Source: Phycisphaeraceae bacterium (GTDB lineage Bacteria; Planctomycetota; Phycisphaerae; Phycisphaerales; UBA1924). Taken from it: DNA of 64,000 nt. The position numbers and the translations under genes are program-made. The stretch's first letter is position 1. Each line of letters starts with the position of its first letter. Where the stretch lies: assembly GCA_007693965.1 (NCBI GenBank), contig RECQ01000040.1, positions 1 through 64,000 on the forward strand, given 5' to 3'. Below are positions 1 through 64,000 of the stretch, piece by piece. The notes below the pieces were generated by a model. That model worked only from the letters and a program-made list of their open reading frames with translations. It ran no database searches and was not told the DNA's origin.

Positions 1-382
1 GGGACGAAGTGAGGCCACCCGCCCCCCACAAAGCGAGCCGGGGCGTCCCGCCCCGAAATATCCACACCCTGCGCACAACGGAACGGGGGCTGGTGACCCA
101 ATCCAATGTGAGACAATGGGGCGGGTGGCATCACCTGTTGTACCGATTCGGGCGCCACGCCCAGCGAGATCCTCCGGGTCCGGCGTGCAAGCGCGCAGAA
201 CGCGCCCGACAACCGGAACCGATCCGCCGCCTCTTCCCTTGACACATCGGGCAACCACCAACCGACCACCCCTGTGCGCAATTCACCCCACACCGACCAC
301 CTGCGCGCGCAATTCCCTGCACCTCTCCAGAATCCCTCTTCCCGATTCAACGTCCGCATGACAAGATTCCCCACAGATCACC
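1..382. other. Left-edge stretch without a supportable gene
   Basis: No reading frame here has a convincing protein or ribosome-binding site; the short open frames are Arg/Pro-rich, as expected from random high-GC sequence. The only structure seen is the palindromic repeat at 30-55. The rest may be the 3' flank of a gene lying outside the window plus the promoter region of the gene starting at 383. Confidence 0.5.
30..55. repeat. 26-bp palindromic intergenic repeat, copy 1
   Basis: This 26-bp sequence is found again, perfectly matched but inverted, at 1438-1463. It contains a hairpin with a 7-bp stem (39-45 pairing with 49-55, CGGGGCG/CGCCCCG) and a TCC loop, preceded by AAAGCGAGC. Two exact inverted copies flanking one gene suggest a REP-like dispersed element rather than a gene-specific terminator. 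Confidence 0.75.
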
Positions 383-1285
383 ATGCGGCACACACACAGC
401 CCCATCAACGGTTCCCCGCCCGCCCGTCGCGCCTCCAGCGTCAACGGCCGCATCACCGCGCCGCCTCCGCACGCGAAACAGGAAGAACATCGCCCCTCCG
501 CCCCTCAAAAACCCGCGGCCAAAAAGAAGACGGCCGAACTTCATGACCTCGTCCTCGAAGTCCTCCTTTCGAATCACAATCCCCTCGAAATCGCCAAAGC
601 GCTGGGTTGCTCCCTCTCACAGCTCATCGAGCTGATCGAATCTCCCGAAGTCCGCCGCGAGATCGAGGCCTTCGAGCGCATCATCGAAATCCAGCATCGA
701 TTGACTCTCGCACGCGCTGCGCCGCAGGCCACCGCGAGTCTGTTGAACGCCGCCGTCGCCGCAGAAAAACACGAAACTGTCCGCATGGCCGCCTCGACCA
801 TCCTCCGCGCCCACAAGACCGCCAAAGCGGCGTCGGTGGCGGAGTCATCGATCAATGGCGCCCCGGTGCAGCAGTCCCCAAGCCGACGACAAGACAGAAA
901 AACTTCACCCCCCAATCCACACCAGGCCAAAATCCCGAACCGCCCCCACCACAAAACACCAACAACTCAAACGCGCCGTCCGAACAAAACGCGCTGCCCG
1001 AACACCGACCGCGTTTTCACGAACTCGGCGCCGCCGGTATCTCATACGCCAATCCCACCGAGCACAACACCACCGGATGCCCCAGCCGCAGCCTCCACGC
1101 CTCGAACCGCTGCCGCCGAGTCGACCAGTCCACCAACTCCGAAACCCGCGGCCTGTGGAAAGCCCCGAGCGCCTCCGGCCCACCACAGTGGCCGTTCCTC
1201 GCCGCACGAAACAAACATTCTCCGCACAAAGACACAGTACCTCTCTGCACCGCCGTGGCGAGTGGAGAATACGGATCTTGGTTGA
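383..1285 (+). CDS. Hypothetical protein with helix-turn-helix-like segment and Pro/Thr-rich tail
   Basis: This 300-residue protein is not recognised as a named family. Residues about 50-150 look like a real folded domain: a helical stretch with LEIAKALGCSLSQLIELI resembles a helix-turn-helix, followed by charged helices. The first 50 residues are basic and Pro/Ala-rich. The tail from about residue 155 is Pro/Thr/Ser-rich low complexity, and around 900-1090 the +1 frame reads more like normal protein (FHELGAAGISYANP). A frameshift or a mis-called C-terminus is therefore possible. Palindromic repeats lie directly downstream. Existence of the N-terminal domain is fairly secure; the extent of the C-terminus is not. 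Confidence 0.5.
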   Translation: MRHTHSPINGSPPARRASSVNGRITAPPPHAKQEEHRPSAPQKPAAKKKTAELHDLVLEVLLSNHNPLEIAKALGCSLSQLIELIESPEVRREIEAFERIIEIQHRLTLARAAPQATASLLNAAVAAEKHETVRMAASTILRAHKTAKAASVAESSINGAPVQQSPSRRQDRKTSPPNPHQAKIPNRPHHKTPTTQTRRPNKTRCPNTDRVFTNSAPPVSHTPIPPSTTPPDAPAAASTPRTAAAESTSPPTPKPAACGKPRAPPAHHSGRSSPHETNILRTKTQYLSAPPWRVENTDLG

Positions 1286-1310
1286 TAAACAGGCGATCTG
1301 AATGGGTGCC

Positions 1311-1463
1311 GTGGTAAAGGCGTCTTCGCCTTTGCCACGCCGAGCTTCCAGACGCGTGGCAGAGCCGAAGTCGGCTCTGCTACGGCGCCCTTCTGGTTCA
1401 ACATGGCGCCCGAGTTTCAAACAGGAATCGTATAACTCGGGGCGGGACGCCCCGGCTCGCTTT
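1311..1463. repeat. Cluster of three different hairpin repeats
   Basis: Three palindromes follow one another: 1311-1338 (12-bp arms GTGGTAAAGGCG/CGCCTTTGCCAC, one G-T pair, loop TCTT); 1356-1383 (13-bp arms, GTGGCAGAGCCGA and its near complement, loop AG); and 1438-1463 (inverted copy of the repeat at 30-55). The first two share the GTGGxA start and may belong to one repeat family. None has a T-run, so intrinsic termination is uncertain, but transcripts from 383-1285 and from rpoN would both run into them. Confidence 0.7.
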
Positions 1464-1492
1464 GGGGATATGGAGATTGTGTGAGTGTGGGT

Positions 1493-3037
1493 TCAGTATT
1501 CCTTGCGCATGCGCGCGGAGGGAATATTGAGCTGGTTGCGATATTTCGCGATGGTGCGCCTCGCGATGTCGACGCCGCGTTCGCGGAGTTTGTCGGCGAG
1601 GGCTTCGTCGCTGAGGGGGTTTGATTTGTTCTCGGCGTCGACGATTTCCTGGAGGACGGCCTTGATGGCGTCCCAGCTCATCTCTTCGCCGGAGTCGGTC
1701 TGGGCGCCGCCGGAGAAGAAGCTGCGAAGGGGCATGACGCCGCGGGGGGTCTGGACGTATTTGCCGGCGACAGCGCGGCTGACGGTGGCGACGTGGACGC
1801 CGAGCTGGTCGGCGACCTGGGTCATGGGGAGCGGGCGCAGCGCCTGCGGCCCCTGCTCGAAGAACTCGCGCTGGGCGTCGGCGACGACGCTGATGACGCG
1901 CATCAGCGTGTGGTTGCGCTGGTTCACCGCGTCGATCAGCCACTGAGCGTTGCTGAGATTGGTGCGGATGAAATCGCGCGTCGGTTTTTCGACAGCGCGG
2001 TCGCGGGCCATGCGGGCGTAGGAGGGGTTGATGCGCAGCGTCGGCGCCAGGTCGTTGTGCAGGCGGGCGATGTAGCGATCGCCGTCTTCGTCGTACTCGA
2101 TGACGGCGTCGGGGATGATCGCGGGGGGCGAGTCGGTCACGAAGTGACGCCCCGGCGCCACCGTCAGGCGATGCATCCACTGCACCGCCTCCTTGATCTG
2201 CTCGATGCCGAGGCCGGTCTTCTGCGCGATGCGCGGCAGACGGTTCTGCGTCAGGTCGTCGAGGTGCTCGGTGATGAGCGTGCGGACGGTGGGGATGATG
2301 GGCTCGGCGCGCTCGCGCTCCATGGCGTCGAGCTGGAGGGTGAGGCACTCGACGGTGTCGCGGGCGCCGAGGCCGACGGGCTCGAGCGTCTGCTGGATGA
2401 TGCGCAGGACGTTTTCGAGATACTCGATGTCCGGCTTCTCGCGGTCGGCGGGAGATCGGTCGGCGATGGTCTCCAGGGGCGTGTGCAGGTAGCCGTTCTC
2501 ATCGATGTAGGAGATGATCAGGTCGCCGGTTTCGCGCGTCTGCTCATCGACATCGGCCATGGACCACTGCTCGAGGAGCTGCTCGGTGTACGAGGGGCCG
2601 CGGGCGGCGGTGTTGGCCATCGCGTCCATCTTGCCATCGCGCTCACCGGACATGCGCGAGGGCGAGTAGTTGCCGTGCTCAAGCTCGCTGGCGGAGCGGT
2701 TTCTGTCGGCGGAGGAGTATTCGTTCTCGAATGCTTCCTTGTAGGACGACTCCATCGAGTCGAGACGCTCGAAATCGCTCTCGCCGGATTCGTCGATGCT
2801 CAGCTCGCGATCGCCGGCGTCGTCCGAGCCGCTCTCGTCGCGGTTGTCGGTTTCGACGGGCTGGCCGTCCTCGCCGGGGTCGGCGGTTTCGAGCGTGATG
2901 TTGGACTCGAGCTCCTGCTCGATGCGCTCCTGGAGGGCCAGCATGGGAAGCTGGAGGATCTCCATGGACTGGATCATCCTCGGGGCCAGCTTCATCTGCT
3001 GGCCGAGCTTCATCTGCTGTGACGTATCAAAGCGCAT
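1493..3037 (-). CDS. rpoN: RNA polymerase sigma-54 factor RpoN
   Basis: This 514-residue protein has the full sigma-54 layout. The Q/L-rich region I starts directly at the N-terminus (MKLGQQMKLAPRMIQSMEIL), followed by an acidic linker (about residues 65-150), the core-binding domain, the HTH region and the RpoN box near the C-terminus (ARRTIAKYRNQLNI). RpoN directs polymerase to -24/-12 promoters and needs AAA+ activators, none of which is encoded in this window. An in-frame upstream extension to 3211 is possible, but the start at 3037 is chosen because region I begins there. recR lies 82 bp upstream on the same strand, so the two are likely co-transcribed. Confidence 0.97.
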   Translation of the reverse strand: MRFDTSQQMKLGQQMKLAPRMIQSMEILQLPMLALQERIEQELESNITLETADPGEDGQPVETDNRDESGSDDAGDRELSIDESGESDFERLDSMESSYKEAFENEYSSADRNRSASELEHGNYSPSRMSGERDGKMDAMANTAARGPSYTEQLLEQWSMADVDEQTRETGDLIISYIDENGYLHTPLETIADRSPADREKPDIEYLENVLRIIQQTLEPVGLGARDTVECLTLQLDAMERERAEPIIPTVRTLITEHLDDLTQNRLPRIAQKTGLGIEQIKEAVQWMHRLTVAPGRHFVTDSPPAIIPDAVIEYDEDGDRYIARLHNDLAPTLRINPSYARMARDRAVEKPTRDFIRTNLSNAQWLIDAVNQRNHTLMRVISVVADAQREFFEQGPQALRPLPMTQVADQLGVHVATVSRAVAGKYVQTPRGVMPLRSFFSGGAQTDSGEEMSWDAIKAVLQEIVDAENKSNPLSDEALADKLRERGVDIARRTIAKYRNQLNIPSARMRKEY

Positions 3038-3119
3038 CGTGTGGCTGTTCGCTCGCGGGCTCCGGATCGCGCAGCGCCGGGAGCCGATCCGCGGCGTTCG
3101 CTCTCTGATTCGCTCCAGC

Positions 3120-3818
3120 TTACTCCATCGACTGGCGGCCCTGTATGGCGTCAGCCAGAACCGCCCTGCTGGCGAATTCGATCTGCCCGCCCGACGGCAG
3201 ACCCCGCGCAAGCCTGCTGACGCGCACGCCGCGGCGGTGGAGCTCTTCGCCCAGATAAAGCGCGGTGCCGTCCCCCTCGACCACGGGGTTGAGCCCGAGA
3301 ATCACCTCGCGGACCGCCACCCCCCCGCTGTTGGCGTTCGGGTCCTCGACGCGGCGGAGCAGGTCGTTGACGGTGATGTCCTCCGGACCAACGCCGTCGA
3401 GGGGCCGGATGAGGCCCATGAGGACGTGGTAGACGCCCTTGTACATCCCGGTCTGTTCGAGGGAGATCAGGTCCTTGGGCTGCTCGACGACGAGGATGAG
3501 CGAGCGGTCGCGGCGGTCGTCGGAGCAGATGTGGCAGGGGTCGGTTTCGGTGAGGTTGAAGCAGACGCCGCAATGGCGCACGCTGCGCTTCACATCCTCG
3601 ACAGCGCGTGCGAGCTTGAGGGCGTCGGGCGCCGGCGACTTGAGGATGTGGAATGCGAGGCGCTCGGCGGAGCGGCGGCCGATTCCGGGGAGCTTTGAGA
3701 ATTCGTCGATGAGGCGGTCGACGCTTTCGGGGTACACCGAGCCGTTGCGGCGCGAGGCGCCGGAATGACCGGGGGCGCCGAAGGCGGATCGATCGGGCTC
3801 GCTGGAGCGCGTGGGCAT
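3120..3818 (-). CDS. recR: Recombination protein RecR
   Basis: RecR works with RecO and RecF to load RecA on gapped DNA. Visible features are the helix-hairpin-helix region (LPGIGRRSAERLAFHIL), the four-cysteine zinc site (CGVC followed 10 residues later by CHIC) and the Toprim domain starting at ILVVEQPKDL. The family usually starts with a YPESVDRLIDEF-like sequence, so a GTG at 3737 (205 residues) fits the family length of about 200; the ATG at 3818 adds a 27-residue Ser/Gly-rich extension. The C-terminus (DAIQGRQSME) is intact. recO is also present, at 24295-25134. Confidence 0.95.
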   Translation of the reverse strand: MPTRSSEPDRSAFGAPGHSGASRRNGSVYPESVDRLIDEFSKLPGIGRRSAERLAFHILKSPAPDALKLARAVEDVKRSVRHCGVCFNLTETDPCHICSDDRRDRSLILVVEQPKDLISLEQTGMYKGVYHVLMGLIRPLDGVGPEDITVNDLLRRVEDPNANSGGVAVREVILGLNPVVEGDGTALYLGEELHRRGVRVSRLARGLPSGGQIEFASRAVLADAIQGRQSME

Positions 3819-3900
3819 GACGACATCGTATGCGGCGGATGGACGGCGTGGGGATTGCAAGCGTTCACGGCCGGGGCGCGCCCGGACCGATGTTCACTGC

Positions 3901-4917
3901 ATGGAGTTGAGCATCCTGATACCGACCCACGGGCGACCGGAGAAGCTGGGCGCGTGCATCGCGGCGCTGGCGCGGCAGACGATGGACCCCGGCGATTTCG
4001 AGGTGATCGTGGGGATCGACGGGCCGGACCGGGGCGAGGCGGAGGCGACGGCCCGGGCGGCGGGCGGGCGGATCCGGCCTCGGGTGGAGGCGCTGCCCAA
4101 ACGCGGCCCGGCGGCGACGCGGAATGGCATGCTCGAACTGGCGCGGGGCCGATTCATATTGCTGTTGAATGACGATGTGGTTCCGGATGCGGACTGCGCC
4201 GCCGCGCACGTGCGGGCGCAGGCGGCGCCGGCGCGAAGCGATCGCCCCGCGATGGTTCTGGGATCGGCGCCGTGGCGCGTGCATGAGAACGACACGCTCT
4301 TCGATGCGCTGGTGCGCGAGACATCGTTGATCTTTTTCTACGACCGGATGACGGAGGATGAGGACCCGGAGCGCGACTGGGGCTTTCGACACGCGTGGAC
4401 GCTGAACCTGTCGGCGCCGACGGCGGCGCTGCGCGCGGTCGGCGGGTTCTGCGAGAGTCTGCGCGACGCGTGCTACGAAGACCTCGAGATGGCGTGGCGC
4501 GTGCAGCGCGAGCTGTGGCTTCCGGTGCTGCATCGGCCCGAGGCGATCGTGACGCACGACCACCGTGTGACGCCGGATGAATACATGGAGCGCGAGCGCC
4601 GGCTGGGCAGATCGGCGTGGGACCTGGCGACTGTGAACCCCGGCTGTGCGCAGGACGTCTTCCGCCGGGACGTGGCGAGCGATGCGGAGCTTGAGGATGC
4701 GCGGCGGTACATCGACCGCGACCGCCCCGACGCCGCCCGCGGCGAGGAGGCGCTGCGCCGCCTGGCGGCGATCCCGACGCGCGTGGTCGACAGCGCGGAG
4801 CGGGGACGCCTGCTGCGATCGGTGTACGAGCTGCACCTGCCGATGAAGCGGAGGCTGTGGCGGATGGGATTGGTGGAGGGGGCGGGGGTGACGAACGGGC
4901 TACATGCAACTCGGTGA
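3901..4917 (+). CDS. Family-2 glycosyltransferase
   Basis: This 338-residue GT-A enzyme starts with the typical family-2 strand (MELSILIPTHGRPEKL). It shows the nucleotide-binding IVGIDGPD segment, RGPAATRNGML, and the DxD-like metal site in LLLNDDVVPD. A later CYEDLEMAWRVQ resembles the acceptor-side ED region. There are no membrane segments, so it is probably cytosolic or peripheral. It is divergent from recR with about 80 bp between them and lies just left of the accessory island. The sugar donor and acceptor cannot be read from sequence. The ATG at 3901 is used because the fold begins there; an upstream in-frame start at 3811 would only add a basic tail. Confidence 0.9.
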   Translation: MELSILIPTHGRPEKLGACIAALARQTMDPGDFEVIVGIDGPDRGEAEATARAAGGRIRPRVEALPKRGPAATRNGMLELARGRFILLLNDDVVPDADCAAAHVRAQAAPARSDRPAMVLGSAPWRVHENDTLFDALVRETSLIFFYDRMTEDEDPERDWGFRHAWTLNLSAPTAALRAVGGFCESLRDACYEDLEMAWRVQRELWLPVLHRPEAIVTHDHRVTPDEYMERERRLGRSAWDLATVNPGCAQDVFRRDVASDAELEDARRYIDRDRPDAARGEEALRRLAAIPTRVVDSAERGRLLRSVYELHLPMKRRLWRMGLVEGAGVTNGLHATR

Positions 4918-4995
4918 CACCGACCAAGAGGCAGCATGCCTGAATGAGTCCAAGTCGGACACAGCCGGAATGTCAGCGAATCCGCGTAGATCGGC

Positions 4996-5023
4996 TTGAC
5001 AAATCTCCCTGTACCTGTATAAT
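4996..5023 (+). promoter_or_regulatory. Near-consensus sigma-70 promoter of the accessory operon
   Basis: TTGACA (4996-5001) and TATAAT (5018-5023) are both perfect consensus hexamers, separated by 16 bp. Transcription would be expected to start about 7 nt downstream, at or next to the ATG at 5030, so the first gene may be made from a leaderless mRNA. No other intergenic region in the window was seen with so clear a sigma-70 promoter. Confidence 0.85.
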
Positions 5024-5029
5024 GCCCGT

Positions 5030-5683
5030 ATGTCTATCGTAGGTCGCGCTGATAAGAGCATGTCGCGTTGTGAAAGCGAACTGCGTGAGCTGGGCGCGGA
5101 AGCCCTGCGGGCAGGTGATTATGAGTCTGCCCGGCTGATCGCGGAGCTCGCCGAGGCGATCGCGGACCAGCGACGACGTTGTGGGCTGGATGGCTCGGAA
5201 GCTGTGCGCGATCGCAAGCCAAGCGGCGGCGCATCGCAGAACCGGGTTTACCAATCTCCCTCGGTTGGCGATCCGGCGGGGGGAAGTAGTCGGAAACGAC
5301 CGCGAACACCGTCGAAGAAATCTGGCTCCTATCCGCTCTTTGTACGTCGTGGTGAGAAGTTGGTGAAGATAGGCTGGTCAAAGAAGAACAAGCAGGAATA
5401 TGAGCACTCAATGCCGTGGTCCGCGGCGCTTGTTTTCAGCAGGCACCTTCGCTCCAGAGTGCATCGAGGCCGCATCTTCACTGTCGATGAACTGCTTCCT
5501 GCCCCAGATACAGAGAATCAGGCTGAACTTCCTGGATATCAGGTGTACCTTGCCATCGCCTGGCTCAGAGAGATGGGCCTGGTAGAGAAACGCGGCCGGG
5601 ATGGGTACACCGCGGATCCTGGAGATCTGGACGAGAAATCCTTGGCGCAGAGGTGGGCGAAGTTACCATCGCGTGATCATTGA
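5030..5683 (+). CDS. Accessory operon protein 1: unknown, winged-helix-like C-terminus
   Basis: This 217-residue protein matches no family I can name. It has three parts: a helical N-terminus (residues about 12-50, rich in Glu/Ala/Arg), a basic Ser/Gly-rich linker (about 55-100), and a C-terminal domain from about residue 101 (YPLFVRRGEKLVKIGWSKK). The last 70 residues (YQVYLAIAWLREMGLVEKRG, then a GYTA strand) look like a winged helix. DNA binding or operon autoregulation is an inference only. The start at 5030 falls on the predicted transcription start, implying leaderless translation; the next ATG, at 5060, lacks a well-placed ribosome-binding site. It is first in the operon, 12 bp ahead of the ATPase gene. 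Confidence 0.8.
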   Translation: MSIVGRADKSMSRCESELRELGAEALRAGDYESARLIAELAEAIADQRRRCGLDGSEAVRDRKPSGGASQNRVYQSPSVGDPAGGSSRKRPRTPSKKSGSYPLFVRRGEKLVKIGWSKKNKQEYEHSMPWSAALVFSRHLRSRVHRGRIFTVDELLPAPDTENQAELPGYQVYLAIAWLREMGLVEKRGRDGYTADPGDLDEKSLAQRWAKLPSRDH

Positions 5684-5685
5684 GT

Positions 5686-5694
5686 GAGGTGATC
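5686..5694 (+). promoter_or_regulatory. Extended Shine-Dalgarno fixing the GTG start of the ATPase
   Basis: GAGGTGATC is a nine-base match to the complement of the 16S rRNA tail and is followed at once by TGTG, placing the GTG at 5696 at suitable spacing from the GAGG core. It decides for the GTG over any downstream start. Confidence 0.8.
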
Positions 5695-5695
5695 T

Positions 5696-7660
5696 GTGAA
5701 ATATCAGTGGCATTTCAGACCAAGACATCGTGGGGACGACATATCCAATCCGATCAGCGGGGAGTTCTTTGCCGACAGCGGGTCGCCGAATCCTTCTACA
5801 GGACTGGTGCGCGAGGCTCTGCAGAACGCAATCGATGCGGGCAGGCGAATTGACAGGTGGGGCGAGCCGGTTGTGGTGAGGATCGGCATCTTCCGCGGAA
5901 AGCATGCGCTCTCAAGGGAGGCGGCCGCGGAGCGATTCGCATCACTTCGTCCACACCTCTCGGTTGATGGCAACGGGCTGCGAAATGCTCCGGCTGACAA
6001 TGAGCCGTGTGAATATCTGACTGTTGAGGATTTCGGAACATCAGGGCTGACCGGCGACACCACTGCCGACAGTGTGGAAGGACTACAGAACAATTTCGTT
6101 GACTTTGTCCGCAGCGATGGCAGGACGAGAAAAAATGAGGGTGATCGAGGGAGCTGGGGTGTCGGTAAGAACGTGTTTCCGCGCGCAAGTCGTATTAACG
6201 GGTACATCGCCTATACAGTACGCTTTGACGACGGCAGAAAGCTCATCATCGGAAAATCGATCCTCAAGATCAGGCGCATCGGTGGAGAGGAGTTTCAACC
6301 CCAATGCTACATGGCGGATTCATGGAGCCCCAATGATGTGCCGCGACCGTACGAAGGGTCAGAGGCGGTTGATTTGCTTTGTCGGGATTTTCAGTTGAAG
6401 CGGACGACGGAGCCCGGGCTTTCGCTGGTCATCCCTTGGCTGGACGATGACGTAACGTATGAGGATCTGCTGGCCGCGGTGGTCGATCAGTATTATTACG
6501 CAATACTTTCGGGCGTTCTCGCCGTTGAACTCACGGATGGCGACTCAGATTGCACGCTGAGCCGGTCGACCATCGCAGAAATCGTGAGGTCGAAGTCGCG
6601 GCTACGTGATCATGTTGCCATGATCGAACTTGCATCGTGGTCGATGAAATTCCGTCAGAGCGAGCGACTGACTCTGAACGTTCCACATCCAGATGCGGCG
6701 CAGAAATGGGCTGCCGAACTGGTGCCTGAGGAAGTTCGCACGGGAATCACACAGAGACTGCTGCGCCGCGAGCGTGTGGCAGTGCGCATTCCGGTCCACG
6801 TGTACGCCAAGGGTGATTCGGTTCCAGAGCGATCTCATTTCGATCTGTATCTTGAGCACCACGACGAGAGTAAGCAGATTCGTCCGAGCTTCGTACGAGA
6901 GCAGCTTCTCATCAATGATGTGAAACGGGCCGTCGGAGTTCCGAAGATCCGGCCGTTGGTGGTCATCGATGACAAGCCGCTCGCTGCGCTCCTTCGGGCC
7001 GCTGAGCCACCCAGTCACGCCGACTGGAGCGCCAGCACCGGCAACTTCAAGAATGTGTATCACAACGGGAATCATGTGATCACCTTTGTAAAAACGGCTG
7101 TCACGCAGCTCATGAGCATCGTCAGGGCGGGTGATGAAGAGCCGGACCCGACGATCACGATCGATTTCTTCGCGCTGCCGGAGCCGGATGACCGTCCCAC
7201 GCCACCGGGCGGCAGGGAGAAGAAGAAACAACCGGGAGATGACAGCGATAAGAAGATTGGTCCTCTACCGCGCAACCCGCGCCGATTTGCCATCGCCGAG
7301 GTGGCAGGCGGGTTTGTCGTCCGCCCGGGCGAGCCGGGGACGACGCTTCCGAGTCGACTGCGAGTGGCAATGGCCTATGACGTGTTGTCCGGCAGCCCTT
7401 GGAAGCAGTATGAGCCAGCCGATTTCGATCTTACCAGACGGGATCGCAACGGAATCCAAATCGCCGCCAGCGGCGATGTTGAGTTCAAGGTCGCAGACAG
7501 CAATCAGATCCATCTGAAGCTGACCGGGCCGGAGTTCGAGTTGTACGTGACCGGATTTGATCGCAATCGCGACCTCATCGTCCGGGCTTATGATCCGAAG
7601 GAGCCACCTGATGCCGATTCGGCGGCTGAATTACACGAAACGGAAGAAGCTCACGGGTGA
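5696..7660 (+). CDS. Accessory operon protein 2: large GHKL (MORC/HSP90-like) ATPase
   Basis: The 654-residue protein carries a GHKL nucleotide-binding domain at its N-terminus. The N-box is REALQNAIDAG (catalytic-type Glu40 and Asn44), the G1 box is VEDFGTSGL (Asp112, Gly114, Gly117) and the G2 lid is RGSWGVGK (about residues 151-158). A second S5-like region and a long unknown C-terminal half follow, with a charged Lys/Pro linker near residues 500-520. GHKL ATPases of the MutL/MORC type dimerise on ATP binding to clamp DNA and occur in many bacterial restriction and defence operons. No nuclease motif is seen in this chain. Translation starts at a GTG behind a very strong ribosome-binding site. 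Its 3' end overlaps the next gene by 50 bp. Confidence 0.9.
   Translation: MKYQWHFRPRHRGDDISNPISGEFFADSGSPNPSTGLVREALQNAIDAGRRIDRWGEPVVVRIGIFRGKHALSREAAAERFASLRPHLSVDGNGLRNAPADNEPCEYLTVEDFGTSGLTGDTTADSVEGLQNNFVDFVRSDGRTRKNEGDRGSWGVGKNVFPRASRINGYIAYTVRFDDGRKLIIGKSILKIRRIGGEEFQPQCYMADSWSPNDVPRPYEGSEAVDLLCRDFQLKRTTEPGLSLVIPWLDDDVTYEDLLAAVVDQYYYAILSGVLAVELTDGDSDCTLSRSTIAEIVRSKSRLRDHVAMIELASWSMKFRQSERLTLNVPHPDAAQKWAAELVPEEVRTGITQRLLRRERVAVRIPVHVYAKGDSVPERSHFDLYLEHHDESKQIRPSFVREQLLINDVKRAVGVPKIRPLVVIDDKPLAALLRAAEPPSHADWSASTGNFKNVYHNGNHVITFVKTAVTQLMSIVRAGDEEPDPTITIDFFALPEPDDRPTPPGGREKKKQPGDDSDKKIGPLPRNPRRFAIAEVAGGFVVRPGEPGTTLPSRLRVAMAYDVLSGSPWKQYEPADFDLTRRDRNGIQIAASGDVEFKVADSNQIHLKLTGPEFELYVTGFDRNRDLIVRAYDPKEPPDADSAAELHETEEAHG
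7598..7603 (+). promoter_or_regulatory. Shine-Dalgarno inside the ATPase gene that fixes the next start
   Basis: AAGGAG lies 7 nt before the ATG at 7611, inside the last codons of the ATPase gene. It supports 7611 as the start over the in-frame upstream codon at 7557 and indicates translational coupling. Confidence 0.75.
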
Positions 7661-8396
7661 GCAGGTCCGTGTCCGGTTGACGCCGAGCAACAATGGAGCG
7701 CCGCGCGCCTTTGAAGCGTATTTGAAGCTGTCTCCTGGGCTGCCGGGCGACGCTCGGGTATTCGTTGAGGCGTACCTGACAAGCCCGGCGACGCGGATGC
7801 GATTCGACTTCGGCAGTGTCGACGCGATCCAGCCGCCTCCGCTTGAGACACGTCGACTGCATGAATTCCATGAAGACATGCCAGCGCCGCTGTTCCGCGT
7901 CAAGGTGACGGATGTGCGCGAGACGCCGGGCAGGCTTCTTGCTGATGCGCAGAAGATCCGACCCGTCGATCCGGATGAGAAGCCGGACCAGAGGCGGGGC
8001 ATTCTCTTCACCTCCTGGCGGGACAACGATGGCCCGGTCTGGGAGTTAGAGTTTGAAGATCCACGCGGGCCGCAATTGTTCATCGACAAAACGGCCGACC
8101 CGCATCACGACCTGCCTGGAACGCCCGAATTCAGGGCGCTGGTGTATCCGGAGATCATTCGTCGGAGCCTGACGTGGGTGCTCATCGATGAGGAGGGCAA
8201 GTGTATCGAGGATCCGGAGTTCTGGCATGGGCGATGGCTGAACTTTCCCCGAGACGCCTTTGGCTTCAGGGAGGCGCCACCCGCTTCCGGTGCGGATTCT
8301 GCGGAGAAGAGGATGTGGATCGATGAGGCCGTGAAGTGGTGCAGCCAGAAGGCGGGGCTGTGTCGGTCCATCGCCCCACAGGAGGAGTCTGAGTGA
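7611..8396 (+). CDS. Accessory operon protein 3: unknown
   Basis: This 261-residue soluble protein belongs to no family I recognise. The N-terminus is basic (MPIRRLNYTKRKKL) and leads into a beta-rich first half with VRVRLTPSNNG and ARVFVEAYL. The middle contains a WELEFEDP segment. The C-terminal part, about residues 155-235, includes FRALVYPEIIRRSLTWVLID and ends in a Trp-rich helical stretch. No signal peptide, membrane segment or known catalytic motif is visible. Overlap with the ATPase gene on one side and a TGATG overlap with the next gene on the other argue that it works in one complex with them. Confidence 0.85.
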   Translation: MPIRRLNYTKRKKLTGEQVRVRLTPSNNGAPRAFEAYLKLSPGLPGDARVFVEAYLTSPATRMRFDFGSVDAIQPPPLETRRLHEFHEDMPAPLFRVKVTDVRETPGRLLADAQKIRPVDPDEKPDQRRGILFTSWRDNDGPVWELEFEDPRGPQLFIDKTADPHHDLPGTPEFRALVYPEIIRRSLTWVLIDEEGKCIEDPEFWHGRWLNFPRDAFGFREAPPASGADSAEKRMWIDEAVKWCSQKAGLCRSIAPQEESE

Positions 8397-9133
8397 TGCA
8401 GTTCCGAAGGTTTAATGACGCCGGGATCGAGGCGTTTCGCGAATACCTGCAGAGGCTGCGAGCCGAGCCGACATCGCCCCCCCCGCTGTCTCTGCTGACG
8501 AACAACGAGGTCTCGGCGCCGCTCACCCCCGCGATCAGCGCTGAGCCTGATACGTTCGATAGTCGGATGGATTTCGCCCGATGGCTGCACACCGCCTCGG
8601 AAGCGGCGGACGCCACGATCCCTCGCGGCGACGCTGGATTCTGGGCGTGGCTTTCTCTGGCTCTGTTCGATCAGGTGTGTCCGGTGGATGGGAATGGAAT
8701 GCGAACTGTCCGAGAAGATGCAAGATATATTGCCATGTTGCAGGATGCACGGCGACACTATCGACACTTGCTGTTTGGTCCATATTCAATTTTCCATCTT
8801 CATCGAGATGATCCTGACGCCGCTGGCGTCCTCCTATATGGCGAACTCACGACACTCGGGCATCACCAATACCAAATAGCCTCTCGCAAGGACCTGCTTG
8901 GAAATAAAAATGTTCTTTCTGCCGCAACTCTACTATATATTGATGAGCAAACTGGCCGGACAAAGCGGGGAAGTGTTTCTCAGCGTAATGGTTCTGTTTT
9001 TCGATTTGTGCGCATCGTTAACCAGCTGGAACGCGTGTGGGATCTTATGGCGACTGATGCTCGCCAAATAATTGAAATGCTGCCATCGGAATTCGATCGC
9101 TTCAAATCCCCTCGTTCACTGAACGATCTATGA
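8396..9133 (+). CDS. Accessory operon protein 4: unknown, possibly DUF6339-like
   Basis: This 245-residue protein starts at an ATG overlapping the previous stop (TGATG), with GGAGGAG a few bases upstream. The middle has FWAWLSLALFDQVCP and, after a short gap, HYRHLLFGPYSIF; from memory this resembles the DUF6339 family found beside ATPase and methylase genes, but I cannot confirm it. A frame-preserving GTG sits one codon upstream. From about 8700 to the stop the DNA is clearly AT-richer than its surroundings, suggesting recent transfer. It is the last gene of the operon and meets the truncated nuclease gene tail to tail. Confidence 0.85.
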   Translation: MQFRRFNDAGIEAFREYLQRLRAEPTSPPPLSLLTNNEVSAPLTPAISAEPDTFDSRMDFARWLHTASEAADATIPRGDAGFWAWLSLALFDQVCPVDGNGMRTVREDARYIAMLQDARRHYRHLLFGPYSIFHLHRDDPDAAGVLLYGELTTLGHHQYQIASRKDLLGNKNVLSAATLLYIDEQTGRTKRGSVSQRNGSVFRFVRIVNQLERVWDLMATDARQIIEMLPSEFDRFKSPRSLNDL

Positions 9134-9322
9134 ATATATTCTCTCTGTGATACTTGATCGCCTCCGGATCAGGTGAAAAGACAGCGAAGAGTTTCTGTTG
9201 ATACGCGCCGCCAGCTCGATGATGTCCGGGTTGTGCTGGTGCAGCTTGCCGAAGGACGTCTGGCAATAGAGGCGAAAGGCGACGAGCGTTTCTTCCCACG
9301 TCCATTTCCGCTGCTTGGGCAT
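9128..9322 (-). pseudogene. Truncated HNH-endonuclease gene, N-terminal fragment only
   Basis: The 64-codon frame begins MPKQRKWTWEETLVAFRLYC and continues through FGKLHQHNPDIIELAARINR. From family knowledge this is the conserved N-terminal module of a class of HNH restriction endonucleases (WTREELxxAFxxYCxxPFGxxHxxNPxI). After INRNSS the sequence departs from the family and stops; the expected A-M-K-L-x-N-F-A-S-x-D-P segment and the HNH domain are missing. No continuation was found in the other minus-strand frames towards 9100. It lies between the accessory operon and the tRNA gene, so it is probably what is left of an older insertion at the same site. Confidence 0.65.
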
Positions 9323-9382
9323 CACGCCAGGGTGGCAGAACCGAATCTCCGCCGCAACCGGTCGCGCCTGCGCCGACACAAG

Positions 9383-9456
9383 CGCCCCGGGGAGGACTCG
9401 AACCTCCGACCTGCGATTTAGAAGACCGCTGCTCTATCCAGCTGAGCTACCGGGGC
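9383..9456 (-). tRNA. tRNA-Arg (anticodon UCU)
   Basis: A complete 74-nt cloverleaf can be drawn: acceptor GCCCCGG/CCGGGGC, D-arm GCTC/GAGC, anticodon stem GCGGT/ATCGC with loop CTTCTAA (anticodon TCT, reads AGA), T-arm GGAGG/CCTCC with TTCGAGT, discriminator G. CCA is not encoded. The 3' end points towards the accessory operon, the usual geometry for integration at a tRNA gene. Confidence 0.95.
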
Positions 9457-9521
9457 GGGCAGGGAAGCGTACCGGGGTCGTTGCGGGGGGACAACGGGCG
9501 GGCGGTTTCGCCGGCTTTCGC

Positions 9522-11042
9522 TCACCTGGGCGTCGTTCGATTCAGCAGCCATTCGATGGCTTCGGAGAGGACATCTGCGACGAGGAGTGTGTGGCCCTGG
9601 CCCTCGGCGAGGCGGATCTCGATATCGGCGCCGCGGTCGCGGGCGGCGGCGGCGCCGGGGAGCATGCGGGATGCGGGGACGATCGGGTCGAACTCGGCGG
9701 GGATGAGGAGCGTGGGCGGCGGATCGTCGTTGCGATTGAAGAAGCCGCCGGCGATGCAGCAGATGGCGGCGACATCGTCCGGGCGCATGCGCGCCACCGC
9801 GGAGGCTGTCATGGCGCCGAGTGAGTGGCCGACCATGTAGACGCGGCTGCGGTCGATGTTGTGCTCTGCGGCCATGGTGTCGACGAGGAGGTCGAACCAG
9901 GCGGGCGTGGAGACGAAGGTGGTGGTGAGGGGGGCGGCGACGATGAAGCCGTGCTCGTCGGCGAGCTGTTGAATGAGGCCGGCGCCGTAGGCCTCGAAGA
10001 ACATGGTCTCCTCGCCGCCGGCGCCGTGGAGGGCGATGACGAGGGGCGACGGTTCGTCGGCCGCGGGGCGGGGCGGGGCGTAGACGGTGAGGGGCATGCG
10101 GGCGGCGTCGATGCTGAGCGTGCGCCAGATGCGGCCGGGGCGTTGCTTGTAGGGGTTCTCCGCGCGTTCGAGGGCGGCGATTTCCTGGTCGAGCGACTGC
10201 ATGAGCTCGTGCGGGTCGAGCAGGTAGCGCGCGGACTGCTGCGTATCGGGCGGCAGGGCGAGGAGCTCGTTGCGGTCGCGGCAGGCTTGCAGGGCCTGGA
10301 GGAAATGAGATGGTCCGTCGCCGATGGCTTCGAGGCGGGCGCTGTTGGCGGCGTGGGTCTTGCGCAGGTCGCGATCGACGATGGACCAGTGGCCTGCGTC
10401 GATGTCGAGGTCGTCGCGGGTGCGCAGCTCGATGCGCAGTTGTCCCGGTCGGAGGAACGTCGCGGGCGCATCGAGCGGGCGGCGCAGGGAGATGCGTCCG
10501 GCGTCGTCGATGGGCGCTTCGACGGGCGATTCCCAGGAGTCGCCGTCGGCGTTGAGCAGGCGCAGCGTGAGATGCGCGCGTCCGGGGCGGCGATCTTCGG
10601 GCGCGGCGATGTAGCGCGAGGTGATGACGAGCTCCGGCGCCGGGCCGCCGGCGCGGATGTGATGAACGGCGGGCTCGATGCGCGCTGCGAGCGAGATCGC
10701 GATGGACGCGTCGATATCGGCGCTCGCGCCGAGTGCGCGAAGGGAGAGCAAGTCGATCTGGCGCAGCGGGCGGGAGAGATCGCCGGAGAAGAACATGCGG
10801 GTAGCGGCGTCGAAGCCGCGGTTGAATTCGAGCGTGGCTTCGGCGGTGCGCTGGAAGGTCGCATAGGCGCGCTCGAAGCGGAGGAAGGTATGGGCGAGGT
10901 CGGCGCGTGTGGGGAGCGATGCGGGGAAGGGGCCGGCGGCGTCGGCGTCTGCGCGGGCGGAGTGCGTGATGAGGCCCGGCGCCAGCGCGAGGGCGGCGGC
11001 GAGCGCGAACGGAAGGGTCAGGGCGCGATTCGGTCGGGGCAT
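9522..11042 (-). CDS. Secreted alpha/beta-hydrolase, esterase (PHB-depolymerase-like)
   Basis: The 506-residue precursor has a signal peptide (hydrophobic LPFALAAALALAPGL, likely cleavage near ADA at about residue 33). The first 300 residues form an unassigned helical and beta region. The catalytic alpha/beta-hydrolase domain follows, with the oxyanion-side LVIALHGAGG, nucleophile Ser407 in VGHSLGA, Asp452 in AEFDPIVP and His484 in GQGHTL. This arrangement fits secreted esterases of the PHB-depolymerase/feruloyl-esterase type; the substrate is unknown. It ends 65 bp before the tRNA gene and is last in a four-gene minus-strand operon, 13 bp after the thioredoxin-fold gene. Confidence 0.85.
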   Translation of the reverse strand: MPRPNRALTLPFALAAALALAPGLITHSARADADAAGPFPASLPTRADLAHTFLRFERAYATFQRTAEATLEFNRGFDAATRMFFSGDLSRPLRQIDLLSLRALGASADIDASIAISLAARIEPAVHHIRAGGPAPELVITSRYIAAPEDRRPGRAHLTLRLLNADGDSWESPVEAPIDDAGRISLRRPLDAPATFLRPGQLRIELRTRDDLDIDAGHWSIVDRDLRKTHAANSARLEAIGDGPSHFLQALQACRDRNELLALPPDTQQSARYLLDPHELMQSLDQEIAALERAENPYKQRPGRIWRTLSIDAARMPLTVYAPPRPAADEPSPLVIALHGAGGEETMFFEAYGAGLIQQLADEHGFIVAAPLTTTFVSTPAWFDLLVDTMAAEHNIDRSRVYMVGHSLGAMTASAVARMRPDDVAAICCIAGGFFNRNDDPPPTLLIPAEFDPIVPASRMLPGAAAARDRGADIEIRLAEGQGHTLLVADVLSEAIEWLLNRTTPR

Positions 11043-11055
11043 TCGTGAAACTCCA

Positions 11056-11649
11056 TCACGTCGCGGCGCAGGCGCCGCCGGAGCAGCCTGCGAGGTCGGT
11101 GTAGTCGGGTCGGTCGGCGGCGGAGCGGTGGCGGAAGGCGCGGACGATGCGTCCGTCGGCGACGAGGAAGGCGCCGGGCATCTGGAAGCCGTCGCCGGCG
11201 AGTTTTCCGGCGCCATGACGGTTGAGTATGCCGGCCACAAAGCCGCGGATCCACACCTTGAAGCCGAAGAGCTGGCCGAGGCGGCCGCGCTTGAGTTCGA
11301 AGGCGCGGTAGAGATGTTTGTCGGGGTCGCTGACGCGGTGGACGTCTCCGAGGCCGTAGCGGGCGAAGACGGGAGCAGCATCGGAGTCCGGCGCCATCTG
11401 GACCAGGACGATCTGCACGCCGGATTGTTCGAGCTCCGCGCGGCGCTCTTTCAGGTCGGCGAGGGCCTCGCGGCAGAAGGTGCAGCCGAGGTGGCGCAGC
11501 AGGACGACGAGCAGCGGCGACTTCTTTGAGAGGTCGAGGAGGGATACTCCGGACTGGGTGTGCGCGCCGGCGAGCGCTTCCTGAAGGTTCTTGGGCGCAG
11601 GTTGTTCGCGTGAATCGGTTTGTGTCGCTGTCGCCTGGCTCGTTGTCAT
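11056..11649 (-). CDS. Peroxiredoxin-like (AhpC/TSA, SelL-type) redox protein
   Basis: The 197-residue thioredoxin-fold protein carries a CTFC active site in LLRHLGCTFCREALADL. It also has the long insertion and FLVADGRIVRAF strand typical of the peroxiredoxin-like (PRXL2/SelL-related) group, not of classical AhpC. It probably reduces peroxides or disulphides in the cytosol; no signal peptide is seen. The start at 11649 overlaps the stop of the upstream membrane-protein gene by 4 bp (ATGA), so translation is coupled. Confidence 0.85.
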   Translation of the reverse strand: MTTSQATATQTDSREQPAPKNLQEALAGAHTQSGVSLLDLSKKSPLLVVLLRHLGCTFCREALADLKERRAELEQSGVQIVLVQMAPDSDAAPVFARYGLGDVHRVSDPDKHLYRAFELKRGRLGQLFGFKVWIRGFVAGILNRHGAGKLAGDGFQMPGAFLVADGRIVRAFRHRSAADRPDYTDLAGCSGGACAAT

Positions 11650-12032
11650 GCCGGTTCGCTGCCTTTCGCGGCCCTTGCTGCGCTGATGAGGATCAGCGTG
11701 AAGGGCGCCCACCAGATCAGGTCGTTGGTGATAATCGTCCATCCGAAGGACCACGGCAGGTCGCCCCCGGCCGCGGCGTCAAGGAAGCCGATGGGGCCGA
11801 AGACTTTGCCGAGCAGTCCTACGAGGACGATAGGCCAGTGGCGCAGCGGATTGCGGGAGGCGATGAGATAACCGATCCCGTAAACGCCCACGATCATGCC
11901 CACGCACTGCCAGATCTGCGGATAGAGCGGCGGCGCCATGCCGGACCACTCGAAGATGGCGTTCGGCGCCGCGATGATGAAGGCGCCCCAGAGCAGGTTG
12001 TAGAGGCCGGCGAGGACGAGCGTTGTGCGCAT
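11646..12032 (-). CDS. Small four-helix membrane protein
   Basis: This 128-residue protein is almost entirely hydrophobic, with four likely membrane segments (about residues 5-24, 43-58, 66-84 and 104-120) and conserved-looking YNLLWGAF and GKVFGPIGF. I do not recognise a named family. It is coupled to the peroxiredoxin-like gene by a 4-bp overlap and follows the SDR gene by 23 bp, suggesting a shared redox or membrane role. The start at 12032 is chosen because the first membrane helix begins two residues later. Confidence 0.8.
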   Translation of the reverse strand: MRTTLVLAGLYNLLWGAFIIAAPNAIFEWSGMAPPLYPQIWQCVGMIVGVYGIGYLIASRNPLRHWPIVLVGLLGKVFGPIGFLDAAAGGDLPWSFGWTIITNDLIWWAPFTLILISAARAAKGSEPA

Positions 12033-12055
12033 CCATCGAGGGGAGCGCCCGGAGC

Positions 12056-12820
12056 TCACGCCCCGCCTCGCGGACGGATCGTGCCCAGGCCGCCGTCGGC
12101 GCCGATGCACTGGCCGGTCACCCAGGAGCTCTCGGGGCCGAGCAGCCAGCGGATGGCGGGAACGATGTCTTCCGGCTCTCCGACGCGGCCGAGGGGGTGC
12201 ATGGCGGTCGAGGCCTTGAGCGAGGCTTCGCTGGATGTGATGGCCTTCGTCGCGTTGGTGCGCACCAGGCCGGGGGCGACGCAGTTGATGCGCACGCCGC
12301 GGGAGGCGTAGGAGGCGGCGGCGGAGAGCGTGAGCCCGATGACGCCGGCCTTGGCGGCGGCGATGGCCTCGTGGCTGGGCAGTCCGACGCGGGCGGCGGC
12401 GGAGGACATCAGGACGATCGAGCCCCCCTGCTGCTTCTGCATCAGCTTCGCCGCGGAGCGCACGATGTTGAAGGACGTGGTGAGGTTGCGCGTGAGCGTG
12501 TCGAGCCACTCGTCGTCGCTGGTGAGATGGGCGGGCTTGATGAGGACGGAGCCGATGCAGTTGACGACGCCGTCGAGACGTCCGTGGCGCTCGCGGGTTT
12601 CGTGGAGGAATGCGTCCACGGCGTCGCCCTCAGCTGCATTGAGGGCGGTGTGGTCCGCATCGAGTTCGTCGGCGAGTTTCGAGAGATTTTCCTCGGTGCG
12701 GGACGCGAGGGCGAGCGTGTGGCCGTCTTCGGAGAGCGAGCGCGCGAGGAGCGAGCCGATGCCGCCGGTGGCGCCGAATATGGCGATGGTGGATTGTTCG
12801 TTGATTGTGCGCGCGGTCAT
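12056..12820 (-). CDS. SDR-family oxidoreductase with an atypical active site
   Basis: The 254-residue Rossmann protein has the glycine-rich cofactor site (FGATGGIGS, about residues 15-23), NCIGS in place of NNAG, the catalytic Ser in VLMSSAAA, and the C-terminal PGLVRT and GADGG segments of classical short-chain dehydrogenases. In the usual YxxxK position it reads HEAIAAAK: the Lys is present but the Tyr is replaced by Ile. The substrate is unknown and dehydrogenase activity cannot be assumed. It is the first gene of the operon running down to the esterase. Confidence 0.9.
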   Translation of the reverse strand: MTARTINEQSTIAIFGATGGIGSLLARSLSEDGHTLALASRTEENLSKLADELDADHTALNAAEGDAVDAFLHETRERHGRLDGVVNCIGSVLIKPAHLTSDDEWLDTLTRNLTTSFNIVRSAAKLMQKQQGGSIVLMSSAAARVGLPSHEAIAAAKAGVIGLTLSAAASYASRGVRINCVAPGLVRTNATKAITSSEASLKASTAMHPLGRVGEPEDIVPAIRWLLGPESSWVTGQCIGADGGLGTIRPRGGA

Positions 12821-12893
12821 CGCGGTCCTCCGTTCTCGTGGGTGTTGTCACGAGTGGATTCGATGCGGAGGGTCGATGGATTCGATGGCTTGA

Positions 12894-13709
12894 TCAGCCC
12901 TCGACAGGCGCGACGAGGGGGACGCGATCCTGCTTGGAGACCACCACGCCCCCGGGCTGCTCGACGGTGATGGCGAAGAGCGTGGGGCTCCTGACAGGGA
13001 GCTTGGCGCGGATGGGGACGCGGACCTCGCCGGTTTCATCGGGGCGGACGTTGAAGACGCCGCCGTCGACGGGGTGCTCGTCGCGGGTGGGATCGAAGAT
13101 CCAGAGCTGGTAGTCGTTCTGATTCGGGTCGAGGGGCGGGAGGTCGCGGAAGACCATCCAGCCGGCCTGGGCGCTGTCGCTCCAGAGCACCTCGCCGGTG
13201 ACGCCCTCGCCGAGCGGATCGGGGCCGGGCGACCAGGCGACGCGGACGGCGTCGGGACGCGTTTCGATGTCGGCGTAGGCTGGGAATCGCTCTTCAGGTT
13301 GGGTGATGACGGTGAACAACATCAGCCAGCCGAGCAGCGCGATGGCGATGGCCGCGGCGGCGGAGAACCACGCCAGACCCGTGGCGCCACCGATGCGCGC
13401 CAGGACGCCGTCGCCACCGCTGGAAGCACCGGGGGCGCCAGAGCTTGCGCCGGCGGCCCACTCTCGGCCAGCCTTTGAAAGGCGCTCCCGCACTTCAGCG
13501 GGCATGGCGTCCGCCTGCTGTGATGGCGGCTCGCCGAGGGCGAGGGAGAGTTCGGCCGCGGTGCGTTCGAGGGCTTCGAGATCGGCTTCGCCTTCGGTGG
13601 CGAGCAGCGCATCAAGCTGCTTGCGCTCGGCGGCGTCCAGACCTTCGGTCACCTGGTCGGCCAGGAGGTCGAGCATGCGGTCACGGTCGGGAGTGGGCGA
13701 TTGACTCAC
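12894..13709 (-). CDS. RskA-type anti-sigma factor
   Basis: The 271-residue protein has an N-terminal cytoplasmic helical domain (about residues 8-60, LLADQVTEGLDAAERKQLDALL, typical of anti-sigma domains), a Gly/Ser-rich linker, one membrane helix at about 112-135, and an outer RskA-like C-terminal domain with QLWIFDP and FAITVEQPGGV. It should hold the ECF sigma factor inactive at the membrane. Its start overlaps the sigma stop by 4 bp. No zinc-binding HxxxCxxC motif is present, which is normal for this subgroup. Confidence 0.9.
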   Translation of the reverse strand: MSQSPTPDRDRMLDLLADQVTEGLDAAERKQLDALLATEGEADLEALERTAAELSLALGEPPSQQADAMPAEVRERLSKAGREWAAGASSGAPGASSGGDGVLARIGGATGLAWFSAAAAIAIALLGWLMLFTVITQPEERFPAYADIETRPDAVRVAWSPGPDPLGEGVTGEVLWSDSAQAGWMVFRDLPPLDPNQNDYQLWIFDPTRDEHPVDGGVFNVRPDETGEVRVPIRAKLPVRSPTLFAITVEQPGGVVVSKQDRVPLVAPVEG

Positions 13710-14275
13710 AGCGCCACCTCCGTTCCCGCGGTTCCGCGAATTTCATCGATGATCTCCCGGGCCCGGATGAGGCCGCGGCGGATGTGCGTTTTGACGGTGC
13801 CGAGCGGCATGCCGGTTATTTCGGCGATCTGGGCGTGTGTGTATCCCTGCTGAATGGAGAGTCGCAGGACACGCTGCTGATCATCGCTAAGCTGCTCGAA
13901 GGCTTCAGACGCGGCGGAGAATTCTTCCGTCAGCTCCTGACCCTGCTCGGAAGCATCGACCTTCGACTCGCCGACCTGATTCTCATCGGGCATGGCGACG
14001 GGCTTGAGCCGGCGCCCCTGCCGGTTGAGGCGATCGATCAGGCGGCGCCGGGCGATCATGGCGATGAATGTCGATTCACCCGCGATGGTCGGATCGAAGC
14101 GTCCGGAGCTGCGCCACACATCGGTGAAAATCTCCTGCACCGCATCTTCGGCGTCGGCCTGGGTGGACGTGAACCGCCGCGCCAGCGACCACACCAGAGC
14201 GCTGTAGCGATCGATGCATTCCTGCACCGCTCCTGCCTCACCTCGTGCGACTCGCTGAAGAATGGTGTCCGACAA
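13706..14275 (-). CDS. ECF-family RNA polymerase sigma factor (SigK-like)
   Basis: Region 2 (CIDRYSALVWSLARRF through DAEDAVQEIFTDVWRS) and region 4 (LRLSIQQGYTHAQIAEITGM, GTVKTHIRRGL) are complete. With a TTG start at 14275 the protein is 189 residues, the normal ECF length, and AAGGA lies 11 nt upstream. A longer in-frame version to 14554 would add an Arg-rich tail unlike the family. It is translationally coupled to the RskA-type anti-sigma gene, and a fasciclin gene lies directly upstream on the same strand; SigK/RskA regulons are known to include fasciclin proteins. Confidence 0.92.
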   Translation of the reverse strand: MSDTILQRVARGEAGAVQECIDRYSALVWSLARRFTSTQADAEDAVQEIFTDVWRSSGRFDPTIAGESTFIAMIARRRLIDRLNRQGRRLKPVAMPDENQVGESKVDASEQGQELTEEFSAASEAFEQLSDDQQRVLRLSIQQGYTHAQIAEITGMPLGTVKTHIRRGLIRAREIIDEIRGTAGTEVAL

Positions 14276-14550
14276 CGGAAGCTGATTCCTTCTCCGCCTT
14301 TCGGTCGACGCAGACGAGCGTCGCCGTCGAGAACCCGGACCCCTGCAAAGGGCGGCGGATTTGACTGTATGCGAACTCCGCCTCGGAAGGCAAGTCCGCG
14401 AGGGGAATCCCGTAGCCTGGATGGCGGGTTGGATTGTGATGGTCATGGGAATTGTCTGCAGGCGGGTGAAATCACTTCGCCTGCGCGCGCAGACAGCGAC
14501 GATCGCTCGCCGCTGCCCACGCACGGAACAAAGGACGGAGACATGGTCGA

Positions 14551-15507
14551 TCACATGCCGGGGGGCAGGATCACGGAGTCGATGACATGGATCACGCCGT
14601 TGACGGCCTGGATGTCGGTCTTGCTGATGCGGGCGTCGTTGACATAGGCGCCGCGAGAGCTGGAGCGGATGCGGACCTCGGACCCCTGCACGGTCTTGGC
14701 GGATCCGGCCTTGATCGCCTGGTCGGCGTAGACGCGGCCGGGCACAACGTGGTAGGTCAGGACGGCGCGAAGCTGGTCGCGGTTCTCAGGCTTGAGCAGA
14801 TTCTCGACCGTGCCCGAGGGGAGCTTTGCGAAGGCGGCGTCGGTGGGCGCGAAGACTGTGAAGGGACCGTCGCCCTTGAGGGTCGAGATGAGCTGGGCGG
14901 CGTCGAGGGCTGCGGCGAGCGTCTTGAACGTGCCGGCGCCGACGGCGACTTCGACCACATCCTCCATGCTGGGCAGGATGACCGAATCAATGACGTGGAT
15001 CACGCCGTTGCTGGCCTCGATGTCGGTTGAGGTGACGCGGGCGTCGTTGATTCGGACACCGCCGCTGCTGTTGATGTTGACGCGCTGGCCGTTCAGTGTC
15101 TCGGCGTAGTCGAGCCCGGTGACGTCGGAGGCCATCACCTTGCCGGAGACGACGTGGTAGGTGAGGATCGCCTGAAGAGCGGACCTGTTCTCCGGCTTGA
15201 GCAGGTTCTCGACCGTGCCGGCGGGGAGCTTGGCGAAGGCGGCGTCGGTGGGCGCGAAGACTGTGAAGGGGCCGTCGCCCTTGAGGGCGTCGACGAGGCC
15301 AGCGGCCGTGAGGGCGGCGGCGAGCGTGTTGAAGGATCCGGCGTTGACCGCCGTGTCGACGATGTCCCGCGTGGCGCCCCCCCGCTCCTGCCAGGAAGCG
15401 TTGGCGACGGTGGGGGTGTCTTGCGCAGCGTTGGATGAGCATTGGGCATGGACGCCGGTCGCGGCGGCGCCGGTGATGATGGCGCTCGCAAAGAGATGAA
15501 TCTTCAT
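14551..15507 (-). CDS. Secreted protein with two fasciclin (FAS1) domains
   Basis: The 318-residue precursor has a signal peptide ([17 protein letters not shown], cleavage near HA-Q) followed by two FAS1 repeats at about residues 45-175 and 180-315. Each contains the paired signatures [17 protein letters not shown] and LTYHVV, and ends in [13 protein letters not shown]. The two repeats are very similar to each other, indicating a recent internal duplication. FAS1 domains mediate adhesion or matrix contact. It lies upstream of the ECF sigma gene with about 275 bp between them, so it probably has its own promoter and may be a target of that sigma factor. Confidence 0.93.
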
Positions 15508-15664
15508 GGGAAATTGTCCTCGTGTCTGGTTGCTGGATTTCGGGACGGCGGGCCGGCTCCGCCGCGCCTGAACGACAGGCTGAACTGGTCAGCCCCCGTA
15601 TTCGATGGAGGACCCGACTGGATTCAGCGGCGGAGGCGGACTTTTTTCGGCCTGTGGGGAAGCG

Positions 15665-18370
15665 TCAGTCTGAGACGCTGGAGCCGGGGCGTCCGCGGTA
15701 GTGGTCGCGGACGGTATGCAGGAACTTGTATGGCCCGATGGGGCGACATCCGGCGCGCCGGCGCGCAGCGCCCAGCTTGTAGAGCAGCGACCACTGGCGG
15801 AAGAGGACCCAGTATCGCCAGGGCGTTGAGCGGCCGGGATCGTAGATGTTGGTGGATTCACTCATGACGCCGTTGAGTTCGATGACGCCGAATCCCTCAC
15901 CGCGTTTCAGCGCTTCCTCGCTTTCGTAGCGGATGTCGAATCGTCCGAAGTCGAAGCCATTGTCGGGAAAGCCGCGGGCGATCTCATCAATCTGGCGCAC
16001 GAATTCGGGCGTGATGAGGTCGGCGCCGTCGAGCAACTTGACGCCCTGGCAGTGGTTGCCCGCGAAGGCGAGCCGGAGCCGCTCGCCTTTGAACAGCACG
16101 CGGTCGGTCTGATCGGCGAAGCGCTTTAGAAACGTGCGGGCCTGCATGCTGTAGCGGGGATGGCTCCAGATGAGCTCTTCCAGAGAGTGGCGTCCATCGC
16201 CTTCGATGATGGGGAATTCTTTTCTTGTGATGGAGAAGATGAAGCCGGGCTCATCGAGATCTGCGCCTGGGCGTCGGGCCCACAGCACGCCGACCTCGCA
16301 CGGCCCCGGATGCACGGGCTGCGCGATCGCGGGGCGCGTCATGAGCTGGAAGTATCGCTGAACGTCTTCGCGCGAGCGGACGAGTTTCACACCGTGGGCG
16401 CGCTGGGCTGCATCGGGCTTGAGGACGAGGGGGTACGACGTGAACGCCGGATCTTCGTGGATGAGTCGCTCCACCAGCTCGGCGCGCTGGAGGGGATCGA
16501 GGCCTTCTGCGGGAATGAGCTTTGAGGGCGTGAGCCAGCGATCGGCGCCGCCCTCGCTGAGGGCGCGCATGATCTGGTGCTTGCTTTCGTTGATCACGCC
16601 GCCGCCGTTGGGGACGCCGGGGTTGGCGCAGGTGAAGGTCATGAGGCCGCGATGGCGGAGGGCGAGCCACATGATCCAGGGGATGAGTGGCAGGTAGAAG
16701 ATGACGGGCGGCCAGAACTCGACGAGGTAGAGCCTGCGCAGCTTGGACCGGAGCCGCCGTCGCCCCAGCCTGGTGCTGGACATCTCGATGATGCGGATGC
16801 TGATCAGAATCACCGCCAGCGCGGCGAGCAGCCCCAGCCCGCCGCCGAGGGCGCGTTCGAAGATGCGCAGCAGAACCGGCCCGAAGATGGCGGAGAGTGT
16901 GAGTAGAAACGGCGTCCAGATCAGGGCCGCGATGATCGCCCAGATGATAAAGCGATTCGATCTTCCGGAAAGCATGCCCGCCGTGATGTAGAGCGGCATA
17001 CGTGTGCCGGGGAGGACGCGCGCCAGCATGACGGCTTTGAACGCGTGCCGCTCGAGCATGCGCCCCCACCGCTCCAGCCCTTTTTCGGGCAGCCAGGCGC
17101 GCAGGATGGGCCAGCGCAGCGCCGGGCGCCCGGCGAATCGGCCGATCATCCACAGCAGCAAGTCGCCGGTGGCGATGCCGATCAGGCATCCGAGAAAGCC
17201 GACGGCGAAGTCGATGTCGCCGCTGGCGATGAGAATTCCGACTCCGATCACCGTTGCATCTTCACTGATGAACGTTGCGAAAATGATGATGAGCACGATC
17301 GGGAGCCAGTGGGCGCCGTGGACGATTTCAAAGCGGCCGATGCCGCGCCTCGGCGCATCCTGAGCGAGCGGCGCGAAGTCGGCGCGCCCCGGGAGAGCGC
17401 GCGCCAGCGGATCGTCGTGTCGCTGGAGAAAGGGGATGAGGTGGTTGGCCGTCTCCTCCGGGTGCGACAGGGGAAGGAAGTGATTGGCGTCCAGCATCAC
17501 CAGGCGGCTGTCAGGGAGGATCTGGTGGTGCAGCTCAGCGCCCCACGCGGGGGTCAGCACATCGCTTCGGCCGTGGATGATGAGCGAAGGCCGCTCCAGC
17601 CGCTCCATGACGGCGCGCACCGGTCGCTGGTCGGTGTCCCAGAAGCTCCGGATGAAGGCGTGGCGAAACGATCGAGGTCCGAGCAGGCCGAAGTGCGGCA
17701 AGAACTCGGGAAGCGCCACGAGCGTGAGGAATCCGAAGGCGTATTTGCCGTGCTCGAAGTAATAGTCGCCGGAGCCTTCCGTCTCCTGGGCGCCGATGGA
17801 GCTGATCAGCGTCACGGAGGCGATGCGCTCCGGCGACAGCTCGGAGAGATAGATGGCCGATCCGCCCCCGAGGGACCAGCCGACGGCGTGAACCCGATCG
17901 AGCCCGAGCTGGTCCATCGCGGCCAGGGCGTAGCGGGCCGTGGCGAGGATGGAGAAGCTGGGGACAAGTTTGTCAGAGCGTCCGAAACCCGGGGCATCCA
18001 GCGCGTAGATTGTGCGCCCGGAGCGTTCGGCGAGGATGGGAGCGAGGCGATGAAAGTCGGCGCCGCCGCGGGAGGGGCAGCCGTGGAAGAGCATCACCGG
18101 CGCCGCGTCAGGATCGGGCTCGTCGGGCGACCAGCGGAGGAGCGAGAGCCGGACGGGATCGCCCTCCGTCTCGCCGGCGTCGGTCATCGGCGCGGTTTCG
18201 ATGGTGATCCGTTCGGCGCCAGGCAGTTCGATCGTGGATCTGAAGGGTCGTGGATCGACTAGGGCGATGACCAGGTGCGAGATCACCAGAAGCGCGGCGT
18301 AGAGATAGAGCCATCGCCAGCGCGACACCAACGCCCACAGTATCCGCCCCAGCCTGGTCCTTCGCATCAT
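15665..18370 (-). CDS. Fusion protein: alpha/beta hydrolase, DedA/VTT membrane domain, ATP-grasp
   Basis: This 901-residue chain joins three enzyme-like modules. After a membrane helix (about residues 20-39) comes an alpha/beta-hydrolase domain (about 90-320) with Ser166 in GWSLGGG, Asp270 in HGRSDVL and His297 in DANHF. Next is a DedA/VTT-type membrane domain (about 350-535; FISEDATVIGVGILIASGDI, GRFAGRP, ARVLPGTRMPLYITAGM). Last is an ATP-grasp-like domain (about 590-880) with LVLKPDAAQ, the acidic pair in FGRFDIRY and the E-x-N in VIELNGV. DedA proteins take part in phospholipid and polyprenyl-phosphate flipping, so a membrane-lipid modification role is plausible but unproven. The start at 18370 overlaps the NRDE stop (ATGA). 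Confidence 0.88.
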   Translation of the reverse strand: MMRRTRLGRILWALVSRWRWLYLYAALLVISHLVIALVDPRPFRSTIELPGAERITIETAPMTDAGETEGDPVRLSLLRWSPDEPDPDAAPVMLFHGCPSRGGADFHRLAPILAERSGRTIYALDAPGFGRSDKLVPSFSILATARYALAAMDQLGLDRVHAVGWSLGGGSAIYLSELSPERIASVTLISSIGAQETEGSGDYYFEHGKYAFGFLTLVALPEFLPHFGLLGPRSFRHAFIRSFWDTDQRPVRAVMERLERPSLIIHGRSDVLTPAWGAELHHQILPDSRLVMLDANHFLPLSHPEETANHLIPFLQRHDDPLARALPGRADFAPLAQDAPRRGIGRFEIVHGAHWLPIVLIIIFATFISEDATVIGVGILIASGDIDFAVGFLGCLIGIATGDLLLWMIGRFAGRPALRWPILRAWLPEKGLERWGRMLERHAFKAVMLARVLPGTRMPLYITAGMLSGRSNRFIIWAIIAALIWTPFLLTLSAIFGPVLLRIFERALGGGLGLLAALAVILISIRIIEMSSTRLGRRRLRSKLRRLYLVEFWPPVIFYLPLIPWIMWLALRHRGLMTFTCANPGVPNGGGVINESKHQIMRALSEGGADRWLTPSKLIPAEGLDPLQRAELVERLIHEDPAFTSYPLVLKPDAAQRAHGVKLVRSREDVQRYFQLMTRPAIAQPVHPGPCEVGVLWARRPGADLDEPGFIFSITRKEFPIIEGDGRHSLEELIWSHPRYSMQARTFLKRFADQTDRVLFKGERLRLAFAGNHCQGVKLLDGADLITPEFVRQIDEIARGFPDNGFDFGRFDIRYESEEALKRGEGFGVIELNGVMSESTNIYDPGRSTPWRYWVLFRQWSLLYKLGAARRRAGCRPIGPYKFLHTVRDHYRGRPGSSVSD

Positions 18371-19152
18371 GTCCGCTCGCCGGACTTCTCTACGAATCCT
18401 GGCTCGCACCCGGCGAGCGCGCAATTCATCTGTTCCGTGCCGGCAGTGTACGTCATCGAGATGTCGATGGCGTCGGCCTTGCGGCGGACTTCAACAACCG
18501 TCGTCGAGACTGTGAGCGCATCCTCCCGGGACATCCGGACGCTGATCTCGGGCCGGTCCGGCCACGCGTGGCCATGGAACTCGTCCTGCAGCTCCGGCGT
18601 GAGGGGAGCGCGGCGGCGCCATTCATCAAAAAGTCTGAGGCGGGGACGGACGCGATCGTCGCCGAGGCCGGAGCTTGCGTAGCAGGCGGGACCGAGTTCT
18701 GTTCGTGCAATGCGGAGCGCACGCGAGTCCCATGACGAATTGATGACGCCGGTGTGATCCACGGCGACGAGGTGGAAGCAATCGAAGCAGTCGAGCGGGA
18801 AGGCTTCGAGACGATCGATGAACTCCTCGGGAGTTGCGGCGTCGATGAGGCGGGGAATGATGAGGCCCCGGCTGATGATGCGCTCGGGCGCCGGCGGCGC
18901 GGGGCGCTCCGGCGGGGCGGAGCTCAGGATCGCCAGGCTGAGACCGCGGTCGCTGACGCCGACCCACGTTCCTCCTGCCTGCGCGTCGATGGGCCACAGG
19001 GCCCGTCCCGCGTCGGTTCGATGCACACGCGGGGGCTGGCCTGCCTGCCGGTCACGTCGCTCATCGCGATTGGTCGCAAGCCGGTATCCCGCGAGCTCTT
19101 CGTCTGCGGCGCCGGGATCCGGGGGGATCGGAATGATCGTGACGGTGCACAT
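18367..19152 (-). CDS. NRDE-family (TANGO2-like) protein
   Basis: The 261-residue protein starts MCTVTII, with Cys2 in the position of an N-terminal nucleophile, and has the name-giving motif NRDERRDR at about residue 28, followed by GGTWVGVSDRG. The NRDE/TANGO2 family is widespread; its biochemical role is not settled, although haem handling has been proposed for TANGO2. It follows the DinB-like gene by 69 bp and is coupled by 4 bp to the fusion gene, so all three may form one operon. Confidence 0.9.
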   Translation of the reverse strand: MCTVTIIPIPPDPGAADEELAGYRLATNRDERRDRQAGQPPRVHRTDAGRALWPIDAQAGGTWVGVSDRGLSLAILSSAPPERPAPPAPERIISRGLIIPRLIDAATPEEFIDRLEAFPLDCFDCFHLVAVDHTGVINSSWDSRALRIARTELGPACYASSGLGDDRVRPRLRLFDEWRRRAPLTPELQDEFHGHAWPDRPEISVRMSREDALTVSTTVVEVRRKADAIDISMTYTAGTEQMNCALAGCEPGFVEKSGERT

Positions 19153-19221
19153 GCTCTCTGCAGGCTTTCTGGGAATGCGGGTCGGTGATTTGTCTTACGA
19201 ATGCGGGTTCGTGAGTGATTT

Positions 19222-19767
19222 TCAGCCTGTTGTCCGATCGTGGCGGACGGTCGCAGGCGCCCGGCCGAAATCGGCGGGGAGTTCGACGCCCATCGCCTCG
19301 GCGGCGACAAGGATCATGGCGTGGTGGTGGGTCGCGTGGTGGGTGGCGAAGGCGAGCTCGCGGGCGAGCGTGGATTCAAGCTCTGTTTCAGGATCATCCG
19401 GGTTCAACAATGATACGACTGTGACCTGGACGCCCGAGCGCTCGCTGTCAAGGGCGCCGAGCGCATCTGACAGTTGACCGACGCGGTCCATGGCGTCCGA
19501 TCGGCTGGTTTCGATGACCGTGCCGCGCTTTCGCTGGTCGTAGCGGATCGGCTCGCCGCTCAGCGAACTCAGGATCGCCGAGAAGTGATCGAGCGTATGG
19601 CGGATGTGCTGGCCGACGGTGGCGCCGCGTAGCGCCGGCGAGGGCAGGGTGTACTGCTCATCGCTGATTCGCTCGAGGAGCGATGCGCCGTCCGAGAGCA
19701 AGCGCAGCGCCGCCCGGACAGCCGGATCTGCGATGGCTGATGTGTTCGATTCGATCTGGGGCGTCAT
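19222..19767 (-). CDS. DinB-like four-helix protein
   Basis: The 181-residue protein fits the DinB/YfiT fold: a metal-site histidine in GQHIRHTLDHF at about residue 53 and a further cluster in THHATHHHAMI near residue 143. These would form the metal triad seen in mycothiol- or bacillithiol-linked enzymes and in uncharacterised DinB proteins. The thiol or substrate is unknown. It lies 58 bp downstream of the GH3 gene and upstream of NRDE on the same strand. Confidence 0.85.
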   Translation of the reverse strand: MTPQIESNTSAIADPAVRAALRLLSDGASLLERISDEQYTLPSPALRGATVGQHIRHTLDHFSAILSSLSGEPIRYDQRKRGTVIETSRSDAMDRVGQLSDALGALDSERSGVQVTVVSLLNPDDPETELESTLARELAFATHHATHHHAMILVAAEAMGVELPADFGRAPATVRHDRTTG

Positions 19768-19825
19768 GGTTGACTCACTGAAAGTGTGACGGTTGAGGCG
19801 ATGCGGGTTTCATGGCCTTCTTGCC

Positions 19826-21457
19826 TCAACTGTGAACATCGTTGAGCGGACGGTTGTTCCCGCGTCCTATGTTGATGACGCTGTCAATGATCTCTCGGTG
19901 GTTGGCGCAGCGCGGGCACTTGTGCTGGCCGCCGAGTTTGCCCCGGCTTTCCAGCCAGCGATGGAAGGAGCCGAGGGGGAGCGTTGTGATGGTTGGAGGC
20001 GCCATGCCACGATCGCCGGAGCGTTTCACCCCATAATCGACGTTCTGACTCTTAAGGGATTCATCCACCGCCTGAGAGAATCGATCGGCGAGGGCGGCGT
20101 CGCCCTCCCACTCGACGGCCAGCTCGAGCCCGGCCCGGCGCCCCTCGCCGGGGTAGACGGGGGCGGCGGTGAACTCGCCGATGCGGATATCATCGGATGG
20201 GAGCGTTTTCAGGGCGTCGACCACGGCGTTTTCGATGTGCTCGATGATCAGGTTTTCGCCGAAGGCGTTGATGAAGTGGCGGTGGCGCCCGACGATGCGC
20301 AGGCGAGGCGGGCCGTCGGGAGGGATGGTGTCGAACTCGACCACATCGCCGATGATGTAGCGCCACAGTCCGGCGCAGGTGGACATCACCACCACATAGC
20401 GCTGCCCCTTCTCCACTTCGTCGCAGGTGAACGCGGAGGGATTTTCAGAGTCGATCTCTTCCAGCGGGACGAACTCGTAGAAAATGCGATGGTCAAGGTT
20501 GAGTCGCAGACCGGGGTCGCCCGGGGTGTCCTGCACAGCGATGAAGCCCTCGCTGGCGGCGTAGACCTCGAGACGGGTTGGAATGTCGTCGCCATCGGGC
20601 GAGCCCGACCACATCTGCCGCACGCGCCGCTCGAAGGGTGTGTACTTCACGCCTCCATGCACGAAGATTCGCAGCGACGGCCAGAGTTCACGCAGCGTGC
20701 GCTCGGGGCGTCCGCGCTCGTGCGCCAACTCGACCATCCGCTCCATAAGCACCAGCGACCAAGACGCCATGCCCGCAATCCAGCGAATGTCGGCGTCGAG
20801 GCAGCGCTCGGCCATGCGATCGATCTTGACGGGCCAGTCGGACATCAGCGCGATGTCCTTGCCGGGCATGTAGACGGCGGAGATTGGCCAGCGGATGAGC
20901 GATGTGACGATCCCGGAGAGATCCCCGGTGCGCACGCCATGCCTGTTCTCAACGACGTCGGTCGAGCCGCCCAGAAAGAGGAGTTTGCCGGAGAAGACGT
21001 CGGGCAGATCAACGCCGAAGCGCATGGCGTTTGCGAAGACGTCGTACGAGGCCTTGCGATTGTGGCGCAGCATCTCCTTCGAGACGGGGATGAACTTGTC
21101 GCCCGACGTGGTGCCGCTGGTCTGGGCCCAGTCACGCACGAGGCCGGGCCAGGTGACATCCGGCTCGCCCTGTTCGCGCATGCGGCTCAGGAGTGGGAGC
21201 AGATCGTCGTAGGTTTGGATGGGAACGCGATCGCGAAAGGCGTTGACGACGCCGGCGGAGTCCTCGCCGAAGAGACCGGCGAAATCGTGGTCGCGTCCGA
21301 AGATGGTCTCGCTGGCGTGTCGGACCAGCCAGCTCAACTGTTCGCCCTGGATGCGTCGGGCTCCAGCGCCCCAGTGGTTCAGGTCGCTCAGGGACCTGGT
21401 TCGGCGGGCCAGCATCGTTCGCAGGCCCGCTCCGATCAGAGCGGCGCCCTGACCCAT
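19826..21457 (-). CDS. GH3-family acyl-adenylating enzyme
   Basis: The 543-residue protein has the plant GH3 fold: the ATP-binding loop TSGTTSGDKFIPVS (about residues 114-127), the VYAASEGF segment and YIIGDVVEF near the hinge, and a C-terminal GSFHRW region. GH3 enzymes adenylate carboxylic acids and join them to amino acids; bacterial members are mostly uncharacterised. The start overlaps the stop of the upstream alpha/beta-hydrolase by one base (TGATG), so the two are translated together and may act on the same acyl substrate. This coupling is the main clue to function. Confidence 0.92.
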   Translation of the reverse strand: MGQGAALIGAGLRTMLARRTRSLSDLNHWGAGARRIQGEQLSWLVRHASETIFGRDHDFAGLFGEDSAGVVNAFRDRVPIQTYDDLLPLLSRMREQGEPDVTWPGLVRDWAQTSGTTSGDKFIPVSKEMLRHNRKASYDVFANAMRFGVDLPDVFSGKLLFLGGSTDVVENRHGVRTGDLSGIVTSLIRWPISAVYMPGKDIALMSDWPVKIDRMAERCLDADIRWIAGMASWSLVLMERMVELAHERGRPERTLRELWPSLRIFVHGGVKYTPFERRVRQMWSGSPDGDDIPTRLEVYAASEGFIAVQDTPGDPGLRLNLDHRIFYEFVPLEEIDSENPSAFTCDEVEKGQRYVVVMSTCAGLWRYIIGDVVEFDTIPPDGPPRLRIVGRHRHFINAFGENLIIEHIENAVVDALKTLPSDDIRIGEFTAAPVYPGEGRRAGLELAVEWEGDAALADRFSQAVDESLKSQNVDYGVKRSGDRGMAPPTITTLPLGSFHRWLESRGKLGGQHKCPRCANHREIIDSVINIGRGNNRPLNDVHS

Positions 21458-22389
21458 CAGGCGACCTCCTGCCGCGACCGGCCGCGGGCGTCGTGTTGCA
21501 GCGAATCCAGCTCATCGAGGAAATTGACGAGGGCGCTGGTGAAGGCGTCCGGACATTCGATCATGGGCGCATGGCCGCAGTGATCGATCCAGTGCAGCCG
21601 GGCGTCGGGGAGGAGGGTGCAGAACTCCTCGGCGACGCGCGGGGGCGTGACGACGTCCTGGCGGCCCCAGACAACGAGCGTCGGCGTTGTGATGGCTCCT
21701 AGGCGGCTGCCCATGTGGTCGCGCCGGGCGCTCTTGGAGAGCTTCACCATCGTGCGGGCGGCCCGCCGGTTCGAGAGTTCGGAATGAGCCCGGTCGACCA
21801 CACCGTCAGGAATTCGGGTGCGGTCGTAGAACAGCTCGGCGATCTTGTCATGGATCCAATTGTGGCTGGGGCGATGCTGCACTTCGCGGTTTCGGAAACC
21901 CTGCTCCAGCTCCAGATCGATCGGCTCCTCATAGAGGCCGGAGGAGCCGGTGAGGACGAGGCCCCGGACCAGGTCGGGCCGCTCCAGCACGATCTGCAGA
22001 CCGGCGTGGCCCCCGAAGGAGCTGCCGATCAGCACCGCCGGCTCATTGATCAGCTCGTCAAGGGCGCGCATGATCAATCTGGCGACGCCGTCGACATTTG
22101 AGAGGCGTCCCGGCAGTTCGAGCAGCGGCACTTCGATCAGGTGCGAACGAAAGCGGGATGACAGGGCCCTGGCGGTCGGGAGCCAGTAGTCGTTGATTCC
22201 GAGCAGGCCGTGGAGAAAAACGAGGGGGCGACCCTGGCCGAGCTCATCGACGCGCACACGCACACCGTGGGAGTTGGCCTCGATGAATCGGGTGCGCGAC
22301 CTGGCGTCGCCCGCACTGACTGCATCGGCGGGGGGAGGTGATCCCGATTCACGTTGGCTGTCCTGTTGGGGCCTGGGGGCGTCTGACAC
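21457..22389 (-). CDS. Alpha/beta-fold hydrolase coupled to GH3
   Basis: The 310-residue protein has an oxyanion-hole HG (residues 60-61 in VFLHGLLG), nucleophile Ser124 in IGSSFGGHA, the acid in VVWGRQDVVTP and the His in IDHCGHAPM. It has no signal peptide. The first 30 residues are disordered-looking and a later start is possible. The TGATG junction with the GH3 gene indicates a shared pathway. The roughly 250 bp upstream carries no convincing gene. Confidence 0.9.
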   Translation of the reverse strand: MSDAPRPQQDSQRESGSPPPADAVSAGDARSRTRFIEANSHGVRVRVDELGQGRPLVFLHGLLGINDYWLPTARALSSRFRSHLIEVPLLELPGRLSNVDGVARLIMRALDELINEPAVLIGSSFGGHAGLQIVLERPDLVRGLVLTGSSGLYEEPIDLELEQGFRNREVQHRPSHNWIHDKIAELFYDRTRIPDGVVDRAHSELSNRRAARTMVKLSKSARRDHMGSRLGAITTPTLVVWGRQDVVTPPRVAEEFCTLLPDARLHWIDHCGHAPMIECPDAFTSALVNFLDELDSLQHDARGRSRQEVA

Positions 22390-22639
22390 GCGCGACTCCG
22401 GAGGAAGTCAATCTCTCGGCGACGACGAGCGTGGACGCCGCGTCTGCACGCTGGGTCACTGGCGTCGCCGTCGCATCCTATGCGACTGGGGGGCCGTTTC
22501 TTGAGAGTACCGGGTGCAGCGTCTTCACGCCAGCCGCCTGCGGCTTTCTCCGAGGCGCCGCCGGGCCGGTCGCCGCGAGGAATCCGCCGGATTGACTGCG
22601 ATGGGGAACGTGGGAGTTCAGCGTTGCCCCCGCCACCAG

Positions 22640-24154
22640 TCAGGCGGCGGCGCTTCTGGGGTGGACGAAGACACGCACGCAGTCGCCACCGGCGTTCTTG
22701 GCGGCGTGCAGGGCCCGGTCGGCGGCGCTGAGAAACGCCTCCACCCTCGGGAAGTCCCCCCCACTGGTCGCGTCGCGGGTGGCGACGCCGACGCTGACGG
22801 TGACGACGGGCCGGTCCTTGTCGAAGCGGTGCTCGTCCAGGGCGATGGGATTGGTCTTGAGCATCTCGCGGAACGACTGCACCAGCCGCGTGGCGCCCGC
22901 GCGATCGGTCTGCACGAGGAGCACCCCGAACCGCTCGCCTGCGCAGCGGCCCACCATGCCGCGGAAGGATCGAAAGTGACTCTGCAGACGACGGGCCAGT
23001 TCGGCGAGCACCGCGTCGCCGACATCCCAGCCGAATCGCTCGTTGATCTCGCGAAGTCCGTCCAGATCGACAAGGGCGAGGCTGAGCGTGGCGCCCTCGG
23101 CGTTCGCGCTGTCGTAGGACTGCGAGAGCGCTTCGAGGAACCGGTCGCGGCTGGCGACGCCGGTGAGCTGATCGACGTGCAGGGCGCGCTGGAGTTGCTC
23201 GGCGTTGCGGGTGGCGCTTTCGTTCTCCCTGTTCTGCGTCAGGGCGATGTCCACGAGCTTCTCGTTGGCGTTGGTCAGGATTTCATCGACATCAGGCTGC
23301 TCGCCGATCGAGATCTTGAACAGGCTGGCGATTTCAGAGGCGCCGCCACGGATCTCGCCGAGCAGGTCGTCGCAGTCCTCGCGGGAGAAGCCGAACCACT
23401 CGCTCGCCTGGCGTCGGAAGCGCGCCACCCACGCGCTGGCGTCATCCTGGGTGAGCAGCTCGGCGGCGATGTTGCCCAGTCCGATGCAGCGGGCCACGCT
23501 CTGGTATTCCTGCGGCGCCGCGGTGGGGCGCTCATGGAACCGGATGGGCACGATGAGCGCCTCTGGGAGGCGCCAGCGCTCCGCCAGCATGGCGCCGATC
23601 TCGGCGTGATGCAGTTCGAGCGTCTCCAGCTCCTTGCTGCCCAGTTCGCTGTGCTTGCCAGCGCAATCCTTGAGCACGTCGCCGTAGGTCTCTCCCAGAG
23701 CCCGGAACATGGCGACCATGCCGATGTCCTGCAGGAGACCGCCGAGGAACGCCTCTTCCGCCGCGGTGCAGCCGCAGCGGTTCGCCGCCAGTTTCGAGGC
23801 GATCGCGGTGTAGATGGCGCGGCGCCAGTACTCCTCGTAGTTGAAGCCCCTGTCCGCATCACGATCGAGCGAGGCGACGAGGCTGAAGCCGAGCGCGAGC
23901 GTCTTCACGCCATTGAGACCGAGCATGAGCTGGGCCTGGTGAATCGTGGAGCAGGGCTTGGAGAGTCCGTAGAAGGGTGAGTTGACGGTGCGCAGGATCT
24001 TGGTGGCCAGCCCCTGGTCGTTCTGGATGGTGTTCGCGATTTCGCGGAGCTTGACGTTCTCATCCTGCGTCATCTCGATGACGCGGACCGCAATCGGAGG
24101 CACGCTGGGAAGCCTCGGGCAGGACAGCACCTTCTCCAGCAACGCCTCGTTCAC
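22640..24154 (-). CDS. HDOD-domain protein with a degenerate GGDEF domain
   Basis: With a GTG start at 24154, supported by AGGGAG 6-8 nt upstream, the protein is 504 residues. The N-terminal HDOD domain (about 10-210) includes LPSVPPIAVRVIEM, ILRTVNSPFYGL and an HHAEIGAML segment. The GGDEF-type domain (about 330-495) starts DQLTGVASRDRFLEAL and has LALVDLDGLREINERFG. The signature that should read GG(D/E)EF is AGERF, so the catalytic Glu/Asp pair is broken and diguanylate-cyclase activity is doubtful. Such proteins usually act as signalling or regulatory scaffolds. Confidence 0.9.
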   Translation of the reverse strand: MNEALLEKVLSCPRLPSVPPIAVRVIEMTQDENVKLREIANTIQNDQGLATKILRTVNSPFYGLSKPCSTIHQAQLMLGLNGVKTLALGFSLVASLDRDADRGFNYEEYWRRAIYTAIASKLAANRCGCTAAEEAFLGGLLQDIGMVAMFRALGETYGDVLKDCAGKHSELGSKELETLELHHAEIGAMLAERWRLPEALIVPIRFHERPTAAPQEYQSVARCIGLGNIAAELLTQDDASAWVARFRRQASEWFGFSREDCDDLLGEIRGGASEIASLFKISIGEQPDVDEILTNANEKLVDIALTQNRENESATRNAEQLQRALHVDQLTGVASRDRFLEALSQSYDSANAEGATLSLALVDLDGLREINERFGWDVGDAVLAELARRLQSHFRSFRGMVGRCAGERFGVLLVQTDRAGATRLVQSFREMLKTNPIALDEHRFDKDRPVVTVSVGVATRDATSGGDFPRVEAFLSAADRALHAAKNAGGDCVRVFVHPRSAAA

Positions 24155-24294
24155 AGATGGTCTCCCTCTTCTTCTTCGCTCGCGCAGAAAGTCGGACGGC
24201 TGGGAGTTTGCTGTGTCCCGGCGTCGTCGATCGCTCCTCCTCCATCGACCGGTTTCGGGGGTCACTCAAGATGGCGCCACTGCGTGTCCGGCTC

Positions 24295-25134
24295 TCAGGT
24301 TTTTCGGACCCGTGGAGATGTTCCCGAGGGAAAAAGCAACTTCAAGACGGGCGGCTCGCGGCCGAGAAGCCAGCCGATGTAGGTCGCCAGCAGGCGGTTG
24401 GCCCGGTCCACGGCGTCGCCTGATTCGCCGGCCTCCGGCGAGTCGGCCTCTGAGGACGCCGGCGCTTCGAGCGAGCGCATCAGTCTGACCGTCTCCAGCC
24501 GGACCCTCCAGGGCCCGTTGTCGCGGGCGCCGGCGCCGGGGTCGCTGATGAGGCCTCCGGCCTGGGGGTCGAATCCCATGGTCTCGGTGTCGGCGAATCG
24601 CCCTCCCCGGACATCAGGACGGTGCCCGGTCTCGACAAGCAGGATCCACTGGAATTCGAGCAGGGCGGCGCCGACATCGACATCGGGCTCTTCCATGCGG
24701 CGCAGTGTCTTGAGGGCCTGGTTCCAGAGCTTCGGATGGGGATCGGCCTCGGAGAGGAGGCGCTGGATGGTGTCGAGGATGTAGAGCCCGGTGTAGTGAC
24801 GCTTCAGGTCGTTGCGGCCGGCCCAGAAGATCTCCTGGAGTGTCCAGTCGGTGAGCGTGGCCATCTCGGCGCCGCTCTTCTGGATGCCGACGACCTCGCC
24901 GCGGGTGAGCAGATCGAGCCCGCCGCTGAAGCGTCCTTTCTCACGCCTGGCGCCCTTGGCGACGGCGCGGAGCAGCCCGCGCTCCTGGCAGAAGAGCGAG
25001 ACGGTCTGACTGGTCTCGGACCAGTCCCAGACGCGCACCACGAGAGCCTGATCGACGAAGCCGGGCACGGGGTGAGCGTAGTCGATGCGGCGCCCGGCGC
25101 GCAGAGAAGCAGCCGGAGGGCCCGCGAGGACCAT
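24295..25134 (-). CDS. recO: DNA repair protein RecO
   Basis: The N-terminal OB-fold is recognisable from DQALVVRVWDWSETSQTVSLF and the GLLRAVAKGARREK segment that follows; the C-terminal helical domain includes LYILDTIQRLL and TYIGWLLGREP. The protein helps RecR load RecA. The usual C-terminal zinc-site cysteines of many RecO proteins are absent. The start is uncertain: the ATG at 25134 gives 279 residues, while a GTG at 25068 gives 257 and begins closer to the family N-terminus; neither has a clear ribosome-binding site. recR lies far away, next to rpoN. Confidence 0.85.
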   Translation of the reverse strand: MVLAGPPAASLRAGRRIDYAHPVPGFVDQALVVRVWDWSETSQTVSLFCQERGLLRAVAKGARREKGRFSGGLDLLTRGEVVGIQKSGAEMATLTDWTLQEIFWAGRNDLKRHYTGLYILDTIQRLLSEADPHPKLWNQALKTLRRMEEPDVDVGAALLEFQWILLVETGHRPDVRGGRFADTETMGFDPQAGGLISDPGAGARDNGPWRVRLETVRLMRSLEAPASSEADSPEAGESGDAVDRANRLLATYIGWLLGREPPVLKLLFPSGTSPRVRKT

Positions 25135-25214
25135 CCGGCTGCTGCGAAGATGAAGCGTTCAATCATGGAGGAGATCACTGGGACGCAGACGCTTCACGGG
25201 CGCCCCAACGGGGT

Positions 25215-26189
25215 TCAGTTCACCGTGATGCGGGAGCGGGAGGCCACGCTGCCCGAGCTGCGGGGAGAGGATTCGCTGTCATCACGATCGGGGCCGATCT
25301 CGATGGTGGAGGATTCAAGCTCACGGTCGGTGGGGCGCGCCCGCTCAACGTTGCTGGTGGAGGAGGACTCGCGGTCGATCTGCACGCGGGCCCGGTCTTC
25401 GTAGGTGTTGTTGCGATCGCGTCCGGCGAGGGAGGCGAGGCGGGAGTCGAGCTCGGCGTGGCGACGGGCCAGCGTGCCCTTGAACTGGTCAAGACTGGCG
25501 ACGTTGTAGCGGCTGAGCTCGTCGAGGGTCTTCTGGCGCTCACTCATCATGCTGACCATGCGCTCCTTGCGGGCGACGGCGTCGATCTGCCGCTCGAGGT
25601 GGGCGAGCTGGGTCTGGAAGTCGGTCTGCTCGGTTTCGAGCTTGGCGAGCAGGCCGCGGAGCTGCTCCTCATCGGCGCGGAGGCTGGCGAGGTCGCGATC
25701 GTAGTCGTCGGCGCGGGCGGAGAAGTTGCGGGCGGTCTCGCTGATGTCGCGGGCCCGACGGTGGGCTTCATCGAAGCCGTAGGTGCGGTCGTCGAAATTG
25801 ATGTTGACAACGCGATAGGTTCCTTCGGCCCGCAGATCATCAGCGCGGGCGATGAGGTCGTTGAGCTCCTCGAGATCCCGGTGGGCGAGCTCGATGACGC
25901 GAAGGGCGACCGCCCTGTCGCGGCGGGTCTGCGCGAGCTGCTGCTCCACATCAGAGAGATGGGTGCGGACCTCGGCGATGCGGCTGGGGTACTGCGACTC
26001 CAGGCTGCGGAGCTGGGCCCGCATTGCGATGGGGTCCTCGATTCTGTCGTCGATGACCTTGATGACTCTGTCCTTGGTCTGGGTGGCGAGGGCGCCCACG
26101 CGATCCGGGCCGGCGATGACCACCGCCGCGCCGGTGACGAGACCGCCGATCACCCCGATGCGGATGACTGTCTTGACGATGCCGGCCAT
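25215..26189 (-). CDS. Membrane-anchored coiled-coil protein of unknown function
   Basis: The 324-residue protein has one N-terminal membrane segment (about residues 8-27, IRIGVIGGLVTGAAVVIAG). It is followed by about 190 residues of heptad-rich coiled coil (SLESQYPSRIAEVRTHLSDV onwards) and an acidic, Ser/Arg-rich tail. No catalytic motif is seen. The architecture suggests a structural or tethering role at the cell envelope. AAGGG precedes the ATG. The gene is divergent from the sigma factor at 26522. Confidence 0.8.
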   Translation of the reverse strand: MAGIVKTVIRIGVIGGLVTGAAVVIAGPDRVGALATQTKDRVIKVIDDRIEDPIAMRAQLRSLESQYPSRIAEVRTHLSDVEQQLAQTRRDRAVALRVIELAHRDLEELNDLIARADDLRAEGTYRVVNINFDDRTYGFDEAHRRARDISETARNFSARADDYDRDLASLRADEEQLRGLLAKLETEQTDFQTQLAHLERQIDAVARKERMVSMMSERQKTLDELSRYNVASLDQFKGTLARRHAELDSRLASLAGRDRNNTYEDRARVQIDRESSSTSNVERARPTDRELESSTIEIGPDRDDSESSPRSSGSVASRSRITVN

Positions 26190-26521
26190 AGCTTTTCCCT
26201 TTCATCGATCGTCATGCTGCCGGGAGCCGTCCGAACCGTTCGGGGCTCCCCGCACGTCCGACTTCTACGGAATCGCCATGCTGCGATTTCACCGGCAGCG
26301 CTCCACGACTGTCCGAAATCCGGGCGGGCCCGCTTTTCGGACCATGGACAGCGTTCTCATGTCGCAGATTGGTTGAATCGGGACGTGGCGCCGGCCATTG
26401 AGTGGGTATCCTTGCCGTGACGGAACACGGGCGCGAAAGTCGGCAGGCCCTTTCAGGAAGGAGGGGTGAAGGACCGGCTCTGTGGAGGAGCCGCGCCGCC
26501 GCCCCCGCGAAGAGGCACGCC
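26190..26521. other. Divergent intergenic region
   Basis: This 332-bp region separates the leftward coiled-coil gene from the rightward sigma-factor gene and must hold both promoters. No confident -35/-10 pair, sigma-54 element or hairpin with T-run was seen. In-frame sequence upstream of 26522 is Arg/Gly-rich and does not look coding. Confidence 0.5.
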
Positions 26522-27274
26522 ATGCTCAATACGCTGACAACCAGCTTCGTCGCGCGCCTCCGGGCTCGCGATGAAACCGCCTGGTACGAACTGTGGGAAA
26601 CATTCGGTCCCGTGCTGCGGGCCCAGCTCACCAAGTGGGGCCGGGGACGCGTCGGCTCCGAGACGGTTCGCGATCTTTCCCAGGAGACGCTCGCCGCACT
26701 TTCCGACTCGATTGATCACTACGACCCTTCCCGCGGCGCCCGCTTTTCGACGTGGCTGCTGGCCATCGCCAAGCACGTGCTGGGAGACGAGATGGACCGG
26801 CGGATGGCGCTCAAGCGGGGCGGCGGGCGGCGCAACGTGGGGCTGGACGAGACCTGGATGCGTCCCGGCGATGGCCCCTCCCCCGACGCTGATTACGAGG
26901 CGGCCATCTTCCGTGCCAAGGTCGAGGCGGCGATCAGGATGACGGAGAAGGAGTGCGATTTCGTCGACTTCTCGATCTACCAGATGCGCGTCCTGGATGG
27001 CGTGCCCGGAAAGGACGTAGCGACGAGCCTGGGCATGAGCGAGCCCACCGTGAGCCGCCGGCTCACCAAGGTCCGCTCACTGATGCGGGCGCGCCTGACG
27101 GAAGTCATCCGGCTGTACAGCTTCACGGAGGAGGAGGCGGCCGAGGCCGAGCGAAACGGACTGGCCCTGAATCCCACAAAAGCGGACGACGCCCTGTTCG
27201 ACGAGGCGATCGCGGAGATCTACCACAAGCAGCAGGAGCTGCGACGCGAGGACGAGGCAAACGCACTCGGCTGA
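26522..27274 (+). CDS. ECF-like RNA polymerase sigma factor
   Basis: The 250-residue protein has sigma region 2 (SFVARLRARDETAWYELWETF, VRDLSQETLAALSDSI, GARFSTWLLAIAKHVL) and a region-4 HTH (GKDVATSLGMSEPTVSRRL). An extra C-terminal 45-residue helical tail rich in Glu (FTEEEAAEAERNG) is unusual for ECF factors and could be a regulatory contact. The start at 26522 is chosen because the sigma fold begins there. The membrane Ser/Thr kinase gene follows 47 bp downstream on the same strand, suggesting phosphorylation control in place of a classical anti-sigma factor; this is an inference. Confidence 0.88.
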   Translation: MLNTLTTSFVARLRARDETAWYELWETFGPVLRAQLTKWGRGRVGSETVRDLSQETLAALSDSIDHYDPSRGARFSTWLLAIAKHVLGDEMDRRMALKRGGGRRNVGLDETWMRPGDGPSPDADYEAAIFRAKVEAAIRMTEKECDFVDFSIYQMRVLDGVPGKDVATSLGMSEPTVSRRLTKVRSLMRARLTEVIRLYSFTEEEAAEAERNGLALNPTKADDALFDEAIAEIYHKQQELRREDEANALG

Positions 27275-27321
27275 GCTGATCCGGACGGAGCGGCGGGCGA
27301 CCGAGCCCGAGAGGAACCATC

Positions 27322-29742
27322 ATGAACATCATCGGAGGCTTGCTGCTCTCGATTCTCGCGGTCGTCGTCGCCGTCATGGCGGTGATCTACATCATCGTGC
27401 CCGTCTTTCGCGCCATCGGCTGGATCATCCGTCAGGTCTACAACTTCATCACCGGCGTGATCGGCGATCTGCTGCGCATCATCGGGTCGGTCGTCACGCT
27501 GCTCTTCTTCATTCCGCTCGTGGTTCTCAACGTGATCATCGGGCGCTGGTCGGCGGCGGCGCACTTCGGCGCCGCCATTCAGCAGGAGGTGGTGAGCGTC
27601 GGTCGATGCTTTTACCGCGTTCTCATCGGTCATCCCGCGCGGCTCTTCGGGCTGACGGCGCTGACGGAGGGCCTGGAGAAGCGTCTCCCCGAGGCGATGG
27701 CCAAGGCCCCCACTTCCGACAAGCCCTCGAAGCGCACCGGCGTTTTCGAGGGCTACCAGATTGTCGGCTCGCTTCGCGGCGGCGGATCTGGCGCCAAGAT
27801 CTACATCGCCGAGCCGGACGCCACCAAGCGGGCCATCTTCGCGCGTTCCGGGGTGACGGATGTCGATCAGGTCGTCATCAAGTCGTTCAGTCTGCGCGAC
27901 GGATCGAGCCTGCCGCAGATCATCCGTGAGAGCCGGGCGCTGGAGGCCGCGAAGGAGATCGGCCTGGTGCTCGAACACTCGATGGACGAGCACCGCTTTC
28001 ATTACGTCATGCCGTATGTCCCGGGCGACAGCCTGGGCGTGGTGACGCACCGGCTGCACGACGCCTCGGGCTCCGAAGGTCTGAACGACAAGGCGCTGCG
28101 AGAGGGCGTCGGCTACGTCGCCGACCTTGTGCGGACGCTCGATCGATACCACCGGGGCGGTCTTTGGCACAAGGACGTGAAGCCGGACAACATCATCGTC
28201 TCAGGCGGACAGGCCCACCTGGTCGATCTCGGGCTCGTGACGCCTCTGCGCTCGGCGATGACGCTGACGACGCATGGCACCGAGTATTTCCGCGACCCCG
28301 AGCTGGTGCGGATGGCGCTCAAGGGCGTGAAGGTGCACGAGGTGGATGGCGGTCGGTTCGATGTGTACGCCGCCGGCGCGGTGCTGTACGCGGTCATCGA
28401 GAACTCCTTCCCGGCTCATGGCGGACTGTCGCAGGTCTCGAAGCGTTGTCCGGAGGCGCTGCGCTGGATCATCCGTCGGGCCATGACCGATTACGACCGG
28501 CGCTACGCCACCGCCGCCGAGTTGCTGGAGGACATGAACTTCGTTCTGGCGGCGACGGATCCTTTCTCGATCAAGCCCAAGGACCTTCCCAGCATGGCCG
28601 GGGGCGCTGCCGAGGTGGCCGATCCTGAGCCTGAGGCGGATCCTTTCGACGACTTCGCGCCAACGCCGCGACCTGCCCCTGCGGCGGCGGGCTCGCCCCG
28701 TCCGCCTCGCGAGGAGGGCGAAGGGTTCGAGGTCGCGGGCGTGGGAGTCGGCGTCGGTTCGCGCGGCCCTTTCGCCCGGGCGGGGCGTTTTTCGGTCGAC
28801 GAGCACGGCGATCCGGTCACTCCCGCGGGCGCCGCGACGCGTGGGCGTCGGGCGCCCCGGCTGCTCGTCACAGACTGGTGGACCGGTCGGTATACGACCG
28901 ATGCGCCGCCTGCGCCTGCGCCGGCGCCTCGCGCCGCGGCTCGGCCGCATCGGCCGGCCGGCAAACGCGCACCGGCGCAGGAGCAACTTCGCAGCGCCCG
29001 CGCCCGTATGGAGGCAGCGCGCGAACGTGCCCAGGTGCGCATGTCGCGCCACAACGAGCGCTACAGCAACAAGCCGAACGTGGGTGTGGCGATCGCGCTC
29101 TTCGTCTTCCTCGGGATGTGCGTGCTCGTCGCCGGCGCCGTGGTGATGAAGGGGCTGAATGAGCCGAGCGGAGCGGTTGCGGCGGGCGAGGGCGACAACG
29201 CCGAGTCGGTCGGCCACTCCGAACGAATCGACATCCGCGTCGGCAACCTTCGCGAGTCGCTTGACGATGTGTCGCGCCGCGTGGCGCAGAAGCTGGCTTC
29301 GGCCGGCGTGCAGTTCGGCGACCTGGGCGTGCAGTGGGAAGAGTTGGCCCAGACATCCGAGGGGGCCGTTCCCTCACCGACCGGCCGGTGGCTGGTGCTC
29401 AACGATGTCCGAGATCGGGCCGACGAGGAGACGATGGCCCGGATCGCCTTCGGCGCCCAGATGCTGGAGTCCTTCGGCTTCGATCTCGTCGGGATTGGAG
29501 AGGATCCGGAAGACATCGAGCTCAGCGCCATGGCCCGCAAGACGATCGGCCAGGGGCGTCCGGACAGCGCGGAGACCACGGGCCGCATCACCACGTGGCT
29601 GGAGAGCCGCGAGGGCGACCTGGGCGGCCTGATCTGGCTTTTCTGGTCGCTGGACGGTGAGAGCGTCGCCTACGAGGCTCTCTCGACGAGCCAGGAGCAG
29701 CGAGAGCTGGCCGGACGCCTGCTCGGCGTCGTGCTCCAATAA
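27322..29742 (+). CDS. Membrane Ser/Thr protein kinase with N-terminal multi-helix anchor
   Basis: The 806-residue protein starts with membrane helices at about 5-30 and 42-75. The kinase domain (about 143-415) shows the Gly-rich loop RGGGSG (152-157), Lys187 in VVIKSF, the catalytic loop WHKDVKPDN (283-290) and a DLG in place of DFG (302-304). A Pro/Ala-rich linker (about 425-560) leads to a third membrane helix (about 589-612) and a C-terminal outer domain of about 190 residues with no known motif. HKD for HRD and DLG for DFG are tolerated variants, so activity is likely. It is probably co-transcribed with the sigma factor. Confidence 0.92.
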   Translation: MNIIGGLLLSILAVVVAVMAVIYIIVPVFRAIGWIIRQVYNFITGVIGDLLRIIGSVVTLLFFIPLVVLNVIIGRWSAAAHFGAAIQQEVVSVGRCFYRVLIGHPARLFGLTALTEGLEKRLPEAMAKAPTSDKPSKRTGVFEGYQIVGSLRGGGSGAKIYIAEPDATKRAIFARSGVTDVDQVVIKSFSLRDGSSLPQIIRESRALEAAKEIGLVLEHSMDEHRFHYVMPYVPGDSLGVVTHRLHDASGSEGLNDKALREGVGYVADLVRTLDRYHRGGLWHKDVKPDNIIVSGGQAHLVDLGLVTPLRSAMTLTTHGTEYFRDPELVRMALKGVKVHEVDGGRFDVYAAGAVLYAVIENSFPAHGGLSQVSKRCPEALRWIIRRAMTDYDRRYATAAELLEDMNFVLAATDPFSIKPKDLPSMAGGAAEVADPEPEADPFDDFAPTPRPAPAAAGSPRPPREEGEGFEVAGVGVGVGSRGPFARAGRFSVDEHGDPVTPAGAATRGRRAPRLLVTDWWTGRYTTDAPPAPAPAPRAAARPHRPAGKRAPAQEQLRSARARMEAARERAQVRMSRHNERYSNKPNVGVAIALFVFLGMCVLVAGAVVMKGLNEPSGAVAAGEGDNAESVGHSERIDIRVGNLRESLDDVSRRVAQKLASAGVQFGDLGVQWEELAQTSEGAVPSPTGRWLVLNDVRDRADEETMARIAFGAQMLESFGFDLVGIGEDPEDIELSAMARKTIGQGRPDSAETTGRITTWLESREGDLGGLIWLFWSLDGESVAYEALSTSQEQRELAGRLLGVVLQ

Positions 29743-29865
29743 CCCCCTCCCGGCGCGAAGTTTGCACCCGGTGTGCTTGACGCGGGTTGACGGTGGGGTC
29801 TACCCTCCCTCCCCCTGTGGCCACGGGCCGCGGAACTGTTTCGTATCCATCAACTGGGGAGAGAA

Positions 29866-30489
29866 ATGTCTGAAATCAAGGCCACGAATATCACATGGCA
29901 CGAGGGAGACCTGAAGCGCGATGAGCGCTGGAAATCACTCAAGTGCAACGGCGCCACGCTCTGGTTCACCGGGCTCTCCGCCTCGGGCAAGAGCACGATC
30001 GCCTCGGCGCTGGAGCAGGTGCTGGTGACGCAGGGCGTCAACTGCTACCGCCTCGATGGCGACAACGTTCGCCACGGTCTGAACAAGAACCTGGGCTTCA
30101 GCGCTGAAGATCGCGCCGAGAACATCCGACGCATCGGCGAAGTGGCGAAGCTCTTCGCCGACGCGGGCGCGGTGGCGCTCACGAGCTTCATCAGCCCGTA
30201 CCGCGCCGATCGGGACCTGTGCCGCACGTTGCACGCCGATACGAAACTGCCCTTCTACGAGGTGTACGTCGATACGCCGCTGGAAGTGTGCGAACAGCGC
30301 GACCCGAAGGGTCTCTACAAGAAGGCTCGTGCGGGTGAGATCAAGGGATTCACCGGCATCGACGATCCCTACGAGGCGCCGGAGAAGCCTGAGCTCGTTC
30401 TCAAGACCGCGGATCACTCCGTGGAGGAGTGCGTGCAGCAGTGCATCGACTTCCTCGCCAAGCAGGGCGTTGTGTCGGTTCGTCGTTGA
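29866..30489 (+). CDS. cysC: Adenylyl-sulfate (APS) kinase CysC
   Basis: The 207-residue enzyme phosphorylates APS to PAPS. The P-loop is GLSASGKST (residues 36-44), followed by [18 protein letters not shown] and the [13 protein letters not shown] and FISPYRADR segments, all diagnostic for CysC. The C-terminus ([15 protein letters not shown]) is complete. GGGGAG lies upstream of the ATG. It is followed 57 bp later by the PAP phosphatase gene; ATP sulfurylase is at 55519. With five sulfotransferases nearby, its PAPS most likely serves sulfation and not cysteine synthesis. Confidence 0.97.
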
Positions 30490-30546
30490 TCAGCTTTCTC
30501 ACTTTTCTCGGCATTCGACCAACGCAAAGTCGGCACGGAGCACGCG

Positions 30547-31596
30547 ATGCAGCATGAGGTTGACTACGACCACCGGCTTGCGGCGGCGCGAAAGGCGGTC
30601 GCGGACGCATGCGTGGTCTGCAGAAGCGTCCAGCGCGATCTGGAGCAGATCCGAGCCGTCACCAAGGATGATCGCAGCCCCGTCACCGTGGCCGACTGGG
30701 CCAGCCAGGCTGTGATCGTGCGCCGGCTCCGCGAGGAGTTGGGGCATGTGAACATGGTCGCGGAGGAGAAGGCCGATGCGCTGCGTCAGGCCACGAACGC
30801 GACACAACTCGAGCGCGTGCTGGAGGCGGTGCGTCTGGTGTGGCCCGACGCCACCGCCGATGACGTGCTGGACGCCATTGATCACGGGCACGACATGCCC
30901 GAGGGCAAGTCCTCTGAGGCGCCCGGAGCCATCTTCTGGACGCTCGACCCAATTGACGGGACCAAGGGCTTCATGCGTGGCGAGCAGTATGCGATCAGCC
31001 TGGCGTGGATTGAGGCGGGCGAGTCGGTGCTGGGAATTCTCGGCTGCCCGAACCTCTCCGCTGACTTCTCGCACCCTTTCGATCAGCCCGATGCGCACGG
31101 GTGCGTCTATTTCGCCTACAAGGGGACCGGGGTGTGGGAGGCGCCCGCCGACGATCCGGACGCGGCGCCGCTGCACATACGCCGGCTGGAGCCCGCTGAC
31201 GGCGAACCGATTCGGGTGTGCGAATCGGTCGAGACCGGGCACTCGAAACAGGACGACACCGCGCGGATCCTCGAGATTGTGGGGGCGACCGAAGAGCCGA
31301 GCCGGCTGGACAGCCAGGCGAAGTATGCCGTGGTGGCTCGGGGCCAGGCGGATGCGTACCTGCGTATGCCGACCCGAAAGGGGTATGTGGAGCGGATCTG
31401 GGACCACGCCGCCGGGGCCATTATCGCCTCGGAGGCGGGGTGCGCTGTGACAGACATCGCTGGACGCTCCCTCGATTTCGGGCGCGGCCGCGGTCTGGAG
31501 GGGAACAGGGGAATCGTGTGCGCCCCGGCCCGGCCGCATGGGAAAATCATCGGCGCCATCAGGGATCTGGGGCTGGACGCCGAGCCGACGGAGTGA
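30547..31596 (+). CDS. cysQ: 3'(2'),5'-bisphosphate nucleotidase (CysQ/HAL2-like)
   Basis: This 349-residue member of the inositol-monophosphatase fold has the metal-binding motifs EEK (in NMVAEEKAD), DPIDGTKGF and WDHAAGAII. Length and the central insertion match the HAL2/SAL1 type, which hydrolyses PAP, the by-product of sulfotransfer, to AMP. It lies directly downstream of cysC, completing the PAPS cycle. Activity on inositol phosphates cannot be excluded from sequence alone. Confidence 0.93.
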   Translation: MQHEVDYDHRLAAARKAVADACVVCRSVQRDLEQIRAVTKDDRSPVTVADWASQAVIVRRLREELGHVNMVAEEKADALRQATNATQLERVLEAVRLVWPDATADDVLDAIDHGHDMPEGKSSEAPGAIFWTLDPIDGTKGFMRGEQYAISLAWIEAGESVLGILGCPNLSADFSHPFDQPDAHGCVYFAYKGTGVWEAPADDPDAAPLHIRRLEPADGEPIRVCESVETGHSKQDDTARILEIVGATEEPSRLDSQAKYAVVARGQADAYLRMPTRKGYVERIWDHAAGAIIASEAGCAVTDIAGRSLDFGRGRGLEGNRGIVCAPARPHGKIIGAIRDLGLDAEPTE

Positions 31597-31920
31597 CTTC
31601 TGTGTGAAGCCGCTTCCGACGAGACGCGCAATGTCAGCGCGGCGATCTGCGAAATCGCCACCGTACCCGTGGAAAACATTCAAGCTCGCTGAACCCGACG
31701 CGCCGATAATCAGTATTATCATCAAGATCTCTCTCTCCTCCAGCGGGGCGCCGTTCTAGCGATGGCGCCCTGCTTTTCTCATCCAGACCCCCCGCCGCGT
31801 CCCGGCATGCCCTCTGCGAGGCGTTCTGAGCGAACGCAGGAGCTTTCCCCGGGGTTGTTCAGGGTGTTTCGATGAAGGGGTGGAGTGAGTTCGGACACGC
31901 GGGGAAAAAGGAGAGGGCGC
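31597..31920. other. Intergenic region with an AT-rich dyad
   Basis: No gene is seen in this 324-bp stretch. A perfect inverted repeat GATAAT-CAGT-ATTATC lies at 31705-31720 in an otherwise GC-rich setting and could be an operator or promoter element; no partner copy was found nearby. AAGGAG at 31908-31913 is the ribosome-binding site of the next gene. Confidence 0.4.
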
Positions 31921-32922
31921 ATGACCGACGCCGGTGGTGAACCTGTTCAGGGCGGCGCATCGTTGGTGACCGGAGGAGCGGGCTTCATCGGGTCGCACGT
32001 GGTCGAGGCGCTGCTCGATCGCGGTTCGCATGTCGTCGCGCTCGACAACTTCGACCCGTTCTATGACATCGCGATCAAGCGGCGGACGCTGGAGGAGATC
32101 AGCGGTCATCGCCGCGCGGCGAACTTCGAGTTCATCGAGGGGGATATCTGCGACAAGGAGTTGGTCGAGAATCTGTTCAGCGCTCATCGGTTCGAGACGG
32201 TGGTGCACCTCGCCGCCCGAGCCGGCGTGCGTCCGAGCATCCAGCAGCCTGCGCTGTATGCGCAGGTGAACGTCGTGGGCACGACGAATCTTCTCGAAGC
32301 GGCGCGATTGCACGGGTGCAGGCGATTCGCGCTGGCGTCATCCAGCAGCGTGTACGGCAACAACGAGAAGACGCCGTTTTCGGAAGAGGACGATGTCAGC
32401 CGGCCGATCAGTCCATACGCCGCCACGAAGCGCTCTTGTGAACTGATCGCGAATACATACCACCATCTCTACAGCCTTCCGATCGCGTGCCTGCGGTTCT
32501 TCACCGTCTTCGGTCCGAGGCAGCGCCCGGATCTGGCCATTTCGCGTTTCCTGGGGCTGATCGCGTCGGAGCAGAGGATCCCAATGTTCGGCGATGGCTC
32601 CAGCAGCCGCGACTACACCTACATCGATGACATCGTCGCAGGCGTGTTGAGCGCGTGCGACCGGGTGGAGGCGCATGGCTGTCGCATCTGGAATCTCGGC
32701 GGCAGCCGCCCGATCACGCTGGCGGACATGATCGAACAGGTGGCGGCGGTGGTCGGGAAGCGCGCCATTGTTGAGCGGCTGCCCATGCAGGCGGGCGACG
32801 TCAGCCGGACCTGGGCGGACCTGACGCGAAGCGGCCGCGAGCTTGACTACGCCCCGGGCACGCCCTTCACCGAGGGGCTGGAGCGACAGTGGTCGTGGAT
32901 GAAGGGGCGTCGTCCTTCGTAG
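31921..32922 (+). CDS. NAD-dependent nucleotide-sugar epimerase (UDP-glucuronate 4-epimerase-like)
   Basis: The 333-residue extended-SDR enzyme has the NAD site TGGAGFIGSH, the ALDNFDPFYD segment typical of glucuronate epimerases, HLAARAGVRPS, the catalytic YAATKRSCE (YxxxK) and RFFTVFGPRQRPDLA. These fit UDP-GlcA 4-epimerases, which supply UDP-galacturonate, although substrate choice cannot be proven from sequence. AAGGAG seven bases upstream fixes the start at 31921. The 3' end overlaps the convergent gene at 32867 by 56 bp. Confidence 0.9.
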   Translation: MTDAGGEPVQGGASLVTGGAGFIGSHVVEALLDRGSHVVALDNFDPFYDIAIKRRTLEEISGHRRAANFEFIEGDICDKELVENLFSAHRFETVVHLAARAGVRPSIQQPALYAQVNVVGTTNLLEAARLHGCRRFALASSSSVYGNNEKTPFSEEDDVSRPISPYAATKRSCELIANTYHHLYSLPIACLRFFTVFGPRQRPDLAISRFLGLIASEQRIPMFGDGSSSRDYTYIDDIVAGVLSACDRVEAHGCRIWNLGGSRPITLADMIEQVAAVVGKRAIVERLPMQAGDVSRTWADLTRSGRELDYAPGTPFTEGLERQWSWMKGRRPS

Positions 32923-34924
32923 GCTTCGCGGCCGGCTTCGCCGGTGCGGGTCTGTTCTCGCGCGACTCGGAGCCGGCCGGCGTCGGCTCACCGGGATGGG
33001 TGGCGCGTTCTGTCGCAGGCGTGAAGTTCTTCATGATGCGTCCGTTGGACGGGATCATGATCAACCGACCGGGCCGAAGCTCCACAATCTGCATCTCGAC
33101 GCCGGACTGGCCGACGGTCCCACCTTGCCGCACTGCCGGGCCGGCGCGTCGTGTCGTCCGGGCCGTGGGTTGTGGCAACTGCTGCTGGTCCGGGGTTATG
33201 TGGGCCATCTGATGACCCTCACCGGCCATGCCGAGCAGGTTGTTGGGAACCGTGTTGAGCCAGCTCTTCGCGGCCCGCCAGGATGGATCGAAGATCGACC
33301 GACGCCACAGGACGGGCACGTATCCCATATCGAGCATGTTCTCGACATCGTTCACAAGCTCCTGATTCGTCGGCTCTCGACCGAGGGCGTTTTCCAGGCG
33401 GGTGTGCATGACACCGACCCAGGTTTCATGTCCGGGGAGGAGGAAGTCGGCCAGATAGAATGGAGTCGTCAACTGGCGCGCGTCTGCGGGGTCCACATCG
33501 AAGCGTGCCGTGACGTACAGATCAAACCATGTGGGCGCAAGAGTGTGGAAGAGATCGGCGCTGCGGCCTTCAGTCACGAACCGGACATGGGGATGCCGCT
33601 CCTGCATCATCTCGATGCGCTCGTACACCTCCCACAGGGCGGACTTGAACACCGCGTCCAGGCCGATGACCGTGGCGCCTGCCTGGACCGCCAGGTCGAG
33701 CTCGCGAAGCACCGCGTCCATGTGCTCGGAGTTGTCCATCTCAATCCGCTCCGCGTGGGGCGTATCCCACTGATCCATGTATTCGGAGGACCGCCCCCAC
33801 CACAGCCCGAGTTCGACGCCGGCCTGCGAAAATCTGCGAAGCTGCTGAGGCGCATTTCTGAGCATGGCGCCTTCCGACGCCGAGGTCATCCAGTTGGATG
33901 TGAATTGGAACGGGAAGTTGTTCTCCCTGTTCTCGTGGTACACGCCGGATGGCGCCCACAACATGAGCCGCTCGGGCCCGTTCTGGATTTCGTTGAATAT
34001 ATTGTCGACCCACGGCTTCCAGCCGTGCAGATCCGGGCGAAACCTGTTGGGGCCCGCGAAGCCGAATTTGTTGTCCGCAGACGCTCTCCAGGCGCCCGCC
34101 ACCGTGACGCCCAGCACCGGGCGCGGATCGCGCGAGTAGCGGACGCCGCCATAGAGCGATCGGAAGTAGTCTCGATAGGGCAGGAGCGTGCGGACCCACT
34201 CCTCGGGGTTCCTGGTGACACGAACTGACACGACGTAGGTGCGTCGCTCCCCGGGCGCGAGGAATGATTCGTCCCGGATTCGGGATCCGGGATTTTCATT
34301 CCCGAAATTGTCGAATCGGAACTGGACGGCCCAGCCGCGCCCCCCCTCCCCCACCGAGCTGCCGCCGCCCGGGCTCCACATTTCGGTGCGAACCTGGTGC
34401 TTGTACTCGAGCATCGGATACTGCAGACTCACGCCGACGGCGATGTCATCGTTGCGCATGACGAAGACAGGCGAGTACCACCTGTTGGGGTAGGTCCAAG
34501 CGCTGTAGGCGCGCGGCTGGCGCGTGTCACCGACCGCCGGTTTGCCGTCGAAGCGAAAATCCTGGTACGTGATCTGCTGACCGAGCGTGAGGACGCCGAC
34601 TTCGACAGCGCCGAGTGCTTTCGGGGTCGAGCTCGAGTTGTGATAAGAGTACACCAGATCGAAGCCCGTCGGTTGAGGACGACGCTCGATCGTGGGTGTG
34701 ATGGTGTTGTGCTCAGGATTGGCGACGTGCAGCTTGCGGTCGCGCTGCATGAGGATGGGGGCGCCGGTGGACGCGTCCCGCATTTCGATCTTGCCCTGCT
34801 GTACGGTTGTGTTGACGATCGCTTGCCCGCTTTCGAGCACGGGGATCTGCTGTGCGCAGGCGACGCCGCAGAGAAGCGTTGCGATCACCAGGCATCGACC
34901 TATCACCATCACATGCTGGAACAT
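32867..34924 (-). CDS. Secreted protein with glycosidase-like TIM-barrel region
   Basis: The 685-residue precursor begins with a signal peptide (CLVIATLLCGVACAQQ; the cysteine context does not fit a true lipobox). A beta-rich N-terminal domain (about 30-260) is followed by a region (about 270-560) whose repeats LGVTVAGAW, GVELGLWWGRSSEY, GATVIGLDAVF and HVRFVTEGRS look like the strands of a TIM-barrel glycoside hydrolase. No family can be assigned and catalytic acids are not certain. The tail is Pro/Thr/Arg-rich. AGGAGG just before the ATG at 34924 supports this start. Its position in a polysaccharide locus suggests trimming or release of polymer. Confidence 0.7.
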   Translation of the reverse strand: MFQHVMVIGRCLVIATLLCGVACAQQIPVLESGQAIVNTTVQQGKIEMRDASTGAPILMQRDRKLHVANPEHNTITPTIERRPQPTGFDLVYSYHNSSSTPKALGAVEVGVLTLGQQITYQDFRFDGKPAVGDTRQPRAYSAWTYPNRWYSPVFVMRNDDIAVGVSLQYPMLEYKHQVRTEMWSPGGGSSVGEGGRGWAVQFRFDNFGNENPGSRIRDESFLAPGERRTYVVSVRVTRNPEEWVRTLLPYRDYFRSLYGGVRYSRDPRPVLGVTVAGAWRASADNKFGFAGPNRFRPDLHGWKPWVDNIFNEIQNGPERLMLWAPSGVYHENRENNFPFQFTSNWMTSASEGAMLRNAPQQLRRFSQAGVELGLWWGRSSEYMDQWDTPHAERIEMDNSEHMDAVLRELDLAVQAGATVIGLDAVFKSALWEVYERIEMMQERHPHVRFVTEGRSADLFHTLAPTWFDLYVTARFDVDPADARQLTTPFYLADFLLPGHETWVGVMHTRLENALGREPTNQELVNDVENMLDMGYVPVLWRRSIFDPSWRAAKSWLNTVPNNLLGMAGEGHQMAHITPDQQQLPQPTARTTRRAGPAVRQGGTVGQSGVEMQIVELRPGRLIMIPSNGRIMKNFTPATERATHPGEPTPAGSESRENRPAPAKPAAKPTKDDAPSSTTTVAPAPR

Positions 34925-35295
34925 GGCTCCTCCTACGATGGCCACCCGCGTCCGATTCATCCGATTTCTCCTGCAATGAGTACTATCTGATGAATAGGTC
35001 CGGTCATCGAGCCGGAAAAGGCGGCATGCGCTGTTTCTCTTCTCAACGTCCTCACCAGACGGAGCGACTGATGCGCCCCCTCAACTTCACCCAGCCGACA
35101 GAGTCGGATTGGGAGGGTTGTTCAATCCGTGGCGAACAATCCGGACGGAGCGGTTTTGGCGACGCGAAACGCGACGGCCGGGACACGCCACCCTCCCCTC
35201 CCCGGCGATCATCCCGACATCCAGACTGTGGCGAATCCTCGTGCTCCACCGATGTTGCGCAGGGTCGTTCTGTGGGGCTTCGCAGCGGCGCCAGG
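34925..35295. other. Intergenic stretch, probably part decayed
   Basis: No intact gene is seen. A short plus-strand frame near 35129 (VANNPDG-like) may be more of the ASPIC/UnbV pseudogene that follows, but this is not secure. The leftward promoter of the secreted protein gene should lie at the left end. Confidence 0.4.
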
Positions 35296-35638
35296 GCTGA
35301 CATTGGCAACAACGGCCGGCTCGATGTCTTCGTCACCAATGTGGGCGACGGTAATCGCCTCCTTCGCAACGGCACCATTCGCAGCAACAACTGGCTCCAG
35401 TGGCTCCAGGTGGAGGTCGAAGGCGTCGTTTCAAATCGCTCTGGAATCGGCGCCCGGATCACCGTGATCTCCGGCGGGTTGGCACAGATCCGTGAAGTGC
35501 AGGCCGGCACGGGCGACATGACTCATCGTGGATGAGCTGACCATCGACAGGCCCTTCGAAATCGTTCAGACGCTCACCGATGTGCCTGTGAAGCATTGGC
35601 TGTTGGTTGTGGAGCCGGACGAGCCGCCGCTCGACTGA
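35296..35638 (+). pseudogene. Frameshifted ASPIC/UnbV (CRTAC1-like) C-terminal remnant
   Basis: The first part reads ADIGNNGRLDVFVTNVGDGN, then NRSGIGARITVISGG and IREVQAGTG, which match the FG-GAP to ASPIC/UnbV junction of CRTAC1-type surface proteins. That frame ends at 35535. From 35528 another frame continues the same domain with VDELTI, IVQTLTDVPVK and LLVVEPDEPP, and stops at 35638, as the family usually ends. The large N-terminal repeat region is absent and no start codon fits. It is a truncated, frameshifted gene. Confidence 0.75.
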
Positions 35639-35699
35639 CGCGGATTTCCCGTCCAAGCCGCTTGACGCGCCCCCGCTCTGAGCCAACCCTGTCCGCTTC

Positions 35700-36779
35700 A
35701 TGAAGCGCGCCAAACGCCCAGAGCCTTCCGCGGGGAATCGACATCGCAGACGCCCCTGGCCTCGAAGGCTGGCGCTGGGAGTCGCAGCATGGATGTTTCG
35801 CATTGGGTGGTGGACGCCGGTCGTCGCCCTCGCATGGTCGAACCGGCCTTACCTGCTGGATCTGCTCGCGCAGTTCACTCCTCATTCCGTCGTGCTCATC
35901 GCCGGCGCCGCCGCGGCGATGCTCCTGATCGGCGCCCGGCGACTGGGGATCGAGGCCGGCGTCGCATGCCTGCTGCTCCTCGTCCTCTGCCTCGGCGCCC
36001 ATTACGGGGGGCCCGCGTCGATCGCTCCCGAGCCGGATGAGCCCGTCCATCGCCTCCGGGTGGTGACCTACAACGCCAAATGGGTGAAGCCGCTGCCGGA
36101 TGACACCATCGGTGACTGGCTGCGTGAGCAGGACGCCGATCTGGTGTGCTTGTTCGACCCCCCCTGGAGGCTGGTCCGGCAGGAGCCGTGGCTGCAGGAG
36201 ATGTATCCGTACCGCATTCAGCCCCAGCCCGGCCTGTGGTGGTCAATTGTGCTGCTGAGCCGCCACCCGATCGAGCCGGTGCGGATGGCTGAGAATACGC
36301 AGGAGACGCAGCACAGCTTCATCGGGCTACGCTCCGTCATCGTCATGCTGGAGGACGGAACGAGGCTGGCCTTCTCGGGCACGAGGCCCCGATCGCCGCG
36401 AACGAAGGAAGACTGGCGCCGATCAATCATCAGCGTCGAGCGCGACGCGAAGATCGTGCGTGACTACCTAGAGGAGCACGACATCCCGATGGTGCTCGCG
36501 GCGGATATGAACTCGACGCCCACGGGGCGTCTGCACCGGGCGTTCGTCGCTGTCAGCGGCCTGCGCACCTGGGGCGCCCCCTTCGGGCGGGGCACATGGC
36601 CGGCGCAGGCGCCTCCATTGTTCTCGCTCCCGATCGATCGGGTCTGGACGACGCCGGATGTGCGCATCACCGACATCCGCATCGGACCGCGACTCAGCTC
36701 CGATCATCGGCCGGTGGTGGTGGAGCTGGAGATTCCGGCGCGGGCTCAGCGCGACGAAGACGACTCAGAGTCGCCGTGA
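35700..36779 (+). CDS. Membrane-anchored endonuclease/exonuclease/phosphatase-family protein
   Basis: The 359-residue protein has up to three N-terminal membrane segments (about 25-50, 63-80 and 86-101), then an EEP-fold domain: VVTYNAKWV, a weak second motif, LAADMNSTPTGR near residue 261, and SDHRPVVVEL near the C-terminus. These are the metal- and phosphate-binding motifs of DNase-I-like phosphodiesterases. The domain faces the outside if the helices are counted as three; the substrate (nucleic acid, lipid or sugar phosphate) is unknown. It overlaps the convergent polymerase gene by 34 bp. Confidence 0.85.
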   Translation: MKRAKRPEPSAGNRHRRRPWPRRLALGVAAWMFRIGWWTPVVALAWSNRPYLLDLLAQFTPHSVVLIAGAAAAMLLIGARRLGIEAGVACLLLLVLCLGAHYGGPASIAPEPDEPVHRLRVVTYNAKWVKPLPDDTIGDWLREQDADLVCLFDPPWRLVRQEPWLQEMYPYRIQPQPGLWWSIVLLSRHPIEPVRMAENTQETQHSFIGLRSVIVMLEDGTRLAFSGTRPRSPRTKEDWRRSIISVERDAKIVRDYLEEHDIPMVLAADMNSTPTGRLHRAFVAVSGLRTWGAPFGRGTWPAQAPPLFSLPIDRVWTTPDVRITDIRIGPRLSSDHRPVVVELEIPARAQRDEDDSESP

Positions 36780-38203
36780 TCAGCGCCGCCGCCATAGGGA
36801 TCAGTGGTGTATTTGTCGCCGTAGTCGTCGTACGCCTCGTAGCCATGCTCCCAGTCATCCGCTGATTCATACTCGGAGGGAAGCGCCTCGTCGTACTGGA
36901 TGCGCCAACCGAGAACGGCCATGGTGCGCGCGACGACGATCATCAGGATGTAGGCGGCGATGATGCCCCAGAGGGCGTTGAACAGGAAGAGCCCGAGCTC
37001 GCCGCGGGGAAGCCCGATGATCTGGCCCAGCGCTGTGCCCATCGGCAGCACCATGAAGGGGTTGTATGGGTGCAGCCGGACCACTTCATCGAAGTATCGC
37101 AGGATGAGCCCGAGGCCGATCGCATACGGAATGAGGGCGAGCAACGGGTTGTCGGCGGCGATGTGGCCGATCATACCCGGGCCGATCGAGAAGTTGGCCT
37201 GTTTGTATCTGCCGGCGCGGGAGTGTCGCACCGTCATGCGTCCCAGCGCATCCGGTTTTTCCGGCCAGTATTGTCGCGGGATCGGGTGGACGACAAAGTA
37301 GTAGAGCGAATGGAGCGTGATGTAGTCGAAACGGTATGGGTAATTCTCGATGAGCCACATGCTGTTGCGCGCTGTGTCCTGGCCTGAGACCATGTCGACG
37401 ACGCCCTCGCGGAGCTTGCCTGCCGATTGCTGCATGAGCTGCATCTGCTCGACGGCGGAGCGCTCACGCTCGACGCCGCTTCGGATCACGGTGAAGGCCG
37501 CCATCATCGCCACGGCCCCCGCGGTGAGCACGCCGAATCGGAAGAGACTTCGAACCGGAGGCATGTGCTTCCAGTGGCTGTGATAGGCTCCCCACATGAC
37601 GCAGGTCAGCACCGAGAGTAGGCTTCTGCGGCCGAAGGCATTGTGAATCACCGCCGCAAGTGCGAGCAGAATGACTCCGCAGGCGACGGCGCCGACGATC
37701 GGATTCCAGAGTCGAGGCGCGTACGCCCATGCGGCCATGCCCGCGGCGAGGGAGAGAATGCCGATCGACATTGTGTTGGTGAGCGTGCCGATGAGGGGGA
37801 TTTGGCCCAGGCCGAAGCGGAAGACGAGTCCGATGAAGAGAACCGCAATCGCGAGTGTGAGCGTGCTGGTGACGCCCGGCGCCGCCTCGCCGGCGGGCGT
37901 CAGGCGCGCCAGGCCGCGAGCGATCCAGCCACGGGAGTAGGCGACGAGAAAGATCCCAAGGAAGAGCAGGACCATCACTGCGTACTTGGTCGCCGTAGCA
38001 GGCAGGTCCTGGATGGTGAGCGAGCCGTAGACCTGTGTACGCAGGAGCACGATGGCGCTGGTGAGCTGGAAGACGATGAAGCCCATCAGGAAGAAATTGC
38101 GCAGGCTCAGCAGATCGTGGCTGCCGCTCACGTACTGCTTCAGCATCATCACGCACAGCGCGATGGTGAGTAGGACCATCAGGATCGTGATCAGTGGAAC
38201 CAT
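36746..38203 (-). CDS. Wzy-like polysaccharide polymerase (multi-span membrane protein)
   Basis: The 485-residue protein has about ten to twelve hydrophobic helices, beginning MVPLITILMVLLTIALCVMML, and a large central loop containing YYFVVHPIPRQYWPEKP. That loop is reminiscent of oligosaccharide-repeat polymerases, which carry the catalytic loop between late helices. The acidic, Tyr/Asp-rich C-terminal tail is cytoplasmic. Sequence alone does not prove polymerase function; the gene context, with a Wzx-type flippase and glycosyltransferases, makes it the only Wzy candidate in the window. The start at 38203 sits directly before the first helix. Confidence 0.75.
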   Translation of the reverse strand: MVPLITILMVLLTIALCVMMLKQYVSGSHDLLSLRNFFLMGFIVFQLTSAIVLLRTQVYGSLTIQDLPATATKYAVMVLLFLGIFLVAYSRGWIARGLARLTPAGEAAPGVTSTLTLAIAVLFIGLVFRFGLGQIPLIGTLTNTMSIGILSLAAGMAAWAYAPRLWNPIVGAVACGVILLALAAVIHNAFGRRSLLSVLTCVMWGAYHSHWKHMPPVRSLFRFGVLTAGAVAMMAAFTVIRSGVERERSAVEQMQLMQQSAGKLREGVVDMVSGQDTARNSMWLIENYPYRFDYITLHSLYYFVVHPIPRQYWPEKPDALGRMTVRHSRAGRYKQANFSIGPGMIGHIAADNPLLALIPYAIGLGLILRYFDEVVRLHPYNPFMVLPMGTALGQIIGLPRGELGLFLFNALWGIIAAYILMIVVARTMAVLGWRIQYDEALPSEYESADDWEHGYEAYDDYGDKYTTDPYGGGADHGDSESSSSR

Positions 38204-38472
38204 CGATCGTGCACGCTCTCCGACAGGGAAGCAGGAGGGCGATCTCTCCGCGCCCGGTGACTCTTGATACGGACCCGGACGGAGGTTGTTCACCGCCCGG
38301 CGGCCGGCGGCCACACACTGAGCCGGCCAGGTATTCCATCGGCCTCGCGGAGGACGTCCGGAAGTTGATTTTCCGACCACCAGGCGGTCGGGGGTAGAAA
38401 TCTAGCATGTCGGCGGCAGCCGGGCTGGGAGCAGGCACGGGGGGACCGGACGGAGTTCGATCGGTGGGCTTT

Positions 38473-39402
38473 TCAGACGTCGTAGCCCAGCTCGGCGAGG
38501 TCGACACCGAGCATTTCCGCGAGTCGTCGGTTGGAGCCCCGGTAGCGATCGCCGACTTCCTGGCGAATTCGGGCTTCATCGCACGACTTGAAGTAGCGTC
38601 GAATCGGCCCCGGGGTCAGCCGGTCAATCTTCTCCATCCCGCGCCGGCACGCCATGGACACGATGTAGCTGTCGATGGGCGCCAACGGGTTGATTCGATC
38701 ACGGACGAAGAGAAGGTTCATCGGTCTCTTGACGATGACTGCAAGTCCGGAAAGCGCGATGTTCCGGCGCTCGCTGGGAGGCGCTTCGATGGCGTCGGCG
38801 CCGGCGAATTCAGTGATCTTCCTGACGAAATTTGTGGCGTCGCGCCGGAGCCATTCGTAGGGCATCGCCAGAATTTGCTCGGCGCCGAAGAGTTCGCGAT
38901 ATCGCCGTATCAGAGCGTCATATTCGAGATAATCCCAGGAAAACATCGGAACTCGTGCCCGGCCGCGCTCCGGGGGGCGCATATATCGACGGAGCGAGGT
39001 CACGTCGCCTTCACGGACATACTGCTGATAAACAGACGCAACCATGCTGCGCTGCTCTCGGAAGCAGATGAGAACTTTGGCGTCCGGATAGGCCGCGTGC
39101 AGCCGTTCGGTGATCACCGCGCCGTCGTAAGCGCCGGAATGGGGGTTGCCGCTCAGACGCTCTGCTGAAAGCACGGGGATGCGTCCGTCGCGTTCAGCGG
39201 TCTGAAAGCCCGGAGCGAGTGCAGCTCTCGTAGAAGGAGCATCGAATTTGAAAGGGCTGACGAGTACGAACCGATCGATGATCTCACCGCGTGTCCATGG
39301 CTGAGAAAAACCAGCCTGCGCGTTGGAGAAGATATGCTTCTGGAGCCAGGTGGTGCCCGTCTTGTGATAGCCGATGTGTATCAGCGCATTGCTGTTTGAC
39401 AT
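38473..39402 (-). CDS. Sulfotransferase 1
   Basis: The 309-residue protein starts with the 5'-phosphosulfate loop IHIGYHKTGTTWLQKH (residues about 8-23). A 3'-phosphate-binding-type segment follows at AKVLICFREQRSMVASVYQQY. It should move sulfate from PAPS to a hydroxyl or amine of a glycan. It is soluble, with no membrane anchor. About 125 bp separate it from the upstream methyltransferase gene. It is one of five sequence-diverse sulfotransferases in the locus, suggesting different acceptor positions. Confidence 0.9.
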   Translation of the reverse strand: MSNSNALIHIGYHKTGTTWLQKHIFSNAQAGFSQPWTRGEIIDRFVLVSPFKFDAPSTRAALAPGFQTAERDGRIPVLSAERLSGNPHSGAYDGAVITERLHAAYPDAKVLICFREQRSMVASVYQQYVREGDVTSLRRYMRPPERGRARVPMFSWDYLEYDALIRRYRELFGAEQILAMPYEWLRRDATNFVRKITEFAGADAIEAPPSERRNIALSGLAVIVKRPMNLLFVRDRINPLAPIDSYIVSMACRRGMEKIDRLTPGPIRRYFKSCDEARIRQEVGDRYRGSNRRLAEMLGVDLAELGYDV

Positions 39403-39529
39403 GGTTCTGATCGTATTGCTTCGTGCGGTACGCGGAGTCTACTGAGAGTTCTGTGAAAGCGATGTGAGGGGCAATGCAACCGACACCGGCCGCTGGGAAA
39501 TTGCTTCCCCCGTTCATCCAAACGCCTTC

Positions 39530-40306
39530 TCATCGCACATACACGAGATTTTCGCGCGTCGGCGACTCATGAGCCACCCGGAACCCTGCCTGGAGCAGGC
39601 GGTCGCGCACGGCCCTGGTCCGCTCGGCGCCGATGATGCGCTCGTGCAGCTCGACGGCGACCTTGCGGATGGACTGGAAGTCGATGATCTGGAAGATGTC
39701 GTGTTCGCCGCCCTCGATGTCCACGATGAGGAATGTCGGGGCGATCCGCCGGATCTCATCGTTGAGCTTTCGCTTCGGCGTCTGCACCGGGCGAGATTGC
39801 TCCGAGCGGGGCGTCGATGAGGAGGACCAGAAATTCTCCTCGATGTAGAAGGTCTGCTCCCCCTCCTCGTCGCCCAGAAAAGCGACATTCAGGTGCGGGT
39901 TCAGATTGTTGAGCTGAAAGTTCTCGCGGATGAAGGGCTCCAGCGCGGGATTCGCCTCGTAGGTGTGCACTTTGTCCTCACCGATGCGCCCGGCGCAGAA
40001 GAGCGAGACGAAACCCAGGCCCGTGCCCAGCTCCATCACCACATCGCCTTTCTCCAGGTGGCGACCGATGCCACTCAGCTCGTACCGCTCATACTCGCCG
40101 CTGTAGATCGAGCGCACGAGGGTCGGCGTGAGGTGTGGTCCGATCGCCAGTTTCACGCCGTGATGCCGCACGACGCTTGGCCGCGTGACGCTGCGGATCG
40201 CAAGATGTGCTTGCTGACGCAGCAGGATCAGGCCCAGGCGCACCGGACCCAGCCGACGCCGTCCGCCATCGTCGCCATTCTGTTTCTCGTGCGCGCCAGT
40301 GTTCAT
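39530..40306 (-). CDS. FkbM-family methyltransferase
   Basis: The 258-residue protein has the SAM site VVMELGTGLGFVSLF, the acidic second motif YEANPALEPF, and FLIVDIEGGEHDIF, typical of FkbM-type O-methyltransferases. It probably methylates a sugar or a glycan end. A longer start at 40375 would add 23 residues and overlap the upstream sulfotransferase gene by 20 bp; neither start has a strong ribosome-binding site. Confidence 0.85.
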   Translation of the reverse strand: MNTGAHEKQNGDDGGRRRLGPVRLGLILLRQQAHLAIRSVTRPSVVRHHGVKLAIGPHLTPTLVRSIYSGEYERYELSGIGRHLEKGDVVMELGTGLGFVSLFCAGRIGEDKVHTYEANPALEPFIRENFQLNNLNPHLNVAFLGDEEGEQTFYIEENFWSSSSTPRSEQSRPVQTPKRKLNDEIRRIAPTFLIVDIEGGEHDIFQIIDFQSIRKVAVELHERIIGAERTRAVRDRLLQAGFRVAHESPTRENLVYVR

Positions 40307-40355
40307 GGTCGGCTTGATCTCGCTGTGAGCGCCCCCGCTGGGTGGCGTGGTGGTT

Positions 40356-41183
40356 TCAGAATCCCCAATAATCATGTGGCTTGCCGTAGCGCTCCAGGAA
40401 CGCGTGGCTGTCTTCGCGCAGGCGTTCGACGGTCCAGGCACGGGTCTGTTCGTCCCATCTCGGCTTCTCCGTCGGCTTCTTGAGCATGGTGCGAAAGGGC
40501 TTGCGGACCGGTTCGGGCACGCGTTTGCGAATGGTGGAGAAGTTGGGGATCCGGCGAAGCGCTTTGAGGATCGGCGTGTCCTCCCGGCTGCCCGTCGAGG
40601 CGTTCTTGACCAGCGATTCGGGCAGGGCTTCTCGATCCGGATCCACACCCAGGAACTCGAAGCAGCGTCGCATCGTGCCGGGTTGATCGGCCGTGAAGTC
40701 CTCAAAGAAGAGCACCATGATGCGGTCGTCAGGCCACCAGCGGCGGTAGACATCGATCTGCCGACGATATGAGCTGGTGTCGAGATAGACGGGGTTCGTG
40801 CGCACAGCGTCGTTGAAGGGCAGTCTTTCGCGGCCGCCACGGGATCGCAGGTGAATCCAGTTGGAGAGGATGCGATCGAGCGGGTTGCGCACGATGTAGA
40901 AGAGCTTCGCATCCGGCAGATGCTCGGCGATGCGCGGCGCCGCGTCGGGATGGGTCGCTTGCATGGAGTAGGAAGCGCTGCCCTCGCCGGCCGCGGCCAT
41001 GCCTTCGGCGGCCTGGAAGTATTGTTCGTACCAATTCCAGCCCTTGCGCCAGATGTGATCGTGGGAGAAGAAATAGAGCTCCTTGGGCTTGGTCATGAAG
41101 ATGTCCGGGTGGCGCCCCAGCAGATCGCACAGGCTGGAAGTTGCGCATTTCTGCGCCCCGATGACCAGGTAATTCGGCTTCAT
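40356..41183 (-). CDS. Sulfotransferase 2 (heparan-sulfate-sulfotransferase-like)
   Basis: The 275-residue protein has a 5'-PSB loop VIGAQKCATSSLCDLL (about residues 7-22), KELYFFSHD, and the 3'-phosphate segment KLFYIVRNPLDRILSNWIH. This combination resembles the heparan sulfate N- and 3-O-sulfotransferase group rather than the cytosolic type. The start overlaps the stop of the upstream glycosyltransferase by 4 bp (ATGA), indicating coupling. Confidence 0.93.
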   Translation of the reverse strand: MKPNYLVIGAQKCATSSLCDLLGRHPDIFMTKPKELYFFSHDHIWRKGWNWYEQYFQAAEGMAAAGEGSASYSMQATHPDAAPRIAEHLPDAKLFYIVRNPLDRILSNWIHLRSRGGRERLPFNDAVRTNPVYLDTSSYRRQIDVYRRWWPDDRIMVLFFEDFTADQPGTMRRCFEFLGVDPDREALPESLVKNASTGSREDTPILKALRRIPNFSTIRKRVPEPVRKPFRTMLKKPTEKPRWDEQTRAWTVERLREDSHAFLERYGKPHDYWGF

Positions 41184-42406
41184 ACCGACCCCCCCGCCCC
41201 GGCGGCGATGGGGCGCTCCGCCTCTGCGTCGCTGCCTGCGCCGGCGAGACCGACGAGGCGGTCCAGCAGTTCGTTGAATGTCCTGTCAGGATTGCACAGC
41301 GATTTCATGTGCTCGCGCGCTGCCCGGCCCATGCGGATTCTTCCCGCAGGATCTTCGATCATGCGCTCCATCGCCTCTTCGACTGCCTGCCAATCGCCCT
41401 GGGGACAGAGCAGCCCGGTCTCTCCATCAAGCACGACCTCGGGGATGCCCGCGAGATGCGTTGAGATCACGGGCAGGCCCGCCGCGGCGGCTTCGAGGAT
41501 GGCGCGGGGGAGCTGGTCGATCTTCGTCGGCAAGACGAACATGTCCATCGACGGCAACAGCTCGCCGACGAGCTCCTGGTTGGGCACGCGGCCGCGCCAG
41601 ACCACGTTGCGGGCGCTCGCCTCCTGAGGCGCGTTCCCGATCACGTGCAGCTCAGCGCGATCGGCGAAGCGGCGCTGATGGATCTTCAGCAGGATCGGGC
41701 CGCCCTTGCGGGCCCAGGCGTTGCCGACGAATGCGATGCGCACCGGATCGCCCGCGGGCGTGGGCGGGGAGTCGGCGCGGCTGCGCTCCGGGGGGCGCAC
41801 GCCGCTGCGGGCGATGTGGACGCGGGATTCGGGAACGCCGTAGTCGCGCTTCAGCGATCTGGCCGCCCAGGAGTTGCGGCAGGCGATCAGGTCTGCCTCG
41901 TTGAACATGCGGCGCTCGGCGCGAATGAAGGGAGCCCGGGCCAGCGACGAATAGCCGAAATCGGCGACATCGCCCGCGGCGGTTCCATCAATGTTGAGGG
42001 CAAACTTTGCACTTCCCTTAGGTTTCACGTCGACCATGGCCAGGGCCACGCCCTGGGTCATGATGTGGACGACGTCGAAGCGACTGACATCGAGGGGGCC
42101 GAGCAGCCAGCGACGCAGAATCCAGCGCCACATGATGAGGTGGCGATGGCTGTGAAAATCCCATCCGCGGGTGTGGAAGGGGAGCGACTTGCCCAGGATC
42201 TTGTTCCACAAGGGAAAGTTCAGCTTGATGTGAACCGCATCGATGTCGTCGCGCTGGTCGGTGTATTCGACAAGCCGCTTGTAGTACTCACCGAAGCCGA
42301 GAAACGCGCTGCTGATGAAGAGCATGCGCACCGGGCCCGTCCTCTGCCCCGGCGGCAGCCGATCGGGAGCGACGTCCTTCAGGTTGACGCTGACAAGGCG
42401 GTTCAC
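41180..42406 (-). CDS. Family-4-type glycosyltransferase
   Basis: The 408-residue GT-B enzyme has a variable N-terminal acceptor domain and a C-terminal donor domain with RIAFVGNAWARKGG, the E-x7-E region in LPRAILEAAAAGLPVIST, and AGIPEVVLDGETGLL. It is cytosolic or peripheral. Coupled by a 4-bp overlap to sulfotransferase 2, so its product may be that enzyme's substrate. The sugar is not predictable. Confidence 0.92.
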   Translation of the reverse strand: MNRLVSVNLKDVAPDRLPPGQRTGPVRMLFISSAFLGFGEYYKRLVEYTDQRDDIDAVHIKLNFPLWNKILGKSLPFHTRGWDFHSHRHLIMWRWILRRWLLGPLDVSRFDVVHIMTQGVALAMVDVKPKGSAKFALNIDGTAAGDVADFGYSSLARAPFIRAERRMFNEADLIACRNSWAARSLKRDYGVPESRVHIARSGVRPPERSRADSPPTPAGDPVRIAFVGNAWARKGGPILLKIHQRRFADRAELHVIGNAPQEASARNVVWRGRVPNQELVGELLPSMDMFVLPTKIDQLPRAILEAAAAGLPVISTHLAGIPEVVLDGETGLLCPQGDWQAVEEAMERMIEDPAGRIRMGRAAREHMKSLCNPDRTFNELLDRLVGLAGAGSDAEAERPIAAGAGGSV

Positions 42407-42492
42407 AGGGGGGCTCCGAATTGCGGCGGGCTCGGAGGTTTATACAGGGACGCTTCCGGCGTTTCCATGATTGCGCGGATGGCGCGACGGGA

Positions 42493-43320
42493 TCATGTCG
42501 GCGGGCATCGCTCGATCCATGCGCGATCGGCCTCATATCCGGCCTCGATGAGCGTCTTGCCGCAGTGAAGGTCGAAGATCTCCGCCGCCTCGCGGTTGAA
42601 GTGGTTGACCCAGTCGCCGGCCTCGCCCTTGCGGAGGAAGTCGGAGCGGCTCTCCTGGCCTCTGCGGCGGCCGGAGAGCTTTTCGAAGGAGAACTTCTCC
42701 ACCGCCCAGCGGACACGGTCGGGGTCGGCCTCCTCGCCCGTGAGGCCTTCGGCGACGCTCGCCAGCCCGGCCGCGGCGTCGGCGAGCAGGTCCTCATACC
42801 GGACGCCGACGACGCCCTCGCGGCGGCTGTCCATAAACGTCCGGACGTGGGCGCCCCAGTTGTAGGGCGTCGAATAGGGCCGCTTCATCTGGGCCTCGAC
42901 GAAGGCGGGCATGTTCTCCCTGACGTTCTCGCGATTGACGAGTCCGGGGAAAATCTGGCTGTGCCGTCGGCTCATGGCGGGTCTGTCGCCCTCGGGAACC
43001 TGCCGCGAGAGGTGGAAGTAGAGCGAGCACATCACATCGCGTCCGTCGCGCATCACGTAGACGCAGCGGCGGAATTTCCTGAGGACGATGTCGTGGCCGT
43101 GGATGACCGCGGGAATCCCGATTGGAAAGGGCGAATGCCGCGGGAAGGGGAGGCGGAGATAGTCGGAGACGAGCTGGGCGACCCACGACGTCCCGCTTTT
43201 GGGGCAGCCGGTGACGAAGACGAAGGGAAACTGGTCGGGAAAGGAGACGCCGAGCCAGCGCGTGATCCGTCGAGAGACGTTGTTGAGCGGCTCAACTCTC
43301 ACCGGCTGCTTGGGGGGCAT
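42493..43320 (-). CDS. Sulfotransferase 3
   Basis: The 275-residue protein has the PAPS loop FVTGCPKSGTSWVAQLV (about residues 35-51), the 3'-phosphate motif CVYVMRDGRDVMCSLYFH, and the C-terminal GEAGDWVNHF that often closes this group. AGGA seven bases upstream supports the ATG at 43320; an upstream extension to 43518 is not conserved in character. Its own promoter is probable, because the neighbouring plus-strand glycosyltransferase fragment separates it from the genes to the right. Confidence 0.93.
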   Translation of the reverse strand: MPPKQPVRVEPLNNVSRRITRWLGVSFPDQFPFVFVTGCPKSGTSWVAQLVSDYLRLPFPRHSPFPIGIPAVIHGHDIVLRKFRRCVYVMRDGRDVMCSLYFHLSRQVPEGDRPAMSRRHSQIFPGLVNRENVRENMPAFVEAQMKRPYSTPYNWGAHVRTFMDSRREGVVGVRYEDLLADAAAGLASVAEGLTGEEADPDRVRWAVEKFSFEKLSGRRRGQESRSDFLRKGEAGDWVNHFNREAAEIFDLHCGKTLIEAGYEADRAWIERCPPT

Positions 43321-43471
43321 GGCGATCCTGTTCGTGCGGCGGACCCGGTTGAGCCTCGCGAGGGCGGCGCGGGGTGAAGCGAGGTTATAGATCGGCCCGG
43401 TCGGGGCGTCCAGTTCACCGGGCGTCGGGACGATTGAGTGCGAGTCGATCGGCGCTTCAGCGCGGATTCTG

Positions 43472-43945
43472 GTGTATCCGGACATCAGCTTCGATCTGGA
43501 CGTCAGGCCGCAGATCAAGGAGATCGAGGGGCGGGATGAGCTACCCGCCAGTCATCCCAATATGCATCTGCACAGGTTTCCGCACAGGGATGGAAACTCG
43601 CTCGCCGAACTGATCTTCGAGTCGATCTGCGCGCTCATGCCGATGCGTCATCACACCATCGATCCGCAGCTCTCAATCGTGGAGCGCATGGAGGCGGAGA
43701 CGCCCGTCATCGCCAGCGACCTGAATTCGACGCCGGAGCTGATCCGGCACGGACACAACGGGATGCTGATCCCCGTCGGCGACACGCAGGCCGCGATCGG
43801 CGCCGTCGAGGAGCTGCTGTCAGATCGGGAGCGTGCCCGGGCCATGGGAATAGCCGCGGCGGAGGAAGTCCGCACGAACTGGTCCTGGGACCGGTATCAG
43901 AAGCGGCTCATTGAGCTGTACGAATCGATCCTGGAAAAACGATAG
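43472..43945 (+). pseudogene. Glycosyltransferase C-terminal fragment
   Basis: The 157-codon frame carries only the donor half of a family-4-type enzyme: SIVERMEAETPVIASDLNST, PELIRHGHNGMLIPV and a terminal helix ending in YQKRLIELYESIL. The N-terminal acceptor domain, expected to be about 200 residues, is missing, and no frame upstream to 43321 supplies it. It is the only plus-strand coding-like sequence between two minus-strand genes. It is most likely a leftover from rearrangement; a functional short protein is less likely. Confidence 0.6.
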
Positions 43946-43995
43946 ATCGGATCGGCTGCTCGGATTCGCTGACGGGCGCATCGCCTCGATCAAGG

Positions 43996-45168
43996 TCAAC
44001 GATTCGCGATCCGCTCGAAGAGATCGACCAGCCGGGCGCCGAAGGCGTTGTGCGAGAAGTTGTCGATCACCCATGCGCGTCCCTGCCGGGCGGTCTCCGC
44101 CGCGCCGGCGTCGGCCAGCGTCTCGGTGATGGCGCCGGCGAGGCTGACGGTGTCGGGCGCTGCGATGCGCCCGACACCTGCTGCGCGCACTTCTGCGCTC
44201 ATCGCCAGGTTCTCCGTCGCCACGATGGGCGTGCCGACGGCGAGCGCTTCGGGGATTGAGTAGCCGAAGTTTTCATGTAGCGAATTGACGACGACGACAT
44301 CCGCCGCGGCGAGGCCGCGCCACTTGTCGCGCCCTGAGATCCAGCCCGCGAAGACCACGCGATCCAGGGCGCCGAGCGACGCCGCCCGGTTGCGGAGCGA
44401 CTTCTCGTACGCCTCGTCGCCCGAGCCCAGCAGCAGCAGGCGCACATCGCCGGCGTCCGATCCCAGGCGGGCGAAAGCGTCCAGGGTCATTTCAAGGCGT
44501 TTAACGGGATGCAGCCGCCCAATGAAGCCGACCACGCGGGCCGATGCGGGCAGGCCGAAGCGCTCACGACCCTCGCGGGCCAGCTCGGGCAGTTCATCAT
44601 CCTGCGCCACGATCTCCACGGGCAGACCCACGATGTGCATCTTCTCGCGCGGGAAACTGGTGGGGGTCTCGCTGCAGTCCCGCTCGCCGGCGGTGGTGAA
44701 GAGCAGCCCGTCCGCATGTTTCAGGGCCCTGGAAAGTCCGAGCGTGAGAAAGAGCTGTTTCTTCAGGCGTTTTTGCGCGATGGCGAAGTCCATCAGCATT
44801 CCGTGCGGCATCCAGCAGCACGCCACTCCCTTGCGCCGGCATGCGGATGCAATTGCGACAAGATCAGTCGACCACAGCGCGTGCAGATGCACGATGTCGA
44901 GCCGGTCGCGCTCGATGTCCGCGATCACGGACCGGGCCATTGCGCCCGGGCGCAGGCCGCCGGCGGGGCCGGTGGGGCGCCAGTCGATGTCGCTCATCGC
45001 CTCAAGCCGCTCGCCCGGCGCATCGCCCTGCGGCGGCTGCGGCGCGTAGGCGGTGATCGAGGCGCGGCCGCGCTGCGATGACAACGCGCTGACGATCTCG
45101 ACAAACGCGGCAGACGTGCCCCCCTGGGTCGATTCGACGTTCTGGATCACCTGGCCGATGCGGAGCAT
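43996..45168 (-). CDS. Family-4-type glycosyltransferase
   Basis: The 390-residue GT-B protein starts MLRIGQVIQNVESTQGGTS and has PHGMLMDFA, the donor-binding VVGFIGRLHPVKRLEM, and HENFGYSIPEALAVGTPIVA with the paired acidic residues of family 4. It is cytosolic. Its end lies 50 bp from the plus-strand fragment, and its start is 7 bp from the gpsA-like gene, so it belongs to the large leftward operon. Confidence 0.93.
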   Translation of the reverse strand: MLRIGQVIQNVESTQGGTSAAFVEIVSALSSQRGRASITAYAPQPPQGDAPGERLEAMSDIDWRPTGPAGGLRPGAMARSVIADIERDRLDIVHLHALWSTDLVAIASACRRKGVACCWMPHGMLMDFAIAQKRLKKQLFLTLGLSRALKHADGLLFTTAGERDCSETPTSFPREKMHIVGLPVEIVAQDDELPELAREGRERFGLPASARVVGFIGRLHPVKRLEMTLDAFARLGSDAGDVRLLLLGSGDEAYEKSLRNRAASLGALDRVVFAGWISGRDKWRGLAAADVVVVNSLHENFGYSIPEALAVGTPIVATENLAMSAEVRAAGVGRIAAPDTVSLAGAITETLADAGAAETARQGRAWVIDNFSHNAFGARLVDLFERIANR

Positions 45169-45175
45169 GCGTGAA

Positions 45176-46258
45176 TCAGACTCCCCTTCCCGTTTCGCCG
45201 TGTTGCGGCTCTGCCTCGCTCAGGCCGACCTCATCATCTCGCATGAGCGCATCGATCAGGTCGCTGGCCGGCGCTGCGTGCAGGATCACCCGCTCCGCCG
45301 CCCGGAGCAGCGGCAGTTCGTCAGGGTGCTCGCGGAAGATCGACTCCATGGCCCGGAGCGTCTGCACTCCCTCGACGGTCTTGTTCAGCCGGGCCATTTT
45401 CAGGTTGGCCTCGTCGAGCGAGGCGCCTTTGCCGATCATTTCGCCCAGCTCCCGATTGCGGGTGGGGCCGAGGCAGCTCATCCACAGGTCGCTGCCCCAG
45501 CACTGGCTGCCGATGCTGAAGGTCGTTCGCTCGGCGCCGAGCTTGCGGACGCAGAAATCCTCCACTTCCCACGCGATGCGGCTGATGAGGTGGGTCTGGG
45601 CGCCGAAGTTCAACCCCAGGCCCCTGGCGAGGCCCGAACAGATCGATACGACGTTTTTGAGCGCCCCTGCATATTCCACCCCGGCGAGATCGGTCGTCGT
45701 CTGCACCCACATCTGTGCGGAGCCGAAGAGCCGCTTGAGACGCGGCAGGGTCGCTCCGTCGCCGCAGGCGATGGTCATGCCCAGCGGCTGGTCGTGCAGC
45801 ACGTCGCTGGCGATGGTCCCTCCCGCGAGGGCGGCGTAGGTGTAGAGCGCCGGCGGGCGTGGGATCGACTTTGCGACGATCTCGCTCAGACGCCGCCCCG
45901 TCTTGAAATCCAGCGCCTTGGCTGTGTTCACCATGATCAGCGGCCCGCTCCACGGCTGGCCCCCCACCGCCTCAGCGACTTCGCGCGTGGAGTTGGATGT
46001 GACGGCGAGAATCAGCACATCAAGGTCTTTCATGAGCGCCGCGACATCGTGGACGATCTCGACATGGGTAGAGAATTCCGATTCCGTGTCATGAATGGGG
46101 TGGCGCCGATCCCGCTCCAGCGCGTGTCGCACCTGTTCGTTGCGATCGAACGCGCGAAGCGCAATGTCAGTGCCTGCGCGAGGCTCCAGCCGGCGCAACA
46201 TCGCGTAGCCGAAATGGCCCACGCCGTAGAGGCCGACCTGCTCGACGCCCTCGCTCAC
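45176..46258 (-). CDS. Glycerol-3-phosphate dehydrogenase-like protein (GpsA family)
   Basis: The 360-residue protein has an N-terminal Rossmann site (VGLYGVGHFGYAML), LILAVTSNSTREV, AGGTIASDV and the catalytic region EYAGALKNVVSICSGLARGLGLN with the active-site Lys, all of which fit GpsA. It should interconvert dihydroxyacetone phosphate and glycerol 3-phosphate. It is coupled by 4 bp to a nucleotidyltransferase gene, an arrangement suggesting production of an activated glycerol for polymer decoration, not general phospholipid synthesis. That role is inferred. Confidence 0.85.
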   Translation of the reverse strand: MSEGVEQVGLYGVGHFGYAMLRRLEPRAGTDIALRAFDRNEQVRHALERDRRHPIHDTESEFSTHVEIVHDVAALMKDLDVLILAVTSNSTREVAEAVGGQPWSGPLIMVNTAKALDFKTGRRLSEIVAKSIPRPPALYTYAALAGGTIASDVLHDQPLGMTIACGDGATLPRLKRLFGSAQMWVQTTTDLAGVEYAGALKNVVSICSGLARGLGLNFGAQTHLISRIAWEVEDFCVRKLGAERTTFSIGSQCWGSDLWMSCLGPTRNRELGEMIGKGASLDEANLKMARLNKTVEGVQTLRAMESIFREHPDELPLLRAAERVILHAAPASDLIDALMRDDEVGLSEAEPQHGETGRGV

Positions 46259-46980
46259 AGTTCTTCCTTTCGCACGTGCTCCTGAACAGCTTCGAGATCC
46301 TCAGGGTAATCGACTTCGCGCACCCATTCAGGGCCGGCGTCCGCGGCTTGGAAGCGGCAGGCGCCGTCCCGGGCGCAGCGGTCGATCGCCGCCTCGAAAT
46401 AATCGTCTTCATCGACGGCGCGGAGGGCTTCGACGAAGGCGGCTCGATCTTTCTCAGCGACGATGTTCATGCCCAGCGCCTCGCCCGCGGCGTCTTCCAG
46501 GCTCTTTGAGATGTGGGCGATCCGCCCTTCGTCATCCAGCGTGTACTTGATCGCCTCATCCCGAGGTGTGGAGCGGTCCACCAGAGCCCGTGAGCGACCC
46601 GGCGCGTGCTCCAGCAGGCGCTGCAGGGCGCCGGGGCCGAAATAGAGGTCGCCATTAACCCACAGCACATCTCCCCCAACGCCCTCGATGAGCTCGAGCG
46701 CGAGCAGCAGGCTGCGCGCGGTGTTGGTCTGCGTGTAGCGGGGGTTGTTGACGAAACCCAGATCCGGGTGGGCCCGCATGATGTCGCCGGCTCGATGACC
46801 CACGACCACCAGCAGACGGTCCGGTTCAAGGCATTCGCCAAGCAGTTCGATCTGGTTCGAGAGCAGCGTGCGTCCCGGCGCGATTTCCGAAAGCGGTTTC
46901 GGCGCCGCGGCGCCGAGGCGTGAACCAAGGCCCGCGGCGAGAATCACCGCTCGCTCAACCCGTCCACCATCGACCGTCAT
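46255..46980 (-). CDS. Sugar- or polyol-phosphate nucleotidyltransferase
   Basis: The 241-residue enzyme has the NTP-transferase signature AVILAAGLGSRLG (about residues 10-22), KPLSEI, and the metal-site acidic residues in LWVNGDLYF and VREVDYPEDLEAV. The short length and PKPLSE form resemble cytidylyltransferases for phosphocholine, inositol phosphate or glycerol phosphate. Both ends overlap neighbouring genes by 4 bp (gpsA-like downstream, acetyltransferase upstream). CDP-glycerol is the most attractive product given the GpsA partner but is not proven. Confidence 0.85.
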   Translation of the reverse strand: MTVDGGRVERAVILAAGLGSRLGAAAPKPLSEIAPGRTLLSNQIELLGECLEPDRLLVVVGHRAGDIMRAHPDLGFVNNPRYTQTNTARSLLLALELIEGVGGDVLWVNGDLYFGPGALQRLLEHAPGRSRALVDRSTPRDEAIKYTLDDEGRIAHISKSLEDAAGEALGMNIVAEKDRAAFVEALRAVDEDDYFEAAIDRCARDGACRFQAADAGPEWVREVDYPEDLEAVQEHVRKEEL

Positions 46981-47612
46981 GACGCATCGTCCCGGGCTCC
47001 CGCAGCGCCGGCCGCCACGACACTGCTGACTTCGCGGGTCCTGATCGCCTTGGCGCTGTCGCCGGCGCAGACCGAGCGGGGTGGCAAGGAGTGGATGACG
47101 GTGGATCGGGCGCCGACCACGGTGTCCTCCTCGATGCGCACCCCGGGGCCGACGAAGACATCCGCCGCGATCCACACATCATCCTCGATAATGATCGGAT
47201 CGGAGATGAGCGGCATGTCCTTCCGCGTGTAATCATGGCCTCCGGCGCAGAGGTGGGCGTACTGACTGATGGTGCATCTGGATCCGATCGAGATTGCGCC
47301 GAGACAGAAAAGGATGGCATGGTCGCCGATGGCGGTGTGGGCGCCGACGGTCAGGCGCCACGGGTGGCTGATGCGTGCGGTTGGCCTGACCCGGGCTGTG
47401 GGATGAATGTCGGCGCCGAACAGGTTGAGGAGGCGACGGCGAATTCCGTACCAGTTGTGAAAAGTAAGGCGCATCAAGGGCTGGCCGATGATCTCCCAGA
47501 GCGTCTCGCGGAGTCGTTCACGGGGCGTGCGCCCACGGATCTGGGCGATGCTCCTCCGCGGATCGGTGACGAAGGCTGCGACTTCCTCGTTCTTGTCTGG
47601 CGCGCTCACCAT
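46977..47612 (-). CDS. WcaF-like left-handed beta-helix acetyltransferase
   Basis: The 211-residue protein has hexapeptide repeats (IGDHAILFCLGAISIGSRC, IIIEDDVWIAADVFVGPGV) after a RLTFHNWYGIRRRLL lead-in typical of the WcaF/colanic-acid acetyltransferase group. It probably O-acetylates a sugar residue with acetyl-CoA, and works as a trimer. Its body is closely similar to the C-terminal domain of the protein encoded at 48460-50061, indicating duplication. The start overlaps the sulfotransferase stop by 7 bp. Confidence 0.9.
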   Translation of the reverse strand: MVSAPDKNEEVAAFVTDPRRSIAQIRGRTPRERLRETLWEIIGQPLMRLTFHNWYGIRRRLLNLFGADIHPTARVRPTARISHPWRLTVGAHTAIGDHAILFCLGAISIGSRCTISQYAHLCAGGHDYTRKDMPLISDPIIIEDDVWIAADVFVGPGVRIEEDTVVGARSTVIHSLPPRSVCAGDSAKAIRTREVSSVVAAGAAGARDDAS

Positions 47613-48457
47613 TCGTACCCCAGCCAGTCCAGCGTCGGCTCCATGTGCGGCCGGATTTCCTCCAGCGTCTCCTCGGTGAGCACATTGCGCCATTTGCGCT
47701 GACGCGACGGGTCGACCGAGTTCACGACTTCCTCGACGATATGCTCGGAGCCGGGCAGCTCCACATAGTCGATGACGCCCTGCATGGTCTCTCGTGGAGA
47801 GCGCATCATGTTCTCGTAGCGGATCATGTGAACCACATCCGGGCCGAGGCGGTTCGCGTCCTCCACGGCGATGTGGATGGTCGAGGCCCACTGCCTGGCG
47901 AGCATGACGTTCGTCGAATCCTTCCCGCGCCATTCGCTCCATCCCGGCGGACGCGGCCCCCAATAGTCGAGCGGCTTGCGCGTGATCTTTCTCTGGAGCG
48001 TCCGTCCGGCGCGCGGGACGTACGCAGGCCATTCCCACGGCGGCGTCTGCAGGGCCCGTTGCAGAATCCGGCCCGTCGGCACCCCCTTGCCCATCACCTC
48101 CGCCGTCGAGCGGATCACCGAACGCCCGTCGCGCACGATCAGGACGATCTTCGCATCCGGGTACACCGCATGGATGAACGGCAGGCGAAGGCAGTTGCTG
48201 GGTGTCTTTTCGCACAGACGAGACTTACCGCGACGCCGGACGAAGCGATCGAAGACGGCGCGAATGTGCCTCTGGACGCGCGGGCGGGCGTGCTCTTCGG
48301 TGAGGCGGTCGTCAGGGAGGTAGCTGTTGCCCCAGGTCCAGACGTGGCGCGGCTCCACCCAGTAGGCCAGGTCCGGGTGCGCAGAGAACATGCGTCCGAA
48401 CCATGTCGTGCTGGAGCGCTGCGTGCCGACGAGGATGATCGGAGGACCGGACCCCAT
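47606..48457 (-). CDS. Sulfotransferase 4
   Basis: The 283-residue protein starts close to the PAPS loop (ILVGTQRSSTTWFGRMF, about residues 9-25) and has the 3'-phosphate motif KIVLIVRDGRSVIRSTAE plus HMIRYENMMRSP. The loop form RSSTTW differs from the KSGTTW form of sulfotransferases 3 and 5, so it belongs to a separate branch. It sits between two acetyltransferase-domain genes and is translated next to both. The start at 48457 is two bases before the stop of the upstream gene. Confidence 0.92.
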   Translation of the reverse strand: MGSGPPIILVGTQRSSTTWFGRMFSAHPDLAYWVEPRHVWTWGNSYLPDDRLTEEHARPRVQRHIRAVFDRFVRRRGKSRLCEKTPSNCLRLPFIHAVYPDAKIVLIVRDGRSVIRSTAEVMGKGVPTGRILQRALQTPPWEWPAYVPRAGRTLQRKITRKPLDYWGPRPPGWSEWRGKDSTNVMLARQWASTIHIAVEDANRLGPDVVHMIRYENMMRSPRETMQGVIDYVELPGSEHIVEEVVNSVDPSRQRKWRNVLTEETLEEIRPHMEPTLDWLGYEW

Positions 48458-48459
48458 GC

Positions 48460-50061
48460 TCAGTGCAGCTCCCGCTTCTTGAGCGCCTTGGCGGGGTTGC
48501 CGACATACACCGTCGCCGGATCCAGATCCTTGTAGGCGCTCGATCGGGCGCCGAGAACGCTCAGGCTTCCCACCACAACGTTGGGGCCGACGAAGGCGTC
48601 GGCGCCGATCCATGCGTCCGAGCCGATCGTCACCGGATCACGGATGAGCGGGAAGCGCCGGTCGGTGTGATCGTGGGTTCCGGCGCACAGGTGGCCGTAC
48701 TGACTGATGATGGTGCGCTCCCCGATGGTGATTTTTCCGAGCGAATACAGTATTGCGAAATCGCCGACGGTCACGCCGTCACGGATGTCAAGATTCCATG
48801 GAATCTCGACGTTCACCGTGGGCCGGATGCGAACGCCACTGCCGATCTTCGCGCCGAAGATGCGCAACAGCCAGGCGCGGAAGCCGTACCAGTTGTGGAA
48901 GGAGAGGCGGAAGACCGGTCGCCCCGCCAGCATCCAGACCGAACGGATGACCTTCTCCCGGAACGTCCACGGGCTGGACTCGGGAATGAGCTGCCCGCTG
49001 TCATCGACCTTGATCGCCGCCGCGGCCCGCTGCTCGAAATTCTCGGCGGCGGGGCCCAGGGGGACATCCTCGGCGCCGCGTTCAAAGAACTGGTCGCCGG
49101 CGTCGTGGGCCTTCGTGTCGGCCTTTGGCTTGTCATCTTTCTCGAATCGCTCGGCGCCTGCCCGGCTGCGGGCCCGCAGAAGACGAAGTTTGAGCGTCGT
49201 CATCTGCTCATAGATTGTGAGCAGCCTGATGTAGCTCCACCCGGCGCGGCCTTCGAGCACGCCTCCGAGGATGAACATCGTCACGAACCAGCGGACATAT
49301 GGGCGGAAGGGAATGCGGAAGCTGATCTCCTTCCAGGCCCGTCTCCGCACGACCGGATCTTTCACCAGCAGGCGGCGCAGCCCCAGCGGCTCCTTGCCCG
49401 ACTGGATCGCCTGCAGCGCCTCGAGTGAGCTGTACCGGTTGTGCTTGTCCAGCCAGTCATACAAGCCCTTGCTGAAGCTGTAATGCAGGTAGGGCTGCTT
49501 CATGCGCCCGAGATAGCCGTCGGTGTTCTCGCGCTGGCCGTGGCCGTAGTCGCGAAAGCGCATGCGATCCTTGTGAAAGAAACGCATCTGGTACGTCGGA
49601 TAGCCGCCGGAGCGCTTCAGCCACTTGCCCATGAAGATGAGCTTGTGCGGCACATCGAACCCGGCCTCGGTCGGGTCCGACTCGATCACCCGGCGCATCT
49701 CCTCCACCAGCTCGGGCGTGAATCGCTCGTCCGCATCGAGGTGGAAGATCCACTCGTGCTTCATCGGGATGTTGTCGATCGCCCAGTTGCGCTGCGCGCC
49801 GAAGGACTCGAAGGGGTTCACGTGCACGTCCGCGCCCAGCTCCTCGGCGATCTCGCGCGTGTGGTCGGTCGAGCCGGAGTCCAGCACGTGCACATCGTCG
49901 CACCAGCCGCACGAGGCCAGGCACTCGGCGATGTTGATCTCCTCGTTGAGCGTGAGGATCACCACCGAGACAGGCGCCGTCGGCCACGTTCCCGGCGCGG
50001 GGACGGGATGGGCGGAGGGCCGGGTGTCGGTCTGTTTCGAATCTGTCGCCAGTGAAGTCAT
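48460..50061 (-). CDS. Fusion: family-2 glycosyltransferase plus WcaF-like acetyltransferase
   Basis: The 533-residue protein joins two enzymes. The GT-A domain (about residues 28-300) has VSVVILTLNEEINIAECL, VLDSGSTDHTREI, IFHLDADERF and a C-terminal membrane-associated segment near VRWFVTMFILGG, as in LPS-core WaaE-like transferases. After a charged linker (about 310-380) comes a left-handed beta-helix (about 385-533) with IGERTIISQYGHLCAGTHDH and IGSDAWIGADAFVGP. One chain may therefore add a sugar and then acetylate it. It lies 8 bp after the glycosyltransferase gene upstream. Confidence 0.9.
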   Translation of the reverse strand: MTSLATDSKQTDTRPSAHPVPAPGTWPTAPVSVVILTLNEEINIAECLASCGWCDDVHVLDSGSTDHTREIAEELGADVHVNPFESFGAQRNWAIDNIPMKHEWIFHLDADERFTPELVEEMRRVIESDPTEAGFDVPHKLIFMGKWLKRSGGYPTYQMRFFHKDRMRFRDYGHGQRENTDGYLGRMKQPYLHYSFSKGLYDWLDKHNRYSSLEALQAIQSGKEPLGLRRLLVKDPVVRRRAWKEISFRIPFRPYVRWFVTMFILGGVLEGRAGWSYIRLLTIYEQMTTLKLRLLRARSRAGAERFEKDDKPKADTKAHDAGDQFFERGAEDVPLGPAAENFEQRAAAAIKVDDSGQLIPESSPWTFREKVIRSVWMLAGRPVFRLSFHNWYGFRAWLLRIFGAKIGSGVRIRPTVNVEIPWNLDIRDGVTVGDFAILYSLGKITIGERTIISQYGHLCAGTHDHTDRRFPLIRDPVTIGSDAWIGADAFVGPNVVVGSLSVLGARSSAYKDLDPATVYVGNPAKALKKRELH

Positions 50062-50069
50062 GGGGGATC

Positions 50070-51353
50070 TCAGTATCGCCCTTCTCCTGAGCCGGGTGCA
50101 ACGGAGTCGCTCGAAACGCTCGCTCGGGCGCCGGGCCGGGCCAGCTCCTCGACGATCTCCACGATCCTGCCGGCGCAAACACGCCGGGAGGCCGCCACCC
50201 GGGCCCGCTCCCGGCCGCGTCGTCCCATCGGGCCCAGATCGCTCCTGCGGCCCGCCAGGTCGGTCAGGACGCCCGCCAGCCGCTCCGATTCACCCGGGCT
50301 GAACCGCTCGCCGCAATCCCACTCCTCGATACTGCGGCCGATCTCACTCTGTTCAGGTCCGATAAACAGAACCGGCCTTCCCGCCGCCGCCACGCCGAAG
50401 AACTTGCTGGGCACGACCAGCCCCCACCACTCCGGCAGCATCGTGACAAGCTGGATGTCCGCGGCGGCCAGCAGGTCGGCCAGGCGCTCCCGCGGCTGGT
50501 ACTCGGCGAGGATGCAGTTGGACAGCCCCCGGTCGCGGACGGAGGCCTCGACATCGCCCTTGCGCTTACCGCCGCCGACGAAGGCGAAGCGGATGCGGTC
50601 GTCTGCTTTCATACGCTCGGCGGCGTCGAGGAAGGTATCCACATCGTGGGCGAGGCCGAAGTTGCCGGAGTACATGATGAGCAGGCGGTCGTCGACCCCC
50701 CACTCGACGCGGTATGGGTTGTCCGGCGCAGGGGCGTCGCCTGCATCGGCGTCATCATCACTGACGGACCAGACGGGGACGACCTCGATTCCATCGGACG
50801 AGGCCCCCTGATCGAGCAGACGCTGGCGCATGCACCGGCCGAGAACGATGGTGCGGTCGACGCGCTTCAGCACCGAGCGGTGCAGCCGGCGCAGGAATCG
50901 GTAGAGGAGACTGCGCTCCTGGAGCATGCCGTGGGCGGCCATGACGTCGGGATAGATGTCCATCAGCCAGTAGACCACGCGCGAGCCGCGGAACGTGCGC
51001 ATCAACAGGCCGACGATTGCGATGTAAGGCGGCGTGGTGAGGCAGATCACGACATCGAAGCGGCGCATGAAGAGGCCGCGGAGCGCGGCCTGGATGTAGT
51101 AGTTGGCGAAGTCGGCGAGTCGTCCGAGGGTGCTCTTCTTGCCGAAGACGCTGACGCCGACACGGATGATCTCGATTCCGTCAACGGTCTCCCGCTTGGG
51201 CAATGACGCTCCGCTCTGGCCGTAGATCGAGCGCGAGGCGATCGCGGTGACGTTGTGCCCCCGCGCGACCAGATCATCGGCGAGGTCCTTGGCGATCTGG
51301 GCCGTGGCGACCACGTCCGGGTGGAAGGGCTGGTTGAGGATGAGGATGCGCAT
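50070..51353 (-). CDS. Family-4 glycosyltransferase (WbuB-like)
   Basis: The 427-residue GT-B protein begins MRILILNQPFHPDVVATAQI and has YWLMDIYPDVM, MYSGNFGLAHDVDTFLDA and VVPSKFFGVAAAGRPVLFIG. These are typical of the WbuB/ExpE-type group that acts on aminosugar or fucosamine chains. It is cytosolic or membrane-associated. Gene order places it directly downstream of the GDP-fucose synthase gene, so a fucosyl donor is possible but not shown. Confidence 0.92.
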   Translation of the reverse strand: MRILILNQPFHPDVVATAQIAKDLADDLVARGHNVTAIASRSIYGQSGASLPKRETVDGIEIIRVGVSVFGKKSTLGRLADFANYYIQAALRGLFMRRFDVVICLTTPPYIAIVGLLMRTFRGSRVVYWLMDIYPDVMAAHGMLQERSLLYRFLRRLHRSVLKRVDRTIVLGRCMRQRLLDQGASSDGIEVVPVWSVSDDDADAGDAPAPDNPYRVEWGVDDRLLIMYSGNFGLAHDVDTFLDAAERMKADDRIRFAFVGGGKRKGDVEASVRDRGLSNCILAEYQPRERLADLLAAADIQLVTMLPEWWGLVVPSKFFGVAAAGRPVLFIGPEQSEIGRSIEEWDCGERFSPGESERLAGVLTDLAGRRSDLGPMGRRGRERARVAASRRVCAGRIVEIVEELARPGARASVSSDSVAPGSGEGRY

Positions 51354-51410
51354 GGAGCAGGCATTGGGGTATGGGCAATGGGGAATGGGTCAGAGATCGG
51401 GCCTCGGGTG

Positions 51411-52379
51411 TCAGGACTTGTGGGCGCGCCACCAGTCGATGGTCTGCTTCAGCCCATCTTCGAAGCCGACTTCGGCCTTCCAGCCCAGCAATTCGGCGGC
51501 CCGGTTGGTGTCGAGGCAGCGGCGGGGCTGGCCGTCGGGTTTGGTCGAGTCCCAGCGGATTTCGCCGCGAAAGCCGCAGAGCTTCACGATCAGCTCCACC
51601 AGGTCGCGGATGGTGATTTCGCGGGAGGAGCCGAGGTTGATGGGCGTGGGCTCATCCATCCGCTCGGCGGCCCGGAGAATGCCCGCCGCGGCGTCCTCGA
51701 CGTACAGAAACTCGCGGCTGGCCTTGCCGGTGCCCCAGCAGACGATGTGATCGGCGCCGGAATCCACCGCCTCGACGCACTTGCGGACCAGCGCCGGGAT
51801 GACGTGGCTGGTCTCCAGGTCGAAATTGTCACCGGGTCCGTAGAGGTTCACCGGGAGCAGGTACGCCGACTTCATGCCGTACTGCAGGCGGTAGGCGTCC
51901 AGCATCTGCCATGCGGCCTTCTTGGCCACGCCGTAGGGGGCGTTGGTCTCCTCGGGATAGCCGTTCCACAGTTCCTCTTCCTTGAAGGGAACCGGCGTGA
52001 ACTTGGGATAGGCGCAGATCGTGCCGACTTGCACGAATTTCGAGCCTTGCTCGATCAACCCTGCGATTCGGAACTGCTCGATCAGGTGCATCGCCATGGC
52101 CATGTTGGCGAAAAAATAGCGCCCCGGATTGGCCCGATTGGCGCCGATTCCCCCCACTTCCGCCGCCAGGTGGAAGACCAGGTCGACGGGATCGCCCCCG
52201 AAGGCCTCCTTGTAGAGTCGCTCGCAGGCTGCTTCATGGGTGAGATCGAACTCTTTGCGTCGGGGGATGAAGATGTCCACCTCCCGCACACCCGCCTCGA
52301 CCAGCCGCCGGCACAGCACGCGCCCGAGAAACCCGGCGCCGCCGGTGACGATGACCTTCTTCTTCGTAAGCGTAGACAC
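51411..52379 (-). CDS. fcl: GDP-L-fucose synthase
   Basis: The 322-residue enzyme has the NADP site [25 protein letters not shown], the conserved [15 protein letters not shown] and the catalytic YGVAKKA, then [10 protein letters not shown]. It turns the 4-keto-6-deoxymannose intermediate made by Gmd (54162) into GDP-fucose. A GTG start at 52379 is chosen: GGAGGGAG lies eight bases upstream and the Rossmann strand begins right after. It is the first gene of the long leftward operon and diverges from the flippase gene, with about 80 bp between. Confidence 0.95.
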
Positions 52380-52457
52380 GACGCGATCTCCCTCCGGCCT
52401 GATGAAGCCTGCAACTCTTGAAAGTGGCGAGTCTAGCGGGGCGTCCGTGCCGATACC

Positions 52458-54146
52458 ATGTCGCCCCTCATGAGCACCTCCGCCGACAAACAAATGGTCG
52501 ATCAAGGCAATCCCGGCAAAGGGGCCGGACCTGCGCCCGCGAAGGGCATCGGCCGGGCGGTGAGTGGAGGCGTCTCGTGGATGATGCTCAACACGGCGGT
52601 GAGCCGGTCGGCGGGACTGTTGTCACAGATCGCACTGGGGTACCTGCTCACGGCGGAGGATTTCGGCATCGCCGCCCAGGCGATCGCGTTCGGGGCCATT
52701 CTCCAGGTGATGCGTGATGGCGGCGCCCGACGTGTGCTGATCCAGCGGGGGCAGAAGGAGTACCCGTCGCTCCGAGGTGTGATTTTTTGGATTTCGGCGA
52801 TTTTCAATCTGATGACGGCCGGGCTCATGGTCTCACTCGCACCTGTCGCGGCGAGTTACTACAACGAGCCACAGGTCGAGGTCATGCTCTACATCTTTGC
52901 GACGGTGCTTCCGTTGAGCACCTTCTCGTCGATGCTGAGCGCGAAGCTGGCAATCGACCTGCGCTTTCGATCCATTGCGATCGTGCGGGCGATGTCGGCG
53001 ACGCTGCGGGCGACGCTCATCGTCGTCTTTGCGCTACTGGGCTTCGGACCTCTCAGCTTCGTGCTCCCGATGCCGATCGTCGCCATCTTCGACGGAATCT
53101 GCTTCTACATCCTGGTGCGGGAGCACCCGTGGAAACTCTCGCCGCAGTTTTCCAGATGGCCCGTGCTGCTCAAATCGACAGGCTGGGTGATTCTGGGCAC
53201 GTTGGCGACAGCGGCGTACAACCAGGGCGACTACATCGTGCTGGGCAGCATCGTCGCCACCGGCGTTCTCGGTGTCTACTACTTCGCATACCAGCTCTCA
53301 AAGCAGGTGATCATCCTGCTCATGTACAACCTGCAGGTGGTGCTGATGCCGGCGCTCTCGCGGCTGAACGACGAGCCGGAGCGCCAACGGGCCGCGGCTC
53401 TGAAGGCGGCGCGGATCCTGATGTTGCTTGCAGCGCCGACTTCGCTGGCCATCGTTTGCATCATCCATCCACTTGAAGATTTCCTTTGGCGCGGGCGCTG
53501 GGCCGAGGCGGTGCTCCCCGTCATGGTGCTCGGCGCCGTGCTCCCGCTCAACATCCTCAGCGTGATACCCAAGACATTGGTTATCTCAACCGGAAGATTC
53601 CGCCTGTGGAGCTGCCTGATGCTGATCGATGCGGCGGGGGTGATGACCGCGGCGGGAATCGGCGGATACCTGACCACCGATCGGGCCGGGCTGGAATTCT
53701 TCGATGGAGAAGCGCTCGATCCGTTCGGCATCGCCCTTGCAATCGGGCTCTACAACTGTTTCAGCGTCACAATCCTCTCACGGATCGCGCTCCGGTCGGT
53801 CGGGCTGCGCCTGCGCCAGCTCCTTGTGAGTACCGCGCCTGCCTACGCAATCACGATCGCAGTGTCGATCGTGGTCGTTGCGCTCGACAGAACCGTCTTC
53901 TCCGGACTGACATCACTGGACCAGCTTTTCCTGGCGGCGTGGCTCTTCGGCGGGTCGCTGCTGGTCTTCCTGCCCATCGCGCTGCACGATGATGTGGGCA
54001 CGCTGATTGACATCATCCCCGGCCCGCTGCGTCCTCTGGCGGCGGCGACAGCCCGCCGGCGACCCGGAGGCGGCGCTGAGTTCAGGGCGCTGAAAAGTAA
54101 GAGAAAGAAAGGCGCCGCGCCTTCTGGCCTCGACGACTTGGACTGA
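52458..54146 (+). CDS. Wzx-type polysaccharide flippase
   Basis: The 562-residue protein has about twelve to fourteen membrane helices. The lead-in [21 protein letters not shown] and the segment [18 protein letters not shown] are typical of the oligosaccharide flippase (MOP) superfamily. It should move lipid-linked repeat units across the inner membrane for the polymerase encoded at 36746. The C-terminal tail is basic and cytoplasmic. A second ATG at 52470 is equally possible as start. It ends 15 bp from the convergent gmd gene. Confidence 0.92.
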
Positions 54147-54161
54147 GCCGCGTATCTGCCG

Positions 54162-55220
54162 CTACTGATCGTGCCCGCTCATCTCCGGCAGCTTGTGGCC
54201 CGCATCGCGCAGTGTCTTCTCGCGCTTCGCGATCTCCATGTCGGCGTCGACCATCATCTTCACCAGCTCCTTGAAGCTCACCTTCGGGGTCCAGCCGAGC
54301 TTCTGCTTCGCCTTCGAGGGGTCGCCAAGCAGCAGGTCGACCTCCGCGGGGCGGAGGTATCGCTCATCGAACTCGACGTAGTCGCTCCAGTCGAGGCCGG
54401 CCTCGGTGAAGGCGGCTTCGCAGAACTCGCGGACGCTGTGCGTCTCGCCGGTGGCGGCGACGTAGTCCCCCGGCTCCTCCTGCTGGAGCATCATCCACAT
54501 CATCTCGACGTAGTCGCCGGCGTATCCCCAGTCGCGCTTCGAGTCCAGATTGCCGAGGTAGAGCTTCTTCTGCATGCCCAGCTTGATGCGCCCGACAGCG
54601 CGGGTGATCTTGCGAGTGACGAACGTTTCGCCGCGGCGCGGGCTCTCGTGGTTGAAGAGGATGCCGCAGGACGCGTGCATTCCGTACGACTCGCGGTAGT
54701 TCACCGCGATCCAGTGGGCGAAGACCTTGGCGCAGGCGTAGGGCGAGCGGGGGTAGAAGGGCGTGGTCTCCTTCTGCGGCGTCTCGACCACCTTGCCGAA
54801 CATCTCGCTCGACGACGCCTGGTAGTAGCGGACGCGCTCGTCGAACTCCTTCTCGTAGTCGCGGATCGCTTCGAGGAGCTTGAGGGCCCCGATGCCCACC
54901 GTCTCGGCGGTGTAGATCGGGTTGTCGAAGCTGACGCGCACATGGCTCTGGGCGCCGAGGTTGTACACCTCGCGGGGCTTGACCTGGCGCATGAGGCGCG
55001 ACAGCGCGTTGGCGTCGTTCAGGTCGCCGTAGTGCAGCAGCAGGCGGGCGTCGGGCAGGTGGGGGTCGCGGTAGAGGTGGTCCAGCCGCTCGGTGTTGAA
55101 GCTGCTGGCCCGACGGATGACGCCATGCACCTCGTACCCCTTCTTCAGCAGAAATTCGGCGAGGTAACTGCCGTCCTGGCCCGTGATTCCGGTGATGAGC
55201 GCTCGCTTGGGGTCTGGCAT
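54162..55220 (-). CDS. gmd: GDP-mannose 4,6-dehydratase
   Basis: The 352-residue enzyme has [39 protein letters not shown], the catalytic [10 protein letters not shown], and [17 protein letters not shown], all diagnostic for Gmd. It makes GDP-4-keto-6-deoxymannose for Fcl. The gene is monocistronic on the minus strand, convergent with the flippase and divergent from sat, with about 300 bp shared with the latter. Confidence 0.97.
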
Positions 55221-55479
55221 GGGTGCTCCGATCTCTGCTCTCGTGGGGGGCGATGGGTCTTGTTGGGACGGACAGTCTAATGGCCCCTCGGGGCCCCGTG
55301 ATCGGCCGGCTCGCAGCGCCGGGTTCCCGGACCGACTCCGGAGTGAGGGTTGGGTGAAAATCGGGCGTTCGAAGCCGCGACTTCCGCCTCCAGGCGGATT
55401 CCACGCAGCTTGCCCACCACCTTCGCGGGCGATCTGCTACTCTCTCCGCCCCTGTTCAATTTTGCGAAATAGTCTTAAA

Positions 55480-55501
55480 GGCCCCATCCCGAAGCGGGGC
55501 C
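55480..55501 (+). promoter_or_regulatory. Leader hairpin ahead of sat
   Basis: GGCCCC (55480-55485) can pair with GGGGCC (55496-55501) across a 10-nt loop, just after an AT-rich patch (TTGCGAAATAGTCTTAAA) and 17 bp before the sat start codon. It may influence translation or be incidental; no known riboswitch is recognised. Confidence 0.35.
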
Positions 55502-55518
55502 GGTCTGGAGAGCTTGAG

Positions 55519-56715
55519 ATGTCCGGCCTGATCCCCCCCCATGGCGCCCGTCCCGGCGCTGAACCCGTCAATCAAGTCGCAATCGGCGCCCGTGTCGAGG
55601 AGCTGACCCGTGAAGCCGCCTCGCTCCCACGGATCGACCTCTCCGCCAAGCAGTCCTGCGACCTCGAGATGCTGGGCGTCGGCGCCTTCTCGCCCCTGAC
55701 CGGGTTCATGGGCAAGGCCGATTTCGAGTCGGTCTGTCGCTCCATGAAGCTCACAAGCGGCGACATCTGGCCCATCCCGATCCTGCTCAGCGTCGACAAA
55801 GCCAAAGCGCCAAAGGTCGGCGACCGGGTCGCCCTCCACGCGACCGCGCCCTCGACCGGCAAGAGCGTCCTCCAGGCCGTGATGACCGTCGAAGAGGTCT
55901 TCCCCCACGACAAGAAGCTCGAGATTCCGAACGTCTTCCGCACGGAGGACGAGGCTCACCCCGGAGTCAAGCAGGTCATGGAGGAAGGCGACACCTGCGT
56001 CGCCGGCCCCATCGAGCTCATCGAGACCTGTATCGACCCCTCCGGTCCCGAGGCCTTTCTCGACCATCGCAAGACGCCGGGCGAAACGCGGGAGTTGTTC
56101 CAGAATCACGGCTGGAAAACCGTCGCCGCCTTCCAGACCCGCAACCCCATCCACCGGGCCCATGAGTACCTGTGCAAGTGCGCTCAGGAGATCTGCGACG
56201 GCCTGCTCATCCACCCGCTGGTGGGCGAGACCAAGCCCGGCGACATCCCCGCCGATGTGCGCATGCGGTGCTACAAGGTGCTCATCGACACGTACTTCGT
56301 GAAGGAGCGCACGGCGCTGACCGTCATGCCCGCGGCGATGCGTTACGCCGGCCCCCGCGAAGCCGTGCTGCACGCCCTGGTCCGCAAGAACTACGGCTGC
56401 ACCCACTTCATCGTGGGACGCGACCACGCCGGCGTCGGCGACTACTACGGCACCTACGACGCCCAGCTCATCTTCGACGAGCTGGACAAGGAAAACCTCG
56501 GCATCGAGCCCCTGAAGTTCGAGCACGCGGCGTACTCGAAGAAGGCCCAGGGCATGGTGTCCGCCAAGACCTTCCCGAAGCTCGAGGGCGACCAGGTCTT
56601 CCTCTCAGGCACCAAGGTGCGCGAACTGCTGAGCAAGGGTGAGCGTCCCCCGGCGGAGTTCTCCCGCCCCGAGGTGGCGGACGAGCTGATCCAGTGGGCG
56701 ACCGGCAAGGCCTGA
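55519..56715 (+). CDS. sat: Sulfate adenylyltransferase (ATP sulfurylase, homomeric Sat type)
   Basis: The 398-residue enzyme has FSPLTGFMGKADFESV, the ATP-binding QTRNPIHRAHEYL and GRDHAGVGDYYGTYDA, and the C-terminal FLSGTKVRELL. It makes APS from sulfate and ATP. It is the single-chain Sat and not CysDN, and lacks a fused APS-kinase domain; CysC is encoded separately at 29866. GGAG nine bases upstream supports the ATG at 55519. A sulfotransferase gene follows directly, so APS is likely channelled to PAPS and sulfation. Confidence 0.97.
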   Translation: MSGLIPPHGARPGAEPVNQVAIGARVEELTREAASLPRIDLSAKQSCDLEMLGVGAFSPLTGFMGKADFESVCRSMKLTSGDIWPIPILLSVDKAKAPKVGDRVALHATAPSTGKSVLQAVMTVEEVFPHDKKLEIPNVFRTEDEAHPGVKQVMEEGDTCVAGPIELIETCIDPSGPEAFLDHRKTPGETRELFQNHGWKTVAAFQTRNPIHRAHEYLCKCAQEICDGLLIHPLVGETKPGDIPADVRMRCYKVLIDTYFVKERTALTVMPAAMRYAGPREAVLHALVRKNYGCTHFIVGRDHAGVGDYYGTYDAQLIFDELDKENLGIEPLKFEHAAYSKKAQGMVSAKTFPKLEGDQVFLSGTKVRELLSKGERPPAEFSRPEVADELIQWATGKA

Positions 56716-56831
56716 GCATCCGGTTTCTTTCGCTCAAGAGGGGCGTCATTCCCGGTCGATGACGAGACGGAGCGCGCCCGTGCGGATGCGGGTCTGCGCT
56801 GAGCGATCTCGAAGCCAGGACCCCTTCAGCC

Positions 56832-57761
56832 ATGACCATCGATTTCGAGCAGGCCTACCTGCAGTGGAAGGCCTCTCACGAGGTCGTCGATCAGCGCCGC
56901 AAGCTCTTCATCGTCGGCTGCGCCAAGTCCGGCACCACGTGGATGCTCAACCTGCTCAATGGCCATGACGAAGTCGTCATTTCCGGTGAAGGCGGGTTTG
57001 CCTGGCGGCTGCTTCCGATTTTGTCGCAGGCCTTCAACGCCTTCAACCAGCATCAGCGCGACCACGGCCACAACGACATCACCATCCTGCGCGACTTCGA
57101 GTTGATGGCGGCGCTGCGCTCCATCATCGATGGCCAGTTCGTCCGCTACCTGGGCGAATCCGGCAAGGAGCCTTCGGCGGTGCGCATCGTCGGCGACAAG
57201 ACGCCGCAGCACTCCGTGGGCATTCCCGTTCTGAACCAGCTCTACCCCGATGCGCTCTTCATGCACGTGGTGCGCGATCCACGCGATGTCGCCGTCAGCG
57301 CGTGGCACCACTTCGGCCGTGATATGGACAACAGCGAACGCGAGCGCTTCGCCAGGCAGTACATGACCGAAACCTGGCCCATCAACGTCACCCGGGCCCG
57401 CGAGGCGGGGACGCTGCTGGGCGACCGGTACACCGAGGTCCGTTACGAGGACCTGCACGCCGATGAGCCCGATGTGGTGGCCCGCGTCCTGCGGTTCATC
57501 GGCGTCGATGACTCGGAGGAGGCGGTCGGCAAGTGCATGAACTCCGGCTGCTTCAAGAAGCGGTCCGGGGGCCGCAATCGCGGCGAAGAGAAAAACAACG
57601 AGTTCCTCCGGCGCGGCGTGGTGGGCGACTGGGTCAACCACCTGCCCGCCGACGCGGTTCGCCAGTGGACCGGCGCCATCGCTGACACCATGCAATCCTT
57701 CGGCTACGACCCCGCCGGCACACCGGGTCAGACCTCCGCATCAGACGCCGCAGCCGCCTGA
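56832..57761 (+). CDS. Sulfotransferase 5
   Basis: The 309-residue protein has the PAPS loop FIVGCAKSGTTWMLNLL (about residues 26-42), GDKTPQH, and the 3'-phosphate motif FMHVVRDPRDVAVSAWHHF, and ends with the GVVGDWVNHLP seen in the classical sulfotransferase-1 family. It lies 116 bp after sat and about 95 bp before the UDP-xylose synthase gene on the same strand. It is most like sulfotransferase 3. Confidence 0.94.
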   Translation: MTIDFEQAYLQWKASHEVVDQRRKLFIVGCAKSGTTWMLNLLNGHDEVVISGEGGFAWRLLPILSQAFNAFNQHQRDHGHNDITILRDFELMAALRSIIDGQFVRYLGESGKEPSAVRIVGDKTPQHSVGIPVLNQLYPDALFMHVVRDPRDVAVSAWHHFGRDMDNSERERFARQYMTETWPINVTRAREAGTLLGDRYTEVRYEDLHADEPDVVARVLRFIGVDDSEEAVGKCMNSGCFKKRSGGRNRGEEKNNEFLRRGVVGDWVNHLPADAVRQWTGAIADTMQSFGYDPAGTPGQTSASDAAAA

Positions 57762-57857
57762 CCCCTGTCCCGAGGTCAGATCGCCCACGAAATCCCCACC
57801 GGATACCCTGCACGCCAGCAACTGAAAGCCCAGGCACCCACGGAGCAGCGCTGAGCG

Positions 57858-58832
57858 ATGGCAGGAATCAAACGAATTCTCGTGACCGGCGGCGCCGGCT
57901 TTCTCGGCAGCCACCTGTGCGACCGGCTCGTCGACGCCGGGCACGATGTAATCTGTATTGACAATTTCTTCACAAGCCAGAAGTCGAACGTCACGCATCT
58001 GCTCGATAAACGGAATTTCGAACTCATCCGCCACGATGTCACGCACCCTGTGTGGCTCGAGGTGGATCAGATCTACAACCTCGCCTGCCCGGCCGCGCCG
58101 GGGCATTACCAGTACAACCCAATCAAGACGATGAAGACGTCGGTGCTCGGCGCCATCAACATGCTCGGCGCCGCCAAGCGCTGCCGGGCCCGCGTTCTCC
58201 AGGCCTCTACCAGCGAGGTGTACGGCGACCCGGAGGTGCACCCGCAGCCGGAGAGCTACCGCGGCGCCGTGAACCCCATCGGCCCCCGCGCCTGCTACGA
58301 CGAGGGCAAGCGGGCGGCGGAGACGCTCTTCTTCGATTATCACCGGCAGAACAAAGTCGATATCCGCGTTGTGCGCATCTTCAACACCTACGGGCCGAGG
58401 ATGCATCCCTTCGACGGGCGTGTCGTCTCCAACTTCATCCGCCAGGCGCTCGCCGGCGAGGACATCACCATATTCGGCGAAGGAAGCCAGACCCGCTCCT
58501 TCTGCTACGTGGACGACCTGGTGGACGGCATCATCGCGATGATGAATGGACCGGACGATTTCACGGGCCCGGTGAACCTCGGCAACCCGGAGGAATTCAC
58601 GATCCGCGAGCTGGCGGAGCGTGTGATCGACCTGACGGGAGCCGGCTCGAAGCTGATCTTCCAGCCGCTGCCCGAGGACGATCCGAAACAGCGTCAGCCC
58701 GACATCACGCTGGCGAGCGACCGGCTCGGATGGAAGCCCGGGGTGGAGCTCGCCGACGGCCTCGCCAGGACCATCGAGTGGTTCCGCTCGATCAATCTCG
58801 ATCACTACCGCGCCCCGACGCCCAACTATTGA
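57858..58832 (+). CDS. uxs: UDP-glucuronate decarboxylase (UDP-xylose synthase)
   Basis: The 324-residue enzyme has [31 protein letters not shown], the UXS-specific [34 protein letters not shown], and the catalytic [11 protein letters not shown], followed by [19 protein letters not shown]. These residues separate UXS from 4-epimerases. It converts UDP-glucuronate, made by the enzyme encoded next at 58977, to UDP-xylose. Start and end are family-typical. Confidence 0.96.
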
Positions 58833-58976
58833 GGGCCTCGGCCGGGTCCGGGAAGCCTTCCGGCGTCGTGAGGGCCGATTTTTCATTCCTGCTTCGAACA
58901 CAGCGGCTGCGATGACGATACAACATTGCTCCGCGCGGCGGCCGCAGGACCGCGCCAGGAACGAGGAGATCCGCAG

Positions 58977-60320
58977 ATGCGACTTGCAATGGTGGGCGCC
59001 GGCTACGTCGGACTTGTCACCGGAACCTGTTTCGCCAACACCGGCAACGATGTCGTGTGTATGGATGTCGACCCGTCGAAGGTCGAGACACTCCGCAATG
59101 GAGGATGTCCGATCTACGAGCCTGGGCTCACCGAGATGATGCGCGCCAACGTGAAGGCCGGTCGCCTCAACTTCACGACCAATCCCGACGAAGCGTACCG
59201 CGATGCAGACATGATCTTCATCTGCGTGGGCACGCCCTCCGACGAATCCGGCCGCGCCGACCTCAAGTACATCTTCAAGGCCGCGGAGGATGTCGCGGAG
59301 GTGATCCTCGCGCTCGGGAAGAGTCAGAAGCCCAAGGTCGTGGTGGTCAAGTCCACGGTTCCCGTCGGCACCACTTTGAAAGTGAAGGAAGTGATTCGCG
59401 CCAAGGTCGGCGATGTTCCCTTCCACGTCGCCAACAATCCCGAATTTTTGAAAGAAGGCGCTGCGATCAATGACTTCCTCAAGCCCGACCGCGTCGTGGT
59501 CGGCGTCGAGAGCGAAGAGGTCGGCGAGCAGATGCGCATCCTCTACGAGCCATACGTTCGCCAGGGCAACCCCATCTTCATCATGGACATCCTCTCCAGC
59601 GAGATGGTCAAGTATGCCTCGAACGCCATGCTGGCCACCAAGATCTCCTTCATCAACGAGATCGCCAATCTGTGCGAGGTGTATGGCTCGAACATCAACC
59701 GCGTGCGCGAGGGCATGTGCTCGGACAAGCGGATCGGAAACCAGTTCCTCTACCCCGGCCTCGGCTACGGCGGATCATGCTTCCCCAAGGATGTGCTCGC
59801 GTGCATCGCGATGGGCGAAAGCGCTGATCGGCCCACTCGACTGCTTTCCAGCGTCCACGAGGTGAACCAGCGCCAGCGCGACGCCTTCTACAGCAAGATC
59901 GAAGGCCATTTCAACTCTGTCGGCGGCCTCGCAGGGCGCACCATCGCCTTCTGGGGCATCGCCTTCAAGCCCAACACCGACGACATCCGCGAAGCGCCCG
60001 CCCTCACCCTCATGCGCAAGTCCCTTGAAGCCGGCGCCTCCATCCGCGCTCACGACCCCGTCGCGATGGACAACGCGCGCGAGACGATCGAGGGACGCGT
60101 CGAGTTCTTCGAGGACATGTACCGCGCAGCCGAGGGCGCTGATGCGCTTGTCATCTCGACGGACTGGGATGAATTCAAGGCGCCCAACTTCGACCGTCTG
60201 CGCGAGCTGATGCGTTCGCCCGTCATCTTCGACGGTCGCAATCTCTACCGGCGCGAGCAGCCACAGGCCGCGGGTTTCTCGTACCACTCGGTCGGACGTC
60301 CTCCGGTCATTGCGTCCTGA
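58977..60320 (+). CDS. ugd: UDP-glucose 6-dehydrogenase
   Basis: The 447-residue enzyme has MRLAMVGAGYVGLVTGTCFA, FICVGTPSDESG, KSTVPVGTT, NPEFLKEGAAINDF and the catalytic-cysteine segment YGGSCFPKDVLA, as in the UGD/ManC-dehydrogenase family with UDP-glucose preference. It makes UDP-glucuronate for UXS and for the epimerase at 31921. GAGGAG ahead of the ATG at 58977 supports this start. The gene is followed 30 bp later by a methyltransferase gene. Confidence 0.96.
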   Translation: MRLAMVGAGYVGLVTGTCFANTGNDVVCMDVDPSKVETLRNGGCPIYEPGLTEMMRANVKAGRLNFTTNPDEAYRDADMIFICVGTPSDESGRADLKYIFKAAEDVAEVILALGKSQKPKVVVVKSTVPVGTTLKVKEVIRAKVGDVPFHVANNPEFLKEGAAINDFLKPDRVVVGVESEEVGEQMRILYEPYVRQGNPIFIMDILSSEMVKYASNAMLATKISFINEIANLCEVYGSNINRVREGMCSDKRIGNQFLYPGLGYGGSCFPKDVLACIAMGESADRPTRLLSSVHEVNQRQRDAFYSKIEGHFNSVGGLAGRTIAFWGIAFKPNTDDIREAPALTLMRKSLEAGASIRAHDPVAMDNARETIEGRVEFFEDMYRAAEGADALVISTDWDEFKAPNFDRLRELMRSPVIFDGRNLYRREQPQAAGFSYHSVGRPPVIAS

Positions 60321-60350
60321 CCAGTTCCTGAAACGCGAGAGCCAGGGACC

Positions 60351-61052
60351 ATGTCCACCAAGCTCGGCCCCATCGGCCGCCTCATGAAGATGATCCACGG
60401 GCCGATCTACGAGGCCCGCCTGCGCGAACTCGTCCGGCGCATCACGCCGCACCTGCGCGAGGGCGATCGGGCGCTGGATGTCGGCTGCGGCGTGGGGACG
60501 CTCGGCGTCGCTCTGATGGAGGGCGAGCAGGCGCCCACGGGTCTGATCGTCGAGGGGCTTGAGCGTCACAGGCGCGGAGGCGAGCCGATCACCGTGCATT
60601 CCTACCAAGGCGGGGTCATGCCCTTCGAGGACGACGCGTACGACGTCGTCATCCTCGCCGATGTGCTCCACCACGCGCCGGAGCACGACCAACTGCTGGC
60701 CGAGTGTGCCCGCGTTGCCAAACGGCTGCTGATCATCAAGGACCACCAGAGAGCGGGATTGCTGGCGTGGCCCAGAATCGCGCTCATCGACTGGGCCGCC
60801 AACGCGCCCTACGGCGTTTCCTGCCTTTTCCGATATCACACGCCCAGCGAGTGGAGCGAGATAGAGCGCCGGCACGGTCTTGAGCCGATCGAACGGATCG
60901 AACGCATGCGCCTCTACCCCTTCGGTTGGAACCTGCTCTTCGCCGGCCGGCTCCAGCGGCTCTGCATTCTCGAGCCCCATGGGGCCGCCGGACAAAATGG
61001 AGCTGCGACAGGCCCTGTGTCGGAGCGCAACGAGGCCGCCGCGAGCACATGA
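60351..61052 (+). CDS. Class I SAM-dependent methyltransferase
   Basis: The 233-residue protein has the SAM loop RALDVGCGVGTLGVAL, the second acidic position in IVEGLERH, and VVILADVLHHAPEHDQLL, as in UbiE/small-molecule methyltransferases. The acceptor is unknown; a lipid or sugar are the likely choices given the UbiA-type neighbour. The stop overlaps the next start by 4 bp (ATGA). Confidence 0.88.
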   Translation: MSTKLGPIGRLMKMIHGPIYEARLRELVRRITPHLREGDRALDVGCGVGTLGVALMEGEQAPTGLIVEGLERHRRGGEPITVHSYQGGVMPFEDDAYDVVILADVLHHAPEHDQLLAECARVAKRLLIIKDHQRAGLLAWPRIALIDWAANAPYGVSCLFRYHTPSEWSEIERRHGLEPIERIERMRLYPFGWNLLFAGRLQRLCILEPHGAAGQNGAATGPVSERNEAAAST

Positions 61053-62020
61053 CCGACACGACGCATGACACCGTGGCCCCGCGAGGCTCAGCCTCGCTCC
61101 CCTACAGCCTACTCCGGCTGGCGAGGCCGACGCAGTGGTCCAAGAGCGTCTTCGTGCTCCTCGGCCCGCTCTACGGCCTGCCCGAGCTCATCCAGGAGAC
61201 GCCATGGACGACCATCGCCGCCAGCTCGCTGACCGCGGCGGTGATTTTCGCGCTCACTTCCAGCGCGTGCTACATCGTCAATGACATTCTCGATGCAGAG
61301 CAGGATCGCGCGCATCCAAGAAAGCGCAACCGCCCCATCGCCTCAGGCGCAGTCAGCCCGATGCTGGCGTCGATTTACGGCGCCTTCCTGCTGATCGCTG
61401 CTGGGCTGCTGCTGCTCACACTCGATGGAGCATCACGCCTTCTGGTCGGCCTGACGGTGCTGCTCTACATCGGCAACGTCACGATCTATTCGGCCTTCCT
61501 CAAGCACGTGGTCATCGCCGATGTGATGTGCCTTGCGGGCGGTTTTGTGATCCGCGTGCTCGGCGGCTGCGCGGCCCTGGGCATCTCCCCCACCGTCTGG
61601 CTGCTCAACTGCACCTTTTTTCTCGCCATGTTCCTCGCCTTCGGCAAACGGCTCGGCGAGCGGCGCAGCATGGGCGAGGGCGCAACGGCGACCCGTCTTG
61701 TCCAGAGCGCCTACACCGACAATTTCCTTGAGATGGCCGTGGTCGTGACCGGCGTCGCCACACTGGTGGGGTACACGATCTACGTCGAGACCCAGACCGG
61801 GCTGTACGACTGGGGTTTCAACCTGCTCTGGCTGACGGTTCTGCCGGCCACCTACGCCCTGTTCAGGTGCATCGTGTTGCTGGACCGGGGGCGGTACGAC
61901 GATCCCACCGAGCTGGCGGTGCAGGACCGCGCCTTCCAGCTCGCCGCGGTGCTCTTCGCAGGATTGACCACGATCCTGGTCTGGCATTTCCGTCTTGCGC
62001 CGGGGCTCGCCGGGGTCTGA
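61049..62020 (+). CDS. UbiA-family prenyltransferase (decaprenyl-phosphate phosphoribosyltransferase-like)
   Basis: The 323-residue membrane protein has about eight helices and the prenyl-diphosphate sites NDILDAEQDRAHPRKRNRP and a second acidic motif near YTDNFLEMA. The lead-in LLRLARPTQWSKSVFVLLGP and the DRxHPxKxxRP form are those of DPPR synthases, which transfer phosphoribose to decaprenyl phosphate for arabinan synthesis. DprE1/DprE2 partners are not in the window. The start is coupled to the methyltransferase stop; a T-run follows the gene. Confidence 0.88.
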   Translation: MTDTTHDTVAPRGSASLPYSLLRLARPTQWSKSVFVLLGPLYGLPELIQETPWTTIAASSLTAAVIFALTSSACYIVNDILDAEQDRAHPRKRNRPIASGAVSPMLASIYGAFLLIAAGLLLLTLDGASRLLVGLTVLLYIGNVTIYSAFLKHVVIADVMCLAGGFVIRVLGGCAALGISPTVWLLNCTFFLAMFLAFGKRLGERRSMGEGATATRLVQSAYTDNFLEMAVVVTGVATLVGYTIYVETQTGLYDWGFNLLWLTVLPATYALFRCIVLLDRGRYDDPTELAVQDRAFQLAAVLFAGLTTILVWHFRLAPGLAGV

Positions 62021-62251
62021 AGGCGTGTGGCGGTGCGAAAAACCAACCGGTTAGTGGACTTTTTGTCGAAATCCCGACTCACTCCCCTCAACCCGCGACC
62101 GTTTCCGGCCGTAGGGGTATAAGCCGACAGTCCCATGAGGAGCAGATCGGGGAGGCTGCGCATCCCACTGGCGGCGATGGCCGCCGGAGCAGGCAGGCCT
62201 GCCTTCGGTCAACTGGAGATCGTTTTCTCGAACCCGTCAGGAGCAGTTCAG

Positions 62252-64000
62252 ATGTGGAGTAAAGTCAGAGTCGGAACCAGAGCAGGTCTGGCCTTCGGTG
62301 TCGCTTCGGCGCTCACGCTCAGCGTGGCGCCCGTCGTCACCAACGCCCAGCCCAGCATTCCACCCGAAATCGCCGAGCGAATGGCCGCCATGGCCGCCGG
62401 CCGCGGCGGCGGCGCCAACGCCGAACGCGAATTCCCCCCCTTCGAGGAAGTGTCGAAGGATTACAAGCGCGTCGTCTCCACCATGGACGATGAGCGAAGC
62501 CTGTACACCCTCTGGACGCGCGAACGCGACGCCGGCATGCTCGCCGAGCTGCCGCGCAACTTTGAAAACCAGCGCATCTTCTTCACCTACACGATCGAAG
62601 CCGGCACCCCCACCGCCGGCATTCAGTTCGGCCATCGCTACGCCTACTGGAAGCGATTCGACAAGCGTCTCGCTCTCATCGAACCGAACCTTGAAGTGCG
62701 CACGTCCGGCGACGCTGAATCCCGCCGCGGCCGCGATCGGCTCTTTACGGATCGCGTTCTGCTTGACGTGCCCATCGTCACGATGGGCCCGAACGGCGGA
62801 CCCGTCATCGACTTGAAGGGGCTGCTCGTCGGTCAGTCGAGCAAGTTCTTCGGCAACTTCACCCGCGGCGCCCAGACGTCGCTCGCCAAGATCACCACCG
62901 CCAAGGCGTTCCCGCAGAACATCGAGGCCGCGTTCGAGCTGCCTGTCGCCAGCGGCCGCCTCTCTCAGCTTCACTATTCGATCCGCGTGATCCCCAACGA
63001 TCCCAGCTACCGCCCGCGCAAGGCCGATCCGCGCGTCGGCTTCTTCACCACCACCTACCGCGACATCGGCAAGCCCGGCGCCGACACGCCCTGGGTGCGC
63101 TACATCAATCGCTGGAAACTGGAGAAGGCTGAGCCGAATCTGTCGCTCAGCCCGCCGCGCGATCCCATCATTTTCTACATCGAGCACACCACCCCAATCC
63201 GCTACCGCCGCTGGGTGCGCGAGGGCGTGCTCGAATGGAACAAGGCCTTCGAGAAGATCGGCATCATCAACGCGATCGAGGTCTACCAGCAGGACGCCCG
63301 CACCGGCGCCCACATGGAGAAGGACCCCGAGGACTCGCGTTACAACTTCGTCCGCTGGAACAACAGCAGCATGGGCTTCGCAATCGGCCCGAGCCGGGTC
63401 CATCCCGAGACCGGTCAGATCCTCGACGCCCAGATCGTGCTCGATGAAGGCTTCATCACCAGCTGGGCCCGTCAGTGGAATCAGCTGATCCCCGAGATGG
63501 CGGTCGAGGGATTCGGCCCTGAAACGCTGGCGTGGCTCGAGTCGCGCCCGCAGTGGGATCCGCGGATTCGCCTGGCCGCTCCCGGCGAGCGCGAGCAGAT
63601 TCTCGCGCAGCGTCAGCGTCATCACGCCATGCACGGTCCGACGCCGCACGCCGGCCATCCCGCCGGCGACGCCCGCGAGCAGGAGCTGCTCGGCGCCCAT
63701 CCCTACGCCGGTCTCACCAGCGGCGTCAGCCAGCTCAACGGCTGTTGCATGAACGCAGCCGTGAAGAGCCTGGACGTCGCTCTCTTCCGTCTCGGCACGG
63801 ACATCATTCTTGAAGCCGCCGAGGCCAATCGCAGGCAGGATGGCGACCGTGATCGCGATCGTGAGCGTCGGCGTCGCCTGCGCGACATGCAGATTCCCGA
63901 TGACATGCCCGAGGAGCTCCGGGCCGCCATCATGGCTCGCATCGCCGAGATGGAGCCGGATGAGCCCGAGTCCGACAATGGTGATGACCCCACACCGCCG
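62252..64000 (+). CDS. Secreted zinc-metalloprotease-like protein, 5' part (runs off the window)
   Basis: The first 583 codons are present, with no stop before the window edge. AGGAG nine bases before the ATG fixes the start. A signal peptide (GLAFGVASALTLSVAPVVTNA) is followed by a Gly/Arg/Ala-rich patch and then a region like the large DUF5117/DUF5118/DUF4953 metallopeptidases: SLYTLWTRERDAGMLAELP, YAYWKRFDKRLALIEPN, WNKAFEKIGI and VRWNNSSMGFAIGPSRV. The HExxH zinc site of this family would lie further downstream and cannot be checked here. A charged Asp/Arg-rich segment (about 530-545) is at the end of the visible part. Confidence 0.85.
   Translation, partial: MWSKVRVGTRAGLAFGVASALTLSVAPVVTNAQPSIPPEIAERMAAMAAGRGGGANAEREFPPFEEVSKDYKRVVSTMDDERSLYTLWTRERDAGMLAELPRNFENQRIFFTYTIEAGTPTAGIQFGHRYAYWKRFDKRLALIEPNLEVRTSGDAESRRGRDRLFTDRVLLDVPIVTMGPNGGPVIDLKGLLVGQSSKFFGNFTRGAQTSLAKITTAKAFPQNIEAAFELPVASGRLSQLHYSIRVIPNDPSYRPRKADPRVGFFTTTYRDIGKPGADTPWVRYINRWKLEKAEPNLSLSPPRDPIIFYIEHTTPIRYRRWVREGVLEWNKAFEKIGIINAIEVYQQDARTGAHMEKDPEDSRYNFVRWNNSSMGFAIGPSRVHPETGQILDAQIVLDEGFITSWARQWNQLIPEMAVEGFGPETLAWLESRPQWDPRIRLAAPGEREQILAQRQRHHAMHGPTPHAGHPAGDAREQELLGAHPYAGLTSGVSQLNGCCMNAAVKSLDVALFRLGTDIILEAAEANRRQDGDRDRDRERRRRLRDMQIPDDMPEELRAAIMARIAEMEPDEPESDNGDDPTPP

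Follow-up and report, generated by a model that had tools for sequence, protein, structure and literature searches.

Four open reading frames, g1 to g4, lie on the plus strand of the window (the whole analysed stretch of 64,000 nucleotides of a Phycisphaeraceae bacterium), and neighbouring frames are separated by 12 bp or overlap, exactly as the original prediction had placed them. The first, g1 (5030..5683, 217 aa), is followed after a gap of 12 bp by g2 (5696..7660, 654 aa), which overlaps g3 (7611..8396, 261 aa) by 50 bp, and g3 in turn overlaps g4 (8393..9133, 246 aa) at GTGATG/TGATG. The segment coincides with a sharp trough in base composition from about 4950 to 9460, with a GC content of 54–61% against 67–72% in the flanks, and the lowest-GC 2-kb stretch of the whole window falls inside it; the GC3 of g1–g4 is 0.53–0.73, whereas that of five flanking genes is 0.83–0.89. 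The trough and the low GC3 support the lateral acquisition that had been proposed, and the grouping of the four genes is not attributable to chance, because the same gene order recurs in other genomes and the segment forms a GC island. The adjoining tRNA gene named in the original prediction is tRNA-Arg(tct) at 9382..9456 on the minus strand, and it borders the GC-poor island on the right. No exact repeat of the tRNA end of at least 11 bp, as expected of an attachment site, was detected near the left edge of the island, and no empty site was shown by sister genomes, as homologues of the upstream glycosyltransferase never adjoin those of the other tested flanking genes.

The g2 product is a divergent GHKL-type ATPase and a candidate paraMORC protein. 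The three predicted strings, REALQNAIDAG, VEDFGTSGL and GSWGVGK, are all present in GHKL order (N box at aa 40–48, EDFGTxG at aa 111–117, GxWGxGK at aa 152–158), so that the ATP-binding boxes that are a trait of the paraMORC GHKL ATPases occur here, and they are invariant or nearly so in 82–83 homologues and also in 38 aligned relatives. The conserved residues in the 82–83 homologues are E40..N44..D47-A48, E111-D112-F-G-T115, G152-x-W-G-x-G-K158 and T174, while E437 and H441 of a later ExxxH motif (aa 437–441) are each invariant in 83 of 83 homologues. The GxWGxGK box is also readable as a P-loop-like string. PADLOC candidate PDC-M33A matched the N-terminal 298 aa of g2 (E = 1.1e-14), and neither Pfam nor NCBIfam gave a match; the NCBIfam MutL family profile was among those without a match, which speaks against a characterised housekeeping family, and the true MutL of this genome is encoded elsewhere (G000:C3:7370). 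A Pfam search for a nuclease domain likewise matched neither this g2 nor that of locus L008. In profile–profile comparison, the N box was the only part of g2 similar to other GHKL proteins (E = 6e-5 against an HATPase_c_3 set and 9e-4 against a small MutL set, with control sets at 0.13–0.7). A profile comparison with the MORC family likewise aligned this box only. The motifs support g2 well as a GHKL member that is very divergent in sequence, and since the profile similarity is confined to the N box, this membership is not proven by fold.

The distribution of the genes was assessed in 93 non-redundant loci, drawn from relatives, GTDB genomes and one contig of a viral collection, together with the window. 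Both g3 and g4 accompany g2 in 87 of the 93 loci, and the trio is kept in 42 of the 43 loci with at least 2.5 kb upstream and at least 4.5 kb downstream of g2, its gene ends usually overlapping by 4 nt. The trio g2-g3-g4 is a real conserved unit, and its homologues are not scattered, as the co-location survey suggested beforehand had asked. The compact four-gene unit originally described is conserved in relatives, but the conserved core consists of three genes, with g1 (12/93 loci) as an optional upstream partner. The hosts of the trio belong to Planctomycetota, Bacteroidota, Pseudomonadota, Thermodesulfobacteriota, Nitrospirota, Cyanobacteriota and Chloroflexota and include two archaea. Its occurrence is patchy, g4 being present in 13 of 392 sampled genomes of the phylum of the window and the locus in 5 of 101 relatives. 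No phage matched the locus; one distant match to all three trio genes was found among plasmids, on pRlX5 of Rhizobium leguminosarum (L249, NZ_CP140867.1), and one IMG/VR contig carries the trio. On pRlX5, which comes from a cultured isolate and is a possible experimental source, a C5 methylase follows g4 at a distance of about 2.6 kb downstream. In two further loci (L018:6858-9830 and L019:12382-15315), a protein with Swt1-like HEPN and Hsp70 domains follows the trio and overlaps g4 by a few bases.

The two partner proteins, g3 and g4, matched no family in Pfam, NCBIfam or PADLOC, in agreement with the original description of them as proteins of no recognisable family, and the profile and structure searches proposed for them gave no family either. 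A Pfam scan of 59 g3 and 59 g4 homologues returned nothing consistent, a PADLOC scan of 64 g1, g3 and g4 proteins matched no model, and searches of PDB sequences with the profiles of g1, g2, g3 and g4 returned nothing credible. The mainly helical g4 was predicted by AlphaFold with pLDDT 96 and pTM 0.91, and Foldseek matched its model to nothing in the PDB or in the viral library BFVD at E ≤ 0.001; the residues G11, W84, W86, H125, G200, R204, Q211, D217, E233 and F234 are invariant in this protein. The g3 model (pLDDT 89) exhibits a beta-rich N-terminal part and C-terminal helices, and against the PDB it had no Foldseek match at E ≤ 0.001, only weak fibronectin-like ones. A candidate assignment of g4 to DUF6339 was discarded, no Pfam match being obtained.

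The upstream gene g1 has no profile family in Pfam, NCBIfam or PADLOC, and its earlier description as winged-helix-like found no support in profile searches; the PDB sequences matched by the g1 profile are mainly designed helical proteins. A g1 profile search of 400 genomes of the order of the window also detected clear homologues in loci that lack the trio. In five of these (L170, L172, L173, L174 and L175), the gene directly downstream of g1 carries GHKL-like boxes and belongs to other, unrelated families, the boxes being recognised by motif inspection, without Pfam support. This arrangement suggests that GHKL-like ATPases may share g1 as a general partner. A consensus sigma-70-type promoter, TTGACA-N16-TATAAT (4996..5023, plus strand, 12/12 matches), ends 6 nt before the ATG of g1, in a region where chance alone would give 1.6 promoter-like sites, and this placement predicts a leaderless message. 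The same spacing of the -10 hexamer, 6 nt and ATG was detected by script at g1 of L009, L010, L064, L172 and L175, and by eye, with weaker hexamers, at some other g1 starts. A leaderless g1 transcript common to different systems is accordingly a prediction from the promoter sequences. Some restriction systems, AhdI for one, have leaderless controller genes (PMC5333194), an analogy that hints at a regulatory role for g1.

The neighbourhoods of the trio differ among the relatives. Of the 93 loci, 29 have a C5-cytosine methylase within 8 kb and 22 have a Vsr gene. All 11 other loci with g1 and the trio, namely 10 in the 93-locus table and one (G100) with an operon divided between two contigs (L010, L012), adjoin a C5 methylase, in most cases accompanied by Vsr, the methylase match of L083 (the same locus as L176) being partial and weaker than the others and the sequence of L064 ending within the operon. 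With the window excluded, a methylase was found in 10 of 11 loci with g1 vs 19 of 81 without it (Fisher p = 2.4e-5). In L009, the order methylase-Vsr-g1-g2-g3-g4 occurs on one strand, with methylase and Vsr confirmed by Pfam; an EcoRII-C nuclease adjoins the trio in L034; in both L038 and L046 the trio stands beside a GHKL protein that carries a weak HSDR_N-type domain; and other neighbouring genes match type IIG, type IV, DrmD and GmrSD models. Directly before the trio of L041 and L056 lie genes resembling a HEF_HK/response-regulator pair, recognised by domain content and sequence appearance and not by the two Pfam models. The restriction and defence surroundings that had been anticipated for the ATPase from family knowledge are thus borne out by the neighbourhoods of relatives, and the restriction-modification setting typical of paraMORC proteins is represented in the window by an HNH remnant only. 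In a midpoint-rooted quick tree of g2 with several long branches, whose division into two parts is provisional, a methylase is present in 27 of 59 loci of the branch holding the window vs 0 of 28 in the rest. These 28 of the 87 trio loci (e.g., L022, L026, L031 and L044) have no methylase or Vsr nearby, and where the flanks are full, 0 of 10 loci in this part of the tree have either; the trio can therefore exist without modification genes.

The nuclease remnant pointed out in the original prediction was confirmed as the two ends of an HNH gene on the minus strand, downstream of g4. Its N-terminal 46 codons (9185..9322) match the PADLOC HNH model PDLC04132 (E = 1.9e-16) and, in tblastn, residues 20–65 of the HNH protein of the nearest relative, L171, align with window positions 9322–9185 (E = 5e-10). 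The C-terminal 16 codons (FSPDPEAIKYHRENIF; 9132..9179) lie in another frame, where residues 259–274 of the 277 of the L171 protein match positions 9179–9132 (tblastn, E = 1e-5). The stretch that once joined the two parts, about 190 codons with the HNH motif among them, is absent, the deletion being read from a draft genome in 74 contigs. L171, which shares 46, 49, 54 and 51% identity with g1, g2, g3 and g4, carries a methylase gene and then an HNH gene (PF13391, HNH_2) converging on g4. Its C5 methylase (L171:663-1576) is only 300 aa long, apparently without a C-terminal part, and stands directly before the intact HNH gene. Because both ends of the remnant match the g4-converging HNH gene of this relative, the remnant is most likely the nuclease of the system itself. 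A type II restriction-modification set comprises an intact endonuclease gene with a methylase beside it, and in the window the HNH gene has an internal deletion and no methylase stands beside g1–g4. The earlier argument that a lacking methylase or nuclease distinguishes the locus from restriction-modification is not supported, as all 11 other four-gene loci adjoin a C5 methylase and the remnant corresponds to the L171 nuclease. Elsewhere in the genome of the window, five C5-methylase (PF00145) loci and three Vsr loci occur, and two further clusters have the order methylase, uncharacterised gene and Vsr (L167, G000:C70; L168, G000:C62).

The locus is probably, though by no means certainly, a horizontally acquired and partly decayed restriction-type defence cassette of methylase, HNH nuclease and four genes, of the GHKL ('paraMORC') kind. 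With the methylase absent and the HNH gene truncated here and both present in relatives, the window locus looks like a broken member of the system. The ancestral form would have had g1-g2-g3-g4 converging with an HNH nuclease gene that was followed by a C5-cytosine methylase, and the window copy would have lost the methylase and the catalytic middle of the HNH gene while g1–g4 stayed open. In the proposed mechanism, the methylase would mark self DNA, g2 would act as an ATP-driven, dimerising GHKL clamp that inspects DNA with its obligate partners g3 and g4, and nucleotide-dependent closing of the clamp would license the nuclease on unmarked DNA; this nuclease would differ by lineage (HNH, EcoRII-C type or restriction-fold GHKL fusion), and g1 would serve the ATPase as an adaptor or a regulator. 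We infer the ATPase activity of g2, the formation of a complex, the licensing step, the anti-phage effect and any remaining function of the window copy, and the idea of the original prediction that the four proteins act as one anti-phage complex is of the same conjectural kind. Against a decayed cassette stand the lack of a methylase or working nuclease in the window, the short methylase of L171 itself, the 28 methylase-free trio loci and the GHKL assignment of g2 by motifs, with no Pfam match and profile similarity in the N box only.

The methylase-free loci, in which the trio is intact and contiguous, bring forward the main alternative: the trio would be a self-contained defence unit with g4 (or g3) as effector and g2 as ATP-driven sensor, methylases and nucleases would have been recruited in some lineages, and the window copy would be functional. 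The invariant polar residues H125, R204, Q211, D217 and E233 of g4 could form an active site, and the window genes are open with their invariant residues kept; however, neither g3 nor g4 has a known catalytic motif or fold, a methylase is present in 27 of the 59 loci of the window's own branch and the contigs that carry several of the 28 methylase-free loci are short, so we consider this account rather unlikely. Its boldest version, in which g2-g3-g4 would be a self-sufficient, phylum-crossing immune engine with the GHKL clamp driving a new-fold g4 with a new active site, and g1 would be a general plug-in adaptor for several unrelated defence GHKL ATPases, is held to be unlikely. The losses in the window might also mean a dead relic that has no present function and is kept only through recent loss of its methylase and of the catalytic part of the HNH gene, but four uninterrupted reading frames, retained family-invariant residues and a consensus promoter speak against it, and we give it the same rather low credence as the self-contained unit. 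That the trio is a non-defence DNA-structure or repair module, a MutL-like clamp with two accessory proteins borrowed by restriction systems, would agree with the GHKL-type motifs of g2 and with methylase-free branches that partly track host phyla (Nitrospirota/Nitrospinota, Thermodesulfobacteriota and Pseudomonadota), yet the patchy occurrence in the phylum and among relatives, the foreign base composition, the restriction and defence genes as recurring neighbours and the separate MutL of the genome make it quite improbable.

A decayed cassette of this kind finds several counterparts among known systems. The available text of Iyer, Abhiman and Aravind (2008, PMC2292703) predicts that paraMORC/MORC GHKL ATPases serve restriction-modification with Dcm, Vsr and nucleases, so that the GHKL restriction kind as such was, as far as that text goes, already predicted in 2008. 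As there described, these families resemble that of the window in their GHKL-type boxes and their patchy, laterally mobile occurrence, and their neighbours (Dcm, Vsr, HNH or EcoRII-type nucleases and SNF2 helicases) resemble those of the trio loci. The invariant ExxxH of g2 may correspond to the motif that the same text describes for paraMORC2 late in its S5 domain, the two being compared by description. The available text names no fixed partners of the g3/g4 type for paraMORC, and it calls paraMORC2 mainly cyanobacterial and Gram-positive, unlike the spread of the trio, the families again being compared by description only. The HEF_HK/Response_reg_2 system (Bellieny-Rabelo 2021, PMC8011034), whose gene pair is the one resembled by the genes before the trio in L041 and L056, likewise places GHKL proteins in C5-methylase/Vsr/HNH_2 surroundings, but a response-regulator-like gene is absent from the window, and g2 represents a different GHKL-type family. 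PADLOC PDC-M33 requires companions beside its component A, and component A alone, in part, was recovered, through the N-terminal region of g2. The nearest experimental precedent for the proposed mechanism is VcSduA, a Shedu type I-D (paraMORC3) protein whose action against phages depends on the GHKL motif as well as on the nuclease (PMC12137116). It resembles the proposed system in coupling a GHKL ATPase to DNA restriction and differs in its own C-terminal nuclease; g2 gave no Pfam match to a C-terminal PD-(D/E)xK domain such as defines Shedu/paraMORC3 ATPases, and it has two separate partners.

New relative to the 2008 prediction are the strictly kept trio, the two proteins in it that belong to no listed family and the placement of g1 upstream of several unrelated GHKL-like ATPases. 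GHKL/MORC ATPases are the proposed source of the eukaryotic MORC silencing proteins. With a fixed trio that recurs in many bacterial phyla and in two archaea, such an ATPase acquires defined partners, among them g4, whose structure is predicted with confidence and finds no Foldseek match in the PDB. The coupling of the ATPase to DNA recognition can be approached through the methylase-free branches and through the link of g1 to unrelated GHKL proteins.
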